From: Pseudonocardia hierapolitana
GTDB taxonomy: Bacteria; Actinomycetota; Actinomycetes; Mycobacteriales; Pseudonocardiaceae
Direction: 5' to 3'
DNA: 64,000 nucleotides
NCBI RefSeq assembly: GCF_007994075.1
Contig: NZ_VIWU01000001.1
Span: 4,464,001-4,528,000, forward strand
This document shows, in pieces, positions 1 to 64,000 of the stretch (position 1 is its first letter; the number at the start of each line of letters is the position of its first letter). The notes below the pieces were generated by a model. That model made no database searches and was not told where the DNA came from. It was given only the letters and a program-made list of their open reading frames with translations. The translations under genes and the position numbers were made by a program.

Positions 1-597
1 CTGCTGCGGCTGGTCGCGCACGGCGTCGTGACGGCCTTCCCACCGGAGGAGGCGCGCATCGTGGTGGTCGACCACCGGCGCACCCTCCTCGGCGCGGTCC
101 CGGACTCCCACCTGATCGGCTACACCAGCACCGCCGACGCCACGGCGTCGGCCGCCCGCGACGTGGCCGACTCGCTGCGCAGGCGGCTGCCCGGCCCCGG
201 CGTCACCCCACGCGAGCTGAGGGAACGCAGCTGGTGGACCGGGCCCGACGTGTACGTCCTCGTCGACGACTACGACCTCGTCGCTCCCGGCGGCGGCTCG
301 GCGAACCCGCTGCTCCCGCTCGTCGAGTTCCTCGCGCAGGCCAAGGACGTCGGGCTGCACCTCGTCGTCGCCCGGCGCTGCGGCGGGGCCGCGCGGGCCC
401 TGTACGACCCCGTGCTCGGGCGGCTGCGCGAGCTCGCCGTTCCGGGCCTCGTCATGAACGGCAGCCCCGACGAGGGCGCCCTGCTCGGCACGGCCAAGCC
501 CGCGTCCGAGCCGCCGGGGCGCGGGGTGCTGGTCGACCGGCGCCGCAACACCCGCCGCGTCCAGCTCGCGTGGCTGCCGCCGGACGAGGACGCCTAG
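1..597 (+). CDS. eccC: Type VII secretion ATPase EccC, C-terminal part (partial)
   Basis: The 5' end lies outside the window; 198 residues of the last FtsK/SpoIIIE-type ATPase module are visible. EccC proteins are membrane-anchored multi-ATPase motors that recognise and export WXG100 substrates through the ESX pore. A hydrophobic Walker-B-like strand VYVLVDDYDLV lies near visible residues 84-94, followed by the typical segment LLPLVEFLAQAKDVGLHLVVARR and a C-terminal stretch ending RRVQLAWLP. The next gene starts in the TAG stop (TAGTG). The order eccC, Rv3446c-like gene, two WXG100 genes, rplM matches the mycobacterial ESX-4 locus, so this is most likely EccC4. The family call is firm; the ESX-4 subtype is inferred from synteny. 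Confidence 0.9.
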   Translation: MLRLVAHGVVTAFPPEEARIVVVDHRRTLLGAVPDSHLIGYTSTADATASAARDVADSLRRRLPGPGVTPRELRERSWWTGPDVYVLVDDYDLVAPGGGSANPLLPLVEFLAQAKDVGLHLVVARRCGGAARALYDPVLGRLRELAVPGLVMNGSPDEGALLGTAKPASEPPGRGVLVDRRRNTRRVQLAWLPPDEDA

Positions 598-1931
598 TGC
601 GCCCCGTGCGCGTCGCCGTCCAGGAAGGCGCCGGCTTCGTCCGGATCGCGGGCGCGGGGGACGACGGCGCGCCGTGGCTGATCGCCGAGCTGCCCGCCTC
701 GGGGCCCGGGGTCGCCGCGCTGCTCGCCGACCTGGTCGGCCCGCCTCCGCGGGAGCTGGTGCTCGTCCACCCCGCGCGGTGGCCGCCCGAACGCGCCGCG
801 CAGTGGGCCCGGGACTGCGCCGGGCTCGCCGCCGCGGTGCGCACCGTGCCCGCCCCGCTCGCAGCCGCAGGCGAGGGCGAGGTGGCCGTGCTCGACGTCG
901 GCGCGTCCACGACGGAGGCCACCCGGCTGGACGCGGCCGGCCGCGTCCGGGCCGTTGCCGCCGGGGAGGTGGGCGGGCGGCTCCTCGACGAGCTGGTGGC
1001 CGCGCACACCGGCCGCGACCCGGCGGCGGCCCGGGCGGTGCGGGAGGCGCTGTCGCTGCTCCCGGCCGTCGACGGCGTCGAAGCCGCGCAGGTGCGGCCG
1101 TTGCTCGCCGAGCCGCTGACGGCCGCGGTGGCGGCGCTGCGCGAGGTGGTGTCGGGCGCTCCCCGCGTCGTGCTGATCGGCGGGGTGGCCCGTACCCCGC
1201 TGCTGGCCCGCGTGGTCGACGAGTCAGGCCTCACGCAGGCCGAGGTGCCTCCACGCCCGGAGGCGGCCGCGGTCCTGGGCGCCCTGGAACGCACCTTGGA
1301 GCCCCACTGCTCTCTCGAGCGCCCGGAAACAGCAGTACGGCTCCAAGCTGGGCCCTACCTGCCGCGGCTGCCTGCTCGTCCGAGGCGGGCCCTGCGGGGG
1401 GCGCTTCTGGGGGTTGCTGCTGCTGTTGGACTCGCCTCGTTGCTCCTGCTCGGGTGGCTCTTGGTGCCGCCCGGCGCCGAGGCCGTGCCGGCGGGTGCCC
1501 TCGTGCAGTACGGCTACCGGCTCGACGTGCCCGCGGGCTGGGAGCACACCGGCGGGCTCCCCGAGCGGCGCAGGGTTCTGCTCACCCCGGTCGCCGCGCC
1601 CGAGGGCAGCGACCTGATCGCCGTCGAGCGCTCCCCGCTCGGCTACGACACGGCCGCCGAGCCGCAGCGGGCGCGGGCCGAGCTGCGCGCCGCGTACGAC
1701 GCCGCGCTGCGGGAGGGCTCCGCGTTCTCCGGTTACGACCCGGCCGGGCACTTCGCCGGGCGGCAGGTCACCGCGTACCGGCAGGAGGATCCGGGCGGAA
1801 CCGTCGTCGACTGGTACGTCGTGCTCGACCGTGACGCGCAGCTCAGCGTCGGCTGCCGGCACACGCCCGCGGGTGCGGAGGCGGTGCGGGCGGCGTGCGC
1901 CGTCGTCGTGGCGTCGGTTCGCGCCGGCTGA
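597..1931 (+). CDS. Type VII secretion-associated protein (Rv3446c-like)
   Basis: This 444-residue protein appears to have three parts. Residues 1-260 resemble an actin/Hsp70-type ATPase fold, with VLDVGASTTE near residue 100 and VVLIGGVARTPLL near residue 185. A single hydrophobic membrane segment follows at about 266-290. A C-terminal extracytoplasmic domain of about 150 residues starts at VQYGYRLDVPAGWEH. This architecture and the position between eccC and two WXG100 genes fit the ESX-4-associated Rv3446c family, whose biochemical role is not known. GTG at 597 shares its G with the eccC stop; GTG at 606 is an alternative. It is probably translationally coupled to eccC. Confidence 0.85.
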   Translation: MRPVRVAVQEGAGFVRIAGAGDDGAPWLIAELPASGPGVAALLADLVGPPPRELVLVHPARWPPERAAQWARDCAGLAAAVRTVPAPLAAAGEGEVAVLDVGASTTEATRLDAAGRVRAVAAGEVGGRLLDELVAAHTGRDPAAARAVREALSLLPAVDGVEAAQVRPLLAEPLTAAVAALREVVSGAPRVVLIGGVARTPLLARVVDESGLTQAEVPPRPEAAAVLGALERTLEPHCSLERPETAVRLQAGPYLPRLPARPRRALRGALLGVAAAVGLASLLLLGWLLVPPGAEAVPAGALVQYGYRLDVPAGWEHTGGLPERRRVLLTPVAAPEGSDLIAVERSPLGYDTAAEPQRARAELRAAYDAALREGSAFSGYDPAGHFAGRQVTAYRQEDPGGTVVDWYVVLDRDAQLSVGCRHTPAGAEAVRAACAVVVASVRAG

Positions 1932-2052
1932 GGGGACCAGCGGCCTCCGCCTCGCTCCGAGCGTTCACAGCTGCGAACGATCCGCCGCATTCCGCCCCGG
2001 CGGAGCGGGTGTCGGTGCGAGCGTGACGGCATCCGCACGGGAGGAGACCGGC

Positions 2053-2364
2053 ATGACCCAGGGGTTCGGCACCAGCGTCGAGGAGATGCAGGCGGCCGCG
2101 AAGCACGTGCTCAGCGTGAACGACACGGTGCAGGCCGACCTCGCCACGTTGCGAGCGCGGCTCGCCCCGCTCGCCGGGGCGTGGCGGGGCGCGGCCGCCA
2201 CCGAGTTCGCCAACCTCATGGTGCGCTGGGACACCGATGCCAAGGCGCTGAACGACGCCCTGCGCGGCATCGGCGAGTCGATCCAGGGCAGCGGCGTGAG
2301 CTACCAGGCGCAGGAGGACCAGCACACGAGCGACATGTCCGCGATCCGCGCGGCGTTGGGCTGA
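2053..2364 (+). CDS. esxU: WXG100 family protein (EsxU-like)
   Basis: A 103-residue helical-hairpin protein with the WXG motif as W-R-G at residue 44, inside LAGAWRGAAATEF, the diagnostic turn of ESAT-6/CFP-10 proteins. ATG at 2053 is preceded by GAGGAG at 2041-2046. WXG100 proteins form heterodimers that are exported by EccC-type motors; the partner here is the next gene, 9 nt downstream. The name follows the position after an Rv3446c-like gene (Rv3445c, EsxU, in M. tuberculosis). Family certain, orthology by synteny. The 121 nt between the upstream stop and this ATG hold no recognisable gene. Confidence 0.9.
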   Translation: MTQGFGTSVEEMQAAAKHVLSVNDTVQADLATLRARLAPLAGAWRGAAATEFANLMVRWDTDAKALNDALRGIGESIQGSGVSYQAQEDQHTSDMSAIRAALG

Positions 2365-2373
2365 GGGGGAGTC

Positions 2374-2664
2374 ATGAGCGAGATCAAGGTCACCTTCGCG
2401 GCGCTCGAGGCCGCGCAGTCCGACGTCTCCGGCGTGGCCGGCCGGATGACCGGCCAGCTGGAGGACCTGAAGCGGTTCCTGGCGCCGCTGGTCGCCACCT
2501 GGGAGGGCCAGGCCGCCACCGAGTACCAGGCCAAGCAGCGTCAGTGGGACACCGCCGCCGCAGGCCTCGCGAACGTGCTGGGGCGGATCGGCGTCGCGCT
2601 GGGCACGGCGAACGAGAGCTACCGTCAGGTCGAACAGTCCAACGCATCACGCTGGCGCGCGTGA
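2374..2664 (+). CDS. esxT: WXG100 family protein (EsxT-like)
   Basis: A 96-residue WXG100 protein with the turn motif W-E-G at residue 43 (VATWEGQAATEYQ). It is the likely dimer partner of the upstream WXG100 protein and corresponds in position to Rv3444c (EsxT). The start is supported by GAGGGGGA just upstream of the ATG. The usual YxxxD/E secretion signal is not sharp: the C-terminus reads SYRQVEQSNASRWRA, with Y followed three residues later by E. The gene ends 209 nt before rplM, after which a hairpin and a new promoter appear, so the ESX operon probably stops here. Confidence 0.9.
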   Translation: MSEIKVTFAALEAAQSDVSGVAGRMTGQLEDLKRFLAPLVATWEGQAATEYQAKQRQWDTAAAGLANVLGRIGVALGTANESYRQVEQSNASRWRA

Positions 2665-2679
2665 GCGAAGGGGTCCCGC

Positions 2680-2713
2680 TTCGTCGGAGGGGGGCGTTTT
2701 GACCCTCCTCCGA
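2680..2713 (+). terminator. Hairpin after the ESX-4 genes
   Basis: CGTCGGAGG pairs with CCTCCGACG (9 bp), with a T-containing loop that includes TTTTGA. It follows the last WXG100 stop by about 15 nt and overlaps the -35 region of the rplM promoter, so read-through and initiation may compete here. No T-tract follows; that is common in GC-rich actinobacteria. Seen directly; function inferred. Confidence 0.5.
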
Positions 2714-2728
2714 CGCGGCGGGTACCCT
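2699..2728 (+). promoter_or_regulatory. Probable rplM-rpsI promoter
   Basis: TTGACC (2699-2704), an 18-nt spacer and TACCCT (2723-2728) resemble a housekeeping sigma promoter, with a start expected near 2735. That leaves a leader of about 140 nt before the rplM GTG, rich in short GC palindromes such as ccgtgccaccacgg. No ribosomal-protein binding structure was recognised in it. Confidence 0.55.
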
Positions 2729-2873
2729 CGTTATTCGATGTGCGGCGGGTGGACACCCGCGGCCGTGCCACCACGGCCCGCACGGCCCGGCCCACGGGCC
2801 CGGCGCCCCAGCATGCCGCACTCACGCACCAGAGGCAGCTCCCACGAGCAGACGACAGCGACGAGGTAGGTCC

Positions 2874-3317
2874 GTGCCCACGTACAGCCCCAAGCCCGGC
2901 GAGATCACCCGCGCCTGGCACGTGATCGACGCCACGGACGTGGTGCTCGGCCGCCTCGCCACGCATGCCGCCACCCTGCTGCGCGGCAAGCACAAGCCGA
3001 CCTACGCCCCGCACATGGACACGGGCGACTTCGTCATCATCGTCAACGCCGAGAAGATCGCGGTGTCCGGCACCAAGCGGGACGACAAGTTCGTCTACCG
3101 CCACAGCGGCTTCCCCGGCGGCCTCAAGCAGCGCTCCGTCGGCGAGATGATCGAGAAGCACCCGGACCGGCTGGTCGAGAAGGCGATCAAGGGCATGCTC
3201 CCGAAGAACCGCCTCGGCCGGGCGATGGCCAAGAAGCTCAAGGTCTACGCCGGCCCCGAGCACCCGCACGCCGCGCAGAAGCCGGCCGCGTTCGAGATCA
3301 CCCAGGTCGCCCAGTGA
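2874..3317 (+). CDS. rplM: 50S ribosomal protein L13
   Basis: A 147-residue L13 of normal family length, an early assembly protein of the large subunit that binds 23S rRNA. Clear signatures are [16 protein letters not shown] near residue 13, the LLRGKHKP segment, and the conserved [10 protein letters not shown] block at about 75-85, followed by [10 protein letters not shown]. The GTG start is preceded by GAGGTAGG at 2862-2869. It overlaps rpsI by 4 nt (GTGA), so S9 is probably made by coupled translation. The pair forms the usual L13-S9 operon. Confidence 0.98.
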
Positions 3318-3886
3318 CCACTCCAGAAGCGACCACGCCAGAAGAGGGACAGCCCGTGACCACGCCCGAGTCCGAGTTCGAGGCCGTCGAGGAGGCCGCG
3401 GTCGACGCCGAGGCCACCGAGCTCGCCGACGCTGCCGACGAGTACGACACCGAGATCGGTGCCGACGTCGCGCTGCCCGAGATCCCGGCCGTCTACTCCG
3501 ACCGCCCGATCCAGACCGTCGGCCGCCGCAAGGAGGCCGTGGTCCGTGTGCGGCTCATGCCCGGGTCCGGCGAGTTCCGCCTCAACGGCAAGTCGCTCGA
3601 GGAGTACTTCCCGAACAAGCTGCACCAGCAGCTGATCCGCGAGCCGCTGGTCACGGTCGAGAAGACCGAGCGCTTCGACATCTTCGCCAACCTCAAGGGC
3701 GGCGGCACCTCCGGCCAGGCCGGTGCGCTGCGGCTGGCCATTGCCCGTGCGCTGATCGAGGCCGACTCCGAGGACCGCCCGCCGCTCAAGAAGGCCGGCT
3801 TCCTCACCCGTGACCCGCGGGTCATCGAGCGCAAGAAGTACGGCCTGAAGAAGGCCCGCAAGGCACCTCAGTACAGCAAGCGCTGA
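3314..3886 (+). CDS. rpsI: 30S ribosomal protein S9
   Basis: S9 sits in the head of the small subunit and its C-terminal tail reaches the P-site tRNA; the required end [12 protein letters not shown] is present. [18 protein letters not shown] and [19 protein letters not shown] are family signatures. The N-terminus carries an extension of about 55 residues that is strongly acidic (many E/D/A), longer than in mycobacteria. GTG at 3314 overlaps the rplM stop; GTG at 3356 has the better ribosome binding site (AGAGGGA at 3343-3349) and would give 176 residues, so the true start is uncertain. glmM follows 4 nt after the stop. Confidence 0.97.
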
Positions 3887-3890
3887 CGTT

Positions 3891-5234
3891 TTGAGCGCAC
3901 GGCGTCTGTTCGGCACCGACGGCGTCCGCGGACTGGCCAACGGCGAGCTCCTCATCCCGGAGCTCGCCGTGGCGCTCTCCGCGTCGGCTGCCCGCGTGCT
4001 CGCCGAGCGCGACCGCTCGCGCCGCCCGATCGCCGTCGTCGGCCGGGACCCGCGCGCGAGCGGCGAGATGCTCGAGGCCGCGGTCGTCGCCGGGCTCACC
4101 TCGGCCGGTGCCGACGCGGTGCGCGTCGGGGTCCTGCCCACGCCCGCGGTGGCGTTCCTGGTGGGTGACCTCGGGGCCGATCTCGGCGTGATGATCTCCG
4201 CGTCGCACAACCCGATGCCGGACAACGGCATCAAGCTGTTCGCGGCAGGCGGCCACAAGCTCCCCGACTCGGTGGAGAGCGCCGTCGAGGACGGGCTGGG
4301 CGCCGCCGCGGAACGGCCCACCGGTGCGGCCATCGGGCGGGTGCGCGACCTCGCCGACGCCGTCGATCGGTACCGCGACCACCTGCTCGCCGTCACGCCG
4401 GCCCCGCTGGCCGGGCTGCGTGTGGTGGTCGACTGCGCGCACGGCGCCGCCTCCACCGTCGCTCCGGGGACCTACCGGCGGGCCGGCGCCGACGTCGTGG
4501 CGCTGCACGCAGAGCCCGACGGGCTCAACATCAACGACGGCGTCGGCTCCACGCACCTCGGGCCGCTCCGGGAGGCCGTCCGGGCGCACGGCGCCGACCT
4601 GGGCATCGCCCACGACGGCGACGCCGACCGCTGCCTCGCCGTCGACGCCACCGGCGCCGAGGTCGACGGCGACCAGATCATGGCCGTGCTGGCCGTCGCC
4701 ATGAGGGAGTCGGGCGAGCTGGCAGACGACACCCTCGTCGCCACCGTCATGAGCAACCTCGGCCTGCACCTGGCGATGCGCGAGGCCGGGATCACGGTCC
4801 GCACCACGGCGGTCGGCGACCGGTACGTGCTGGAGGAGCTGCGCGAGGGCGGGTTCAGCCTCGGCGGCGAGCAGTCGGGGCACGTGGTCATGCCGCGGTA
4901 CTCCACCACCGGCGACGGCTTGCTCACCGCGCTGCGGCTCATGGCGCGCATGGCAGCCACCGGCCGCTCCCTCGCCGATCTCGCCGCGATCGTCACGCCC
5001 CTGCCTCAGGTGCTGCAGAACGTGCGGGTGGCCGACAAGGCCGCGGTGGCCGGGTCGGCCGCCGTCCGCGAGGCCGTCGAGAAGGCCGAGGTCGAGCTCG
5101 GCGGTTCCGGCCGCGTGCTGCTGCGGCCGTCGGGCACGGAGCAGCTCGTGCGCGTGATGGTCGAGGCGCCCACGGCCGAGCAGGCCCGGGCCACCGCGGG
5201 GCGGTTGGCCGAGATCGTCGCGGCGGCCCGATAG
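3891..5234 (+). CDS. glmM: Phosphoglucosamine mutase
   Basis: GlmM converts glucosamine-6-phosphate to glucosamine-1-phosphate for UDP-GlcNAc and peptidoglycan. The 447-residue length is standard. It starts [11 protein letters not shown]; the phosphoserine loop [11 protein letters not shown] lies near residues 103-113, the metal loop DGDADRC near 242-248, the sugar-binding GGEQSGH near 326 and the phosphate-binding [13 protein letters not shown] near 410. A TTG start 4 nt after rpsI fits a coupled rplM-rpsI-glmM operon, the order seen in mycobacteria. Confidence 0.97.
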
Positions 5235-5238
5235 CGGC

Positions 5239-6432
5239 TCAGGGCGAGGTGTCGACCCCGGCGTAGGCGTGTGCGAACCAGCGCGCCAGCAGCGGGTCGC
5301 CCAGCAGCGCCGCCAGCCAGCCCTCCCGCGCGCCGTTCGTGAACCCGCCCGGCACGGTGCCCGCAGGCTCCGTGCCGTCGTGGAGGCCGGCGAGGAGGAT
5401 CCGCAGGTACCACAGCGAGAAGGCCTCGGTCCGCCAGATCGCGGGCAGCCGGGTGGCGGAGTACGCGGCCAGGCGGCGGTCGTCGCCCGCCGGGCCGAGG
5501 CGGTCGATCAACCCGGCGGCCAGTTCGACGGCGTCCTGGATGGCCAGGTTCATCCCCTTGCCTGCCGCGGCCGTGATGAGGTGCGCGGCGTCGCCTGCGA
5601 GGAAGAGTCGGCCGTCCTGCATGGGTTCGTTCACGCGAACGCGGAGATCGACCAGGACCGGCTCGCTGAACGGCACCCCGTCGAGCTTGCCGTGGATGTC
5701 GAGGCGGAGCCCCAGCTCCTCGCGGATCCGGTCCTCCGGCCAGTCCGCGGCCGTGTCCGTGCCCGGCACCTCCACGTAGTAGCGCGTCTGCTGGGGCCCC
5801 CTGCGCATCTGCCCCGCGAAGCCCCGCGGGTGCAGCCCGTAGATCGTGTGCTCCTCCAACGGCGGGGCGTCGGCGATCACCGCGACGATGCGGGCGGGCA
5901 GGTCCACCTCGTTCGTCCGCAGGCCCGTCATCGCGGTCGCGACCACGCTGTGCGCGCCCTCGCACCCGACCACGGCTTGCGCGCGGATCTCGCTCCCGTC
6001 CGCACGCATGACGACGACACCGTCGCCGTTCTGGCGCACCGCGGCGATGGGCGTGCTGAACCGGACGTCGCCGCCGTCGGCGACCAGCGCGTCGCACAGG
6101 GCCCCGACCAGCTGGTGCTGCGGATAGATGTAGTTCGTGCGGCCGCCGGTCAGCCCGCCGTAGTCGAACACCGTCGACGCGGTCGGGGTCCGGAACTCCA
6201 TGCGGCCGTTCTGGATCGTGAACTCGAGATCCACGTCCGCGATCCCCACACTGCGCAGCAGCTCGACAGACCGGTACTCGATCAGGCCTGCCCCCGGCTT
6301 GGCGGTGAGCTCGGCCCGCGACCGGCGCTCGAACACCGTGACCGGGATCCCGGCCCGCTGGAGCAGGCGAGCGAGTACGAGGCCGGCTGGACCGGCACCC
6401 ACGACGACGACATCCCCCGTGACATCCCCCAC
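5239..6432 (-). CDS. FAD-dependent monooxygenase (PobA/UbiH-like)
   Basis: A group-A flavoprotein hydroxylase of about 397 residues. The N-terminal dinucleotide fold VVGAGPAGLVLARLL begins near residue 9, with VFERRSRAE at the end of the second strand. The C-terminal FAD motif GDAAHLITAAAGKGMN is at about 280-295. The IGAGPAG-start, the segment ELLRSVGIAD and FTIQNGRMEF resemble 4-hydroxybenzoate 3-hydroxylase, but substrate residues cannot be judged by eye. The GTG at 6432 is chosen because the FAD fold starts nine residues later; the reading frame stays open to 6690 with no homology. It converges on glmM with a 4-nt gap and diverges from the EspC-like pair. Confidence 0.85.
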   Translation of the reverse strand: MGDVTGDVVVVGAGPAGLVLARLLQRAGIPVTVFERRSRAELTAKPGAGLIEYRSVELLRSVGIADVDLEFTIQNGRMEFRTPTASTVFDYGGLTGGRTNYIYPQHQLVGALCDALVADGGDVRFSTPIAAVRQNGDGVVVMRADGSEIRAQAVVGCEGAHSVVATAMTGLRTNEVDLPARIVAVIADAPPLEEHTIYGLHPRGFAGQMRRGPQQTRYYVEVPGTDTAADWPEDRIREELGLRLDIHGKLDGVPFSEPVLVDLRVRVNEPMQDGRLFLAGDAAHLITAAAGKGMNLAIQDAVELAAGLIDRLGPAGDDRRLAAYSATRLPAIWRTEAFSLWYLRILLAGLHDGTEPAGTVPGGFTNGAREGWLAALLGDPLLARWFAHAYAGVDTSP

Positions 6433-6512
6433 GACGCCGCCAACGCGCTCCGCCTCGCGGTGATTTCCGCGTTCGCCCTCGGCGAAGGGTGGGTTCGGGG
6501 CACGATCGGCGC

Positions 6513-6779
6513 ATGCCGCCCGAGCTGCACCTGCGTCCCGACCGGCTGCACGATCACGCGCGCTCCGCGTCCGGGCTGGCGGAGGAGCTGCACGCGGCGC
6601 TGCGTGGCGCGCCGGCAGGCTTCGACGTCGAGCGGTTGCAGGGCGTCGTCGGTGCGGCGGTGCACGAGCTCGCGGAGCTGAGCGCCGCACTTCGCGCTGC
6701 CGCGGCGGCCGGGCTCGACGCCGATGCCCATGTGTCGGCCGTGCTGGTCCGCCTCAGGGATGCGCTGGACCAGCAGTGA
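6513..6779 (+). CDS. Small helical protein, ESX target (EspC/DUF2580-like)
   Basis: An 88-residue protein beginning MPPELHLRPDRLHDHARSAS, an alanine-rich helical pattern resembling the EspC/DUF2580 class of type VII secretion targets (a leading L-x-V/R-D-P-x-x-L followed by long amphipathic helices). No WXG and no signal peptide. It overlaps the next gene by 4 nt (ATGA type), so the two are coupled. Since an ESX-4 locus ends 3.8 kb upstream, an ESX-associated role is plausible. Assignment is by pattern only. Confidence 0.6.
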   Translation: MPPELHLRPDRLHDHARSASGLAEELHAALRGAPAGFDVERLQGVVGAAVHELAELSAALRAAAAAGLDADAHVSAVLVRLRDALDQQ

Positions 6780-7144
6780 CCGACGATCCGCTGCAGGAGG
6801 CGGCGCGGTGGGGTGCACGGCTCGCCGAGGTGCTCTGCGACGTCGGGCGCCGGGCCGGGGAGCTCGCGGAGCTGGTCGCCCGCGACTGGCCCGACCCCCG
6901 TGGCCGCGAGTGGGCCGAGCGCACCTCGGTGCTCTGCTCCCTGCTCGGGCGCGAGGCGACGACGGCGGCCGAGTTGGGCGAGTCGTACGCGCGGCAGGCG
7001 GCCGACGCGCCCACCCCGCCGCTCCCGGCGACCGGCGGCGCCGGCAGGCGAACCGGGATGCGGCTGGGCGGCACGGACGCCCAGCGCACCGACGACGAGC
7101 GCGGAATGCGGATCGCCGAGCTCGACCCACCGCCGTCCGGCTGA
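6776..7144 (+). CDS. Hypothetical protein paired with the EspC-like gene
   Basis: A 122-residue protein with two predicted helices (about 5-35 and 40-78: GREWAERTSVLCSLLGREATTAAELGESYAR) followed by a Pro/Gly/Arg-rich tail of about 40 residues. Its first 80 residues have the size and composition of a WXG100-like helical hairpin, with W at residue 39 but no WXG. It starts inside the stop of the preceding EspC-like gene. I do not recognise a family; a partner or chaperone for its neighbour is only a guess. Confidence 0.55.
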   Translation: MTDDPLQEAARWGARLAEVLCDVGRRAGELAELVARDWPDPRGREWAERTSVLCSLLGREATTAAELGESYARQAADAPTPPLPATGGAGRRTGMRLGGTDAQRTDDERGMRIAELDPPPSG

Positions 7145-7178
7145 CCGGCTCACAAACCCGAGCGGACGGTGCAACGAC

Positions 7179-7354
7179 GCCCGACTCGCCGTGTCGGGGT
7201 GTCGGACTCGCCGTGCTCGGGTGTCGGACTCGCCGTGTCCGGGTGTCGGACTCGCCGTGTCCGGGTGTCGGACTCGCCGTGTCGGGGTGCCCGACTCGCC
7301 GTGCGTGGATGTCGGACTCGCCGTGTCGGGATGTCGGACTCGCGGGTCTGGGCG
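7179..7354. repeat. 22-bp tandem repeat, eight units
   Basis: Eight head-to-tail units start at 7179, 7201, 7223, 7245, 7267, 7289, 7311 and 7333, an exact 22-nt period. The core of each is GTCGGACTCGCCGTG followed by a variable TCGGGGT-like tail. Differences are single substitutions such as gtc/gcc at positions 2-3. Downstream, three units with the reversed core CGAGTC begin at 7371, 7393 and 7414. The period is not a multiple of three, and no ORF with a ribosome binding site covers it. The 307 nt between the flanking genes contain only this element. Confidence 0.9.
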
Positions 7355-7451
7355 TTGCGGCTTCGTTCCGCGAGTCTTGCGTTCGGTCACGGCGAGTCCT
7401 GCGCTCCGCCGGGCGAGTCTTGCGTTCGGGCGCGGGGACTCGCGCCGTAGG

Positions 7452-8279
7452 TCAGGGGCGGGCGATGAGGGTGGTGCCGGGGACCTTGCCGTCGACGAGC
7501 ACGTCGACGCGGTCCTCGTCCTGCAGGTGGTGCAGCAGGAACGCGGTGACCAGGGCGCGGGTGCGGCGGCGGGTCTTGGCGTCGGGGCTGCCGGAGAGCA
7601 CGAAGTCGCTCCAGTGCGTGCCCTCGAGGAAGCCGGTGTGGGAGGCCTTGTCGAGGGTTCGCAGCCATACCGGCCCGCCCGCCGCCGCGGCGACCGGCTC
7701 GGCGTTGCCCGCGGCCGGTGCGACGGTGTCGCGGCCGGCGGCGAGGTGCAGCACCGGCACGGTGACGGCGCGCGCCGCGTCGTGGACGGTCGCGTGGGTC
7801 TGCGCCACCGCGATCGTGACGACGGCGGCGGCCCGCGGGTGGCCCTGTGCGGCGATGAGCGCGGCCGCGCCGCCGATCCCGTGTCCGGCGAAGGCCGTGC
7901 GGCGGGCGTCGACGCTGATCTTCCCGTCGCCGAGGCGCACTCCCACGCAGACGTCGAGGGTGGTGCGCAGGTCGGCGGCGAAACCGGCGTGGCTGGGCAG
8001 CGGCCCGCGGTGGCTACCGGGGGCGGCCGCGACGATGCCCCAGGACGCGAGGTGGCGCAGCAGGTCGGCGTAGCGCTCCGGGGGCTGCAGCCAGTCGTGC
8101 CCGAACGCGACGGCGGGCAGCCCCAGCCCTTCCTCGGGCGCGAAGACCACGCCGGGGAGGCCGACCATGCCGAGATCGCCGCGCAGCACCGTGTGCGGAC
8201 CGGGGCGCGACAGCCGCTCGACGGCGTCCTTGGCCCCGCGCACCTCGGGCGGTCGGAGAGCGGAGCGGGTGCGGGTCAC
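7452..8279 (-). CDS. Alpha/beta-hydrolase-fold protein lacking the nucleophilic serine
   Basis: A 275-residue protein with the dienelactone hydrolase/cutinase-like fold: GVVFAPEEGLGLPAVAFGHDWLQ in the first half, a strand-turn-helix AFAGHGIGGAAALIAAQGHP at about residues 132-151, the acid strand VLHLAAGRDTVAP near 180 and a late histidine in ASHTGFLEG near 215. In active members the turn is G-H-S-x-G; here it reads G-H-G-I-G, so the nucleophile is glycine. Asp and His positions look retained. It is divergent from nnr by 68 nt. Either an inactive hydrolase or one using another residue. Confidence 0.75.
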   Translation of the reverse strand: MTRTRSALRPPEVRGAKDAVERLSRPGPHTVLRGDLGMVGLPGVVFAPEEGLGLPAVAFGHDWLQPPERYADLLRHLASWGIVAAAPGSHRGPLPSHAGFAADLRTTLDVCVGVRLGDGKISVDARRTAFAGHGIGGAAALIAAQGHPRAAAVVTIAVAQTHATVHDAARAVTVPVLHLAAGRDTVAPAAGNAEPVAAAAGGPVWLRTLDKASHTGFLEGTHWSDFVLSGSPDAKTRRRTRALVTAFLLHHLQDEDRVDVLVDGKVPGTTLIARP

Positions 8280-8347
8280 ACGCGCACGTTAGCCGCCCGC
8301 GCGCGAGCGGGGCGACGGGACGCGCGCGTCGGCCCTACGCTCGTCGC

Positions 8348-9814
8348 ATGAGGGGGGTCTGGACCGCGCAGCAGGTACGGGACGCCGAGGCGGTGCTGCT
8401 GGCCCGCACCCCGGACGGCGCGCTGATGCGGCGGGCCGCGTTCGGGCTCGCGGTGCACGCCCGCCGGATGCTCGCCGGGGACGGAAGGGTGGCCGGGCGA
8501 CGGGTCGTGCTGCTCGTCGGCGCGGGCAACAACGGCGGCGACGCGCTCTGGGCCGGCGTGGAGCTGCGCAGGCGGGGGGTGGGCGTCACCGCGGTGCTGC
8601 TGGACCCGGCGCGGGCACATCCGGCGGGGCTCGCCGCGTTGCTGCGGGTCGGCGGGCGCGCGGTGGATGCGGAGGCCGGGCTGGTCGCCGTGCCCGGCGC
8701 CGACCTGGTGATCGACGGCATCATCGGCATCTCCGGCCGGGGGGCGCTGCGCGAGCCCGCCGCCCGGCTCGTGGCGGCCGCCGACGGGGCGGGCGTGCCG
8801 GTGCTCGCCGTCGACCTGCCCAGCGGGGTCGACCCGGACACGGGCGCCGCCGACGGGCCCGCCGTCACCGCCGCCGCGACCGTGACGTTCGGCGCGCTCA
8901 AGCCGGTGCACGTCCTCGCCGCCGCCCGTTGCGGGCCGGTGCACCTGGTGGACATCGGGCTCGCGCCGCTCCTGCCCGAGCCGCACGCCCACGTGCTCGA
9001 CGCCCCCGACGTGGGGCGGCGGTGGCCCGCGCCGGGCCCGGCCGACGACAAGTACACCCAGGGCGTGGTGGGGATCGCGGCCGGATCGGCGACCTACCCC
9101 GGCGCGGCCGTGCTGGCCACCGGTGCCGCCGCGCTCGCGACGAGCGGGATGGTGCGGTTCGCCGGCAGCGCCGCGCCCGGCGTGCGCGACCACTGGCCGG
9201 AGGTGGTGGCCGCCGGATCGATCGAGGAGGCTGGGCGGGTGCAGGCCTGGTCGGTCGGGCCGGGCATCGGCACCGACGACGCGGGCCGCGCGGTGCTCGC
9301 GGCGGCGATCGCGGACGAGGTGCCGCTGTGCGTCGACGCCGACGCCATCACGCTGCTCGCGGCCCACAAGGACCTCAGGGACGCGCTGCGGGGGCGGCCG
9401 GTGCTGCTCACCCCGCACGACCGCGAGTTCGCCCGGGTGGCGGGCGAGGTGGGCACCGACCGGATCGGCGCGGCCCGCCGGGCGGCCGCCGACCTCGGCG
9501 TCACCGTGCTGCTCAAGGGCAACGCCACCGTCGTCGCCGACCCGGACGGGCGCGCGCTCGTGCACCCCGCCGCGTCCTCGTGGGCGGCCACGGCCGGGTC
9601 CGGTGACGTCCTGAGCGGCATGATCGGCGCCCTGCTGGCCGCAGGCCTCGAACCGTGGTGGGCGGCGGGATGCGCCGCGTACGTGCACGACCTGGCGGCG
9701 GGTCTGGCGGCTCGGGGTGCCCCGGCCCCGGCCTCTCGCCTGCAGGCCGCACTCCCGGAAGCGATCCGCTCCGTTCGAGCCTCTTCCACTCCGACGAGCG
9801 GCGCTGCCCGGTAG
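8348..9814 (+). CDS. nnr: Bifunctional NAD(P)H-hydrate repair enzyme
   Basis: A 488-residue fusion of an epimerase and an ADP-dependent dehydratase that repair the R and S forms of hydrated NAD(P)H. The N-terminal YjeF_N domain (1-215) shows VLLVGAGNNGGDALWAG near 55 and DLPSGVDPDTGA near 158. The C-terminal ribokinase-like domain contains AGSATYPGAAVLATGAA near 240, LTPHDREFARV near 355 and the ATP/substrate loop TAGSGDVLSGMIGALLAAG near 417. It lies upstream of alr, as in mycobacteria. ATG start with no other start nearby. Confidence 0.95.
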   Translation: MRGVWTAQQVRDAEAVLLARTPDGALMRRAAFGLAVHARRMLAGDGRVAGRRVVLLVGAGNNGGDALWAGVELRRRGVGVTAVLLDPARAHPAGLAALLRVGGRAVDAEAGLVAVPGADLVIDGIIGISGRGALREPAARLVAAADGAGVPVLAVDLPSGVDPDTGAADGPAVTAAATVTFGALKPVHVLAAARCGPVHLVDIGLAPLLPEPHAHVLDAPDVGRRWPAPGPADDKYTQGVVGIAAGSATYPGAAVLATGAAALATSGMVRFAGSAAPGVRDHWPEVVAAGSIEEAGRVQAWSVGPGIGTDDAGRAVLAAAIADEVPLCVDADAITLLAAHKDLRDALRGRPVLLTPHDREFARVAGEVGTDRIGAARRAAADLGVTVLLKGNATVVADPDGRALVHPAASSWAATAGSGDVLSGMIGALLAAGLEPWWAAGCAAYVHDLAAGLAARGAPAPASRLQAALPEAIRSVRASSTPTSGAAR

Positions 9815-9905
9815 TGGCACTACAGCGCCGTTCGTCCGAACTGTGTCACGGGATGCCCGGCCGCCGGGTGCCGGAGGTCGGGCCAGCCGGGATGCGTTGC
9901 CCGTG

Positions 9906-11072
9906 ATGAATGCGATGATTGACTACGTGCAGTCTCCGTCGAGCGCGCCGCGGGCCGAAGCCCTCGTCGATCTCGCCGCCGTCCGCCACAACATCGCGGT
10001 GCTCCGTGCTGCGGCCCCTCGGGCCGAGCTGATGGCGGTGGTCAAGGCCGACGGTTACGGGCACGGCGCGGTGCCGGTCGCGGAGGCGGCGCTGGTGGCG
10101 GGGGCGTCCTGGCTGGGCGTGTGCACCCTCGAGGAGGCCGCCGAGCTGCGGGGCGCCGGGATCACCGCGCCCCTGCTGTCGTGGCTGCACCTGCCGGACG
10201 ACGACTTCACCGAGGCCGTCGCCACCGACGTCGATCTCTCGGTCGCGTCGAGGGCGCACCTCGCTGCCGTCACGGCGGGTGCCCGGCGCGCCGGCCGGCC
10301 TGCGCGGGTGCACCTGAAGACCGACACGGGGCTCTCCCGGGGTGGGGCGCAACCCGCCGCGTGGGACGCGCTGCTCGACGACGTCGAGAAGGCGGCCGCC
10401 GACGGGCACGTGGAGGTCGTGGCGGTCTGGTCGCACCTGGCCAACGCCGACGTCCCGGACCACCCGAGCCTCGAGGTGCAGGCGGCCCGGCTCACGGCGG
10501 CGTGGGAGGCGGCCTGCGCGCGCGGGTTCACCCCGATCCGCCACCTGGCCAACGCCGCGGCGACGCTCACCCGGCCCGATCTGCACTTCGACCTCGTCAG
10601 GCCGGGGATCGCGGTCTACGGGCTCGACCCGTTGGGTCGCAGGCCCGCCGGGACCCCCCTGAGGCCTGCGATGACGCTGCGCGGCCGGGTGGCGCTGGTC
10701 AAGCGCGTGCCGGCCGGCGAGGGCGTGTCGTACGGGCACGAGTGGACCACTCCCTGCGAGACCACCCTTGCTCTCGTTCCCGTCGGGTACGCCGACGGGG
10801 TGCCGCGCCTGCTGGGGGGTCGGCTGCGGGTGCTGCTCGGTGGCGCACTGCGGCCGGTCGTCGGCCGGGTGAGCATGGATCAGGTCGTGGTCGACTGCGA
10901 GGACGGCACGGACGTCCGGGAAGGTGACACAGCGGTGTTCTTCGGCCCCGGTGATCATGGTGAGCCGACCGCCCAGGACTGGGCGGACGAGCTCGGCACC
11001 ATCCACTACGAGATCGTGACGGGCGTGCACAGCAGACGCGTGACCCGTTCGTACACCGGGATCGCAGAGTGA
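9906..11072 (+). CDS. alr: Alanine racemase
   Basis: A PLP enzyme supplying D-alanine for peptidoglycan. The PLP lysine is in AVVKADGYGHGAVPVAEAA near residue 45; VDLAAVRHNIAVLR opens the TIM barrel. SHLANADVPDHPS and RPGIAVYGLDP are typical barrel segments. The catalytic tyrosine lies in VSYGHEWTTP near 278 and GRVSMDQVVVD follows. Starts compete at GTG 9903, ATG 9906 and ATG 9915; 9906 gives 388 residues, near the family norm. The hydrolase gene begins inside its stop (GTGA), so both are probably co-translated. Confidence 0.96.
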   Translation: MNAMIDYVQSPSSAPRAEALVDLAAVRHNIAVLRAAAPRAELMAVVKADGYGHGAVPVAEAALVAGASWLGVCTLEEAAELRGAGITAPLLSWLHLPDDDFTEAVATDVDLSVASRAHLAAVTAGARRAGRPARVHLKTDTGLSRGGAQPAAWDALLDDVEKAAADGHVEVVAVWSHLANADVPDHPSLEVQAARLTAAWEAACARGFTPIRHLANAAATLTRPDLHFDLVRPGIAVYGLDPLGRRPAGTPLRPAMTLRGRVALVKRVPAGEGVSYGHEWTTPCETTLALVPVGYADGVPRLLGGRLRVLLGGALRPVVGRVSMDQVVVDCEDGTDVREGDTAVFFGPGDHGEPTAQDWADELGTIHYEIVTGVHSRRVTRSYTGIAE

Positions 11073-12172
11073 GACGAGGACAGATCTGGGGAGCTGTGGC
11101 CGGAGCGGCGGGTGCGGCGGTCACCGGCGTCGCCGTCGGCGTGGCCGCCCGGAAGCACTCACGGGTCGCGTCGGAGCGCAGGCGCCTCGCCACGCAGCTG
11201 TCGGAGAAGCCACCGCAGCTGGCCGGGGTGCCGGAGAGCGAGCCGTCGTCGGTCACCGCCGATGACGGGGTGCGCATCTCTGCAGAGGAGATCGAGGCGC
11301 GGGACGGGAACCCGGCGCTCACGGTGGTGCTCGTGCACGGCTTCGCGCTGGACCGGCGCACGTGGCACTTCCAGCGCCAGTCGCTGCCTGCGCTGTCCGA
11401 CCCGTCGATCCGCGTGGTCCTCTACGACCAGCGCAGCCACGGCCGTTCCGAGCGCGCCCCGCAGGAGAGCTGCACCATCGAGCAGCTCGGCCACGACCTC
11501 GACGCGGTCATCAGGGCGCTGGCCCCCGAGGGTCCGCTCGTGCTCGTCGGCCACTCGATGGGTGGCATGACGATCATGGCGCTCGCCGAGCAGAACCCGG
11601 AGCTGTTCGCCGAGCGGGTGGCCGGTGTCGCGTTCGTGTCGACGTCGGCGGGTGAGGTGGCCAGCGGCGGCCTGCCCGGCACGCTGCTCTCCCGGCACAA
11701 CCCGCTCACCCGCACCGTCGGCCTGCTCGCGCGGCTGCAGCCCACGCTCGTGGAGACCGCGCGGCGCGCACTCGGTGACGTGATCTGGTCGCTCACCCGC
11801 AAGTTCGCCTACGGCCAACACAACGTCGCCCCGTGGCTCGTCGACCTCGTCGACACGATGATCGGCGCCAACGCCGTCGACGCACTCATCGACTTCGCCG
11901 ACACCGTCAACAGCCACAACCGGGTGGCCGCGCTGCCCGCGCTCGCCCACTGCGAGGTGCTCGTCGCCGCGGGCACCGCCGACCGCGTGATCCCGGTCAC
12001 GCACAGCGACGTCATCGCGGCAGAGCTGCCGGACGCCCGGCTGGTGCACTTCGACGGGGTCGGGCACCTGCCCATGCTGGAACGGCCGGCCGAGATGGAC
12101 GAGGCGCTCGTCGACCTCATCCGGCGCAGCGCCGACCGGGTCCGCCCGCGCCGCTTCCGGTGGCGTGCATGA
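11069..12172 (+). CDS. Alpha/beta hydrolase with N-terminal membrane segment
   Basis: A 367-residue hydrolase. Residues 7-30 form a hydrophobic Ala/Gly-rich segment followed by RKHSR, a signal anchor or poorly cleaved export signal. The fold has VVLVHGFALDRRTWH near 90, the nucleophile elbow VGHSMGGMTIMAL near 158, an acid in AAGTADRVIPVTH near 310 and histidine in GVGHLPMLERP near 332, so the Ser-Asp-His triad is complete. It overlaps alr by 4 nt and tsaE by 4 nt. A hydrolase in this slot is common between alr and tsaE in actinobacteria; the substrate is unknown. Confidence 0.88.
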   Translation: MRRGQIWGAVAGAAGAAVTGVAVGVAARKHSRVASERRRLATQLSEKPPQLAGVPESEPSSVTADDGVRISAEEIEARDGNPALTVVLVHGFALDRRTWHFQRQSLPALSDPSIRVVLYDQRSHGRSERAPQESCTIEQLGHDLDAVIRALAPEGPLVLVGHSMGGMTIMALAEQNPELFAERVAGVAFVSTSAGEVASGGLPGTLLSRHNPLTRTVGLLARLQPTLVETARRALGDVIWSLTRKFAYGQHNVAPWLVDLVDTMIGANAVDALIDFADTVNSHNRVAALPALAHCEVLVAAGTADRVIPVTHSDVIAAELPDARLVHFDGVGHLPMLERPAEMDEALVDLIRRSADRVRPRRFRWRA

Positions 12173-12627
12173 CCGCCGGGCTGGAGCTGGACGTCGAGTT
12201 GGTGCTGCCCGAACCGGCCGACACGGAGGCGCTCGGCGAGCGGCTCGCCGCCGAGCTCGGGCCGGGCGACCTCGTCGTGCTGTCCGGGCCGCTGGGCGCG
12301 GGCAAGACGGTGCTGGTGCGCGGCATCGCCCGCGGGCTCGGGGTGGCCGGGCCGGTCACCTCGCCGACGTTCGTGATCGCGCGCGAGCACCGGCCGCTCC
12401 CCGGCGGGCGCGGCGTGCCGCTCGTGCACGTCGACGCCTACCGCCTCGGCGGCGCCGCCGAGCTCGACGACCTCGACCTCGACACCGACCTGTCCGAGGC
12501 CGTCGTCGTGGTCGAGTGGGGCGAGGGCGTGGCGGAGCGGCTGGCGTCCCGGCACCTGCTCGTGCGGCTGCAACGCCGGCCCGACGACGTGCGCACGGCC
12601 ACCGTGTCCCGGGTGGAGGACGCGTGA
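12169..12627 (+). CDS. tsaE: tRNA t6A biosynthesis ATPase TsaE
   Basis: TsaE is the ATPase that drives the TsaB-TsaD complex in making N6-threonylcarbamoyladenosine at A37 of ANN-decoding tRNAs. This 152-residue copy has the P-loop GPLGAGKTVLVRG at about 44-56, the switch TSPTFVI near 65, HVDAYRL near 86 and the Walker-B-like VVVEWGEGV near 117. ATG at 12169 lies in the stop of the hydrolase gene. The next gene begins in its own stop, so four genes from alr form one overlapping run. Confidence 0.95.
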   Translation: MTAGLELDVELVLPEPADTEALGERLAAELGPGDLVVLSGPLGAGKTVLVRGIARGLGVAGPVTSPTFVIAREHRPLPGGRGVPLVHVDAYRLGGAAELDDLDLDTDLSEAVVVVEWGEGVAERLASRHLLVRLQRRPDDVRTATVSRVEDA

Positions 12628-13346
12628 TCAAGGCCGTCATCTTCGACTGGGGCGGCACGCTCACCCCCTGGAAACGGATCGACAACCTCGAGGGCTGGCG
12701 CCTGCTCGCCGAGGTGCTGCACGACGGTGACGCCGAGCGCGCTGCGGCCCTCGCGGACGCACTGCTGGCCGCGGAGGACGCGCGCTGGGCCGCCGCCCGC
12801 GAGGAGCACCTGGCGTTCACCCTCGAGCAGGTGCTGGCCGACGCCGCGCACCACCATCCGGCCGACGTCCCGGCCCAGGTGCGCGAGTCGGCGCTGGCCC
12901 TGCACCGCGAGTTCTGGCTCGGGCAGATGCCGACCGACCCGGAGGCCGGGCCCGTGCTGCGCATCCTGCGGGAGCGCGGCCTGAAGCTCGGCGTGCTGTC
13001 GTCCACCTCGTGGCCGCGGGAGTGGCACGAGGACCGGTTCCGCTCCGACGGGGTACTGGACCTGTTCGACGCCTGCGTCTGGTCGAGCGACCTGGAGTGG
13101 ACCAAACCACACCCCGAGGCGTTCCGGGCCGCCATGGACGCGGTGGGCGTCGACGATCCGCGGGCGTGCGTCTACGTGGGCGACCGGCCCTACGACGACA
13201 TCAGCGGCGCCAAGGCCGTGGGCATGCGGGCGGTCTTCGTGCCGCACTCGGACATCCCGGCCGTGCAGCAGGTTCCGGTGGACGTGCATCCGGACGCCGT
13301 GCTGCACCGGCTCACGGACCTGCCGGAGCTCATCGCCAACTGGTAG
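12624..13346 (+). CDS. HAD-superfamily hydrolase with a DWGGT motif I
   Basis: A 240-residue HAD protein. Motif I reads FDWGGTLTP (residues 6-14): the nucleophile Asp is present but the usual second Asp of DxDGT is Gly. Motif II is in LGVLSSTSW near 116, motif III Lys in EWTKPHPEAF near 157 and motif IV in VYVGDRPYDDI near 182. The cap is the small helical type C1 (30-105). Without the general acid/base Asp, ordinary phosphatase chemistry is doubtful; phosphonatase and haloacid dehalogenase also lack it. It overlaps tsaE by 4 nt. Substrate unknown. Confidence 0.85.
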   Translation: MIKAVIFDWGGTLTPWKRIDNLEGWRLLAEVLHDGDAERAAALADALLAAEDARWAAAREEHLAFTLEQVLADAAHHHPADVPAQVRESALALHREFWLGQMPTDPEAGPVLRILRERGLKLGVLSSTSWPREWHEDRFRSDGVLDLFDACVWSSDLEWTKPHPEAFRAAMDAVGVDDPRACVYVGDRPYDDISGAKAVGMRAVFVPHSDIPAVQQVPVDVHPDAVLHRLTDLPELIANW

Positions 13347-13358
13347 CCGGCCAACAGC

Positions 13359-13417
13359 GGCGATCAAGGGCTGATGGCCGCCGCCGGCCCACCAGCGACC
13401 CTCTCCCCTTGATCGCC
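13359..13417. repeat. 12-bp inverted repeat between the HAD and Nudix genes
   Basis: GGCGATCAAGGG (13359-13370) is matched by CCCTTGATCGCC (13406-13417), a perfect 12-bp stem with a 35-nt loop. It sits 12 nt after the HAD stop, so it can end the alr-tsaE-HAD transcript or serve as an operator for the Nudix gene 27 nt downstream. No T-tract follows. Function inferred. Confidence 0.55.
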
Positions 13418-13443
13418 GAGCGCTACCCGGGAGGCTCCTCGCG

Positions 13444-13935
13444 GTGACCGAGTCGGAATCCGCAATGCCTGCTGCGATGGATTCGCTGCCCGGCAAGCAC
13501 ATGGCTGCAGGAGTGCTGTTCCGGGACCGGGCGGATCGGGTGTTGCTCGTCGAGCCGTCCTACAAGCCGGACTGGGAGATTCCCGGCGGTGTGGTGGAGG
13601 TCGAAGAGTCCCCATGGGCGGCGGCGAGCCGCGAGTTGGCCGAGGAGCTGGGCTGGGACGGGCCGGTGGGCCGGCTGCTGGTGGTCGACCACGTGCGTCC
13701 AGAGGGCCCGCGTCCCGAGGGCATGAGGTTCGTCTTCGACGGTGGGGTGCTCGAAGAGGCCGACCTGGTGGGAACGGTGTTCCCGGACGGGGAGATCCGC
13801 TCAGCGGGGTTCCACACGGTGGCTGAGGCCAGGGGCAAGGTCAAGCCAGTGCTGGCCGACCGCATCGCGGCGGCGCTGGAGGCGGTGGAGCTGGGCGTGA
13901 CCGTTCTGTGCGAACAGGGACGGCGCATCGCCTGA
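13444..13935 (+). CDS. Nudix hydrolase
   Basis: A 163-residue Nudix protein with a complete box, G-x5-E-x7-REL-x-EEL-G: GGVVEVEESPWAAASRELAE (about 48-67) followed by ELGW. Nudix enzymes hydrolyse nucleoside diphosphates linked to another group. The preceding strand RVLLVEPSYKPDWEIPGG is typical; nothing identifies the substrate. It starts with GTG after GGGAGG (13430-13435). Inserted between the alr-tsaE cluster and tsaB-tsaD, it is not part of the t6A pathway. Confidence 0.9.
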   Translation: MTESESAMPAAMDSLPGKHMAAGVLFRDRADRVLLVEPSYKPDWEIPGGVVEVEESPWAAASRELAEELGWDGPVGRLLVVDHVRPEGPRPEGMRFVFDGGVLEEADLVGTVFPDGEIRSAGFHTVAEARGKVKPVLADRIAAALEAVELGVTVLCEQGRRIA

Positions 13936-14042
13936 GGGACTATTCGTCCTCCACGGCTGCGAGCGGGTCGTGGAGGTCACGCCGGGTTGGTCGACGGACC
14001 CGAGTCGACCGCCGCATCCGCCCCGCTCGTAGGCTCAGGAGT

Positions 14043-14705
14043 GTGCTGGTCCTGGCCCTCGACACCGCCACGCCCGCCGTCACCGCTGGTGTCGTCGAGC
14101 TGACCGATGACGCTGTCCTCCTGCGTGCCGCCCGCGTCGAGCATGACGCGCGCAAGCACGCCGAGCTGCTCATGCCCGCCGTGCAGGCGGTGTGCGGCGA
14201 TGCAGGCATGCCGTTGCGTGCGATCGACGCGGTCGTCGTCGGCGCGGGGCCGGGGCCGTTCACGGGGCTGCGGGTCGGGATGGTGACCGCCGCGGCCCTC
14301 GGCGACGCTCTCGGCGTACCGGTGCACGGCGTGTGCTCGCTCGACGCCATCGCTGTCGACGCGGCGGGGGAGGGCCTGCTGCTCGTCGTCACCGACGCGC
14401 GGCGCCGCGAGGTCTACTGGGCCGCCTACGACGAGTCCGGGGAGCGGGTCGACGGGCCGCACGTCCAGGCGCCGGCCGCAGTGGCCGAGCGGGCGCGCGA
14501 GCTGGGGGCGGTGGCCGCGGCAGGAGGGTCGGCGGCGCTGGTCGGGCTGCCGGCGCGGCCACCGGAGTCGCCGTCGCCCACGGGGCTCGTCGCGGTGGCG
14601 GCGCCCATCCTGCGTGCGGGTGCGGCGCCGGACCCGCTCGTGCCGCTCTACCTGCGCCGCCCCGACGCCGTGGAGCCCGGCACCCGCAAGCGGGTGAGCG
14701 CCTGA
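14043..14705 (+). CDS. tsaB: tRNA t6A biosynthesis protein TsaB
   Basis: TsaB is the inactive ASKHA-fold partner that scaffolds TsaD. The 220-residue protein opens [15 protein letters not shown], has the family block [19 protein letters not shown] at about 62-80 and [15 protein letters not shown] near 119. GTG at 14043 is preceded by CAGGAG (14036-14041). Its TGA overlaps the rimI ATG (TGATG), and rimI in turn overlaps tsaD, so tsaB-rimI-tsaD is a coupled operon. Confidence 0.94.
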
Positions 14706-15169
14706 TGCCAGCCACCGTGCAGATCGACGTGCTGCGCGAGTCGGACGCGGCGCGCTGCGCCGAGCTGGAGCGGCTGCTCTTCCCGGGCGACGACCCGTGG
14801 AGCGAGCGGGCGTTCCGCGACGAGCTGCAGGCGGGCCACCCGTACCTGGCCGCTCGGGACGGCGAGCTGCTCGTCGGATACGCGGGGCTCGGCTTCGTCG
14901 CCGGGCCGCCGCAGGCCGAGGCGGAGATCCACACGATCGGCGTCGACCCCGCCCACCAGCGCCGCGGCATCGGCCGCGCGCTGTTGCGCGGGCTGCTCAC
15001 GGTGGCCGACGAGCTGGGCGCCACCGTGTTCCTCGAGGTCCGCACCGACAACGAGGCCGCGCAGGCGCTCTACGAGGCCGAGGGGTTCACGGTGGTGGGG
15101 CTGCGCAAGCGTTACTACCGACCCAGCGGCGCGGACGCGTACACGATGCGGCGGGAGCGCAGATCATGA
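14705..15169 (+). CDS. rimI: Ribosomal S18 N-alanine acetyltransferase-like GNAT protein
   Basis: RimI acetylates the N-terminus of ribosomal protein S18. This 154-residue GNAT protein has [20 protein letters not shown] (the beta4 and acetyl-CoA pyrophosphate loop, R/Q-x-x-G-x-G/A at about 80-92), followed by [20 protein letters not shown], the standard C-terminal signature. Position between tsaB and tsaD is the conserved actinobacterial arrangement; in some species the activity is broader than S18. It overlaps both neighbours by 1 and 4 nt. Confidence 0.92.
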
Positions 15170-16206
15170 TCGTCCTGGGGATCGAGACCTCGTGCGACGA
15201 GACGGGCGTCGGCGTGGTGCGCCTCGACGATGCGGGCGGGGTGGAGCTGCTCGCCAACGAGGTGGCCTCCTCGGTCGACGAGCACGCCCGGTTCGGCGGT
15301 GTCGTGCCCGAGGTGGCGTCGCGCGCTCACCTGCAGGCCATGGTGCCCGCCGTGCACCGCGCGCTCGACACCGCGGGCGTCACCGGCCAGGACGTCGAGG
15401 CGGTCGCGGTCACCGCCGGCCCAGGGCTCACCGGCGCCCTGCTCGTCGGGGTCGCGGCGGCCAAGGCCTACGCGGCCGCCTGGGACGTGCCGCTGTACGG
15501 GGTGAACCACCTCGCCGCGCACGTCGCCGTCGACACGCTGCAGCACGGTCCGCTGCCGCCGTGCCTCGCGCTGCTCGTCTCCGGCGGGCACTCGAGCCTC
15601 CTCGACGTGCCCGACCTCGCCGGCCCCGTCACCCCGCTCGGCGCCACGATCGACGACGCGGCGGGCGAGGCGTTCGACAAGGTCGCGCGCCTGCTCGGGC
15701 TGCCGTTCCCCGGCGGTCCGCACATCGACCGGGTGGCCCGTGACGGCGACCCGGCGGCGATCGCGTTCCCCCGCGGCCTCACCGGTCCGCGTGACGCCCC
15801 GTTCGACTTCTCGTTCTCCGGGCTCAAGACCGCGGTCGCGCGCCACGTCGAGGCGTTGGAGCGGGTCGGCACGCCGGTGCCCGTGGCGGACGTCGCCGCG
15901 AGCTTCCAGGAGGCCGTGGTCGACGTGCTCACGGCGAAGGCCGTGCGTGCGGCCCGGGAGCGCGGGATGGACACCCTGCTGCTCGGCGGCGGGGTGGCGG
16001 CCAACTCGCGGCTGCGCGCGCTGGCGCAGGAGCGCTGCGACGCCGCGGGCATCGGGTTGCGCGTGCCGCGGCCCGCGCTGTGCACCGACAACGGGGCGAT
16101 GGTCGCGGCGCTCGGCGCGCACCTGCTGGCCGCCGGTGCCGCGGCGAGCCCACCGGACCTGCCGGCCGACTCCTCTCTCCCGGTCACCGAGGTGCTGGTC
16201 GGCTGA
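15166..16206 (+). CDS. tsaD: tRNA N6-adenosine threonylcarbamoyltransferase TsaD
   Basis: TsaD transfers threonylcarbamoyl from TC-AMP to A37 of tRNA. The 346-residue protein begins [18 protein letters not shown]; metal-binding histidines appear in [10 protein letters not shown] near 115-124. [12 protein letters not shown] (near 137), [20 protein letters not shown] (near 160), [13 protein letters not shown] (near 213) and [13 protein letters not shown] (near 269), with a late DNGAMVA, complete the family. ATG start overlaps the rimI stop. It converges with the LysR gene 64 nt downstream. Confidence 0.97.
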
Positions 16207-16270
16207 GCGCGGGCAAGCGCCGACCGGGCCATCACACCGGTTTCGCGCGCGTTGCACCTGCCGTGATTCG

Positions 16271-17185
16271 CTACAACCCCGGGACTCCGACAAGGGTGAG
16301 GAACGCGGTTGCCGCGGGCGTGCGGCCGGCACGGCTCCAGATGACGTACTCGACGCGGGCCGGCGCGTCGGATACCTCGATCGTGGTCACGCCCGTGAGC
16401 TGAGGCGCGTATGCGGCGGGGAGTACGGCGACGCCGAGGCCATGCCCGACCAACCGAGCTATGAGGTAGGCCGTCGTCACTTCGAAGGCGACGTCGCGGC
16501 TGAGACCAGCGGCTGCGAACGCCTGGTCGGATTGGGCACGTCCGGCTGTGTTGGCCGGCAGGTCCACGAACACCTCGGAGGAAAGCCTCCGCAGGTCGAC
16601 CACTGGTTCTTCGGCGAGCGGGTGGTCTGGCGCGACCACGGCGACGTATCGGTCACGGGCGAGTTCCCGGGCGTCGACACCCCGGGGCCACGCCGCGGTC
16701 GGCAGCCCGCAGAAGGCCACGTCGATGGCCCCCTGCTCGACCCGCTCGATGAGTTCCTCGCTCGGGCTGACGCGCAGGCTGATGCGCACTTGCGGGTACC
16801 GCTGGCGGAAGTCGCGCAGCGCGCCCGGGATATCGACCGCAGCGGCGGTGGAGATCAGGCCCACGGCGAGCCGTCCGCGCACCTCACCGACTGCGGCGGC
16901 GACCTCGGCGGCAGCGCGCTCGGCGGCCTCCAGGCACTGGCGTGCGGTGGGGAGGAACGCCGCGCCTGCCGGAGTCAGCCGCACCCGACGGCTTGTGCGG
17001 TCGAACAGTCTCGCTCCCAGTTCGCGTTCCAGGCGCGCGATCTGGTGGCTGAGGGCGGACTGGACGACCAGACATCGCTCGGCGGCCCGGGTGAAGCTGT
17101 TCGTCTCGGCGACGGCGACGACGTAGCGCATCTGCTGGAGCTCCACCGATCCATCTTGTATCGAGATCGATGTCATGAACAGCAT
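16271..17185 (-). CDS. LysR-family transcriptional regulator
   Basis: About 300 residues. An N-terminal winged HTH contains VELQQMRYVVAVAETNSFTR followed by AAERCLVVQSALSHQIARLE and RELGARLFDRTSRRVRLTPAG; a periplasmic-binding-like effector domain covers about 95-300 (LAVGLISTAAAVDIPGAL, FVDLPANTAGR, GHGLGVAVLP). Upstream ATGs at 17185 and 17176 and a GTG at 17146 are all possible starts; the HTH homology begins near the last. It is divergent from the beta-propeller lipoprotein gene (109 nt apart) and, as usual for LysR proteins, may control it. Effector unknown. Confidence 0.9.
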   Translation of the reverse strand: MLFMTSISIQDGSVELQQMRYVVAVAETNSFTRAAERCLVVQSALSHQIARLERELGARLFDRTSRRVRLTPAGAAFLPTARQCLEAAERAAAEVAAAVGEVRGRLAVGLISTAAAVDIPGALRDFRQRYPQVRISLRVSPSEELIERVEQGAIDVAFCGLPTAAWPRGVDARELARDRYVAVVAPDHPLAEEPVVDLRRLSSEVFVDLPANTAGRAQSDQAFAAAGLSRDVAFEVTTAYLIARLVGHGLGVAVLPAAYAPQLTGVTTIEVSDAPARVEYVIWSRAGRTPAATAFLTLVGVPGL

Positions 17186-17294
17186 GCGTTGGACTCATTG
17201 ATCGTGCCCGGCGAGACTCCTGTGGAGCTCGTGCTGGGCGAGCTGCAACGGCTCCTCGACAGGGCCGACACGGAACTGGAAGAGGGAATGGACG

Positions 17295-18236
17295 ATGCGA
17301 TCGCTGAAGGGCTTCGGCGCGGCTCTCACCGCACTCGCTATGGCCCTCCCCATGGGCGGGTGCGCCGGCGGACAATCGGAGCTGCCGGCCGAAACCCTTC
17401 CGACATCGATCTCGCTGCCCGCCGGTTTCCGGCCCGAAGGCATCGCCATCGGGCCTGGCCCGTTCGCCTTCATCGGCTCCATGGCCGACGGCTCGATCTA
17501 CCGCGCCGACCTGCGCACCGGACGTGGCGAGATCTTCAGCCGGGGGCCGGGCACACCGTCCCTCGGTTTGAAGACGGATACGCAGGGACGGCTGTTCGTA
17601 GCGGGTGGTACGGGCGGTGACGCGCGCGTGGTCGACACCCGCACCGGCGAGGTGCTGGCCTCCTACCGGCTGGCCACCGGACCATCGTTCGTGAACGACC
17701 TCACATTCACCCAGGGCGCTGCGTGGTTCACCGACTCCACCGCCCCGGTGCTCTACAAGCTGCCGCTGCGTGACCGAGAGCTCCCCGTCGCCGCGGAGCG
17801 GATCCCGCTCACCGGGGATCTCGTGTACGGCGACGGCTTCAACGCCAACGGCATCACGCCGACCCCGGACGGCCAGGGCCTGCTCGTGGTGCAGTCGAAC
17901 ACCGGTGCACTGTTCCGCGTCGACTTCTCCGGCGCGACCCGCCGGGTGGACCTGCACGGCGAGTCGTTGCCGGAAGGTGACGGGATGCTGCTGCACGGCC
18001 GGACGTTGCTGGTGGTGCAGAACCGGCTCAACGTCGTGGCCGTCCTGCGGCTGAACGAGGCGGGAACCGAGGGCCGCGTCGAGCGGCGGGTCGGCGATCC
18101 GCAGTTCGACGTGCCGGCCACCATGGCCACTTTCGAGTCACGGCTGTACCTCCCCAATGCTCGCTTCACCACGACGCAGACCCCGGACACGCCGTACAAC
18201 GCCGTCGCCATCCCCCTCCCCGCTCCGCTTTCCTGA
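17295..18236 (+). CDS. SMP-30/gluconolactonase-like beta-propeller lipoprotein
   Basis: A 313-residue predicted exported lipoprotein. A signal peptide with basic MRSLKG start and an Ala/Leu core ends in the lipobox MGGC (Cys 24). The mature part shows repeated propeller blades: FRPEGIAIGPGPFAFIGS, GLKTDTQGRLFVAGG, FVNDLTFTQGAAWFTDS, NANGITPTPDGQGLLVVQS and MATFESRLYLPNARF. Such proteins include SMP-30-type lactonases and strictosidine synthase-like folds; catalytic metal ligands cannot be assigned. Ribosome binding site AGAGGGA (17281-17287). Divergent from the LysR gene, its likely regulator. Confidence 0.85.
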   Translation: MRSLKGFGAALTALAMALPMGGCAGGQSELPAETLPTSISLPAGFRPEGIAIGPGPFAFIGSMADGSIYRADLRTGRGEIFSRGPGTPSLGLKTDTQGRLFVAGGTGGDARVVDTRTGEVLASYRLATGPSFVNDLTFTQGAAWFTDSTAPVLYKLPLRDRELPVAAERIPLTGDLVYGDGFNANGITPTPDGQGLLVVQSNTGALFRVDFSGATRRVDLHGESLPEGDGMLLHGRTLLVVQNRLNVVAVLRLNEAGTEGRVERRVGDPQFDVPATMATFESRLYLPNARFTTTQTPDTPYNAVAIPLPAPLS

Positions 18237-18260
18237 TCAAAGCTGCGCGCCGTCGGGTGT

Positions 18261-18697
18261 TCAGATGCTGGTCGGGCCATGACGGTCTTCGGTCAGGATG
18301 CGGCCGTAGTCGTCGGCGGCCGCCCACGGGTTGACCGCGCCGTGGCGGGAGCCGACCGCGAGATCACGCCAGAACCGCCCCAGTGGGTTCCCCGCGGCGA
18401 ACACGCTGGAGCCGTGCAGGTCGAGGAGCTTCTCCACCGCGAGGCGGCAGTCCTGTACCGCGGCCATGAGCTGCAACCCGCGCGTGGGCGAACTCGGCGG
18501 GCGAGAAGGAATGGCCGCGCTCGGCGGCGTCCAGCACGTCGGCCCACGCCCAGGGTGCGTTGCTCGGCGGTGTGGACGAGCTGGGTGGCCTCGGCGAACA
18601 AGTGCCGTGCCGACGGCGACTCGACCCGGCGCCGGTACGGGTTGCCGAACACGGGCGCGACGCCGTCGACCAGCGCGACGTACCGCCGGCCCAGCGC
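18261..18697 (-). pseudogene. Acyl-CoA dehydrogenase-like monooxygenase, 3' remnant with frameshifts
   Basis: Three minus-strand frames must be joined to recover one protein tail. The first reads GRRYVALVDGVAPVFGNPYR, continuing RRRVESPSARHLFAEATQLV. The second reads ADVLDAAERGHSFSPAEFAH. The third reads GLQLMAAVQDCRLAVEKLLD and on through GSSVFAAGNPLGRFWRDLAV to a stop at 18261. The last part matches the C-terminus of the acyl-CoA dehydrogenase/DszC-type flavin monooxygenases (RFWRDL-x-x-x-SRHAA-NP). The frame changes lie near 18550 and 18480. At least 250 N-terminal residues are missing, so this is a dead fragment. Confidence 0.75.
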
Positions 18698-19009
18698 CCA
18701 CTCGCGGTGTTCGACGCGCTCGCGGAGCGGTTCGCGTGGGCCGACTTCCGGGGCTGCGCCTTCATCAACACGATCGTGGAGGCCGCGGATCCGGGGAGTC
18801 CCGCGCACGCAGTGGCCGACGAGCACAAGCGTCGGCTCACCGCCTACCTGGGCGACCTGCTGACCGCCGCGGGCCACGCCGACCCGCAGGCGATGGCTCC
18901 ACGCCTGACGCTGCTCGTCGACGGTGCCATCGTCACGGCATTCCGCGAGCGCTCGCCGGCCGCGGCACAGGTGGCCAGGGGCATCGCCGAGGTCCTGCTC
19001 GCCGCCTAG
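18698..19009 (+). pseudogene. TetR-family regulator, C-terminal remnant
   Basis: About 103 residues match the ligand-binding domain of TetR regulators: LAVFDALAERFAWADFRGCA, then FINTIVEAADPGSPAHAVAD, EHKRRLTAYLGDLLTAAG and LTLLVDGAIVTAFRERSP. The DNA-binding N-terminus is absent; upstream of 18698 the same strand holds only the antisense of another remnant. The frame is open to 18560, but the extra residues show no homology. It ends with TAG at 19007-19009, overlapping the convergent CGNR gene by 4 nt. It is most likely a broken gene; production of a DNA-binding-less protein cannot be excluded. Confidence 0.75.
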
Positions 19010-19566
19010 CCCGCTCGGCCGCGGACTCGTGCGCGATGGGCCCGCACCCGCGCGCGCACACCGCAGCGTTCCGGGGCGCACCATCGCCTGCGGCCACCGG
19101 GGTCGAGGAAGGCCATCCGGCAGTCGTCCGCGGCGCAGGCGTGCAGGTGCTGCGCCTCCGGGCCGCCCAGGTGCTCGAGCGCCTGCCGGGCCACGCGGGC
19201 GAGCGCGGCTGCCGGGGTGGGCGGTGGTGCGGGTGCGGGGCGCCCGTTCCGTTCGACCGCGCGGAGCGGGGCGTCCGCGTCGAGCCAGCGTTGGAGCGCC
19301 TGCAGTGGCTCGGCGGGGACCGGGGCCTCGTCCAGCACGGCGAGCGCGAGGGGGCGCAGCGTCTCGCGGAGCGCACGGGCGCTCGCGACGTCGCGGTCGG
19401 TCGGGGTGCGTCCGGCGGTCAGCCCGTGGTGGGCGAGCCAGCGCTGCATGACCGGTGGCCCGGTGAGGCGCTCGACCGGATGGGTGCCGTACGCGTTCCC
19501 GACGCTGGCCAGCAGGTCCAGCCATGCGGCGCCGGCGTCGAGGCGCAGGACGGGCGAAGCGGGCAC
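19006..19566 (-). CDS. CGNR-type zinc finger transcriptional regulator
   Basis: About 186 residues from GTG 19566 (an upstream GTG at 19590 lies inside a putative operator). The N-terminal two thirds is the helical ABATE-like stress domain (WLDLLASVGNAYGTHPVERL, DRDVASARALRETLRPLA). The C-terminus is a small zinc finger: C-x4-C in CAADDCRMAFLD, then RRRWCAPERCGVRARVRAHR; the family's CGNR reads CGVR here. Such proteins are thought to be DNA-binding regulators. It is divergent from a DMT exporter, with two near-identical operator-like repeats between them. Confidence 0.85.
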   Translation of the reverse strand: MPASPVLRLDAGAAWLDLLASVGNAYGTHPVERLTGPPVMQRWLAHHGLTAGRTPTDRDVASARALRETLRPLALAVLDEAPVPAEPLQALQRWLDADAPLRAVERNGRPAPAPPPTPAAALARVARQALEHLGGPEAQHLHACAADDCRMAFLDPGGRRRWCAPERCGVRARVRAHRARVRGRAG

Positions 19567-19574
19567 CGCCCCAC

Positions 19575-19634
19575 TGTAACGGGTTGACACGTTACGGCGC
19601 CGCCGGTCAACCTGTAACGGGTCGGACCGTTACA
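19575..19634. promoter_or_regulatory. Two operator-like repeats between the CGNR regulator and DMT exporter
   Basis: TGTAACGGGT-N4-ACGTTAC (19575-19595) and TGTAACGGGT-N4-CCGTTACA (19613-19634) are two copies of one imperfect palindrome, 38 nt apart. Each lies just upstream of one divergent start (GTG 19566 on minus, GTG 19646 on plus). A -35-like TTGACA (19584-19589) lies inside the first copy. The simplest reading is an autoregulated regulator that also controls its exporter. Repeats seen directly; the binding protein is inferred. Confidence 0.75.
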
Positions 19635-19645
19635 TGGAGGTGGGC

Positions 19646-20539
19646 GTGGACCGGGTGCTGGGGCCGCTGTTCGTCCTGCTGTGGAGCTCCGGCTTCCTGG
19701 CGGGCGTGTTCGCGACGCGGGACGTGCCGGGTCTGTCGCTCGCAACCGTGCGGCTGATGCTGGCCGGCGGCCTGCTGGTCGCGGTCGCGGTGGCCACCGG
19801 CGCCCGATGGCCGCGCGGTCGGAGGGAGTGGCGCGACCTGGTCGTCACGGGCGTGTTGATCCAGGCGGTGCAGTACGGCGCGACCAGCTGTGCGCTTGCG
19901 TTCGGCGTCTCGGCCGGCCTCGCCGCGCTGGTGCTCTGCCTGAGCCCGGTGGTGGTCGCCGCACTCGGTGGGCCGGTACTCGGGGAACGGCTCGGCCCGC
20001 TCGGGTGGCTCGGATCTGCTGTCGCGGTGGCCGGGGCGCTCGTCGCAGGCCTCGACCACCTCGACGACGGCGGCAGTATCGCGGGGCTCGCCCTGCTCGG
20101 CCTCGGGCTCGCGGGATTCGCAGGGGGGACACTCCACCAGAAGCGGGTGGGCGACAGGATGGATCTGCGCACGGGCTCCGCCGTGCAGGTGCTGGTCGGT
20201 GCGGCCGTGCTGGCGCCGCTCGCCCTCCTGGTGGACGGTGGCGTCGTCCTGCCGCACACCGCGACCGGTGCCGGCGCGCTCGCCTGGCTCACGGTCGTCA
20301 ACTCGGGCGCGGCCGTCCTGCTGCTCTTCGCACTGCTGCGCCGGGGCACGGCGGCCTCGGTCAGCGGGCTGCTCTACCTCGTGCCGCCGGTCACCGCCGT
20401 GCTCGCCGTGCCCGTCCTCGGGCAGCCGCTCGAGCCGCGGACGCTGGCCGGCCTGGCGGTCACGCTGACGGGGGTGGTGCTGGTGCAGCGCGCGTCACGA
20501 GAGCGTCAGCGAGGTGGCCTTGCTGCAACACGGCAGTAG
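19646..20539 (+). CDS. DMT-superfamily (EamA) exporter
   Basis: A membrane transporter of about 297 residues with ten predicted helices in two EamA repeats. The first opens VLGPLFVLLWSSGFLAGVFA and the second GAGALAWLTVVNSGAAVLLL, with the GERLGPLGWLGSAVAVAGAL strand-helix pair typical of the family at the end of repeat one. GTG at 19646 is preferred because GGAGG lies at 19636-19640, while ATG at 19634 is part of an operator repeat. Substrate unknown; linkage to a CGNR regulator suggests efflux of a toxic compound or metabolite. Confidence 0.88.
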   Translation: MDRVLGPLFVLLWSSGFLAGVFATRDVPGLSLATVRLMLAGGLLVAVAVATGARWPRGRREWRDLVVTGVLIQAVQYGATSCALAFGVSAGLAALVLCLSPVVVAALGGPVLGERLGPLGWLGSAVAVAGALVAGLDHLDDGGSIAGLALLGLGLAGFAGGTLHQKRVGDRMDLRTGSAVQVLVGAAVLAPLALLVDGGVVLPHTATGAGALAWLTVVNSGAAVLLLFALLRRGTAASVSGLLYLVPPVTAVLAVPVLGQPLEPRTLAGLAVTLTGVVLVQRASRERQRGGLAATRQ

Positions 20540-20551
20540 AGCCACCTCGCT
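20508..20551. terminator. Bidirectional hairpin between DMT exporter and aldo/keto reductase
   Basis: AGCGAGGTGGC (20508-20518) pairs with GCCACCTCGCT (20541-20551), a perfect 11-bp stem spanning the DMT stop and lying 16 nt from the convergent reductase stop. The loop contains CTTGCTGCA, part of a 15-nt string repeated in the sucD terminator. Likely serves both convergent genes. Confidence 0.7.
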
Positions 20552-20566
20552 GATGTCGCTCGACGC

Positions 20567-21499
20567 CTACGCCGACACGTGCGAGAGCAGCCTCAGCTCG
20601 TCGTCCGTCAGCTGCAGGTCCAGCATCGGCAGGAGGGCGGCCAGCTGCTCGGGGTTCCGGGCGCTCGCGATCGGCGCGGTGACGGTCGGCTGCTCGGCGA
20701 GCCAGGCGAGGGCCACGGCGGCCACCGGAGCCCCGTGGCCCGCCGCGATCTCGTCCAGCACCGCGAGCACCGCGCGCCCGCGGTCGTCGAGGTAGGCGAG
20801 CGCCCCCTCGGAGCGCTCGCTGTCGACCTGGGTGTCCGGCCGGTACTTGCCCGTGAGGAAGCCCTTCGCGAGCGCGTAGTACGGCATGCAGGCCAGGCCC
20901 TCGCTCTCGACGAGCGGGGCGAGCGCGTTCTCGTACTCCTCGCGCTCCATCAGGTTGTAGTGCGGTTGCAGCGCGACGTAGGAGGCGAGCCCGTCGCGCG
21001 CGGAGATCTCCAGGGCCGAGCGCAGCCGTTCGGCCGTGAAGTTGGACGCCCCGATCGCACGCACCTTCCCGGCGCGCACCAGCGCGTCGAAGGCGTCGGC
21101 GGTCTCCTCCTGCGCGGTGTCCGGGTCGTCGCGGTGGGCGTAGTAGAGGTCGATGTAATCGGTGCGCAGCCGCCGGAGCGAGTCGTCCACGGCCTCGGCG
21201 ATGTTCTTCGCGGAGAGCCCCTTGCGCTCCGGCCACGAGCCCACCTTCGTGGCGACGACGACGGCGTCGCGGTTGCCGCGGGACGCCATCCACTCCCCGA
21301 TGATCGCTTCGGACTCGCCACCGGAGTTGCCCGGTGCGCGCCAGAAGTAGGAGTCGGCGGTGTCGACGAAGTTGCCGCCCGCGGCGGCGTACGCGTCGAG
21401 CACGGCGAAGGACGTGTCCCGGTCCGCCGTCCAACCGAACACGTTGCCGCCCAGGCAGAGCCGGCTCACCTCGAGGTCGCTCGAGCCGATCTTCAGCAT
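20567..21499 (-). CDS. Aldo/keto reductase
   Basis: A 310-residue NADPH-dependent oxidoreductase with the (beta/alpha)8 AKR fold. It begins MLKIGSSDLEVSRLCLGGNV; the catalytic Asp and Tyr are in NFVDTADSYFW (about 42-52), Lys in VVVATKVG near 79 and His in DLYYAHRDDPDT near 112. The NADP-binding end reads PIASARNPEQLAALLP near 277. The ATG at 21499 matches the family start; the open frame extends to 21556 without homology. Substrate not evident. Confidence 0.92.
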   Translation of the reverse strand: MLKIGSSDLEVSRLCLGGNVFGWTADRDTSFAVLDAYAAAGGNFVDTADSYFWRAPGNSGGESEAIIGEWMASRGNRDAVVVATKVGSWPERKGLSAKNIAEAVDDSLRRLRTDYIDLYYAHRDDPDTAQEETADAFDALVRAGKVRAIGASNFTAERLRSALEISARDGLASYVALQPHYNLMEREEYENALAPLVESEGLACMPYYALAKGFLTGKYRPDTQVDSERSEGALAYLDDRGRAVLAVLDEIAAGHGAPVAAVALAWLAEQPTVTAPIASARNPEQLAALLPMLDLQLTDDELRLLSHVSA

Positions 21500-21611
21500 G
21501 CCCCCAAGCCTACGGACGGGGTGACATGCGGCGGGCGCCGGTTCACCCACCCCCACCCTCGATCGGCACCACCGTGAGACCGGCCTCCGACGTGACGAAG
21601 AGGGTGCTGCC

Positions 21612-22093
21612 GCACCGCGCGTGCGATACCGAAGTCGATGAGGCGGGGCCCGTCCGCGCTCAGCAGGACGTTGGACGGTTTGAGATCGCGGTGCACCACA
21701 CCGGCGGCGTGCAGGTGCGCCAGTGCCTGGGCGAGCCGGCTCGCGAGGACCGTCGCGGCGCCCTCGGGGAGGGGCCGGAAGCCGCCACGGCGGCCGCGAG
21801 GTCGGATCCCGCGACGTACTCGGTGGCGAGCCACGGCTGCGGGGCGTGCGGGTCGGCGGCGACGACGGCCGCGGTCCACGGGGAGTTGACGCTCCTGGCG
21901 GTCGTGATCTCGCGGGCGAAGCGGTTGCGGAACTCGGGGTCGGCGGCGTGGCCGGGACGCACGACCTTGACCGCCGCCTGCCGGCCGCCGATGTCGCGCC
22001 CGAGGTACACCTGGCCCATCCCGCCCGCGCCGAGCCTCACGACGAGCCGGAAGGGCCCGATGCGGGTCGGTCGTCGGGTTGCAGCTCGTCCAT
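21612..22093 (-). pseudogene. Ser/Thr protein kinase, frameshifted and truncated
   Basis: A PknB-type kinase can be followed through three frames. It starts MDELQPDD (ATG 22093), continues after a 1-nt shift as TRIGPFRLVVRLGAGGMGQV (P-loop), then AAVKVVRPGHA with the ATP lysine and REITTARSVNSPWTAAVVAA, and after a second shift near 21785 as VLASRLAQALAHLHAAGVVH, RDLKPSNVLL and LIDFGIARAV. All motifs up to DFG are intact, but nothing matching the activation segment, C-lobe or sensor domain follows. It abuts the groES control region in divergent orientation. Almost certainly inactive. Confidence 0.85.
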
Positions 22094-22266
22094 CCGTGCC
22101 CCCAGCACAGACGACGGTCGGGGCTCCCGGACGTCCCGGCCCCCTGTCGGTCCCCACTGGCGGGCGGTGGGGCCTCCCCCGTGATTCACCCGGAAGTGTG
22201 CACGTCGGGCGCCCGGACGGCCCCATCGGGGGCCGCGAACCGCCGGGCCCGACCGGCGTTGAACCG

Positions 22267-22293
22267 TTGGCACTCTCATGGGTAGAGTGCCAA
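22267..22293 (+). promoter_or_regulatory. CIRCE operator upstream of groES
   Basis: TTGGCACTC-N9-GAGTGCCAA, a perfect 9-bp inverted repeat with the canonical 9-nt spacer. Consensus CIRCE is TTAGCACTC-N9-GAGTGCTAA; both arms differ only at the third base, symmetrically. It is the binding site of the heat-shock repressor HrcA, placed 107 nt before the groES start. Confidence 0.95.
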
Positions 22294-22399
22294 CGGAACG
22301 GCCCGGACGTTCCGGCACCCGCGACGACGGGGCGCCCGCGCGCTGTCCACCAGAACCCATTCAGCGAGTGCACGCACCCCAGGAAGGGGAGGTCATCAA

Positions 22400-22690
22400 G
22401 TGGCGAACATCAAGCCGCTCGAGGACAAGATCGTCGTCCAGGCCAGCGAGGCCGAGACCACCACCGCGTCCGGCATCGTCATCCCGGACACCGCCAAGGA
22501 GAAGCCGCAGGAGGGCAAGGTCCTCGCGGTCGGCCCCGGGCGCATCGACGACAACGGCAACCGCGTCCCGCTCGACGTGAACGTCGGCGATGTCGTCATC
22601 TACTCGAAGTACGGCGGCACCGAGGTCAAGTACAACGGCGAGGAGTACCTCATCCTCTCCGCCCGCGACGTGCTCGCGGTCGTCAACTGA
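22400..22690 (+). CDS. groES: Co-chaperonin GroES
   Basis: The 96-residue 10-kDa lid of the GroEL chamber. It begins [20 protein letters not shown], with the mobile loop [18 protein letters not shown] and the dome strand [18 protein letters not shown] at 22400 follows AGGAAGGGGAGG (22381-22392). Repressed through the CIRCE upstream; groL follows 93 nt downstream without its own CIRCE, so the two genes form one heat-shock operon. Confidence 0.98.
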
Positions 22691-22768
22691 CGCAGTCTCC
22701 GTAGCACCGCCGCCCCGGTGGTCCCTCGACCGAGCGGGCCGCCGGGGCGGCGTCGTATTTCCGGCTGA

Positions 22769-24406
<1,638 letters not shown>

Positions 24407-24441
24407 GCGGTCACGGTCACTGAGCGATCAGTGAGCAGTCC

Positions 24442-24484
24442 CCGACGAACGGCCCTCTCGTCCGACGAGAGGGCCGTTCGTCGG
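24442..24484 (+). terminator. Terminator after groL
   Basis: A perfect 20-bp stem (arms 24442-24461 and 24465-24484) with the 3-nt loop CCG, 36 nt after the groL stop. The arms include GGCCCTCTCGT. No T-tract follows. It separates the heat-shock operon from the MerR-type gene. Confidence 0.9.
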
Positions 24485-24532
24485 TATAGGGCCGGGTTGC
24501 CCGCGACCCGTTGCGGCGTCGACGATGGGGTG

Positions 24533-25468
24533 GTGGCCCATACCGCGGACGCGCCGGGTCTCACCGTGGCCGCGACGGCGCGTCGGCTCGGGGTGGCCCC
24601 CGGCACGCTGCGCACCTGGGATCGCCGCTACGGGATCGGGCCCAGCGACCACGCGCCCGGCCGGCACCGCCGCTACTCGACGGCCGACGTGGCCCGCCTC
24701 GAGCTGATGCAGCGCGCGCTCGTGCGCGGGGTGTCCCCCGGCGACGCGGCGCGCTACGCGCTGTCCGTCCAGGAGCCCGAGTGTGCGCCCGTGCGGCCGG
24801 AGCCGGACGAGAGCCGCGCGCGGGTCGGCGGCCGGGTGCTGCGGCTGCCGAGTGTGGACGGCCGCGCCCGCGGCCTGGGCCGCGCAGCGCTCGCGCTCGA
24901 CTCCGTGGCGGTCTCCGGCCTGCTCGCCGAGTCGGTGCGCAGCGACGGGGTCGAGATCACGTGGGACGAGCTCGTGCGGCCGGTGCTCGGGGCGGTCGGC
25001 ACGCGGTGGGCCGACACCGCCACCGGTGTGGAGGTCGAGCACCTCGTCACCGCCTGCGTGAGCGCCGTCTTCGGGGCGCTGCTCGGCCGGACGGGACCGG
25101 CCGCCCACGACACTCGCCCCGTGCTGCTCGCCGCGATGCCGGGGGAGCAGCACGCCCTGCCGATCCTCGCGCTGGCGGCCGCGCTGCACGCACACGGCGT
25201 CGTCCCCCGCTACCTGGGCGCGGACCTGCCGGCCGACGCCCTCGCGGCAGCGGCGCGGCGCACGGCCCCGGTCGCCGTGGTGCTCTGGTCGCTGATGCCG
25301 GGCACCGCCGACCCGTGCATGCTCTCGGCAATGCCCCGCACCCGCCCCCGCTACCGCACGTTCGCCGCCGGCCCCGGATGGGCCGACGCCGCGCTCCCGC
25401 GGCGCACCGGCCGGCTGACGTCGCTGCGCGCCGCCGTCACGGCGATCAGCGACGCGGTCCTGGTGTGA
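24533..25468 (+). CDS. MerR-family regulator with a cobalamin-binding-like domain
   Basis: A 311-residue protein. The N-terminal MerR HTH reads TVAATARRLGVAPGTLRTWDRRYG and RHRRYSTADVARLELMQ. The C-terminal half resembles the CarH/LitR module: a helical part (VTWDELVRPVLGAVG, EVEHLVTACVSAVFGALLG) and a Rossmann part with AAMPGEQHALPILALAAALH at about 200-219. CarH-type proteins have E/D-x-H-x-x-G; here it is E-Q-H-A-L-P, with the cobalt-ligand His kept and Gly replaced by Pro. GTG 24533 (or 24530) is downstream of the groL terminator. Possible B12/light or redox sensor; target unknown. Confidence 0.8.
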   Translation: MAHTADAPGLTVAATARRLGVAPGTLRTWDRRYGIGPSDHAPGRHRRYSTADVARLELMQRALVRGVSPGDAARYALSVQEPECAPVRPEPDESRARVGGRVLRLPSVDGRARGLGRAALALDSVAVSGLLAESVRSDGVEITWDELVRPVLGAVGTRWADTATGVEVEHLVTACVSAVFGALLGRTGPAAHDTRPVLLAAMPGEQHALPILALAAALHAHGVVPRYLGADLPADALAAAARRTAPVAVVLWSLMPGTADPCMLSAMPRTRPRYRTFAAGPGWADAALPRRTGRLTSLRAAVTAISDAVLV

Positions 25469-26412
25469 GCCCGCCCGCAGGCATCCGCGCCGCCGCCTTC
25501 GGCGCCCACCCCGGCGCCGCCGTCCGCGTGCGACCGGGCATGTCGGGCGCGGACCGCTGGCTGGTGGCGGTGACCCTCGGCGGGCAGGGCCGGTACGCGG
25601 CGGCCGCCGCCGTCCTCGACGACCTGCTGACCGCACCCGGGGTGCCACCCGCGGTGGCGGCGCACGCCGCCGTCACGCTCGCGGCCCATCGCCGGCAGCT
25701 CGGCGGGCACGCCGTGGCGCGCCGCCTCGACGCCGTGGGGCTGCGGCTCGCGGCCGCGGCGCCCCCGGGCCCGCCCGACCCCGACGGGGCCGACGCGTCC
25801 GCCGCGCGCATCGACGCGCTGACCGGGCTGGCCGCCGACGCGGTCGGGACGGGTGCGGTGGGACCGGCGCAGCGGCTTCTCGATACCGCGGCTGCCGCCG
25901 CGGAGCGTCGTCCCTCGTGGCGGCCCGCCGTGCGGCTCGGCTGGGTGCGCGCGGAGCTGGCGCTCCTGCGCAGCGACGCCGCCGCGGCAGTCGCCCCTGC
26001 CCGGACCGCGCTCGAGCTCGCGGAGGAGAGCGGATCGGTGCGGCACGTGCTGAAGTCGCGGATCGTCCACGCCGTCGCGCGGGGCGTCGCGGGCGGTGAC
26101 CCCGGCGAGGTGCTCGCCGAGCTCGACTCGGCCGCCGACGACGCCGGCCGGGCCGGGTTGCTGTCCCTCGTCTGGCCCGCGAGGTACGCCGCCGCGGACG
26201 TGATCGAAAACGCCCCGAACGGAGTCTGGACAGCAAACGAGTCGGCCGCCCGAACGGCGCAGCGGTCGGTGAACGGGCGGACGAGCGGCGCGCCACGCCG
26301 ACGACACGCCGGGACCGCCACGGTGAGCGTCATCCTGGGCCGATGTGACCCCGTTGGGAGGCGCCTGATGAGGGAGGCGCTGGGCCTACCTGCTCTGCTC
26401 CCGGTAACCTGA
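25465..26412 (+). CDS. TPR-like helical protein of unknown function
   Basis: A 315-residue, Ala-rich protein starting inside the MerR stop (GTGA), so the two are coupled. Helical pairs resemble tetratricopeptide repeats: WLVAVTLGGQGRYAAAAAVL, VAAHAAVTLAAHRRQLGGHA, AQRLLDTAAAAAERRP and ALELAEESGSVRHVLKSRIV. The last 60 residues (after ENAPNGVWTANESAARTAQR) are Arg-rich and of low complexity. No enzyme motif, no signal peptide. I do not recognise a named family; a scaffold or partner of the MerR protein is possible. Confidence 0.65.
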   Translation: MSPPAGIRAAAFGAHPGAAVRVRPGMSGADRWLVAVTLGGQGRYAAAAAVLDDLLTAPGVPPAVAAHAAVTLAAHRRQLGGHAVARRLDAVGLRLAAAAPPGPPDPDGADASAARIDALTGLAADAVGTGAVGPAQRLLDTAAAAAERRPSWRPAVRLGWVRAELALLRSDAAAAVAPARTALELAEESGSVRHVLKSRIVHAVARGVAGGDPGEVLAELDSAADDAGRAGLLSLVWPARYAAADVIENAPNGVWTANESAARTAQRSVNGRTSGAPRRRHAGTATVSVILGRCDPVGRRLMREALGLPALLPVT

Positions 26413-26578
26413 TTAGTCCGTTCGGACCTACGTCACCCACATGACGAGTGCCACTTGGCGCAACACTCCCGAATGGAGGGCACAAACCGGCCCTGATCGT
26501 GTCAAGGTGAGCCGGTCACTCGCCGATGAGGGGGGTGACACATCACCCGGCTGCAGGAAGCTGCAGGAAGGAATCGTC

Positions 26579-27175
26579 GTGACGACGGTACTCATCTGCG
26601 ACGATCGTCGCAGCGTCCGCGAAGGCCTGACCCGCGTGATGTCCGCGGTGCCGGGGGTGCACCGGATCGATTGCGTTGCGCACGGGGACGAGCTGCTGGC
26701 GAGGTTCTCCCGGCAGCCGGTGGACGTGGTTCTGGTCGGTACCCAGCGTGCGGTGCCCACCGGGGTCGAGGCCACCCGGCGGCTGGTCGCCGCCCATCCA
26801 CAAGCCAACGTCATCGTCTTCGGCGCCCCCGACGACGCGGGCAGCATCGCTGCCGCGATCGCCGGTGGTGCACGCGGCTACCTGCGTTGGGACGCGTCGC
26901 GCCCCGAGCTGGTCGCCGCGCTCGCGCACACGCTGGCGAGCACGGCCGTACCGACGCCCCGTGCGCCAACGGATCCCGGCGTGCAGCTCACCGAGCGCGA
27001 GCTCCAGGTGCTGCGCGGCATGAGCCAGGGCAAGAGCAACGGCCAGATCGGCCGCGAGCTCTACCTGTCGGAGGACACGGTCAAGACCCACGCACGGCGC
27101 CTGTTCCGCAAGCTCGGCGTGCGTGACCGGGCCCAGGCCGTGGCCCACGGCTTCCGCAGGGGCCTCGTCTCCTGA
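26579..27175 (+). CDS. LuxR-type regulator with a degenerate receiver domain
   Basis: A 198-residue protein built like a NarL response regulator. The receiver keeps the acidic pair (D8, D9 in VLICDDRRSVREGL), but the phosphorylation site at 54 is Gly (VDVVLVGTQRAVPTG), the conserved Thr/Ser at 82 is Gly and the Lys at 104 is Trp (GYLRWDA). Residues 135-187 are a clear LuxR HTH (LTERELQVLRGMSQGKSNGQ, YLSEDTVKTHARRLFRKLGV). GTG 26579 follows GCAGGAAGG. It lies between groL and sigD without a histidine kinase. Phosphorylation-independent control is inferred. Confidence 0.85.
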   Translation: MTTVLICDDRRSVREGLTRVMSAVPGVHRIDCVAHGDELLARFSRQPVDVVLVGTQRAVPTGVEATRRLVAAHPQANVIVFGAPDDAGSIAAAIAGGARGYLRWDASRPELVAALAHTLASTAVPTPRAPTDPGVQLTERELQVLRGMSQGKSNGQIGRELYLSEDTVKTHARRLFRKLGVRDRAQAVAHGFRRGLVS

Positions 27176-27198
27176 CCTCCGGAGGCACGACGAGCGCG

Positions 27199-27226
27199 GG
27201 GAGCGGCGCCGCGGGGCGCCGCTCCC
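27199..27226 (+). terminator. Terminator after the LuxR-type gene
   Basis: GGGAGCGGCGCC (27199-27210) pairs perfectly with GGCGCCGCTCCC (27215-27226), loop GCGG, 23 nt after the stop. No T-tract. Confidence 0.75.
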
Positions 27227-27599
27227 GCTCGCGCTCCGTGTTCGTGCGCTCCTGAGCTCTCGCGCTCGCCGTCGACCGCCCTCGGTTCCGGCAGGCACCT
27301 CGCGCCACTCCTGTGCACCATCTGCCGTCTACTCGCTCTGCGCGATGACGCACATCCCGCCCTGCGGTGTCAACTTCCCGCGGCGGCTTCGGGCACCCGA
27401 TCGGGTGGTCATCGTCCACTTTCGGCAACCCAGAGCGTCCTTCGTGCGTCTACCTCTGCAGACGAAGTAGCCCATCCCGGTCCGCCGAGCGGCTTCGCTA
27501 CGGTGGTCCGCAATGAGGCACGGTTGAACACTCTCCGTGGTCAGCCTCACGAACGGATGATGCCGAAGATGTTCCGTAACGCGCGTACCGCGGGCCGCG
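27227..27599. other. Intergenic region upstream of sigD
   Basis: About 370 nt between the terminator of the LuxR-type gene and sigD. The composition is less GC-rich than the neighbouring genes (for example cacggttgaacactctccg). I see no RNA gene, no repeat and no gene with a ribosome binding site. Promoters for sigD must lie here, but I could not assign -35/-10 boxes with confidence. Confidence 0.5.
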
Positions 27600-28172
27600 A
27601 TGAGTGAGCAGACAGACGTACCCGACGAACTGGTGGCCCGTGCCATGACGGGCGACCACCAGGCAGTCGGGGCATTGATCGCGCTCATCCGGCCCATGGT
27701 CGTGCGTTACTGCCGGGCACGGCTGGGCCGAGTGGACAGGTCGTCGGTCTCCGCCGACGACGTTGCACAGGAGGTGTGTTTGGCCGTGCTCACGGCCTTG
27801 CCCGGGTACCGCGTGCAGGGACGACCGTTCCTCGCGTTCGTGTACGGGATCGCCTCGCACAAGGTGATCGACGCCCACCGGGCAGCCACCCGGAACCGGT
27901 CGGAGCCGGTCGCGGACATCCCGGACGCGGTCGAGTCGGCCGACGGGCCCGAACAGCGCGCGCTGCGGATCGAACTGTCGAGCGAGATGGGCAAGCTGCT
28001 CGACACGCTCCCCGAGAAGCAGCGGGAGATCCTCGTGCTGCGCGTCGTCGTTGGACTGTCGGCAGAGGAGACGGCCGAGGCCGTCGGCTCCACCCCGGGA
28101 GCGGTCCGGGTTGCACAGCACAGGGCGCTCGCGCGCCTGCGGAAGTCGATGCCCGAGGAGGAGGTGGTCTGA
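27600..28172 (+). CDS. sigD: ECF RNA polymerase sigma factor SigD
   Basis: A 190-residue ECF sigma factor. Region 2 runs through DELVARAMTGDHQAVGALIA, VVRYCRARLG and SADDVAQEVCLAVLTALPGY; region 4 is SSEMGKLLDTLPEKQREILV followed by VGLSAEETAEAVGSTPGAVR and VAQHRALARLRK. In mycobacteria SigD sits upstream of its anti-sigma factor RsdA and of guaB2, the order found here, and is linked to stationary-phase/stringent responses. The downstream anti-sigma gene begins with the next base after its TGA. Confidence 0.93.
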   Translation: MSEQTDVPDELVARAMTGDHQAVGALIALIRPMVVRYCRARLGRVDRSSVSADDVAQEVCLAVLTALPGYRVQGRPFLAFVYGIASHKVIDAHRAATRNRSEPVADIPDAVESADGPEQRALRIELSSEMGKLLDTLPEKQREILVLRVVVGLSAEETAEAVGSTPGAVRVAQHRALARLRKSMPEEEVV

Positions 28173-29327
28173 GTGCCCGACGACACGCTCCACCCCTTCG
28201 GCGGCAACCACAACGGCCACAACGGCCACAAAGGCACGAACGGGTCCCGGCCCCCCGGCATGCAGTCGAAGCCCGTCGCCTTCGACGATCTGGCCGAGCC
28301 GGTCGACCTGGTCGCCGTTCAGGCCGACGACGAGCTCATCAACGCCCTGGCCGCCGGCATGTCCGTCTCGGCGCCCGGGGTCGGCGGCTACGACGCCGAC
28401 GATCGCGTAGCCGCGATACTCGCCGCCTGGAAGGCGGACGTCGACGCCGATCCGGTGCCGGAGCTCGTCGACGTCGACACGGCGGTGTCCACACTGCTCG
28501 CCGCGCGCCCACCGTCCGGGCGCACCCGGCACCTGGTGCCGGTCGCAGCGGCGGCCGCGTTCCTGGTCCTCGCCATCGGCGGTGTGTCGGTCACCTCCTA
28601 CAACGCCAATCCGGACGACGCCCTGTGGGGCATCTCGAAGGTGCTCTACAGCGAGCGGGCCGAGTCGGTGGAGGCGGCGGCCCGCGTCGAGGAGCGGATC
28701 GAGAGCGCCAAGGACGCGCTCGCTGCCGGACAGCCCGTGCTCGCAGCGCAGGAGCTCGCGCAGGCCGAGAAGGATCTGCAGGTCGTTCGTCCCCAGGAGG
28801 GCCAGGACGAGCTGGCGGAGGCGCAGGACTTCCTCCAGGCGAAGGCCGCCGAGACCCCCGAGGGCACGAAGGTGAACCCGGCGTCGCCGCTCGCCACGCA
28901 GCCCTCACGGCGGGTTCCGGAGAGCGTCCGCGAGCCGCGGCCGTCGGAGTCCGATGACCCCGACAGCACCACCCAGGAGCCGGACCCGTCGTCCGCCACC
29001 GGGGAGGGTGAGCCCGGGCCGGAGGTCGCCAGCACGCCGGATGAGAACACCGGCAACCCGACGACCCGCCCCACCGCCGACCCCCGGCGGGCGGTCGCGC
29101 CGGAGGACGCCGGCTCGGCGCCCACCAGCAGCCCGAAGCCGCCCCCGCCCGGGAACGGTGAGGGCGAGCCGGACGACCCGACGAGCGGGGGCAACCCGCC
29201 CGCCACGTCGGAGGGCAGGCCCGATGCCACGACCTCACCGTCACCGAGCAATGAGGTCGACGGCGAGGCACCTGATACCGGTGGCCCGAGCGCGTCCGGC
29301 GCGGAAGCCCCGACCGCCACCAACTGA
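28173..29327 (+). CDS. rsdA: Anti-sigma-D factor RsdA-like membrane protein
   Basis: A 384-residue protein with zero spacing to sigD. A cytoplasmic N-terminal sigma-binding region (about 30-110, FDDLAEPVDLVAVQADDELI and DDRVAAILAAWKADVDA) precedes one membrane helix HLVPVAAAAAFLVLAIGGVS at about 113-135. Then comes DDALWGISKVLYSERAES and a coiled-coil-like stretch, and the last 150 residues are an external Pro/Ser/Glu/Asp/Thr-rich linker. RsdA sequesters SigD until regulated proteolysis; here the extracytoplasmic tail is long. Identification rests on position, topology and the DALWGISK segment shared with actinobacterial anti-SigD proteins. Confidence 0.85.
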   Translation: MPDDTLHPFGGNHNGHNGHKGTNGSRPPGMQSKPVAFDDLAEPVDLVAVQADDELINALAAGMSVSAPGVGGYDADDRVAAILAAWKADVDADPVPELVDVDTAVSTLLAARPPSGRTRHLVPVAAAAAFLVLAIGGVSVTSYNANPDDALWGISKVLYSERAESVEAAARVEERIESAKDALAAGQPVLAAQELAQAEKDLQVVRPQEGQDELAEAQDFLQAKAAETPEGTKVNPASPLATQPSRRVPESVREPRPSESDDPDSTTQEPDPSSATGEGEPGPEVASTPDENTGNPTTRPTADPRRAVAPEDAGSAPTSSPKPPPPGNGEGEPDDPTSGGNPPATSEGRPDATTSPSPSNEVDGEAPDTGGPSASGAEAPTATN

Positions 29328-29335
29328 CGCCGACC

Positions 29336-29380
29336 ACGACGAAGCCCCCCGATCCGGTGGAGATCGGGGGGCTTCGTCGT
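29336..29380. terminator. Bidirectional terminator between rsdA and the DUF5319 gene
   Basis: A perfect 19-bp stem (29336-29354 with 29362-29380, 7-nt loop) containing CCCCCC/GGGGGG. It lies between two convergent stops, 8 nt after rsdA and 14 nt from the DUF5319 stop. Confidence 0.92.
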
Positions 29381-29394
29381 GTTCGGGGCCGTCG

Positions 29395-29772
29395 TCAGGA
29401 GTCGGACAGCACCGCATCGGCGTAGCCGCGGCAGTACTCCCAGGTGACGTAGTTGGTGGGGTCGGGGTCGAAGGCCGGCTCGTGGGGCCGCATCTGGCCC
29501 TCGTCGAGCAGCTGCTGGAGGCTGGAGCGCAGCAGGCTCCACTCGTGGAAGTGCTGCTCACCGCAGTCGCCGCAATCGACGACGATGCCGCGCACGCCAC
29601 GGGCCTCGAGGAGTGCCTGGTAGACAGCGAGATCGGCGAGGTCGGCCACCACTTCGTCGCGCTCGGCCTCGCTCAGCGACTCCTGCTCGACTGTCTCCGG
29701 GCCGTCGAGCGACAGCGCGGGGTCGTGCGGATCTCCGGCGAACGGGTCCGGTGGCAGCGCATCACGTGACAC
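29395..29772 (-). CDS. DUF5319 protein (Rv3412-like)
   Basis: A 125-residue acidic protein corresponding to Rv3412, found between sigD/rsdA and guaB2 in mycobacteria. Conserved pieces are LPPDPFAGDPHDP, VADLADLAVYQALLEARGVR, two cysteines in VVDCGDCGEQHFHEW and the C-terminal PHEPAFDPDPTNYVTWEYCR followed by GYADA. The C-x2-C and H-x-H could bind a metal. GTG at 29772 is chosen over 29781; the frame stays open through guaB but only as antisense. Function unknown. Confidence 0.88.
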   Translation of the reverse strand: MSRDALPPDPFAGDPHDPALSLDGPETVEQESLSEAERDEVVADLADLAVYQALLEARGVRGIVVDCGDCGEQHFHEWSLLRSSLQQLLDEGQMRPHEPAFDPDPTNYVTWEYCRGYADAVLSDS

Positions 29773-29796
29773 GTGCCTCACGATACCCGCACGTGA

Positions 29797-31452
<1,656 letters not shown>

Positions 31453-31455
31453 GGA

Positions 31456-31617
31456 GTGCCCCGGGCCGGAAACCCGGCGCACATCTCGACGGCCCAGGTT
31501 TCCGCTGGCCGCACCGACGAACCGGCCGAGTACACCCGGTACGAGGCCGGCCAGTCGGCACGCCCAGCGGAGACCTGGATCCGCCGATATCCGCACCGGG
31601 TTTCCGGCCCGGGACAC
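31456..31617. repeat. 162-nt nested palindrome between guaB and guaB3
   Basis: The outer arms CCCGGGCCGGAAACCCGG (31460-31477) and CCGGGTTTCCGGCCCGGG (31596-31613) are perfect 18-bp complements, extended by GTG/CAC across one mismatch. Inner arms CCAGGTTTCCGCTGG (31494-31508) and CCAGCGGAGACCTGG (31564-31578) pair in 14 of 15 positions, and smaller complements (cggcc/ggccg, gtac/gtac) continue to the centre. It begins 3 nt after the guaB stop and ends 22 nt before guaB3. Both strands encode mirror-like 60-residue ORFs with no ribosome binding site, as expected from a palindrome rather than a gene. Confidence 0.9.
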
Positions 31618-31639
31618 TGGCGTTCTACTGTGGTCACCC

Positions 31640-32764
31640 GTGCGTGACCTCGTGGAGATCGGGATGGGCCGGGAGGCCCGTCGCAGCTACGACCTGAACC
31701 AGGTCGAGATCGTGCCGTCCCGGCGGACGCGCAGTTCCCAGGAGGTCTCGACCGCCTGGCAGCTCGACGCGTACCAGTTCGGGATCCCGCTCGTCACCCA
31801 TCCCACCGACGCGATCGTGTCGCCCGCCACCGCGGTGCGGATCGGCCGGCTCGGCGGTCTGCCGGTGCTCAACGCGGAGGGCCTGTGGGCCCGCCACGCC
31901 GACGCCGAGGGTGCCCTGGAGCGCGTCGTGGCCGCGGCGGACGACGACGACCCCCTCGCCGCCATCCGGCTGCTGCAGGAGCTGCACTCCGCCCCGATCC
32001 AGCCCGACCTGCTCGCCGAGGCGCTGAAGACCGTGCGCGAGGCCGGCGTCACGGTCGCCGCCCGGGTGAGCCCGCAGCGCGCCCGCGAGCTCACCCCCGA
32101 CCTGCTCGCAGGCGGCGTCGAGATCCTCGTCGTGCAGGGCACGATCATCTCCGCCGAGCACGTGTCCGGCGGGGAGCCGCTGAACCTCAAGGAGTTCATC
32201 AACTCCCTCGACGTCCCGGTGGTCGCGGGCGGCGTCGGCGACTACCGCACGGCCATGCACCTCATGCGCACCGGCGCCGCAGGCGTGATCGTCGGGTACG
32301 GCGAGTCGTCGGCCACCACCACCGACGACGTGCTCGGCATCGGCGTGCCGATGGCCACGGCCATCGTCGACGCGGCCGCCGCCCGCCGGGACTACCTCGA
32401 CGAGACGGGCGGCCGGTACGTCCACGTGATCGCCGACGGCGGCATGGCCGGCTCCGGCGACATGGCCAAGGCGATCGCCTGCGGCGCCGACGCCGTGATG
32501 CTGGGCGAGCAGCTCGCAGGCGCGGCCGAGAGCCCGGGCCGCGGCCTGTACTGGACCTCGGCGGTGGCACACCCGTCGCTGCCCCGGTCGGAGATCACGG
32601 GGTTCCTCCAGGGCGAGATCGACCTGGAGACCCTGCTCCACGGCCCGACCCGCAGCCCGTACGGCACCGTCAACCTCTTCGGCGCCCTGCGGCGGGCGAT
32701 GGCGAAGACGGGCTACTCGGACCTGAAGGAGTTCCAGCGGGTCGGGCTCACCGTCCGCGGCTGA
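31640..32764 (+). CDS. guaB3: GuaB3-type IMP dehydrogenase-family protein
   Basis: A 374-residue IMPDH/GMP-reductase barrel without CBS domains, the GuaB3 class encoded directly after guaB2 in actinobacteria. It begins VEIGMGREARRSYDLNQVEI; IVPSRRTRSS and QFGIPLVTHPTDAIVSPATA are class features. The catalytic region differs from GuaB: no GSICTTR loop, while GGVGDYRTAMHLMRTGAAGV and VIADGGMAGSGDMAKAIACG align with the phosphate-binding strands. Activity as a second IMP dehydrogenase or GMP reductase is not established for the class in general. The stop overlaps a palindromic repeat. Confidence 0.93.
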   Translation: MRDLVEIGMGREARRSYDLNQVEIVPSRRTRSSQEVSTAWQLDAYQFGIPLVTHPTDAIVSPATAVRIGRLGGLPVLNAEGLWARHADAEGALERVVAAADDDDPLAAIRLLQELHSAPIQPDLLAEALKTVREAGVTVAARVSPQRARELTPDLLAGGVEILVVQGTIISAEHVSGGEPLNLKEFINSLDVPVVAGGVGDYRTAMHLMRTGAAGVIVGYGESSATTTDDVLGIGVPMATAIVDAAAARRDYLDETGGRYVHVIADGGMAGSGDMAKAIACGADAVMLGEQLAGAAESPGRGLYWTSAVAHPSLPRSEITGFLQGEIDLETLLHGPTRSPYGTVNLFGALRRAMAKTGYSDLKEFQRVGLTVRG

Positions 32765-32819
32765 TCGCGGCGAGAAGCACGCGACAGCGCTCGGGATCGC
32801 TATGGCGTGCTTTTCGAGC
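32763..32819. repeat. REP-like palindromic element, copy 1
   Basis: GATCGCGGCGAGAAGCAC (32763-32780) is followed by gCGACAGCGCT and, after a short loop, by GCGTGCTTTTCGAG (32806-32819), which pairs back with CGAGAAGCACGC. The first 18 nt are the perfect reverse complement of 33601-33618. It begins within the guaB3 stop codon. Together with copy 2 it flanks a decayed DUF559 gene. Confidence 0.8.
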
Positions 32820-32869
32820 GGCCTGATCGTGGCGAGACGTACGTCGGCGTCGTCCGCGGAACCGTTGTG

Positions 32870-33402
32870 TGCTGCTCGGCGGGACCACCTGCGGCAGCTG
32901 AGCGCTGCCGCGGGATCCCAGGTGCCGCCGGGCCAGGACCAGCACCTCGTGCGGGTCGACGCCGTGCACGTGGGACAGGGCGTCGACGGCCACGACCGCC
33001 TCCACGAGCGGGGTGCGCCTGCCGAGGTCGTAGGCCGTGCGCACCGGAGTCGTGACGACGAGGCCGCCCAGCTCCTGCAGCTCGTCGGGCGGGATCCGGT
33101 CCTGGCGGGCGATCAGACCCGGGTGCCGGCGCACGCGGTGTGGCGAGACGATTTCGGCCGGCGCCCCGACCGGGGCGCAGTCGGCCCCGAGCAGCTCGGC
33201 TGCGGAGTGGCCACCCAGGGCACCGCGACCGTCGACCAGCAGGTACGCCGCCCGGGAGAGCAGCGCGCGGTCGACCTCGGCGTGGACGGGCACGTAGACG
33301 TCGGGGAACAGGCGGCGGAAGCGCGGGCCGCGGAGCACGCCCGGGGTGAGGAGACCGGCGGCGATCGCGGCGGAGCCCGCGGAAGGGCTGGGTGAGGTCC
33401 AT
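32870..33402 (-). pseudogene. DUF559 family protein, frameshifted and missing its nuclease domain
   Basis: The start MDLTQPFRG (ATG 33402) is followed by a 1-nt frame change near 33375 into SAAIAAGLLTPGVLRGPRFR and RLFPDVYVPVHAEVDRALLS. It then reads clearly through GALGGHSAAELLGADCAPVG, VVTTPVRTAYDLGRR and VEAVVAVDALSHVHG to RHLGSRGSAQLPQVV near 32880. This is the N-terminal region common in actinobacterial DUF559 (very-short-patch-repair-like endonuclease) proteins. The C-terminal nuclease domain is replaced by Arg-rich noncoding sequence. Non-functional; it lies between two palindromic repeats. Confidence 0.8.
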
Positions 33403-33529
33403 GGCCGGCACTGACGGCGCTCACGGCGCTGCGGTTCCGCAACGTTCGCACCTGCACACGCCCTGCGCCGAGCAGCACGCCAGGGTTGCTCTCGCGAGGC
33501 CTACGTGCTGATCCGAACGATCACTCCCA

Positions 33530-33618
33530 TCGAGAAGCACGACAGCGCTGCTGCAACGGCGGCCGGATGCTGCTCGCAACGATCAACGGCGGGTGCACGT
33601 GTGCTTCTCGCCGCGATC
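33530..33618. repeat. REP-like palindromic element, copy 2
   Basis: CGAGAAGCACGACAGCGCT (33530-33548) repeats copy 1 with a 2-nt deletion, and GTGCTTCTCGCCGCGATC (33601-33618) closes the hairpin and forms an 18-bp perfect inverted repeat with 32763-32780. The element lies 48 nt upstream of guaA. Apart from it and the pseudogene, the 260 nt before guaA hold no gene. Confidence 0.8.
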
Positions 33619-33666
33619 CCGGGCCGGGCGGGCCGGGGCGGCGGGACCGGCGATTACGCTGGTGCC

Positions 33667-35214
33667 GTGCAGCCCCCCACCGTCCTCGTCGTCGACTACG
33701 GCGCGCAGTACGCCCAGCTGATCGCCCGCCGGGTGCGGGAGGCGCAGGTCTACTCGGAGATCATCCCGGGCGACATGCCGGTCGCCGAGATCGTCGCCCG
33801 CAAGCCCGCTGCGCTGATCCTCTCCGGCGGGCCGTCGAGCGTGTACGAGCCGGGTGCGCCGGCCGTCGATCCCGAGCTGTTCCGCACCGGGATCCCGGTG
33901 CTCGGGCTCTGCTACGGGTTCCAGGCGATGGCGCAGGCGCTCGGCGGGGACGTGGCCCCGGACGGCACCCGCGAGTACGGCCGCACCGAGCTCACCCTCT
34001 GCGGCGGGAGCGCGTTGCACGACGGGCTGCCGGAGCGGCACCCGGTGTGGATGAGCCACGGCGACTCCGTGGTGCGCGCCCCGGAGGGCTTCACGGTCAC
34101 GGCCTCGTCGGAGCGGGCGACGGTGGCGGCGTTCGAGGACCCGGTGCGCCGGCTGGCCGGCGTGCAGTACCACCCCGAGGTCGGGCACTCCCCGCACGGG
34201 CAGGAGGTGCTGCGCCGGTTCCTGCACGAGGTCGCGGGCATCACGCCCGGCTGGACCACCTCGTCGATCATCGACGACACGATCGACGCCGTGCGCGCGC
34301 AGGTGGGTGAGGGGCGGGCCATCTGCGGCCTCTCCGGTGGCGTCGACTCGGCCGTGGCGGCGGCGCTCGTGCAGCGCGCCATCGGCGACCGGCTCACGTG
34401 CGTGTTCGTCGACCACGGCCTGCTGCGCTCCGGCGAGCGAGAGCAGGTGGAGCGCGACTTCGTCGCCGCCACGGGCGCGAAGCTGCACACCGTCGACGCC
34501 CGGGACCGCTTCCTCGACGCGCTCGCAGGGGTCAGCGACCCCGAGCAGAAGCGCAAGATCATCGGCCGGGAGTTCATCCGGGTCTTCGAGGCCGCCACGG
34601 CGGAGGTCGCGGAGAGCGAACACGTCGGCTTTCTCGTGCAGGGCACGCTCTACCCGGACGTCGTCGAGTCAGGCGGCGGGTCGGGCACGGCCACCATCAA
34701 GAGCCACCACAACGTCGGCGGGCTGCCGGACGACCTCGAGTTCGAGCTGGTGGAGCCGCTGCGGGCGCTGTTCAAGGACGAGGTGCGCCGGGTGGGCGCC
34801 GAGCTGGGCCTGCCCGAGACGATCGTGCACCGCCAGCCGTTCCCCGGGCCCGGCCTCGGCATCCGGATCATCGGTGAGGTCACGGCCGACCGGCTGGCCA
34901 CGCTGCGAGCCGCCGACGCGATCGCCCGCGAGGAGCTCACCTACGCGGGGCTCGACCGCGACATCTGGCAGTGCCCGGTGGTGTTGCTGGCCGACGTGCG
35001 CAGCGTCGGCGTGCAGGGCGACGGGCGCACGTACGGCCACCCCGTGGTGCTGCGTCCCGTCTCCAGCGAGGACGCGATGACCGCCGACTGGACCCGGCTG
35101 CCCTACGACCTGCTGGAGCGCATCTCCACGCGCATCACCAACGAAGTGGCCGAGGTCAACCGGGTCGTCCTGGACGTCACGAGCAAGCCCCCGGGCACCA
35201 TCGAGTGGGAATAG
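33667..35214 (+). CDS. guaA: GMP synthase (glutamine-hydrolysing)
   Basis: GuaA aminates XMP to GMP using glutamine. The 515-residue protein has a class-I amidotransferase domain ([20 protein letters not shown]; nucleophile Cys in [17 protein letters not shown] near 81; [10 protein letters not shown] with the His and Glu near 165), the ATP-pyrophosphatase P-loop [14 protein letters not shown] near 221 and the C-terminal dimerisation domain ([37 protein letters not shown]). GTG start without a ribosome binding site; the GATTACGCT just upstream may place the transcript start near the GTG. Completes the guaB-guaB3-guaA purine block. Confidence 0.98.
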
Positions 35215-35258
35215 GCGTGAGCGGTTACGGGTGCCCCCGCACCCGTAACCGCTCACGC
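35215..35258. terminator. Terminator after guaA
   Basis: A perfect 20-bp stem (35215-35234 with 35239-35258) and 4-nt CCCC loop, starting at the guaA stop and followed on the plus strand by CCCCTTTT. It also ends the convergent 71-residue membrane protein gene. Confidence 0.93.
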
Positions 35259-35268
35259 CCCTTTTCTC

Positions 35269-35484
35269 CTAGCGGCGGCGCCCCCGCAGGCTGCCGACCA
35301 GCAGCAGGAGGCCGATCGCGGCGGCCCCCGCCGCCAGCAACCACCTCGCGTCGAACCCGGCGAGCGACGGCACCTCGCCGACGAACGCGCTCGCGGCCAT
35401 CCCCAGCGTGAGCAGCCCGACGACCAGCGCCAGCGGGTCGGGCCCGCGCCTCTGCGTCGTCTCCTTCTTCACCAGCTCAGCCAC
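35269..35484 (-). CDS. Small two-helix membrane protein
   Basis: A 71-residue protein with two hydrophobic segments, PLALVVGLLTLGMAASAFVG (about 17-36) and [20 protein letters not shown] (about 48-67), and an Arg-rich end. Its ATG overlaps the end of the PspC gene by 8 nt, so they are co-translated. No family recognised; likely an accessory of the PspC/toast-rack protein. Confidence 0.75.
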   Translation of the reverse strand: MAELVKKETTQRRGPDPLALVVGLLTLGMAASAFVGEVPSLAGFDARWLLAAGAAAIGLLLLVGSLRGRRR

Positions 35485-36706
35485 GGCGCACCTCCACGTC
35501 TGCCAGTCCTGCGTCGATGTCGATCACGAGCGGGCGTCCGCTGCGGACGCCGTCGGTGCCGAGGTCGTTGATCACCTGCACGTGCGCGTCCGGACCGTCG
35601 TCCTCGCGGGCACCGAAGCGGACGTCTCCGAACCCGGCCTGTGCCGTGAGGGTGACGTCGGCCGTGCTCGGCACCCGCACCGTCACGTCGCCTGCGCCCA
35701 TCGAGATCCGGGTGCGCACGGGGCTCGTGTTCCCGTCCGGCGGCACGGTGAGGTCCAGGTTGCGCAGGTCGAGGTCGATCTCGCCGGCACCGCGCTCGTA
35801 GCTGGCCTGCAGCGCGGCCACGGTGGTGGGTGCGGCGACCAGCTCGCCGTACCCGTCACCCTCCCATCGGTCCACGGGCGCCGCCACGATCGCCCAGGTG
35901 AGGGAGCCCAGCAGCAGTGCGAACGGGATGAGGCCGCGCCCGGTCCGCAGGAACGCCCCGACCACCAGACCGGCGCCGAGCACCGCGAGCACCACCCCGC
36001 ACAGCACGGCCAGGTTCGCGAGCGTCAGCATGCCGCCGAGCATCATGATCACCGCGGTCGCGCTGCCGACGATCAGCGCGAGGCCGAGCGTCACCGGTGT
36101 GACGGGTAGCCGGCGCGGCGGTGGCTCGGCAGGCGGGGGTGAGGGCTCCGGCAGGTCCCATGCGAACGGTGCCGCGCCGAGCGGGTCCCATGCGGGCGGG
36201 TTCACCGGGGGCTCGGTGCTGCCGGCCGCCCCCGTGGGCTCACCCACCAGCGGTGGACCCGCAGCGGCCATCGGAGCGGCGACCGTCGGTGCCTCCGCCG
36301 CCCGTTGGCCGCGGTCACCGCGGCTGCGGTGGAGCAGGTACAGCAGCGCGGCCACGACCAGCAGCGGGAGGATCCAATCGGGTCCGTTGCCGCCGAACAC
36401 GCTTCCCATGGTCACCGCGGCGGCGATGGCGAGCGCGACGACGAGCCACTTGCGCGGCCGGTTCGCTCGCGGGTCCGCCGGACCGGCGGGTTCGTCGGGC
36501 AGCAGGATCCAGCCCGCGATGTAGAGCGCCGCCCCGATCCCGGAGAAGGCCGCCACGACGAAGCCGACCCGCACCAGCACCGGGTCGATGTCGTAGCGGC
36601 GCGCGATGCCCGCCGCCACCCCCGCCACCTGGCGGTCGTCCCTCGGCCGGGCAGGGCGTGTCTCCCACATCTCCCGCAGCGTCTCGCCGACGTCCGTGCG
36701 ACTCAT
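35477..36706 (-). CDS. PspC-domain membrane protein with a LiaF/toast-rack-like C-terminus
   Basis: A 409-residue protein. The PspC domain (about 22-80) contains DRQVAGVAAGIARRYDIDPV, LVRVGFVVAAFSGIGAALYI and AGWILLPDEP. More helices follow at 85-130 and 225-300, separated by a Pro/Ala-rich linker. The last 110 residues (GEIDLDLRNLDLTVPPDGNT, ISMGAGDVTVRVPSTADVTL, FGDVRFGAREDDGPDAHV) look like the beta-helical toast-rack domain of LiaF-like sensors of envelope stress. It is divergent from a histidine kinase that also has a PspC domain, forming a three-part envelope-stress module. Confidence 0.88.
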   Translation of the reverse strand: MSRTDVGETLREMWETRPARPRDDRQVAGVAAGIARRYDIDPVLVRVGFVVAAFSGIGAALYIAGWILLPDEPAGPADPRANRPRKWLVVALAIAAAVTMGSVFGGNGPDWILPLLVVAALLYLLHRSRGDRGQRAAEAPTVAAPMAAAGPPLVGEPTGAAGSTEPPVNPPAWDPLGAAPFAWDLPEPSPPPAEPPPRRLPVTPVTLGLALIVGSATAVIMMLGGMLTLANLAVLCGVVLAVLGAGLVVGAFLRTGRGLIPFALLLGSLTWAIVAAPVDRWEGDGYGELVAAPTTVAALQASYERGAGEIDLDLRNLDLTVPPDGNTSPVRTRISMGAGDVTVRVPSTADVTLTAQAGFGDVRFGAREDDGPDAHVQVINDLGTDGVRSGRPLVIDIDAGLADVEVRRG

Positions 36707-36817
36707 GAGGCTCAGACTGCCCGCCCGCGCCCACCACGAGGATGGGGGATGGCCCCGAGCCGTCCCGGAGGTTTCCCCGATGTCCTCCCCCTCCACGCGT
36801 GTGACCATTGACGTGTG

Positions 36818-38125
36818 ATGGGAGTTCCCGGTCCCGGCGCAACCGCCGGCACACCGCCGCTCGCGCGCCGGCGAAGCGCCCGCCTCGTGGCGGGTGTCGC
36901 CGGCGGCGTCGCCGACCACCTCGGCGTCAACGTGCTGTGGGTGCGCGCCGCGTTCGTCGTGCTCGCGGCGGTCAACGGCGCCGGTGTCATCGCCTACGGG
37001 CTGCTGTGGATCTTCGTGCGGCAGGAGCCGATGGAGGTTCCGCGCCCGCTGGGACGTGCCGAGCGCCAGCAGGCCCTCGGGCTCGCCGCGCTGGGCATCG
37101 GGGCAGGGCTCGCGGCCGCGGCGCTGGGCAACACCGTCGTGGGCTGGATCGTCGGCCCGCTCGGGGTGGCGGCCGTCGGTGCCGCGGTGGTGTGGCGGGA
37201 GGCCGACGAGTCGCAGCGCAGGCGCTGGACCGCGGGGGCGAGGTCGGGCGTCACCGGTGTCACGGGTGGCGGCCGGGCCGCGCTGTGGCGCGTGCTGGCA
37301 GGCGCGCTGTTCGTCGCCACCGGGATCGGGGTGTTCCTGTTGGGCAACCTGGACCTCTCGCAGGTGCAGTTCGGGCTGCTCGCGGTGCTGGCCACACTGC
37401 TCGGCGTCGGCGTCCTCACCATCCCGTGGTGGGTGCGGCTGATGCGCGAGCTCTCCGAGGAGCGCCGCGAGCGCATCATCGAGACCGAGCGCGCCGAGAT
37501 CGCGGCCCACCTGCACGACTCGGTGCTGCAGACCCTGGCGCTCATCCAGCGCCAGTCCGACCAGCCGCGCGAGGTGCTGCGGCTCGCCCGCGGCCAGGAG
37601 CGCGAGCTGCGCCACTGGTTGTACGGCCCCACCGGCTACGGCCGTTCCGGGCGCGCGTCCGGCGACCCGGCGCTCTCGGAGGGGCTGGCCGACGCCATCA
37701 CCGCCGCCGCCGCCGAGGTGGAGGACACGTACGCGATCGACGTGCGCCCGGTCGTGGTCGGCGACCGTCCGCTCGACGACGGGTTGCGCGCGCTCGTGCT
37801 CGCGGCCCGCGAGGCGATGGTCAACGCCGCGAAGCACGCGCAGGTGGGCGAGGTGAGCGTCTACGTCGAGGTGGAGCCGGACGAGGTGCACGTGTTCGTG
37901 CGCGACCGCGGCGTCGGCTTCGACCCGGACAGCGTGCCCGGCGACCGGCACGGCCTCGCCGACTCCGTGCACGGCAGGATGGAGCGGCACGGCGGGACCG
38001 TGCGGCTGCGCAGCACGCCGGGAGAGGGCACCGAGGTCCACATCTCCATGCCGGTCGACGGGCGCGCCGCCGAGCAGGACGAAACCGCACCCCCGGTGCG
38101 GGCGCAGGAGGAATCCAACACATGA
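36818..38125 (+). CDS. PspC-domain sensor histidine kinase
   Basis: About 435 residues. An N-terminal PspC domain (SARLVAGVAGGVADHLGVNV to IAYGLLWIFVRQEP) and additional helices at about 85-130 and 160-205 form the sensor. The HisKA_3 DHp helix has ERAEIAAHLHDSVLQTLALI with the phospho-acceptor His near 231. The HATPase domain shows LAAREAMVNAAKHA (N box), VFVRDRGVGFDPDSV (G1) and HGLADSVHGRMERHGG. GTG 36815 or ATG 36818; no ribosome binding site, so it may be leaderless. Its partner regulator overlaps by 4 nt. PspC fusion suggests a LiaS/DesK-like envelope sensor. Confidence 0.93.
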   Translation: MGVPGPGATAGTPPLARRRSARLVAGVAGGVADHLGVNVLWVRAAFVVLAAVNGAGVIAYGLLWIFVRQEPMEVPRPLGRAERQQALGLAALGIGAGLAAAALGNTVVGWIVGPLGVAAVGAAVVWREADESQRRRWTAGARSGVTGVTGGGRAALWRVLAGALFVATGIGVFLLGNLDLSQVQFGLLAVLATLLGVGVLTIPWWVRLMRELSEERRERIIETERAEIAAHLHDSVLQTLALIQRQSDQPREVLRLARGQERELRHWLYGPTGYGRSGRASGDPALSEGLADAITAAAAEVEDTYAIDVRPVVVGDRPLDDGLRALVLAAREAMVNAAKHAQVGEVSVYVEVEPDEVHVFVRDRGVGFDPDSVPGDRHGLADSVHGRMERHGGTVRLRSTPGEGTEVHISMPVDGRAAEQDETAPPVRAQEESNT

Positions 38126-38793
38126 CCACCGAACCGACCGACGCGCCCATCCGCGTCTTCCTGGTCGACGACCACGGCCTCTTCCGGTCCGGGGTGCGGG
38201 CCGAACTCGACCGGCACGTCCCGGACGTCACCGTGGTGGGGGAGGCCGGCTCCGTCGACGAGGCGGTGGCCGCCATCCGCCACCTGCGTCCCGACGTGGT
38301 GCTGCTGGACGTCCACATGCCCGACGGCGGCGGCGCCGAGGTGTTGCGCCAGCTGCGCCCCGAGCTGCCCGACGTCGTGTTCCTGGCGCTGTCGGTGTCC
38401 GACGCGGCGGAGGACGTCATCGCGGTCATCCGCGCCGGCGCCCGCGGCTACGTCACGAAGACGATCTCGGGGCGGGAGCTCGCCGACGCGGTACGGCGGG
38501 TGAAGTCGGGCGACGCGGTGTTCTCGCCGCGGCTGGCCGGCTTCGTGCTGGACGTGTTCTCCGACCGGCCCGGCGCGGCTCCTCCTGGCGATCCGGAGCT
38601 GGACCTGCTGACCCGCCGCGAGCGTGACGTGCTGCGCCTGCTCGCGCGGGGCTACGCGTACAAGGAGATCGCGGGGGAGCTGTTCATCTCGGTCAAGACC
38701 GTGGAGACCCACGTCTCGAGCGTGCTGCGCAAAACGCAGCTGTCCAACCGCTACGAGCTCTCGCGGTGGGCGTCGGACCGGCGTCTCGTCTAG
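38122..38793 (+). CDS. LuxR/NarL response regulator
   Basis: A 223-residue partner of the PspC kinase. The receiver is complete: acidic pair in VFLVDDHGLF (D16, D17), phospho-acceptor D63 in VVLLDVHMPDGG, Thr/Ser in FLALSVSD and Lys in GYVTKTISG. The LuxR HTH is LTRRERDVLRLLARGYAYKE with LFISVKTVETHVSSVLRKTQ. ATG lies in the kinase stop. In contrast to the LuxR gene upstream of sigD, all phosphorylation residues are present. Confidence 0.95.
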   Translation: MTTEPTDAPIRVFLVDDHGLFRSGVRAELDRHVPDVTVVGEAGSVDEAVAAIRHLRPDVVLLDVHMPDGGGAEVLRQLRPELPDVVFLALSVSDAAEDVIAVIRAGARGYVTKTISGRELADAVRRVKSGDAVFSPRLAGFVLDVFSDRPGAAPPGDPELDLLTRRERDVLRLLARGYAYKEIAGELFISVKTVETHVSSVLRKTQLSNRYELSRWASDRRLV

Positions 38794-38820
38794 GACACCG
38801 GCCCGACGCCCACGACCGCG

Positions 38821-39948
38821 TCAGCGGAGCAGGCCGCCGACGGTGCCGAGCAGACCGCCGACGAGGCCACCATCGCCGTCGTCGTCGCTGTCACCACCGT
38901 CGCCGTCGCCGTCCTCGGAGTCGTCGCTGTCGCTGCTCTTGGCATCGCTGCCGGACTCCGAGTCATCCTCGTCTTGGGGAGCGGACGAGTCTTCTTCATC
39001 ACCGGCGGAGAACAGGCTCATCGAGCGGGAGCTCTTCCTGTCCTCGTCGTCGCCGTCGTCGTTCTTGCTGTCGCTCTTCTTGTCGTCGTCGTCGTCGCCG
39101 CCGTCGAGGCCCAGGACTCCGCCGACCGTGTCGAGGATCCCGCCAACGACGCCGCGGTCGTCGTCGTCCTCGTCGCCGCGGCTGTCGTCGTTGTCGCCGC
39201 TCTCGTCCTTCGAGCTGCCGGAGTCGTCGCCGGCGCCGGAGTCGCTGCCCGAGCCGCTCGAGGACGAGTCGCTGCTGCCGGAGGAGGACTTCGTCGCGGT
39301 GTCGTCGTCCTCGTCGTCGCCGCCTGCGGCCGCCGCGGACGAGCTGTCGTCGCCGGAGCCGCTGGTGGAGCCACCGTTGCCGGTGTCACCGCCGTCGCTG
39401 GCACCCGTGCCGGTGTTCTCGCCGGCCAGCGCGCCGGGGAAGGCGACGGGGACCCAGTCGGACGGGGCGGGGGTGCCGGGGTCGAGCGCGTCGCGTGCCG
39501 ACGCCTGGTCGATCACGACGCTGTCCGGGGGCGCGGCGACCGGGTTCTCGGGGTCGAGCAGGCCCTGACCGGGGTAGGAGCCACCGTCCTCGGCGCCCCC
39601 TGCGGCCGGGGACTGGTTGGCGGTGGGCGTGACGTCGGTGAGCATCGCGGCCCCGAGCACCGACCCCGCCGCCAGGAGCGTGCCCGCGGCGATCGCGCCG
39701 CGGCGGACCAGGACTCGCCGGTCGGCGCCTGCCGGGTCCTGCTCCTGCTGGGGGCGAGCCTGCCGGGGCCGGTCGGCGGTGCGGGGAGCGCGGCCCTCGC
39801 GGCGCAGGAGGGCGCCCACGGAGATGCCGCCGGTGTCCGGCTCGACCTCCCTGACGGGAGCGGGCGCATTGCGGCTCAGCAGGTCGGCAACGGTGATCAC
39901 TTCCGTCGCGGGTGCATCTGATCCACCTTCGAACCGGATCTGAGCCAC
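38821..39948 (-). CDS. Membrane-anchored Asp/Ser/Gly-rich protein
   Basis: About 375 residues. The cytoplasmic N-terminus has two short matching motifs, EVITVADLLSRN and GGISVGALLRREGR, then basic sequence and one hydrophobic segment AIAAGTLLAAGSVLGAAML at about 85-104. The outer half is low-complexity Asp/Ser/Gly with acidic runs. It holds two copies of a Gly/Val/Leu module, GVVGGILDTVGGVLGLDGG and GGLVGGLLGTVGGLLR, the second at the very C-terminus. GTG 39948 is preferred to the upstream ORF start because the motifs begin there. No enzyme domain; a surface or signalling adaptor is possible. Confidence 0.7.
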   Translation of the reverse strand: MAQIRFEGGSDAPATEVITVADLLSRNAPAPVREVEPDTGGISVGALLRREGRAPRTADRPRQARPQQEQDPAGADRRVLVRRGAIAAGTLLAAGSVLGAAMLTDVTPTANQSPAAGGAEDGGSYPGQGLLDPENPVAAPPDSVVIDQASARDALDPGTPAPSDWVPVAFPGALAGENTGTGASDGGDTGNGGSTSGSGDDSSSAAAAGGDDEDDDTATKSSSGSSDSSSSGSGSDSGAGDDSGSSKDESGDNDDSRGDEDDDDRGVVGGILDTVGGVLGLDGGDDDDDKKSDSKNDDGDDEDRKSSRSMSLFSAGDEEDSSAPQDEDDSESGSDAKSSDSDDSEDGDGDGGDSDDDGDGGLVGGLLGTVGGLLR

Positions 39949-40206
39949 AGCGGGACGTCCTCCCTTGGAGTGAACGGACGCTCGAATGTCTACCGGATGC
40001 CGATGACGTGCACCAAGTGTCATTCATCCGCTCGTCGCATGTCACACGAACGGTCTATTTCCGTTCAACGATGATTACCGACCGCTCGGCCGATCGAGCT
40101 GCCGTCCGGCGCTTCGTCGACCCGCTCGTCGGACCCGTCCGGGCCGTTCGGCCCGCGGGTGCCATGCGGTGGATGGATCGCGTCGTGATCTATCCGTGAT
40201 CTGGCG
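39949..40206. other. Intergenic region before the Asp/Ser-rich gene
   Basis: About 260 nt of moderately GC-rich sequence. It should hold the minus-strand promoter of the Asp/Ser-rich gene (a candidate ribosome binding site AGGGAGGAC reads on the minus strand at 39957-39965). No RNA gene or repeat recognised. Confidence 0.4.
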
Positions 40207-40220
40207 TTACGCGTTTTCGA

Positions 40221-40541
40221 TCACGGCAGCGTGCGGAAGCGCGAGCGGGTGGAGTCGAGCGCCTGCTTGGCGTAGATCCCGGCGCCGCCGCCCAGCAGCA
40301 GCCCGACGAGGTCGACCGGTACCGACGGGGACGCTGTGAGGAGCAGGCCGAGCAGCCCGACGCCCGCCGCGCCGCCCGCGACCTTCCACCGGCTGTTGAC
40401 GTAGTCGGAGGTGGTGCCGCCGGACAGCCCCTTCCTCTTCGCCGCGTTACCCAGCAGCGCCAGGTAGAGGACGTGGAAAGCGGCGACTCCCAGCCCGGCG
40501 AGGGCGATCACTGCCGCGACGATCCCGAACACCGCACCCAT
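40221..40541 (-). CDS. Small integral membrane protein
   Basis: A 106-residue protein with helices at about 5-33 (VFGIVAAVIALAGLGVAAFH), 52-70 (VAGGAAGVGLLGLLLTASPS) and 72-90 (VDLVGLLLGGGAGIYAKQAL). A basic loop AKRKGLSGG and the segment DYVNSRWK lie between the first two. No family recognised. It follows the chorismate mutase gene on the same strand by 57 nt and could share its transcript. Confidence 0.7.
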   Translation of the reverse strand: MGAVFGIVAAVIALAGLGVAAFHVLYLALLGNAAKRKGLSGGTTSDYVNSRWKVAGGAAGVGLLGLLLTASPSVPVDLVGLLLGGGAGIYAKQALDSTRSRFRTLP

Positions 40542-40598
40542 GGCACCAGAGTGCCACGGAAGGGGGGTGGCGCGCCCGGGAACTCCGCGTTCGGTGCG

Positions 40599-40883
40599 TC
40601 AGCTGGTGCCGAGGCGACCACGGCCCAGCCGCAGGAGGAGCAGCGCGAGGTCGCGGCCCTCGCTGCCGAGCTCCCGGAAACGGGCGAGCACGGCCATCTC
40701 CCGGCTGTAGACGATCCGCGGCCCGCCGGCGGCCATGCGGGCCCTGCCGATCGTCTTCGACACCTCGGTGCGGCGTTTGACGAGACGCAGGATCTCCGCG
40801 TCGAGGCGGTCGATCTCGACCCGCAGCGCGTCGATGTCGTCGGCGGTGGGGGCGTTCTCGGTCTTGTCGGTCGTCACGGTCAC
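40599..40883 (-). CDS. aroQ: Chorismate mutase, AroQ type
   Basis: Converts chorismate to prephenate, the branch toward Phe and Tyr. The 94-residue intracellular AroQ-delta type, like Rv0948c, has a first helix DIDALRVEIDRLDAEILRLV with RRTEVSKTIGRARMA, then a conserved GGPRIVYSREMAVLARFREL and a final RLGRGRLG. GTG 40883 follows AGGAGGAG. It is divergent from pcrA as in mycobacteria. A Phe/Tyr-rich leader ORF and a terminator-like hairpin lie between the presumed promoter and the gene. AroQ-delta enzymes are weakly active alone and are boosted by DAHP synthase. Confidence 0.92.
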   Translation of the reverse strand: MTVTTDKTENAPTADDIDALRVEIDRLDAEILRLVKRRTEVSKTIGRARMAAGGPRIVYSREMAVLARFRELGSEGRDLALLLLRLGRGRLGTS

Positions 40884-40927
40884 GGTCTCCTCCTGCAGGT
40901 GCCCGGCCCGGGCCCGTGACGCGCGAA

Positions 40928-40955
40928 CGCCCCGGGTCCGAAGGACTCCGGGGCG
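40928..40955 (-). terminator. Attenuator-type hairpin upstream of aroQ
   Basis: CGCCCCGGGTCC (40928-40939) pairs with GGACTCCGGGGCG (40943-40955) with one bulged base and a 3-nt loop. On the aroQ strand it follows the leader peptide stop by 13 nt and precedes the aroQ GTG by 44 nt, the position of a transcription attenuator. Downstream bases are TTCGCGCG, with no long T-tract. Confidence 0.75.
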
Positions 40956-40968
40956 TCGTGGGGGCTGA

Positions 40969-41031
40969 TCAGCAGGCCACGGGCACCGGTGTCCGGTACC
41001 CGTAGAAAAATCGATGGCTGATCAGTGGCAC
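40969..41031 (-). CDS. Phe/Tyr leader peptide of chorismate mutase
   Basis: A 20-codon ORF starting GTG (41031), encoding MPLISHRFFYGYRTPVPVAC. Codons 8-12 are Phe-Phe-Tyr-Gly-Tyr (TTT TTC TAC GGG TAC), the amino acids made downstream of chorismate mutase. The Tyr codons fall in a hairpin CGGGTACCGG/CCGGTGCCCG (40980-41002), and the stop lies before the terminator-like stem. This is the layout of trp/phe-type attenuation: ribosome stalling at FFYGY would alter the competing hairpins. Sequence features are seen; the mechanism is inferred. Confidence 0.75.
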   Translation of the reverse strand: MPLISHRFFYGYRTPVPVAC

Positions 41032-41088
41032 CGCAGCAGTGTGCCACACCGGGGGCTGTCGGGGAGCGGCGGTACCCTTTCGAACACG

Positions 41089-43419
41089 ATGAGTGCGCTG
41101 TTCGAACTGCCAACAGAGAACCCCGTCCAGCCCCGCACGGAGCGCGGTGCGGCGCTGCTGGAGGGGCTCAACCCGCGGCAGCGCGAGGCGGTGGTCCACG
41201 CCGGCTCGCCGCTGCTGATCGTCGCGGGGGCGGGCTCGGGCAAGACCCGCGTGCTCACCCACCGCATCGCGTGGCTGCTCGCCGAGCGTGGGGTCCACCC
41301 CGGCGAGATCATGTCCATCACCTTCACCAACAAGGCCGCGGCCGAGATGAAGGAGCGCGTCGACGCCCTCGTCGGCAGGCGCGGCAACGCGATGTGGGTG
41401 TCCACGTTCCACTCGATGTGCGTGCGCATCCTGCGGCGCGAGGCCAAGCACCTCGGCGTGCGCAGCGCGTTCTCCGTCTACGACGCCGACGACACGCGCC
41501 GGCTCGTCGGCCTGGTCGTGCGCGACCTGGAGCTCGACCCGAAGAAGTTCTCCGGCCGCGGCGTCGCGGCGCAGATCTCCAACCTCAAGAACGAGCTGCT
41601 GTCGGCCGACGCCGCCGCCGAGCGGGCCGCCAACGACTTCGAGCGCAAGGTCGCCGAGGTCTACGCGGTGTACCAGGCGCGGCTGCGCACCGCCAATGCG
41701 TTCGACTTCGACGACCTGATCATGGAGACGGTCGCGCTGCTGCAGCGGCTCCCCGCCGTTGCGGAGTACTACCGGCGCCGGTTCCGGCACGTGCTGGTCG
41801 ACGAGTACCAGGACACCAACCACGCCCAGTACGTGCTGGTGCGCGAGCTGGTCGCGCCCGCCGCCGAGGGTGTCGAGCCGGGCGAGCTGTGCGTGGTGGG
41901 CGACTCCGACCAGTCGATCTACGCGTTCCGCGGCGCGAGCATCCGCAACATCATCGAGTTCGAGCAGGACTTCCCGAACGCCCGCACGATCATGCTGGAG
42001 CAGAACTACCGCTCCACGCAGCGCATCCTGTCGGCGGCCAACGCGGTCATCGCGCGCAACCCCAACCGGCGCGACAAGCGGCTGTGGTCCGATCAGGGCG
42101 ACGGCGCGAAGGTGGTCGGGTACGTCGCCGACAACGAGCACGACGAGGCCGCGTTCGTCGCGCAGGAGATCGACCGGCTCGTCGACTCCGGCGAGATCCG
42201 CAACTCGGACGTCGCGGTCTTCTACCGCACCAACTCGCAGTCGCGGGTGTTCGAGGACGTGTTCCTGCGCGTCGGCCTGCCCTACAAGGTCGTGGGCGGG
42301 GTGCGCTTCTACGAGCGCAAGGAGGTGCGCGACGCGCTGGCGTACCTGCGGGTGCTGTCCAACCCGGAGGACACCGTCAGCCTGCGCCGCATCCTCAACG
42401 TTCCCAAGCGCGGCATCGGCGAGCGCGCCGAGGAGCTGGTGGCCACCTACGCCGACCGGGAGCGGATCTCGTTCGCGGCGGCGCTGCGGATCGCGGCGGA
42501 GCAGCCGGAGAGGATCCCGGGACTGGTCACGCGGTCGCAGCGGTGCATCGCCTCGTTCGTCCAGCTACTCGACGAGCTGAACGAGCTGGTGGAGCGCGGC
42601 GACGACACGGCGGAGATCCTGGAGGCCGTCTACGCGCGCACCGGCTACACCGCCGAGCTGGAGGCGAGCGACGACCCGCAGGACGGTTCGCGCCGGGAGA
42701 ACCTCGCCGAGCTCGTCACGGTGGCCCGGGAGTTCGCCGGCGACGCCGCGGTGGCCGACCTCGACGACTCGGACGTGGAGGTGGGAGCGCCTGCGCCCGG
42801 CTCGCTGGCGGCGTTCCTCGAGCGCGTGGCGCTGGTGGCCGACGCCGACTCCATCCCCGACAACGACGAGGGCATGGTCACCCTGATGACCCTGCACACG
42901 GCCAAGGGGCTGGAGTTCCCGGTCGTGTTCCTCACCGGCTGGGAGGACGGCGTGTTCCCGCACATGCGGGCCATGGGCGACCCGGCCGAGCTGGCCGAGG
43001 AGCGGCGCCTGGCCTACGTGGGCATCACGCGCGCACAGCAGCGGCTGTACCTGTCGCGGGCGATGATCCGTTCGTCGTTCGGGCAGCCCAACGCCAACCC
43101 GGCCTCCCGCTTCCTCGCCGAGGTGCCCGACGACCTGGTCGACTGGCGGCGCGCCGAGCCGGAACGCTCGGCGCCGGTGGGGAGGTTCGGGTTCGGGCGC
43201 AGGCCCACCGCAACCGACCGCGGCAGCTGGAACGTCCCGAAGGCCGCGCTCAAGGCGTCGATCTCCCTCGACGTCGGCGACCGGGTCAACCACGACAAGT
43301 ACGGGCTGGGCACCGTCATCGAGTCCGACAAGTCCACGCAGCGGGTGCTGATCGACTTCGGCAGCGCGGGCACGGTCCGGCTGATGCTCATCGGCGGAGT
43401 GCCGTTGCAGAAGCTCTAG
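41089..43419 (+). CDS. pcrA: ATP-dependent DNA helicase UvrD1/PcrA
   Basis: A 776-residue superfamily-1 3'-5' helicase acting in nucleotide excision repair and removal of recombination intermediates. Motif I AGAGSGKT is at 46-53, motif Ia SITFTNKAAAEMKER near 80, motif II LVDEYQDTNHAQY near 240, motif III VVGDSDQSIYAFRGA near 266, motif IV EQNYRSTQRI near 304, motif V VTLMTLHTAKGLEFPVVFLT near 597 and motif VI EERRLAYVGITRAQQRL near 640. The C-terminal Tudor-like KCEP region DVGDRVNHDKYGLGTVIESD binds RNA polymerase or Ku. ATG 41089 is the usual UvrD1 start; the upstream open frame is the antisense of the aroQ leader. Confidence 0.97.
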   Translation: MSALFELPTENPVQPRTERGAALLEGLNPRQREAVVHAGSPLLIVAGAGSGKTRVLTHRIAWLLAERGVHPGEIMSITFTNKAAAEMKERVDALVGRRGNAMWVSTFHSMCVRILRREAKHLGVRSAFSVYDADDTRRLVGLVVRDLELDPKKFSGRGVAAQISNLKNELLSADAAAERAANDFERKVAEVYAVYQARLRTANAFDFDDLIMETVALLQRLPAVAEYYRRRFRHVLVDEYQDTNHAQYVLVRELVAPAAEGVEPGELCVVGDSDQSIYAFRGASIRNIIEFEQDFPNARTIMLEQNYRSTQRILSAANAVIARNPNRRDKRLWSDQGDGAKVVGYVADNEHDEAAFVAQEIDRLVDSGEIRNSDVAVFYRTNSQSRVFEDVFLRVGLPYKVVGGVRFYERKEVRDALAYLRVLSNPEDTVSLRRILNVPKRGIGERAEELVATYADRERISFAAALRIAAEQPERIPGLVTRSQRCIASFVQLLDELNELVERGDDTAEILEAVYARTGYTAELEASDDPQDGSRRENLAELVTVAREFAGDAAVADLDDSDVEVGAPAPGSLAAFLERVALVADADSIPDNDEGMVTLMTLHTAKGLEFPVVFLTGWEDGVFPHMRAMGDPAELAEERRLAYVGITRAQQRLYLSRAMIRSSFGQPNANPASRFLAEVPDDLVDWRRAEPERSAPVGRFGFGRRPTATDRGSWNVPKAALKASISLDVGDRVNHDKYGLGTVIESDKSTQRVLIDFGSAGTVRLMLIGGVPLQKL

Positions 43420-43590
43420 AGCTCGGCTGCGGCCGGAGGTTCGCGGTGAGGCCGTGGCTGGAGCGAGCGGGCCGGCGCTGTTCTGCGGGGAGGCGCGCAG
43501 GGAGCGAGGAACGAGCGACCGAGCACCGGAGGAGCAGAGCGGCGCCTTGAAGGCCCGCGAGCCGCCGGAGCGAAGCGGAGGCAATCAGAT

Positions 43591-44535
43591 TCAGTACTCG
43601 ATCCCGCGCTTGCGCAGCCAGGTCAAGGGATTGATCTTGCTTCCGTCCGAGCTCCAGACCTCCAGGTGCAGGTGCGGGCCGGTGGAGTAGCCCCGGTTGC
43701 CGATCTCGGCGATCTCCTCGCCCGCTTTCACCCGCTCGCCCTCTTTCACGAACGTCCGGTTGACGTGCCCGTACACGCTCTGCGTTCCGTCGGTGTGGCG
43801 CAGCACCACCCACAGCCCGTATCCCGTCGCCGGGCCGGACTCCTCGACCACGGCGTCGGTGAGCGCGTAGATGGGCGTGCCGATCGGGCCCGCGATGTCG
43901 ATGCCCTCGTGGGCCCTTCCCCAGCGGCTGCCGAAGAGGGACGTCAGGTGTCCGACGGTGGGCTTGACGAACGCGGTTTCGCCGTAGAGGAACGCCTCGG
44001 GGGCGCCGTCGGCCAGCGCCGCCTCGATCTTCGCCGCCTGCCGGGCGAGTTCACGCCCGATGTCCACGGCCTTGGCGAGGTTCTGCACGTCCACCTGGGA
44101 CGCCGGGTCGAGCGCGTCGATCGCGAGGGGATCGGGCAGCAGCTGGTCGCCGCCGATCGCCCCTTCGAACGAGGCGTCGGGGTCGGCGGGCGGATCGTTC
44201 GACACCTGGGCGACGGGCTGCAACGCGGCGACCGCCTGCGTGCTGTCGAAGAACGTCGTGGCGAGGGTCTGGCCGCCTGCCACCACGGCACCAGCGGCCA
44301 CCGCGGCAACGGTGGCGCGTCCGCGCACCGATGCAGCAGGGGGCGCTGGGAGACGGTGCACGCCCGGGACGTCGACGACACGCAGGGGCGTCGTCCGTCC
44401 CGGATCGTCCGCCTCGGCGCCGCTGGGGGAGCGGTGGCGCGCCAAGACCTGCCCTTCTCGACTGACCGGGGTACCGCGCCGTGACCGGGTGGTGCGGGCT
44501 GGGGATCCCGCAGTGGTGGCTTTTCGGGGCGCCAC
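43591..44535 (-). CDS. M23-family (LytM) peptidase
   Basis: A 314-residue predicted cell-wall endopeptidase, matching Rv0950c in position between uvrD1 and sucC. The first 85 residues are basic, then a membrane/signal segment VAAVAAGAVVAGGQTLATTF. A helical spacer (VQNLAKAVDIGRELARQAAK) leads to the LytM domain at about 195-314: GSRWGRAHEGIDIAG (zinc His and Asp), YGHVNRTFVKEGERVKAGEE and GPHLHLEVW (H-x-H). All zinc and catalytic residues are present, so an active enzyme is expected. The 171 nt between its stop and pcrA hold no gene. Confidence 0.93.
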   Translation of the reverse strand: MAPRKATTAGSPARTTRSRRGTPVSREGQVLARHRSPSGAEADDPGRTTPLRVVDVPGVHRLPAPPAASVRGRATVAAVAAGAVVAGGQTLATTFFDSTQAVAALQPVAQVSNDPPADPDASFEGAIGGDQLLPDPLAIDALDPASQVDVQNLAKAVDIGRELARQAAKIEAALADGAPEAFLYGETAFVKPTVGHLTSLFGSRWGRAHEGIDIAGPIGTPIYALTDAVVEESGPATGYGLWVVLRHTDGTQSVYGHVNRTFVKEGERVKAGEEIAEIGNRGYSTGPHLHLEVWSSDGSKINPLTWLRKRGIEY

Positions 44536-44584
44536 CGTGACCGGCTTGTGACACGGACCGGGGGACGGTAGCGAGGCTGGTCCG

Positions 44585-45589
44585 CTAGGGGCAACTTCTC
44601 GCTCGGCGTGGCGGTGTGATCGACGCAGCGTCAGGATGCGGGTGACGCGCGGTCGCGGAGCGTTCGGAAGTGACCCGTGAGTAGGTCTGACCTGGGCGCA
44701 ACGGGTGAGTCGCCCGCGCCGTACGGCCGAGCGCGGCGGCTACCCAGCGCACTGTCCGAGGGTCGATCGGCAGAGCCAAGTGACCGACGTCACGTATTCC
44801 GAGCTCCTCGACGTCGAGGTCGGGGTGCCGCAGTCGCCCGTTGCGCTGCGGCAGCACCATCTGGTCCATCCGGCTCCACACCACGAGGAAGCGCGTGTGG
44901 CACCCGGGCGCGGGCTGCGCGAGCTCGGCGATCACATCCGATCCGGGGCGGAGCTGGCGCGCGAGCGGTGTGGGGAGCAGGTGGGCGGCGAGGGTGCCGC
45001 CGTGTGGGCTGCCGAGCGTGACGAGCGTGTCGACGGCGGCGCTGCCGCCCATCCGCTGGACGTAGTAGCGCGCGATCATCCCGCCGAGCGAGTGGCCGAC
45101 GATGTGGATGCGCTCCGCGCCCGCGAGCTCGCGCAGCTCGTCGACCTGCCGGTGCAACCGGTGCGCCGCCGTGCGGATGTCCTCGGTGAACACGCTGTAG
45201 TTCACCGCGTGCACCACGCCGAAGCCGCGGCGCCGCAGCGAGCGCCGGAACACGGTGAAGACCGAACGGTTGTCCATGATCCCGTGCAGCAGCAGGATCG
45301 GGGTTCCGGCGGCCTCGACGTCGGTGACCACCAGGCTGCGGCGCACCGGCGGCAACGGGTCGGTGCGGTGGACGGCGGGGACGCGCAGCTGCGCGTGCAC
45401 GAGGCCCGCGGGGTAGACGGCGAGGTGCGCGGTGAGCCACGCCCCCTCCACCGCGAGCCCGCGGAGGCCGGCCGGGCTGCCGAACGTCCGGGCGGCGTAG
45501 GCGCCGGCGCGCGTGACATCGACCGCAGCGGCTTGCGCCGCCCCGGCCACCCGGGCCAGGCGGTCCACCCCGATATGGACCAGCGCCAT
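44585..45589 (-). CDS. Lipase/esterase-like alpha/beta hydrolase
   Basis: A 334-residue hydrolase. [20 protein letters not shown] (about 98-117) supplies the oxyanion loop, [20 protein letters not shown] (about 163-182) the nucleophile Ser, and [12 protein letters not shown] and [11 protein letters not shown] the Asp and His. The G-H-S-L-G elbow and [16 protein letters not shown] resemble triacylglycerol lipases. An Ala-rich start (about 10-70) may be membrane-associated. ATG 45589 starts the homology; the open frame goes to 45676. It is divergent from sucC. Substrate unknown. Confidence 0.88.
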
Positions 45590-45784
45590 ACCGGAACGGT
45601 AGATGAGGATCGCCTTTCCCGCCTGCCCGAGACGATGATGCTGCAGACAGTGGCGACGCGGGGTGACTGCCGTCACCGGACCAGGTCAGAGCGGGTGCGG
45701 GACGCGTCGCTAGGGTCGGCGAGGCAGCGGATCTCGCGGGCCCGGCGCCCGCGACGCACAGCGGAGTGGGCAGGGAGAACCCGA

Positions 45785-46954
45785 GTGGACCTCTACGAGT
45801 ACCAGGCGAAGGAGCTCTTCGCCGCGCACGGAGTGCCGGTCCTGCCGGGCCGCACGGTCGAGACGGCGGAGGAGGCAGGCGCCGCCGCCGCAGAGCTCGG
45901 CACAGCCGTCGTGGTGAAGGCCCAGGTGAAGACCGGTGGGCGGGGCAAGGCGGGCGGCGTGAAGCTGGCCGAGACGCCCGAGGAGGCGAAGGAGAAGGCC
46001 GCCGCGATCCTGGGCATGGACATCAAGGGCCACACCGTGCACCAGGTGCTGGTCACCGAGGCGAGCGACATCGCCGAGGAGTACTACTTCTCGTTCCTGC
46101 TGGACCGCTCGAACCGCACGTTCCTCGCGATGTGCTCCGCCGAGGGCGGCATGGAGATCGAGCAGCTCGCGGTGGAGCGCCCCGAGGCGCTGGCGCGGGT
46201 GCCGGTCGACGCGATCGCCGGTGTGGACCGCGCGAAGGCCGCCGACATCGTGGCCCAGGCGAAGATCCCGGCCGCGGTGGCCGACCAGGCCGTCGACGTC
46301 ATCGTGAAGCTGTGGGAGACGTTCGTCTCCGAGGACGCCACGCTGGTCGAGGTCAACCCGCTCGTGCGCGACCCGCAGGACAAGGTCGTCGCTCTGGACG
46401 GCAAGGTCACCCTGGACGGCAACGCGGACTTCCGGCACCCCGGCCACGCGGACCTGGTGGACCAGCGCACCGAGGACCCGCTCGAGGCCAAGGCGAAGGC
46501 CAAGGACCTCAACTACGTCAAGCTCGATGGCGAGGTCGGGATCATCGGCAACGGCGCGGGCCTGGTCATGTCCACGCTCGACGTGGTCGCGTACGCCGGG
46601 GAGAAGCACGGCGGGGTGAAGCCGGCGAACTTCCTGGACATCGGTGGTGGGGCCTCGGCCGAGGTGATGGCGGCCGGGCTGGACGTGATCCTGGGTGACC
46701 CGGACGTCAAGAGCGTGTTCGTCAACGTGTTCGGTGGGATCACCGCCTGCGACGCGGTGGCCACCGGCATCGTCGAGGCGCTGAAGATCCTGGGCGACGC
46801 GGCCACCAAGCCGCTGGTCGTGCGGCTGGACGGCAACAACGTCGTCGAGGGGCGGCGGATCCTCGACGAGGCGAACCACCCCCTGGTCACCCAGGTGGAC
46901 ACGATGGACAACGCGGCTGACAAGGCCGCCGAGCTGGCCGCGGCAGGAGCCTGA
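45785..46954 (+). CDS. sucC: Succinyl-CoA ligase, beta subunit
   Basis: Part of the TCA cycle enzyme that makes succinate and NTP from succinyl-CoA. The 389-residue ATP-grasp protein begins [37 protein letters not shown] is the nucleotide/Mg loop (near 46), LLDRSNRTF near 112, LVEVNPLV near 197 and GFSGGIT-equivalent [20 protein letters not shown] near 313. GTG 45785 follows GGGAGAAC. sucD starts 1 nt after its TGA. Confidence 0.97.
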
Positions 46955-46955
46955 G

Positions 46956-47843
46956 ATGTCGATCTTCCTCAACGAGAACAGCAAGGTCATCGTCCAGGGC
47001 ATGACCGGTGGTGAGGGCACCAAGCACACCACCAAGATGCTGGCCGCCGGCACGAACATCGTCGGTGGTGTGAACGCGCGCAAGGCCGGCACCACGGTGA
47101 CCATCGGTGGCAAGGACCTCACGGTGTTCGGCACCGTCGAGGAGGCCATCAAGGAGACCGGTGCCGACGTCAGCGTGGTGTTCGTTCCGCCGCGCTTCGC
47201 CAAGGACGCGGTGATCGAGGCGATCGACGCCGAGATCCCCCTCGCCGTGGTGATCACCGAGGGCATCCCGGTGCACGACTCGGCCTACTTCTGGGCGCAC
47301 GCCTGCGCCAAGGGCAACAAGACGCGGATCATCGGCCCGAACTGCCCGGGGATCATCTCGCCCGGGAAGTCGAACGCGGGGATCATCCCGGCCGACATCG
47401 CCGGTGCGGGCCCGATCGGGCTGGTGTCCAAGTCCGGGACGTTGACCTACCAGATGATGTACGAGCTGCGGGAGTACGGCTTCTCCACGGCGATCGGCAT
47501 CGGTGGTGACCCGGTGATCGGCACCACGCACATCGACGCGCTGGAGGCGTTCGAGGCCGACCCGGAGACGCGGGCGATCGTGATGATCGGCGAGATCGGC
47601 GGCGACGCCGAGGAGCGCGCCGCGGACTACATCAAGGCCAACGTGAGCAAGCCGGTCGTCGGGTACGTCGCCGGGTTCACCGCGCCCGAGGGCAAGACCA
47701 TGGGGCACGCCGGTGCGATCGTGTCCGGCTCCGCGGGCACCGCACAGGCCAAGAAGGACGCGCTGGAGGCGGCCGGGGTGAAGGTCGGAAAGACCCCCAG
47801 CGAGACCGCCCAGCTGATGAAGGACATCCTCGCCGGGCAGTAG
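46956..47843 (+). CDS. sucD: Succinyl-CoA ligase, alpha subunit
   Basis: The 295-residue CoA-binding subunit. [20 protein letters not shown] is the CoA site, [20 protein letters not shown] lies near 127, [20 protein letters not shown] near 150 and the phospho-histidine in [20 protein letters not shown] near 246 (H within MGHAG). Pairs with sucC in one operon ended by an 18-bp hairpin. Confidence 0.98.
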
Positions 47844-47859
47844 GCGCCGGAGCCGAGTT

Positions 47860-47910
47860 GCAGCAAGGCCACCTTCCCGCAGCCACGTTGCAGGAAGGTG
47901 GCCTTGCTGC
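47860..47910 (+). terminator. Terminator after sucD
   Basis: GCAGCAAGGCCACCTTCC (47860-47877) and GGAAGGTGGCCTTGCTGC (47893-47910) form a perfect 18-bp stem with a 15-nt loop, 17 nt after sucD. The right arm shares GGTGGCCTTGCTGCA with the hairpin at 20508-20551. Confidence 0.9.
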
Positions 47911-47942
47911 ATCCGGGGGTTCCGCTACTAATGCGACGGCTG

Positions 47943-48050
47943 TTGCAATTGGGCTTCGTCTCGGGTACCGTGTCCCCGTGCGCAGCTGACACCTCCTTGC
48001 CCGCGTCCGAGGCTCCGCCCGACCGGGTTCCGGTTCGTCCGCGAGGTGTC
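47943..48050 (+). promoter_or_regulatory. Promoter, MRS* uORF and anti-Shine-Dalgarno stem of the ABC-F gene
   Basis: TTGCAA (47943-47948), a 17-nt spacer and TACCGT (47966-47971) form a promoter whose start would fall on or next to G47978. That base begins the ORF GTG CGC AGC TGA (47978-47989), a leaderless three-codon peptide MRS. Its TGA overlaps GACACCTC (47988-47995), the exact complement of GAGGTGTC (48043-48050), which contains the Shine-Dalgarno GAGG of the ABC-F gene. A ribosome finishing or stalling on the uORF would free the downstream site. Elements are seen; the mechanism is inferred. Confidence 0.7.
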
Positions 48051-48055
48051 CGCCC

Positions 48056-49594
48056 ATGTCAACCCCTGCCGTCGTCTGCTCCGGCCTGTCCTTCTCCTGG
48101 CCGGACGGGACCCCGGTGCTGCGCGACCTCGACGTCGCGTTCGGCGCCGGCCGCACCGGGATCGTCGGGCTCAACGGGTCCGGCAAGTCCACCCTGCTCC
48201 GCCTGGTCGCGGGCAGGCTCGCACCCACCGCGGGGTCGATCAGCACGGCAGGCGACGTCGGCCACCTGCCCCAGGACGTCGCCCTCGACACAGGGCGCAC
48301 CGTCGCCGAGCTGCTCGGGATCGCCGGGCAGCGGGCGGCGCTGCACGCCGTCGAGGCGGGGGACGCCACGGCGATCGCGGCCGTCGGGGACGGGTGGGAC
48401 GTCGAGGAACGCGCGGTCGCGGAGCTCGCCCGCCTCGGCCTGCCGACCGATCTCGACCGCCGCGTCGGCACGCTCTCCGGCGGCGAGGTGGTGCTCACCG
48501 GGTTGGCCGGCCTGCTCGTGCGCCGACCGGCCGTGGCGTTGCTCGACGAGCCGACCAACAACCTCGACCGCCGGGCCCGCGAGTTGCTCTACGCGGCCGT
48601 CTCGGCCTGGCCGGGAGTGCTGCTCGTGGTGAGCCACGACCGGGAGCTGCTCGAGCTCGTCGACGCGATCGCCGAGCTGCGTGGCGGCTCCGTGCGGATG
48701 TTCGGCGGAACGCTCTCGGAGTACGAGGCGCAGCTCGCCGCCGAGCAGGAGGCGGCGCGGCGGATCGTGCGGGTGGCCGAGGCGGACCTGCGGCGGGAGC
48801 GGCGCCAGCTGGTGGAGGCGCGGATCAAGCTCGCCCGCCGCGTCCGCTACGCCAACACCGACCACGCGAACAAGCGCAAGCCGAAGATCGTGATGAACCA
48901 GCGGAGGACCGAGGCCCAGGTCTCCGCGGGCAAGCACCGGATCATGCACGAGCAGCGGCTCGCAGGCGCCCGCCGCGAGCTGCGCACCGCCGAGTCGGCC
49001 GTCCGCGACGACGACCGGATCCGCGTCGACCTGCCGCGCACGGCCGTCCCGGCGGGACGCACCGTGCTCGAGGTCGGCGGACTGGTCGTGCGCGGCCCGG
49101 AACGGATCGGGCTGCTCGGCGCCAACGGCAGCGGCAAGACCACGCTGCTGCGCAGCCTCGTTCCGGCTGTCCCGCACGCGTACCTGCCGCAGCGGCTGGA
49201 CGTGCTCGACGACGCGGGGTCGGTGCTCGACAACGTCCGCACCGCCGCGCCGTCCCTCGCGCCGCAGGACGTGCGGGCCGGGCTCGCGAGGTTCCGCGTT
49301 CACGGGGACGCCGTCGACCAGCGGGCCGGCACGCTGTCGGGTGGGGAGCGGTTCCGGGTGGTGCTGGCCATGCTGTTGCTCGCCGAACCACCGCCGCAGC
49401 TCCTGCTGCTCGACGAGCCGACGAACAACCTCGACCTCGACAGTGTCGAACGCCTCACCGAGGCGCTGGCCGCGTTCCGTGGAACGATCATCGTGGCGAG
49501 CCACGACGTCCCGTTCCTGCGGAGGGTGGGTTGCAGCCGGTGGTGGAGCGTCGACGACGGGTTGCAGGAGCTCGTCCATCCGGGGCGGCGCTGA
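48056..49594 (+). CDS. ABC-F family ATPase, probable antibiotic resistance type
   Basis: A 512-residue soluble twin-ABC protein without membrane segments. ABC1 has GLNGSGKST (about 40-48), LSGGEVVLT near 142 and [11 protein letters not shown] near 162; a charged linker ([20 protein letters not shown], then [15 protein letters not shown]) follows; ABC2 has GANGSGKTT near 357, [17 protein letters not shown] near 424 and [17 protein letters not shown] near 446. Both sites keep the catalytic Glu. The short second domain start, long linker and attenuator leader resemble actinobacterial ARE proteins that dislodge ribosome-bound drugs. Drug class cannot be read from sequence. Confidence 0.88.
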
Positions 49595-49686
49595 TCGCCC
49601 GCCGGAGCCGGTACCCGATGGATGGACTACGTTCGGTTGCACCGCCTGCGCTGGACCGCGGGAGTCCGCACGGAGGGAGATTCCTT

Positions 49687-49767
49687 GTGAGCGAGCGTGC
49701 GAGCGAATCATGGGCGCACCGCCTTGGGCGAATGCCCGCGACGAGCGTCAGCGAGGAGTCGGAATGA
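49687..49767 (+). CDS. Putative 26-residue uORF coupled to the DUF5336 gene
   Basis: GTG at 49687 is preceded by a strong GGAGGGA (49672-49678, 8-nt spacing). The ORF runs 26 codons ([16 protein letters not shown] and on) and ends in TGA overlapping the ATG of the next gene (ATGA). The DUF5336 ATG itself has AGGAG ten nt upstream. The layout suggests translational coupling, but the sequence includes GAGCGAGC-type low complexity, so it may be incidental. Confidence 0.4.
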
Positions 49768-50732
49768 GCCAGCAGCCGGGAGCCCAGGGGCCCGGGCAGC
49801 CCACGCCGTCCGCATCGCCGTCCCCGTCGGCTCCGCAGGCTTCCGGATCCCCGGCAGCCCCTGCCTCGAGCTCCGAGCCGGCGACCACCACGCCGGAGGC
49901 GCCTCAGCTCGCTCCCGGCCCGGCGCGGCTGCTGGTGCTCGCCACCGCAGGACTCGGCGTCGTGATCTACGTGCTCAGCTTCGTCGAGACGGGGCTCGCG
50001 GGCAGCCTCATCGGGTTCCTGCTGCTCGGTGGCGGGTTGCTCGCCTGCACGGCCCTGCTGCCGAAGGTGGGGCGGGTGCTCGTGCCCGCCGCGGTGAGCG
50101 TGGTCACCGGCACGCTGTTCCTGCTGCAGGCGGTCACCCAGGGCGGGGCGTCCACCACCGCGATCATCGCGCTCGTGCTGGCGTTCCTCCAGGCGGTGGC
50201 CGTGATCGGGGCCGTGCTGCTCGACGCGGGCCTGGTCAAGGCGCCCGCGCCGCGGCCCCGCGCCCCGCAGGGATACGCCCAGCCGGGTGCGTACGGCCAG
50301 TACCCGCCGGGGTACGGCCAGCCGGGCGGGTACGGGCAGTACCCGCCGGGGCAACCGGGCTACGGGGCGCCCGGCTACGGCCAGCCCGGGCAGTACGGCC
50401 AGCAGCCCGGCTACGGACAGCAGCCCGGCTACGGGCAACAGGGTTTCGGCGCCCCCGGCGGTTTCGGTCAGCAGCAGCCGCAGGCCGGTGCACGTCCCGC
50501 AGGAGCGCCGAGCTGGTACGGCGGCCCCACCGAGGGCGACACGCCGAGCGCCCCCGGCACTCCCGTGGGATCGGGCACCCCGGGCGAACCCACCACCGCC
50601 ATCCCGCAGGCGAACCAGCCGGCGCGCCCCGACGACGGTGACGCCGAGAAGACCAGCGTCGACCAGACCCGGATCATCAAGCAGCCGGGTGACCAGGGCG
50701 GCCCGTCGAACAACCCGCCCGGGGCCTTCTAG
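49764..50732 (+). CDS. DUF5336 membrane protein (Rv0954-like)
   Basis: A 322-residue protein corresponding to Rv0954, the 34-kDa-antigen-like family. A Pro/Ser/Ala-rich cytoplasmic start precedes four hydrophobic segments at about 55-165 ([78 protein letters not shown]). The C-terminus is a Gly/Tyr/Gln/Pro repeat ([19 protein letters not shown] and similar) with likely disorder, ending [13 protein letters not shown]. In mycobacteria the neighbour PerM links this locus to cell division; this protein's own role is not settled. Confidence 0.88.
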
Positions 50733-50805
50733 TCCACGACCGTGGATCCGGTGTCCCCCGGCGAGCCTGCTCCACCCGGGCGGGTAGCGCTGCGACCCTG
50801 GGTGG

Positions 50806-52815
50806 GTGACGCGCACCCTCGCCGGCACGGACCACGATCCGACGCCCGATCCTGAGCCCGGGCCCGCCGCGAGCGGGCTCGAGGGTGGAGTCGAGGGCCT
50901 CGACCGGCTGCGGCTCCTGCTGGCCGGGGCGATGGGCACCGTGCTGCTCAGCTATGCCCTGCTCGTGCCTGCCGCCGCCGTGGTGATCTTCACGGCGGGC
51001 GGCGCCCTCTCGATCGACGGCGCGTTCGCCCCCGCGATCCCGCTCTGGCTCGCGGCGCACCAGATCCCACTCGTGCTGGAGGGTCAACCGCTCAGCGTGC
51101 TGCCCCTCCTCCCGACCGCCGGTGTCGCCGCGGTGATCGCGCTGGGTGCGGGTTGGACGGCGGGCAGGCTCGGTGGCAGGCCGCGGCACGACGCGGGCGC
51201 CGTGCTCGTGGCGGTCGCGGGCGCCCACGCCGCGGTTGCGGTTCTGGGCAGCGCATTGCTGCCGCGGGCCACGGAGGTCGCCGTTGCGCCGTGGTCCGCG
51301 ATGGTCGGGGGTGGGCTCGTCTCCGGCTTGGCGGCCGCCGTGGGCGTGCTGCGGGCGTGCGGGCTGGCCGCGGACGTGGCGGCTCGGGTGCCCGGGTGGA
51401 TGCCCGCGGCCATGCGCGGCACGGCGGTCGCGCTCACCGGGCTCGCGTTCACCGGGGCCACCGTCCTGCTGGCCGGTCTGGCCCTGCAGGCAGGCACGGT
51501 CGCCTCGGCCTACGCGCGGCTGGCCCCCGGATTCGGTGCCGCGGTCGGCGTGACGTTCCTGGCGATCGCCTACCTGCCCAACGCCGTGATCGGCGGGCTC
51601 AGCTGGGCGCTCGGCCCGGGGATCACGGTAGGCGCCGCCACGGCGTCCCCGTTCGTCGCGAGCACCACGGCGCCGTCGAGCTTCCCGCTGCTCGCCGCGT
51701 TGCCGAGCGGCGTGCCGCCTGCGTGGGCGCTCACGGTGTTCCTGCTGCCGCTCGGCGTCGGCCTGCTGGCAGGCCTCACGTGCCGCCGCGCGGCGCCCCC
51801 CGGGCACCGGTTCTCGGCGGCGCTCGCCACCACCGGTTCCACCGCCGTCCTCGTCGGGCTGCTCGCGTTCCTGACGGGTGGCCGCCTGGCCACCGGCCCG
51901 TTCGACCCGGTGCGGCTGCCCGTCGAGCTGTTGGTGCCGGCGGTGCTGCTGTGGGTCGGGGTGCCCATCATGCTTCTCGCGGTGCTCCGGCCGGACGCCG
52001 CGCCGAGCGCCGCTGTACCGGCCGGCGTCGATGCCCCGGGCGCCGCTGAGCCGGGCGCCGCTGAGCCGGGCGCCGCTGAGCCGGGCGCCGCTGAGCCGGG
52101 CGCCGCTGAGCCGGGCGCCGCTGAGCCGGGCGCCGCTGAGCCGGGCGCCGCTCCTCCCGAGGACACGACCGAGGACGAGCGGTCCGAGGCAGGCGAGACG
52201 GTGGCCGAATCCCCTGGTGGGGACGACGCCGATCAGGCGGCCGGCACCCCGGAGGGCGACGGCGACCGAGCCGATGCCGACGGCGAACAGGCCGCCGATC
52301 GGGGCGAGGACGACGGCGAGGGCGACGGCGAGGGCGACGGCGAGGGCGACGGCGAGGGCGACGCAGACTCCGCGGCGACGGACGACTCCGGGGCCGAGGA
52401 CGACTCCGGGGCCGAGGACCCCGACCCGCCGCCCCGTTCGCCGGACTCACCGCGCTCGGACGCCGAACCCGCCGGGAAGGCGCAGGCGGAGCAGGGCGTG
52501 AAGGCCGGTGAGGGGTCGGGGGAGGAGCCGTCCGGGCGCGCCGTCCGGCCCCGCGATGCCGGTGCCCGACGTCGCCGGCGCGGAGACGGCCCCGAACGGG
52601 CCGCCCCGCGGCGCATCCCGGCGGCCCGCCGTTCCCCGGAGCCTGACGCGCAGCCGTCCCGTCGCCGCTGGTGGAGGCGGGCGGAGCCGCATGTGGAGGC
52701 GACTGCCTCCGTCCCGGATCAGCGCGGCCCGCAGACCGTGGCCGACCTCGTCGCCCAGCGGGCCGATGAGGCCGCGGAGCGGGAGGACGGCGAGCGCCGC
52801 GACGGCTCCTCGTGA
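50806..52815 (+). CDS. perM: DUF6350 membrane protein (Rv0955/PerM-like)
   Basis: A 669-residue protein. Residues 30-400 hold about ten hydrophobic helices ([60 protein letters not shown]), matching the DUF6350 family whose M. tuberculosis member PerM supports cell division and persistence. The C-terminal 260 residues are a highly charged cytoplasmic tail with PGAAE repeats (seven 15-bp units at 52036-52140), a GEGD run (52309-52362) and an Arg-rich segment, longer than in mycobacteria. GTG 50806. Flanked by DUF5336 and purN as in M. tuberculosis (Rv0954-Rv0956). Confidence 0.88.
52036..52152 (+). repeat. 15-bp tandem repeat inside perM
   Basis: Seven identical copies of CCGGGCGCCGCTGAG (52036-52140) and a partial eighth (to 52152) encode PGAAE repeats. 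The unit is a whole number of codons, so copy number can change without breaking the frame. Perfect identity suggests recent slippage. Confidence 0.95.
52309..52362 (+). repeat. 12-bp tandem repeat inside perM
   Basis: About four copies of GGCGACGGCGAG (first copy with one substitution, last partial) encode a Gly-Asp/Glu run in the cytoplasmic tail. Also in-frame. Confidence 0.85.
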
Positions 52816-52909
52816 CGCGTCTGGAGGATCCGAAGGCGGTGTGACCTGCACCTCCGCTTACCCTTGACACCGTCAGAGGCGATTTCCCGACCCCTCGAGG
52901 AGCTCCCGC

Positions 52910-53557
52910 GTGCCCGCGTCCCCGAGCCGTTCGTACCGGGTCGAGATCCCCGTCCCGGCCAGGGTCGTGGTCCTCGTCTCCGGGTCGGGCACCCTCCTGC
53001 AGGCGCTCCTCGACGCGGCCGCCGAGCCCGGTTACCCGGCGCAGGTGGTGGCCGTCGGGGCCGATCGCGACGGGATCGAGGGCCTCGCGCGGGCCCGGCG
53101 CGCCGGCGTCGCGACGTTCACGGTGCGGGTCGCCGACCACGCCGCCCGCGCCGACTGGGACGCCGCCATCGCCAAGGCCGTCGCCGAGCACCGCCCGGAC
53201 CTCGTGGTGAGCGCCGGCTTCATGAAGATCCTCGGTCCGGACTTCCTCGCGAACGTCGGCAGCCCGATGATCAACACGCACCCCGCGCTGCTGCCGGCCT
53301 TCCCCGGCGTCCGCGGGGTGGCCGACGCGCTGGCCTACGGGGTGAAGGTCACCGGCGCCACCGTGCACATCGTCGACGACGGCGTGGACACCGGGCCGGT
53401 GCTCGCCCAGAGCGCGGTACCCGTCGAGCCCGGTGACACCGTCGACACGCTGCACGAACGCATCAAGATCGAGGAGCGGCGGCTGCTGGTCGGCGCCGTC
53501 GCCGCGCTGGCCCGGGAAGGGGCCACCGTGACCGGACGAGAGGTGACCATTCCGTGA
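52910..53557 (+). CDS. purN: Phosphoribosylglycinamide formyltransferase
   Basis: PurN transfers the formyl group from 10-formyl-THF to GAR in purine synthesis. The 215-residue protein shows [20 protein letters not shown] (P-loop-like phosphate site), [20 protein letters not shown] followed by [17 protein letters not shown] with the catalytic Asn and His, and [13 protein letters not shown] with the Asp. GTG 52910 follows GAGGAG (52897-52902). It overlaps purH by 4 nt. Confidence 0.97.
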
Positions 53558-55110
53558 GCGAGCGGCGTCCCGTGAACCGGGCCCTGATCAGCGTCTACGA
53601 CAAGACCGGGCTCGCGGAGCTGGCCGCGGGCCTGCACGCGCTCGGTGTCGAGATCGTCTCCACCGGCTCCACGGCGCAGCGGATCGCCGACGCCGGGGTC
53701 CCGGTCACGCCGGTCGAGCAGCTCACCGGGTTCCCGGAGTGCCTGGACGGCCGGGTGAAGACGCTCCACCCGCGCGTGCACGCGGGCCTGCTCGCCGACA
53801 CGCACAACCCGGCGCACGTCGCCCAGCTCGAGGAGCTGGGGATCGCACCGTTCGACCTGCTCGTGTCGAACCTGTACCCGTTCACCGAGACCGTCGCCTC
53901 GGGTGCCACGTCCGCGGAGTGCGTCGAGCAGATCGACATCGGCGGGCCTGCGATGGTCCGCGCGTCGGCGAAGAACCACGACAGCGTCGCCGTCGTCGTC
54001 GAGCCGGCGCGCTACGACTGGGTGCTCGAGCAGGTGAAGAACGGCGGGTTCGCCTTGGACGACCGGCGGTCGCTCGCCGCGGCGGCGTTCCGGCACACCG
54101 CGACGTACGACGTGGCCGTGGCGTCCTGGATGGGCAGCGTGCTCGCCCCCGAAGCGGGCTCGGGCGTGTTCCCGGCCTGGGTCGGTGCCACCTGGGACCG
54201 CGCCGCGACGCTGCGCTACGGCGAGAACCCGCACCAGCAGGCCGCGCTGTACGTCTCCGGGCGGCCCGGTCTCGCGGCGGCCGAGCAGCTGCACGGCAAG
54301 GAGATGTCCTACAACAACTACGTCGACGCCGACGCCGCATGGCGCGCCGCGCACGACCACGACGGGCCGTGCGTCGCGATCATCAAGCACGCCAACCCGT
54401 GCGGTATCGCGGTCGGCGCCGACGTCGCCGAGGCGCACCGGCTGGCGCACGCCACCGACCCCGTCAGCGCGTTCGGGGGCGTGATCGCGACGAACACCGA
54501 GGTCAGCGTCGCGATGGCCGAGCAGGTGGCGGAGGTGTTCACCGAGGTCGTGGTGGCGTCCGGCTACGCGGATGGCGCGCTCGAGGTGCTCACGCAGAAG
54601 AAGAACATCCGCGTGCTGCGGCTGCCGGACGTGGTCGAGCGGCGGGGTGCCGAGCTGCGGCCGATATCGGGTGGGCTGCTGCTGCAGCAGCGCGACGCCC
54701 TGGACGCCGCAGGCGACGACCCGGCGACGTGGACGCTCGCCACCGGCGAGCCGGTGCCGGACGATGTGCTCGCCGACCTCGCGTTCGCGTGGAGGGCGTG
54801 CCGGTCGGTGAAGTCGAACGCGATCCTGCTCGCGTCCGGCGGTGCCGCGGTCGGGATCGGGATGGGGCAGGTCAACCGGGTCGACTCGTGCCGGCTCGCG
54901 GTGCAGCGCGCCGGCGACCGCGCCCGCGGCTCGGTCGCGGCCTCCGACGCCTACTTCCCGTTCGCGGACGGGCTCGAGGTGCTGCTCGAGGCGGGGGTGC
55001 GGGCCGTCGTGCAGCCCGGTGGCTCCGTGCGCGACCAGCTGTCGATCGACGCGGCCGCGGCGGCGGGCGTGTCCATGTACTTCACGGGCACCCGGCACTT
55101 CGCGCACTGA
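53554..55110 (+). CDS. purH: Bifunctional AICAR transformylase/IMP cyclohydrolase
   Basis: The last two steps to IMP. The 518-residue fusion has the cyclohydrolase/MGS-like domain ([56 protein letters not shown]) and the AICAR transformylase domain with [17 protein letters not shown] near 223, [15 protein letters not shown] near 249, the catalytic Lys-His in [11 protein letters not shown] near 274 and [20 protein letters not shown] near 418. GTG start overlaps the purN stop. It ends 263 nt before the Erm gene. Confidence 0.98.
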
Positions 55111-55242
55111 ACTCGGTCGCGGGCGGTGCCGTGATCACCAGGTGAGCAACGGACAGGTCGCTCGGGCCGGCGAGATCCGGCGCACCGGCGGTACCGGCGT
55201 CGGGCCGGAAAACCGGTCGCGGCCATCGGTAGCGTGATCGTC

Positions 55243-55293
55243 ATGGGTGCATCCATACGGCCGTGGCGCGACGCTCGGGCGCCACGCAGCTGA
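55243..55293 (+). CDS. Putative leader peptide upstream of the Erm gene
   Basis: A 16-codon ORF (ATG 55243), MGASIRPWRDARAPRS, ends 81 nt before the Erm ATG. Inducible erm genes usually carry such leaders, where macrolide-stalled ribosomes alter the mRNA fold. The sequence contains repeated Arg codons, but not the familiar IFVI or RLR stalling motifs. A second overlapping ORF from GTG 55263 (MARRSGATQLISFFGFFP) runs into the gene in another frame. No clear ribosome binding site for either, so this is tentative. Confidence 0.4.
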   Translation: MGASIRPWRDARAPRS

Positions 55294-55374
55294 TCTCCTT
55301 CTTCGGGTTCTTCCCGCGCTGCGCGCGCCCGATCCGGACCACCGTCCCGATCGATGCGAAGCGCAGGTTCTCTC

Positions 55375-56172
55375 ATGCCCTCATCCTCCCGCCGCGCCGT
55401 CGGCGGCCGGCACGAACTCGGCCAGAACCTCCTGGTCGACCAGCGCGTGGTCGCGCGCATCGCCGCGCTCGTGCCACCCGGCCCCGTACTGGAGCTGGGC
55501 GCCGGTGACGGCGCGCTGACCCGGCGACTCGCCCGGCGCGAGGAGGCCGTCACCGCCGTCGAGCTCGACCCCGCCCGCGTCGCCGGGCTGCGCCGGACCC
55601 TCGGCGGCCGCGTCCGCGTCGTCCACGCCGACATGCTGCGGGTCCGGGCCACCGCCCCGAACGTCGTCTCCAACGTCCCGTTCGGGGTCACGACGCCGGT
55701 GCTGCGGCACCTGCTCCGGCAGCGGGCGTGGACCACCGCCGTGCTCCTGCTGCAGTGGGAGGTCGCCCGCAAGCGCGCGGCGGTCGGCGGCACCACGCTG
55801 CTCACGGCGAGCTGGTGGCCCTGGTACGAGTTCGACCTCGCAGGCCGCGTGCCCGCATCCGCGTTCCGGCCGCGTCCGAGCGTCGACGGTGGCATCCTCC
55901 TGATCCGGAGGCGGGAGGTGCCGCTCGTGCCGCTCGCGGAGCGCGGGCCGTACCAGCGGCTGGTTGCGGAGGCGTTCCGCGGCGACCGGCTGCTCCCCGC
56001 GATCCGGGGGCTGGTACCCGCCTCACGCAGGTGGCTCACGGCGCAGGGCCTGACCAGGTGGACGCGCCCGGGCGAGCTGAACGCCGAGCGGTGGGCCGCC
56101 CTGTACCGCGGCGCCGTGGAGCTGCGGCGCCGTGGAGCTGCGACACCGGGGAGCCGCGATGCCCGGGCTTGA
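55375..56172 (+). CDS. Erm-family 23S rRNA adenine N6-methyltransferase
   Basis: A 265-residue methyltransferase of the KsgA/Erm fold. HELGQNLLVDQRVVARIAAL is the family start, VLELGAGDGALTRRL the SAM-binding loop (38-52), VTAVELDPARV the second strand and NVVSNVPFGVTTPVLRHLL (about 96-114) the catalytic N-x-P-F. WWPWYEFDLAGRVPASAFRP matches the Erm C-terminal half rather than KsgA. Erm enzymes dimethylate A2058 and confer macrolide-lincosamide-streptogramin B resistance. ATG 55375 (GCAGG upstream) or ATG 55354. It lies between purH and imuA', not in a mobile-element context. KsgA is the alternative but less fitting. Confidence 0.87.
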   Translation: MPSSSRRAVGGRHELGQNLLVDQRVVARIAALVPPGPVLELGAGDGALTRRLARREEAVTAVELDPARVAGLRRTLGGRVRVVHADMLRVRATAPNVVSNVPFGVTTPVLRHLLRQRAWTTAVLLLQWEVARKRAAVGGTTLLTASWWPWYEFDLAGRVPASAFRPRPSVDGGILLIRRREVPLVPLAERGPYQRLVAEAFRGDRLLPAIRGLVPASRRWLTAQGLTRWTRPGELNAERWAALYRGAVELRRRGAATPGSRDARA

Positions 56173-56196
56173 GAGTGGGCGCACCCTCCGCTAGAG

Positions 56197-56212
56197 TCGA
56201 ACACGCGTTCGA
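56197..56212 (+). promoter_or_regulatory. LexA SOS box
   Basis: TCGAACACGCGTTCGA, a perfect palindrome matching the actinobacterial/mycobacterial SOS consensus TCGAAC-N4-GTTCGA. It lies 39 nt before the imuA' GTG, where LexA would block the promoter. This predicts DNA-damage induction of imuA'-imuB. Confidence 0.95.
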
Positions 56213-56250
56213 TACCGCCTTCCCCGCGGTCTGGACTTGGGGAGGCATGC

Positions 56251-57009
56251 GTGGGTGTACGTGCTGTCGCTGCCGGGCACCGGCCCGACTCGACCGGTCG
56301 GCTCGAGCTCGCCCGCGGGCTGCTGCGGCGCATGGAGGACCGGTCGGCGGCGGTGCGGGCGGTGCCCGTACCGGAGTCGGACGGCCGGTTGCTCCCGGTG
56401 GCCGAGCCGCTCGCCCGGCTGCTGCCGGCGGGAGGGTTGCGCCGCGGCTCCACGGTCGCTCTCCCGCCTGCGCCCGCCGCCACGTCGTTGCTGCTCGCGC
56501 TGCTCGCGGAGGCATCTTCGGGGGGAGCGTGGACGGCCGTGGTCGGCAGGCCGGGGCTGGGGCTGGTGGCAGCGGCAGAGGCGGGGGTGCGGCTGGAGCG
56601 GCTCGCGCTGGTCCCTGAACCGGGGCCCGATCTGATGGCCGTCACCGTCGCCCTGCTCGACGGGATGGACGTCGTCGCGGTCGCGGGTGCCGAGCGGGCC
56701 GGGATTCGTGCGGCCGAGCGGCAACGGCTGGCGGCCCGGGCGCGGCAGCGCGGCACGGTGCTGGTGGCGCTCGGGCCGTGGCCGGGCGCCGACCTCGAGC
56801 TGAGCTGCACCGACGTGGGGTGGCAGGGGCTGGGCGCCGGGGCAGGGCGGCTGAGGGCGCGGCAGGTCCGGGTGCGCCTGCGCGGGCGGGGCGTGGCCAC
56901 CGGTGGACGGTCGGGCGACATGTTGCTGCCGGCGTCCGGTGGCGCGGTGGCCCTCGCGCCGGAAAGCCCGGTGGCCCGCGCGGAGCAGGTGGATCGAGTG
57001 GCGGGATGA
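56251..57009 (+). CDS. imuA': ImuA' mutasome protein
   Basis: A 252-residue RecA-like protein resembling Rv3395c (ImuA'), the accessory that works with ImuB and DnaE2 in error-prone repair. It shows LARLLPAGGLRRGSTVALPP (a degenerate P-loop region near 60-80), TSLLLALLAEASSGGAWTAV, GVRLERLALVPEPGPDLMAV and LLLPASGGAVALAPESP near the end. GTG 56251 follows GGGGAGG (56238-56244). It overlaps imuB by 4 nt. RecA-type catalytic residues are not kept, as in the family. Confidence 0.9.
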   Translation: MGVRAVAAGHRPDSTGRLELARGLLRRMEDRSAAVRAVPVPESDGRLLPVAEPLARLLPAGGLRRGSTVALPPAPAATSLLLALLAEASSGGAWTAVVGRPGLGLVAAAEAGVRLERLALVPEPGPDLMAVTVALLDGMDVVAVAGAERAGIRAAERQRLAARARQRGTVLVALGPWPGADLELSCTDVGWQGLGAGAGRLRARQVRVRLRGRGVATGGRSGDMLLPASGGAVALAPESPVARAEQVDRVAG

Positions 57010-58925
57010 AGGCGCCCTCGCACAGCGGGATCGGCGCGCCGAGTGAGGTCGTCGCAGAGCCCGTGGGCCCGGTGAGGGCCTCATCCGGCGAGCAGGCCGG
57101 GGCCACGCGGGTGCTCGCGCTGTGGTCGCCCGACTGGCCGGTCACCGCGGCGGCCATGGCGGCGCACATCCCGCCCCACCGGCCCGCGGCGGTGATCGTC
57201 GCCAACCGGGTGCTCGCGTGCTCGGCGGTGGCCAGGGCGCAGGGGGTGCGGCGCGGGTTGCGCAGGCGGGAGGCGCAGGCGCGGTGCCCCGACCTCGCCG
57301 TGCTCGGGCGCGACCCCGACCGCGACGCCCGCGCGTTCGAGCCGGTCGTCGCCGCCGTCGAGGAGGTGGCGCCGGGGGTGGAGGTGGTCCGGCCCGGGCT
57401 GGTGGCGCTGGGCGCGCAGGGGCCGGTGGGCTGGTTCGGCGGGGAGCAGGAGGCCGCGGTCGCCCTCGTCGACCAGGTCGCCGCCCGCACCGGCGTCGAG
57501 AGCCAGGTGGGGGTGGCCGACGGGCTGTTCGCCGCGGTGCTCGCGGCCCGGCGGGCACTGGCCGTCGCGCCGGGCGACACCCCGGCCTTCCTGGCCCCGC
57601 TCGGCGTCGAGGAGCTGGACCGCGAGCCCGACGTCGACCGGTCCGAGCTGGTCGGGCTGCTGCGCCGCCTCGGGCTGCGCAGCCTGGGGGCGTTCGCCGC
57701 GCTCGACGCCGAGGACGTCGCCTCCCGGTTCGGGGCCGACGCCGTGCACTGCCACCGGCTCGCGCGCGGCCTCGACCCACGTCCTCCGGTGCGCCGCACC
57801 CCGCCGGAGGAGCTCGCGGTGGAGGTCGAGCTGGACCCGCCCGTCGACCGGGTCGACGCTGCCGCCTTCGCCGCCCGCGGGCTCGCCGAGCGGCTGCACC
57901 GCACGCTGGCCTCGCACGGCCTCTCGTGCACCCGGCTCGGCGTCGCCGCCCACACCGTGGGCGGGGAGGAGCTGCACCGGATCTGGCGGTGCGCCGAGCC
58001 GCTCACCCCGGCCGGCACCGTCGATCGCGTCCGCTGGCAGCTGGACGCCTGGCTCACCCGCCGCAGGCGCTCCGGCGACCTCCCCGAGGAGGCGGCCGAC
58101 GGCGCGGTGGCCCGCCTCCGGCTGGTGCCGGAGGAGACCGTCACCGCGGGGGCCCTGCAGATGGGCCTGTGGGGCGACGTCGGGGAGTCCGACGAGCGTG
58201 CCGGGCGCGCGCTGGTGCGGGTGCAGGCGCTGCTCGGGCCGGAGTCGGTGGTCACCGCCGTGCTGGTGGGCGGGCGGGACCCTGCGGAGCAGGTCCGTCT
58301 CGTCCCGTGGGGCGACGACCGCGACGTGGGCCCCGACCTCGGATCGCACGAGCGACACTCCCGTCCCGATCCGTCGGGCGAGAGTGCCGCCCGCCCGCCG
58401 GGTGCGGGGCGGACATGGGCGAGTTCCGGGGAGTCGAGCGACGTCGCGCCGGCCGGGTGGCCGGAGGACGTCGTGCGCCACACCGGCCGGGTCTCCGCGG
58501 CCGACCTGCCCGAGGCGGAGCGCATGCGCACCAGCAACCGGCGTAGGCGGGTTCCGGCACCCCGCCGTCCCGCCGGCCGCTCCACACCCCGCGAGCCCCC
58601 GCCGTCGTGGCCGGGCCGGCTCCCCGCGCCGTCGCCGGCCACGGTGCCACCGCAGCCCCTCCCGGCCGAGCTGACCGCCGCCGACGGCAGCCCGATCCTG
58701 CTCCGTGCGCCCGATCTGCTCTTCGGGTTGCCGGGGTCCGTCGCGGTCGACGGCGGCGCGCCGCGGCGCGTGCAGGGGTGGGCCGGGCCGTGGCCGGTGC
58801 AGCAGCGGTGGTGGGCGACGGGCCGTACCGAGGCGAGCCGGTTGCAGCTCGCCCTCGACGACGGCGGGGCCTTGCTGCTCCTCTTCCGGGACGGGAGGTG
58901 GTGGGTCATCGGCGAATACGACTGA
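57006..58925 (+). CDS. imuB: ImuB, catalytically inactive Y-family polymerase homologue
   Basis: ImuB is the hub that links DnaE2 to the beta clamp. This 639-residue protein has the Y-family fold (VLALWSPDWPVTAAAMAAHI; RARVLACSAVARAQGVRRGL-like region; GLFAAVLAARRALAVAPGDT; LLRRLGLRSLGAFAAL) but lacks the catalytic acidic residues: the DMDxFFA position reads LWSPDWPV. A clamp-binding QMGLW lies in AGALQMGLWGDVG near 385. The C-terminal 220 residues are Pro/Arg-rich with a final conserved block (SPILLRAPDLLFGLPGSVAV; WWATGRTEASRLQLALDDGG). It is cotranscribed with imuA' behind a LexA box. Confidence 0.94.
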   Translation: MKAPSHSGIGAPSEVVAEPVGPVRASSGEQAGATRVLALWSPDWPVTAAAMAAHIPPHRPAAVIVANRVLACSAVARAQGVRRGLRRREAQARCPDLAVLGRDPDRDARAFEPVVAAVEEVAPGVEVVRPGLVALGAQGPVGWFGGEQEAAVALVDQVAARTGVESQVGVADGLFAAVLAARRALAVAPGDTPAFLAPLGVEELDREPDVDRSELVGLLRRLGLRSLGAFAALDAEDVASRFGADAVHCHRLARGLDPRPPVRRTPPEELAVEVELDPPVDRVDAAAFAARGLAERLHRTLASHGLSCTRLGVAAHTVGGEELHRIWRCAEPLTPAGTVDRVRWQLDAWLTRRRRSGDLPEEAADGAVARLRLVPEETVTAGALQMGLWGDVGESDERAGRALVRVQALLGPESVVTAVLVGGRDPAEQVRLVPWGDDRDVGPDLGSHERHSRPDPSGESAARPPGAGRTWASSGESSDVAPAGWPEDVVRHTGRVSAADLPEAERMRTSNRRRRVPAPRRPAGRSTPREPPPSWPGRLPAPSPATVPPQPLPAELTAADGSPILLRAPDLLFGLPGSVAVDGGAPRRVQGWAGPWPVQQRWWATGRTEASRLQLALDDGGALLLLFRDGRWWVIGEYD

Positions 58926-58952
58926 CACCGCTTGCTCGGCGCCGGCGGCCGA

Positions 58953-60374
58953 TCACCCCGCGGCCAGTTCCTCCGTGGAGAGCGCGAAGCGGGCCAGCGT
59001 GGCGGCGAAGGCGTCGGTGTTGCGGTCGAGGGCGGTGCGGTCGATCGTCTCCAGGCGGTCGCAGACCTGGTGGTAGCAGCGGTCGTACGCCTCGCCCGCG
59101 GTACCGCCCCAGCGCTCCGCCTCCTCGGGCGACTTGGTCTCCTCGGCGCCGGTGAACAGCCCGCCGGAAGGGATGCCCCGCTCGATGAAGGGCCCGTAGT
59201 CGGAGCGGCCGCTGAAGTCGGTGCCGGCGGCCTGCACACCCGCGGCGGCCAGGCCTTCGACGAGCGCTCGCTCGATGGCGGCCGAGCCGCGCGGGCCGGG
59301 GCCGTCGCCTTCGCGGTCGGAGTCGTCGCCGTCGTAGACGAGGTAGCCGGCGTTCGGCGAGCCGACCATGTCGAGGTTGAGGTACAGCGCGATCCGGTTG
59401 CGCTCCTCCTCGGTGAGCCCCTGTACGTACGTGGTGGAGCCCACGAGGCCGACCTCCTCGGCGCCCCAGAAGGCGAAGCGCACGGCGTTCGTCGCAGGCG
59501 GGGCCGCGCCGAGCCGGACGGCCGTCTCCAGCAACGTGGCCACGCCGGACCCGTTGTCGTTGACGCCCGGCCCCTCGGGCACCGAGTCGAGGTGCGCGCC
59601 CGCGACGACCACCTCGTCCGGGTTCCCGGTGCGGGTCTGGGCGATCACGTTCCGGCTCGGGGTCTCCCGGATCGTGGTCACGAGCGTCAGCGTGACGTTC
59701 GCACCCGCCCGACCGGCGAGCGCGTCGCCCGCCGAGCGGGTCACGCCGCCCGCGGGCACCACCCCGGTGGCGGTCTCGCCGAGGGTGCCGTCGTCCAGCG
59801 GCGCGTCCTCGTTGTTGATCACGATCAGGCCGACGGCGCCTGCCGCGGCCGCATGCGTCGCCTTCTGCGCGAACGTGCACGTGCCCCGCCGGACGAGGGC
59901 CACCGAGCCGGGCGTGACGGCGGAGGCGTCGGCCGGGGCGCAGCCCTCACCCACCATCAGGGCGAGCGGCCCGGTGACGCCGCCCTCCGGCGTGGTGGGT
60001 GAGAAGCCGAGCGCCACGATCGGCACCGGCTCGCCGTCCACCGCGAGCTGTGCCTGCTGCACCTCGAACCGCCGGGCGTTGAACATCGGCGTCTGCACGT
60101 CGTAGCCTGCGCCGCGCAGCACACCCACGACGTGGTCGACGCTCGCGTCGTAGCCGGGGGTGCCGAGGGCCCGGTTGCCGCCGTTCGCGTCGGCGATGCG
60201 CTGCAGCTCGGTGAGATGCGTGAGCGCGCCCTCGCCGCTGACCTCCTCGACCAGCCGGGACGGCAGCCCCGGATCGGGCGCGGGTGGCGCCGGTTGCGCA
60301 GGTGTCGAGGCGGGCGGCGCGCTGCACGCCATCGCCGCGATCGCAACCAGCACCAGCGTCCGGACCGTCCGCAT
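58953..60374 (-). CDS. M28-family aminopeptidase lipoprotein with PA domain
   Basis: A 473-residue secreted zinc peptidase. The signal peptide ends in the lipobox AMAC (Cys 17). A PA insert (about 135-220: GSVALVRRGTCTFAQKATHA; GAVGLIVINNEDAPLDDG) interrupts the peptidase fold. Zinc ligands appear in VVAGAHLDSVPEGPGVNDNG (His, Asp), FWGAEEVGLVGS (the Glu pair), NLDMVG (Asp) and YHQVCDRLE (late His). This matches Streptomyces/Saccharopolyspora aminopeptidase S-like enzymes. Expected to trim peptides outside the cell. Convergent with imuB. Confidence 0.92.
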   Translation of the reverse strand: MRTVRTLVLVAIAAMACSAPPASTPAQPAPPAPDPGLPSRLVEEVSGEGALTHLTELQRIADANGGNRALGTPGYDASVDHVVGVLRGAGYDVQTPMFNARRFEVQQAQLAVDGEPVPIVALGFSPTTPEGGVTGPLALMVGEGCAPADASAVTPGSVALVRRGTCTFAQKATHAAAAGAVGLIVINNEDAPLDDGTLGETATGVVPAGGVTRSAGDALAGRAGANVTLTLVTTIRETPSRNVIAQTRTGNPDEVVVAGAHLDSVPEGPGVNDNGSGVATLLETAVRLGAAPPATNAVRFAFWGAEEVGLVGSTTYVQGLTEEERNRIALYLNLDMVGSPNAGYLVYDGDDSDREGDGPGPRGSAAIERALVEGLAAAGVQAAGTDFSGRSDYGPFIERGIPSGGLFTGAEETKSPEEAERWGGTAGEAYDRCYHQVCDRLETIDRTALDRNTDAFAATLARFALSTEELAAG

Positions 60375-60393
60375 GTCCGGCAGTCTGCCCGTT

Positions 60394-61230
60394 TCAGGCG
60401 ACCGGTGGGGGAGGCTCCGCTGCGCCCGTCATGATCGCCACCGCTTCGGTCATCGTGTGCGACTGCGGCGTGATCACCGTGGCGCGGCGGCCGAGCCGCT
60501 GGATGTGGATCCGGTCGGCCAGCTCGAACACGTGCGGCATGTTGTGGCTGATGAGGATCACCGGCAGGCCGCGGTCGCGGACGTCGCGGATGAGCTGCAG
60601 CACCCGGTTGCCCTCCTTGACCCCCAGCGCCGCCGTCGGCTCGTCGAGGATCACGACCTTGCTGCCGAACGCCGCGGACCGCGCGACGGCCACGCCCTGC
60701 CGCTGCCCGCCGGACAGGCTCTCCACGGCCTGCCCGATGTTCTGCAGCGTCGTGATGCCGAGCTCGGACATGTGCCGCTTCGCTTCCGACCGCATGTGCT
60801 TGCGGTCGAGCATCCGGAACACCGAACCGAGGATCCCCGGCTTTCGCTCCTCGCGGCCGAGGAACAGGTTGTCGGCGATGTCGAGCCCCGGCGCGACGGC
60901 GAGGGTCTGGTAGACGGTCTCGATGCCGGCGCGCCGGGCGTCCATCGGGCTGCGGAAGTGCACCGGCTCGCCGTCCAGCAGGATCTCACCGGCGTCCGGG
61001 ATGAGCGCCCCGCACAGCGCCTTGATCAGGCTGGTCTTGCCGGCGCCGTTGTCGCCGATGATCGCGAGGATCTCGCCGGGGTAGAGCTCGAGGTCGCTGC
61101 CCGCGATCGCCGTGACCGGCCCGTACCGCTTGACGAGCCCGCGCGCCTGCAGCACCGGCTGCTGGTCGGTGCCGGGGGACGGGAAGCCGGCGGAGCTTGC
61201 GGAGCCGGCGGGGTGGGCAGGAGGAGTCAT
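60394..61230 (-). CDS. Sugar ABC importer, ATP-binding protein
   Basis: A 278-residue single-domain ABC ATPase of the FrcA/RbsA type. GDNGAGKTSLIKALCG (Walker A near 60), QTLAVAPGLDIADNLFLGRE (Q loop), ESLSGGQRQGVAVARSAA (signature) and VVILDEPTAALGVKEGNRVL (Walker B). It overlaps the permease gene by 4 nt. With permease and binding protein upstream it forms a complete carbohydrate importer. Only one ABC domain is present, as in fructose/ribose-type FrcA systems. Confidence 0.94.
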   Translation of the reverse strand: MTPPAHPAGSASSAGFPSPGTDQQPVLQARGLVKRYGPVTAIAGSDLELYPGEILAIIGDNGAGKTSLIKALCGALIPDAGEILLDGEPVHFRSPMDARRAGIETVYQTLAVAPGLDIADNLFLGREERKPGILGSVFRMLDRKHMRSEAKRHMSELGITTLQNIGQAVESLSGGQRQGVAVARSAAFGSKVVILDEPTAALGVKEGNRVLQLIRDVRDRGLPVILISHNMPHVFELADRIHIQRLGRRATVITPQSHTMTEAVAIMTGAAEPPPPVA

Positions 61231-62276
61231 GCGCGGACCTTCCTGATCCACTGGTCGATGGAGACGGCGACGAGCGTCAGCAGGCCGATCGCGAAGCCCT
61301 GCCACACGACGTCGACGCCGCCGAGCTGCAGCCCGTTCTGGAACACGCCGACGATGAGCGCGCCGACCAGGGTGCCGACCACCAAGCCGCGGCCGCCGAA
61401 CAGGCTGGTGCCGCCGAGCACGACGGCGGTGATCGAGTTGAGGTTGTACTCGATGCCGACGTTCGGGCTGGCCGACGCGAGCCTGCCGATCAGAACCCAC
61501 GCGCCGATCGCGTAGACCAGCCCGGCCACCGTGTACACCGAGAAGAGCACCCGGCCGGTGTTGATACCGGCGAGCCGCGCCGCCTCGATGTCGTCGCCGG
61601 TGGCGTAGACGTGCCGGCCCCATGCGGTGTAGCCCAGCGCGTAGTAGAAGAACGCGAAGAGCAGCAGCATGATGATCGACCCGTAGGTGAGCCGGAAGTC
61701 GCCGATGGGGAAGGCGGTGCCGGTCCACGTCATGATCGACGGCATGTCCGTGCCGCGGACGGTCTCGCTGCGCGACACCACCGAGTTGAGCGAGAAGAAG
61801 ATCGAGAGCGTCCCCAGCGTGACGATGAACGGCGGGAGCGCGATCCGCGTCACCAGGAAGCCGTTGAAGGCCCCCATCGCGGTGCCGCACACGATCCCGG
61901 CAAGCAGGGCGGGCACGCCGGGCAGGCCGAGATCCGTGGCCAGGTTGGCCATGATGATCGAGGAGAATACGGCGATCGCGCCGACGGACAGGTCGATACC
62001 GGCGGTGAGGATCACCAGCGTCTGACCGAGCGCGAGCACCGCGATGACCGTGACCTGCTGCATCACCAGCCCGAGGTTGGCCGCCGTGAGGAAGCGGTCG
62101 CTCACGAACGAGAACGCGATGATCGCGAGCAGGAGCACGGCCAGCGGGCCGAGGATCGGCCGGGCGTGCAGGACGTGCTGGAGTCGCTGCAGCGGCGTCT
62201 CGGCCCGCCGATCCTCGAACCCGTGGGGCTGTGGCCCGGCCGCCGTGGCGACCGGGCCCTGGGTCTCTTCCGTCAT
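61227..62276 (-). CDS. Sugar ABC importer, permease
   Basis: A 349-residue BPD_transp_2 permease with about ten helices: ILGPLAVLLLAIIAFSFVSD, LALGQTLVILTAGIDLSVGA, ALLAGIVCGTAMGAFNGFLV and GLVVGTLVGALIVGVFQNGL. GIDLSVGAIAVFSSII and GGTSLFGGRGLVVGTLVGA are signature segments of the ribose/fructose/xylose family. 4-nt overlap with the ATPase; the binding-protein stop is 4 nt upstream. Acts as the membrane channel of this importer. Confidence 0.95.
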   Translation of the reverse strand: MTEETQGPVATAAGPQPHGFEDRRAETPLQRLQHVLHARPILGPLAVLLLAIIAFSFVSDRFLTAANLGLVMQQVTVIAVLALGQTLVILTAGIDLSVGAIAVFSSIIMANLATDLGLPGVPALLAGIVCGTAMGAFNGFLVTRIALPPFIVTLGTLSIFFSLNSVVSRSETVRGTDMPSIMTWTGTAFPIGDFRLTYGSIIMLLLFAFFYYALGYTAWGRHVYATGDDIEAARLAGINTGRVLFSVYTVAGLVYAIGAWVLIGRLASASPNVGIEYNLNSITAVVLGGTSLFGGRGLVVGTLVGALIVGVFQNGLQLGGVDVVWQGFAIGLLTLVAVSIDQWIRKVRA

Positions 62277-62280
62277 CCGA

Positions 62281-63351
62281 TCAGCCCCAGCAGTTCTCGA
62301 GACCGAACGCGGTGTCCTGCGACTCGACGCCGGGCTGCGGCTCGTCGGTGATCAGTGTGACGCCGGTGTCGACGAAGTCCTTGCCCGCGGTGGCCTGCGG
62401 CTTGGTGCCGTCCTTGGCGAACGCGGAGAGCGCCTCGACACCCTGCGCCGCCATCTTCAGCGGGTACTGCTGCGAGGTGGCCCCGATGATTCCGGCCTTG
62501 ACGTTCTCGACGCCCGGGCAGCCGCCGTCGACGGAGACGATCTCGATGTCGTTCTCGCGGCCGGCGGCCTTGATCGCCTCGTACGCGCCTGCGGCCGCCG
62601 GCTCGTTGATCGTGTAGACGAGGTTGATCGACGGGTCCTTCTGCAGCAGGTTCTCCATCGCCGTGCGGCCGCCCTCCTCGGCGCCGTCGGTGACGTCGTG
62701 ACCGACGATGCGCGGGTCGGACTCGTCGCCGATCTGGGTGGGGTCGCCCACCTCGATCCCGAAGCCCTGCAGGAAGCCCTGGTCGCGCTGGACGTCGACG
62801 GTCGGTCGGTTGGGGGAGAGGTCGAGCATCGCGATCTTGGCCTGCTTGCCCTCGGCCTCGAACTTCGACTTCGCCCACTGGCCGATGAGCAGGCCGGCCT
62901 GGAAGTTGTCGGTGGCGAACGTGGCGTCCGCGGCGTCCGGCGGCTCGGTCTGGGTGTCGAGCGCGATCACCATCAGGCCCGCCTGTCGCGCTCGGTCGAG
63001 CGTGGGCACGATCGCTGCCGAATCGCTGGGCGTGATCATGAAGCCGGTCGCGCCCGCGGAGATCAGGGTCTCGATGGCCTGCACCTGCGACTCGTTGTCA
63101 CCGTCCTGGCGGCCCGCGAAGCTCTGCAGTTCGACGCCTGCCGAGTCGGCCGCCTGCTGGGCGCCCTCGCGCATCTTGACGAAGAACGGGTTGGTGTCGG
63201 TCTTGGTGATGAGGCCGACGATCGGCGTGTCGCCGCCGCCTCCTCCGCCACCCGGCTCGGATCCGCCACCGCACGCGGTGAGCGTGAGGGCCGCCACGGC
63301 CCCGATGGCGAGCGAGGTGGCCCGCCTGCGGGCCGTCCTTGCGTGGTTCAT
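62281..63351 (-). CDS. Sugar ABC importer, substrate-binding lipoprotein
   Basis: A 356-residue RbsB/FrcB-type periplasmic-binding-fold lipoprotein. Signal peptide [17 protein letters not shown] with lipobox LTAC (Cys 27) and a Gly linker. [20 protein letters not shown] starts the fold; [40 protein letters not shown] and [20 protein letters not shown] are ligand-binding segments. [16 protein letters not shown] with DTNPFF resembles fructose/galactofuranose binders, but specificity is not certain. ATG 63351 follows GAGAGG. First gene of the operon, divergent from lacI-type regulator. Confidence 0.94.
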
Positions 63352-63381
63352 CGCACGACCTCTCGTCAGCATCGACGTGGA

Positions 63382-63478
63382 GACAACGTTGTCCGAACTC
63401 TGGTCCCCATCGCCCCCGGTCCACAAGCCCGCATCGTGGATCTCTTCGTAACGAAGGAATAACGTTGACAACGATGTC
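63382..63478. promoter_or_regulatory. Two LacI-type operators in the divergent promoter region
   Basis: GACAACGTTGTC (63382-63393), a perfect 12-bp palindrome, and GACAACGATGTC (63467-63478), differing at one base, are 85 nt apart between the divergent binding-protein and regulator genes. The second is embedded in TTGACAACGATGTCAA. A third imperfect palindrome CTTCGTAACGAAG lies between them. Size and central CG fit LacI-family sites; the adjacent LacI-type protein is the likely binder. Confidence 0.85.
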
Positions 63479-63492
63479 AAAGCGCGGGGACC

Positions 63493-64000
63493 ATGCTGGC
63501 AGGCGTGCAGAGCGTCCCGGCGCGGCGCCGTCGCCCGACCATGCGTGACGTCGCCCAGCTCGCCGACGTCAGCCTCAAGACCGTGTCGCGCGTGGTCAAC
63601 GACGAGCCGGGCGTCTCGGTCGAGCTCGCCGTCCGGGTGCAGCGGGCGATCGACGAGCTGGGCTTCCACCCGCACCCGGGCGCCCGCCTCCTGCGCACCG
63701 ACGGCCGGACGTCGGCGATCGCCCTGCTGCTCGAGGACGTCGCCAACCCGTACTCGGCCGCGGTGCACCGGGCCGTCGAGAACGAGGCGCGGGAGCGCGG
63801 TGTCGTCGTGTTCTCCGCCAGCATCGACGAGGACCCGGCGCGGGAGCGTGCGCTGGCCCGCGAGTTCGGCGCGCGGCGGGTCGACGGGCTGGTGCTCGCC
63901 CCGGCGGGCGACGACCAGTCCTACCTCACGGACGAGCTCCCCACCGGCACCCCGGTCGTCTGTGTGGACCGGGAGGCACGCAACCTCGCCGTCGACTCGG
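63493..64000 (+). CDS. LacI-family transcriptional regulator (partial)
   Basis: The 3' end lies beyond the window; about 169 residues are visible. After a basic leader ([15 protein letters not shown]) the LacI HTH reads [20 protein letters not shown] and [15 protein letters not shown], with the hinge [20 protein letters not shown] leading into the sugar-binding core ([17 protein letters not shown]). ATG 63493 or 63541 are candidate starts. It is divergent from the sugar importer and flanked by two palindromes; expected to repress the importer until its sugar binds. Confidence 0.92.

Follow-up and report, generated by a model that had tools for sequence, protein, structure and literature searches.

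The chorismate mutase gene aroQ of Pseudonocardia hierapolitana is preceded by a short leader open reading frame that appears to belong to a classical ribosome-mediated transcription attenuator, in which the supply of charged Phe- and Tyr-tRNA would set the level of chorismate mutase. We put the probability of this reading, which had been proposed in an initial annotation of the same DNA, at roughly 0.88, and it is supported by the conserved leader, its reading frame, a rare TTT codon and the hairpins. The leader lies on the minus strand in the gap between pcrA and aroQ, within the 64,000 nucleotides that were analysed (below called the window; Table 1). The leader, its frame, the promoter spacing, the hairpins and the association with aroQ rest on the sequence and on its comparison with relatives. 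Taken together they support the description of the aroQ leader as a widespread new case of a known attenuator type, with a probable leaderless start and with a rare Phe codon in first position.

Table 1. Features of the aroQ leader region, in window coordinates.
Feature	Position	Strand	Basis
Leader ORF, 20 codons plus stop, VPLISHRFFYGYRTPVPVAC	40969..41031	-	sequence; relatives
Leader start GTG; leader stop TGA	41031-41029; 40971-40969	-	sequence
aroQ, chorismate mutase, 94 aa	40599..40883	-	PRK07857, TIGR01808, Pfam CM_2
Shine-Dalgarno site of aroQ, AGGAGGAG	40887..40894	-	sequence
pcrA, divergent neighbour, outside the switch	41089..43419	+	TIGR01073, 952.7 bits (cut-off 911.2)
Probable sensor codons TTT TTC TAC (Phe-Phe-Tyr)	41002..41010	-	codon counts, sequence
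Extended -10-like box TGG-CACACT, with transcription predicted to begin at or beside the leader GTG	41038..41046	-	sequence and comparison
Arm 1 (core GGGTACCGG)	40993..41001	-	pair counts
Arm 2 of hairpin 1:2 (core CCGGTGCCC)	40981..40989	-	pair counts, sequence
Arm 2 as antiterminator arm, GGACACCGG	40994-40986	-	pair counts, sequence
Arm 3 (GCCCCGGAGTCC), partner of arm 2 (antiterminator) or arm 4 (terminator)	40943..40954	-	pair counts, folding, cognate/foreign test
Arm 4 (GGACCCGGGGCG), 3' side of the terminator stem	40928..40939	-	fold, pair counts, sequence

The AroQ protein exceeded the curated cut-offs of both PRK07857 (124.5 bits, cut-off 73) and TIGR01808 (108.3 bits, cut-off 52.15) and also matched Pfam CM_2, and the gene starts with the GTG at 40883. 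The ORF of 20 codons carrying Phe-Phe-Tyr-Gly-Tyr at codons 8-12 had been given with correct coordinates on the minus strand; the five codons read TTT TTC TAC GGG TAC. The hairpin on the sensor region, GGGTACCGG-ACA-CCGGTGCCC (41001-40981, overlapping codons 11-17), and the second stem, CGCCCCGGAGTCC-TTC-GGACCCGGGGCG (40955-40928, 44 nt ahead of the aroQ GTG), had likewise been placed correctly. Two features had gone unnoticed, namely that codon 8 is the rare TTT and that the start codon stands 6 nt behind an extended -10-like box (41046-41038). The codons of the short ORF match the pathway of the product encoded downstream, Phe-Phe-Tyr being followed by a chorismate mutase.

Conservation was examined at 110 loci with AroQ homologues, 80 from named records and 30 from whole genomes, a set that includes the window's own genome and six duplicate pairs. 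A pattern search of the 500 nt preceding the AroQ match identified a leader of the form V...RFFYGYRxPVPV at 98 of the 110 loci, corresponding to 92 distinct leaders. Among the pattern-negative loci, inspection by eye revealed two further clear leaders (L097 and L101) and another aromatic-rich ORF at L109 and L102, while no leader was seen by eye at seven (L069, L071, L076, L077, L078, L080 and L095). One more locus without a leader by pattern, L002, is on a contig labelled Bifidobacterium breve (a MAG) that encodes an AroQ 62% identical to that of the window, and this contig is possibly misbinned. The hosts with a leader include, among others, Pseudonocardia, Prauserella, Actinokineospora, Saccharopolyspora, Actinomycetospora, Mycobacterium and Mycolicibacterium. 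For 51 loci added later, the script detected no leader at L229 and L234 and no terminator at L105 and L156.

One of the 92 distinct leaders lacked a terminator by pattern, leaving 91, and removal of near-identical sequences left 67; 60 of these plus the window leader (61 in total) formed the alignment and the RNA model. Among 249 genomes of the order, 226 (in 57 of 68 genera) had a model match at E ≤ 0.1 and, by hand count, 203 had one at E ≤ 1e-5; some of the leaders in the model come from these same genomes. An AroQ gene was detected in 232 of the 249 at E ≤ 1e-6. Among the matches listed in both searches (the best 150 of each), the leader was located upstream of AroQ on the same strand, at 45-266 nt, in all 109 genomes. 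The Phe-Phe-Tyr codons are thus conserved in the relatives; a lack of such conservation had been named in the initial annotation as an observation that would refute attenuation. Beyond the Pseudonocardiales-type genera, for which that annotation had suggested an alignment, the leader occurs order-wide, with altered forms elsewhere in the class. Further copies of the aroQ leader in the window's own genome were considered and rejected, given a single strong match of 88.6 bits, to a model containing the window leader itself, with the next match at 16.5 bits.

The codon usage of the leaders points to the first three aromatic codons as the sensor. In the 92 leaders the first motif codon was TTT in 87 and TTC in 5, the second was a Phe codon in 78 and the third a Tyr codon in 88, but the fifth (codon 12 in the window) was a Tyr codon in just 58. 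The sensor is therefore most likely Phe-Phe-Tyr (codons 8-10). That the first residue is Phe follows from selection, since the pattern used for the 110 loci demands an aromatic residue in this position; the choice of TTT over TTC is unaffected by this. TTT accounts for 82 of 2900 Phe codons (2.8%) in the long ORFs flanking these leaders and for 4 of 236 in the window. That such a rare codon is kept, although the amino acid would be the same with TTC, points to decoding; a need for an unpaired U-rich stretch would be an alternative cause. Sensing of Trp by the aroQ leader was rejected, as Trp occurs in 6 of 91 leader peptides and each time ahead of Phe-Phe.

A -10-like box was found 5-9 nt ahead of an in-frame start codon in 83 of the 92 distinct leaders, and the gap between box and start was 6 or 7 nt in 82 of these 83. 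The start codon was GTG in 79 and ATG in 4, and TGN preceded the box in 76. All 75 ATG or GTG starts located 6 or 7 nt past a TGN box share the frame of the Phe-Phe-Tyr codons. A stop codon 30-48 nt past the first Phe codon was present in 92 of 92 leaders in the sensor frame, compared with 18 and 5 of 92 in the other two frames. The spacing of 6-7 nt between -10 box and start codon suggests that the leader is translated in leaderless fashion, and a transcript whose first base is that of the start codon would account for the missing Shine-Dalgarno site of the leader. A transcript start downstream of the leader ORF had been named as an observation that would speak against attenuation; at the sequence level, the conserved box predicts a start at the leader start codon instead. 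A simple scan of 40000-42000 returned no sigma-70-type promoter site.

The RNA structure was examined by folding and by comparison. The 153-nt leader folds with -84.7 kcal/mol, compared with -65.7 kcal/mol (sd 4.3) for shuffled sequences (z = -4.4), and none of 200 shuffles was as good. In the alignment (A1), hairpin 1:2 was paired in 90.0% of cells, whereas slid partners paired in 30.5-51.7%, and changes on both sides were seen at 5 pairs, which was matched by 2 of 500 shuffles. The core of the terminator is near-invariant, with compensatory changes at its foot (A-U in 31 and G-C in 13 sequences at one pair, A-U in 32 and C-G in 23 at another).

The antiterminator 2:3 was read by eye from the window and the mycobacterial leaders. 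It was paired in 78.1% of cells (25.6-55.1% when slid), and one of its pairs is C-G in 43 sequences and G-C in 10. A neighbouring pair is U-A in 24, C-G in 9 and unpaired in 22, including the window with an A-A mismatch, and 2 of its 12 column pairs are mostly mismatched. The number of cells with both-side changes and the covariation score of 2:3 were above those of all 500 shuffles, a comparison in which relatedness alone can beat shuffles. Its pairs with a both-side change numbered 3, which was reached by 228 of 500 shuffles and lies within the 2 to 5 seen in slid registers, and its covariation score was 0.122 versus 0.110 at slide -2.

As a further comparison, each arm of 137 leaders in 12 labelled families was matched both to its own partner and to foreign ones (L150, which was mis-parsed, and L235 having been dropped; the labels f1 and f8 of named loci were set by genus name, and those of three MAGs by resemblance). 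Cognate 2:3 duplexes had a mean of -15.9 kcal/mol versus -12.9 kcal/mol for foreign ones and were stronger in 9 of 12 families, the exceptions being f9 (2 leaders), f10 (1) and f12 (2). For 1:2 and for 3:4 the cognate arms were stronger in 11 of 12 families each. Arm 3 is common to 2:3 and 3:4, so that antiterminator and terminator exclude each other, apart from the exceptions given above. The pair counts, the RNA model and the further loci thus bear out the expectation that the stems would be conserved in relatives, and the comparisons support hairpin 1:2, antiterminator 2:3 and terminator 3:4, with 2:3 supported less strongly.

Two other pairings were observed in the window. A perfect 9-nt inverted repeat, CTGATCAGC/GCTGATCAG (41025-41017 and 40973-40965), flanks hairpin 1:2 on both sides and extends across the leader stop codon; it is present in the window fold and in some Pseudonocardia. 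In the fold of 40918-40880, a TCACGG immediately past the terminator stem pairs with the aroQ start (ACCGTGA), and an additional translational control is possible from this predicted pairing.

We infer the following course for transcript start, translation, termination and amino-acid response. Transcription would begin at or adjoining the leader GTG, and a ribosome would translate the leader without a Shine-Dalgarno site. With ample Phe and Tyr, the ribosome would reach the stop codon and cover arm 2, arm 3 would pair with arm 4, and transcription would end ahead of aroQ. With scarce Phe or Tyr, the ribosome would stall at TTT-TTC-TAC and cover arm 1, leaving arm 2 to capture the emerging arm 3; the terminator would then come too late and aroQ would be transcribed.

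This course was modelled by folding of 91 leaders, the ribosome being taken to cover 12 nt from the first base of the A-site codon. Before arm 4 was made, the probability of the antiterminator exceeded 0.5 in 68 of 91 leaders for a stall at the first Phe codon, in 73 at the second and in 69 at the Tyr codon, while 18 did not favour the antiterminator with a stall at the second Phe. For a stall at codon 12 the count was 0 of 91 by geometry, since a ribosome at this codon covers arm 2 and the antiterminator cannot form. The terminator had a probability above 0.5 in 84 of 91 leaders with the ribosome at the stop codon and in 82 of 91 with no ribosome. These model results fit Phe-Phe-Tyr as the sensor, with codon 12 free to vary. 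At equilibrium with arm 4 present and a stall at the second Phe codon, 61 of 91 leaders favoured the terminator and 13 the antiterminator; the window was all terminator. Given that the terminator beats the antiterminator at equilibrium, the predicted switch must be kinetic. A simple scan of 40000-42000 for terminator-like sites returned none.

The weak U-tract past the window stem (GUUCG) raises the question of whether the leader might govern access to the aroQ start and not termination. Such translational attenuation would also be in line with the predicted fold, in which the aroQ start is inside a stem, and with the Cys-rich leaderless ORFs of mycobacteria, which are described as acting on translation (as cited in PMC13236596). 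However, relatives have hairpins that finish in runs like GGGGCUUUUUC, and the window stem ends 44 nt ahead of aroQ. The spacing between the end of the leader ORF and the AroQ match also ranges from 69 to 267 nt in the listed leaders (L022-type to L068), which is a poor fit to masking of a fixed start. We therefore regard a purely translational mechanism as improbable.

The conservation of the peptide beyond Phe-Phe-Tyr, as far as PVPV, could indicate an arrest peptide, in which nascent RFFYGYRxPVPV would stall the ribosome through its own sequence or a ligand and not through a lack of charged tRNA. The PVPV part is, however, encoded by the covarying arms 1 and 2, other families change the peptide and keep Phe and Tyr (FLFTYGDRPTGCHGRAA, RFYFYYG, FVFAYAYAF), and the rare TTT is retained although TTC would encode the same residue, which makes an arrest peptide a still less probable explanation than control of translation. 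Lowest of all we place the absence of any regulation, in which case the conserved promoter gap next to pcrA would hold an ORF that arose by chance and a constitutive hairpin. A gap between divergent genes may be conserved for its promoters alone, but this would leave unexplained the frame-specific starts and stops, the rare-codon bias, the covarying hairpins and the presence of leaders ahead of aroQ in 12 labelled families; a chance ORF was rejected on the frame, codon and covariation evidence. The transcription attenuator sensing charged Phe- and Tyr-tRNA is thus the reading we retain. If it works in this way, these charged tRNAs would set the supply of the branch-point enzyme in this group, to which mycobacteria and many soil actinomycetes belong.

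In Escherichia coli, pheA encodes a bifunctional chorismate mutase-prephenate dehydratase, and its leader pheL is Shine-Dalgarno-led and responds to Phe only; the aroQ leader differs in these respects, and no homology is claimed. The likeness consists in a Phe-sensing leader ahead of a chorismate mutase activity and in mutually exclusive hairpins (PMC11802643). The closest described case is AroR of Corynebacterium glutamicum (Neshat 2014, as cited in PMC11802643, PMC11525245 and PMC4046766), a leader that precedes aroF, encoding DAHP synthase. It resembles the aroQ leader as an actinobacterial leader peptide with Phe-Tyr-Phe, ribosome stalling and a place in the aromatic pathway; as described there, it differs in controlling DAHP synthase, whereas the aroQ leader precedes chorismate mutase, and it responds to Phe and not to Tyr (PMC11802643). 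The ilvB1 attenuator of Mycobacterium tuberculosis shares an actinobacterial uORF, regulatory codons and an antiterminator plus terminator, but concerns branched-chain amino acids and another gene (PMC13236596). The Cys-rich leaderless short ORFs of mycobacteria (Canestrari 2020, as cited in the same paper) are likewise leaderless short ORFs serving as amino-acid sensors, but for cysteine and with a translational action.

A survey from 2005 reported no such element for Phe/Tyr genes in Actinobacteria. In the text of open PubMed Central papers we found no description of a stand-alone chorismate mutase of actinobacteria under attenuation control; such papers likewise yielded nothing on Rv0948c with a uORF and did not contain the peptide strings FFYGYR, FFYGNR or FFYGTR. 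The main texts of three papers on mycobacterial leaderless ORFs and attenuation, the gene labels of one figure aside, mention neither chorismate nor Rv0948c. Rfam 15 gave 0 matches at gathering in the window, and the leader matched just P15 (18.7 bits against a required 70, E = 0.056), so a known Rfam element was rejected on the curated score.

Leaders with aromatic codons also precede DAHP synthase genes. In other families, a TIGR01361-type DAHP synthase is preceded by leaders that contain Trp, Phe and Tyr codons, for example MRTAWSFWYGDGPVRTDRLHALR and MQRNFWRFYGYRPDTPVACRALR (L272, L274-L279, L281, L283 and L286). In the window's own genome a Trp/Tyr/Phe leader, VQRWNYWFIRPAREGSAGEPLR, precedes an AroFGH-type DAHP synthase (L316, G000:C1:2400225-2401109), and those of relatives (L317-L331) read RYFWFSEPA and similar. 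Among the 21 genomes of this family with a DAHP_synth_1 match, 15 carry a Trp- and Phe-containing leader of this kind and 6 lack one. In the 14 of these leaders that were listed, TTT comes after the Trp codon, adjoining it directly in 13. Ahead of the type II DAHP synthase (TIGR01358) of the window's own genome no such leader was seen.

We consider there to be a slightly better than even chance that the leaders of DAHP synthase and chorismate mutase belong to an old two-tier system of tRNA-sensing control in actinomycetes, undescribed as a whole, that uses rare U-ending sensor codons. Under this joint reading, leaderless Trp/Tyr/Phe leaders would guard the entry to the pathway and leaderless Phe-Phe-Tyr leaders, with no sensor Trp, the entry to the Phe/Tyr branch, and in several lineages the switch would have been excised, with the promoter now driving aroQ directly. 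The odds are lowered by the type II enzyme without such a leader and by 11 unexplained weak matches, which come from a class-wide sample. Of the 197 genomes in this sample, 47 had a match to the RNA model at E ≤ 0.001 and 56 an AroQ match at E ≤ 1e-8. For 20 weaker class-wide matches of the model, tblastn showed a DAHP synthase gene nearby in 8 cases, AroQ in 1 and neither of the two in 11. The last group (L280, L282, L284, L285, L287-L290 and L292-L294) may represent chance or other genes.

Altered and lost leaders were also observed. In family f33 the leader reads MLTHPTFLFTYGDRPTGCHGRAA and similar, 6-7 nt behind a CATACT-type box, and was found in 10 of 12 stretches by script, in L295 by eye and at three more loci. 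Changed but still aromatic peptides elsewhere include RFYFYYG, FVFAYAYAF and AFCFF. At L069, L071, L095, L206, L207 and L208 the leader is absent and, judged by eye, a -10-like box stands directly ahead of aroQ, which would fit a deletion of the attenuator that left aroQ leaderless. The leaders at L202 and L217 look like decaying ones. The lineages that keep or lose the switch would provide a natural test of its purpose. In the Nocardia-type loci L076, L078, L080, L199, L200 and L204, a different short ORF was seen by eye behind the same kind of -10 box, for example MLSVFARHPIRLPAGRRDRGACT, which has no Phe/Tyr run.
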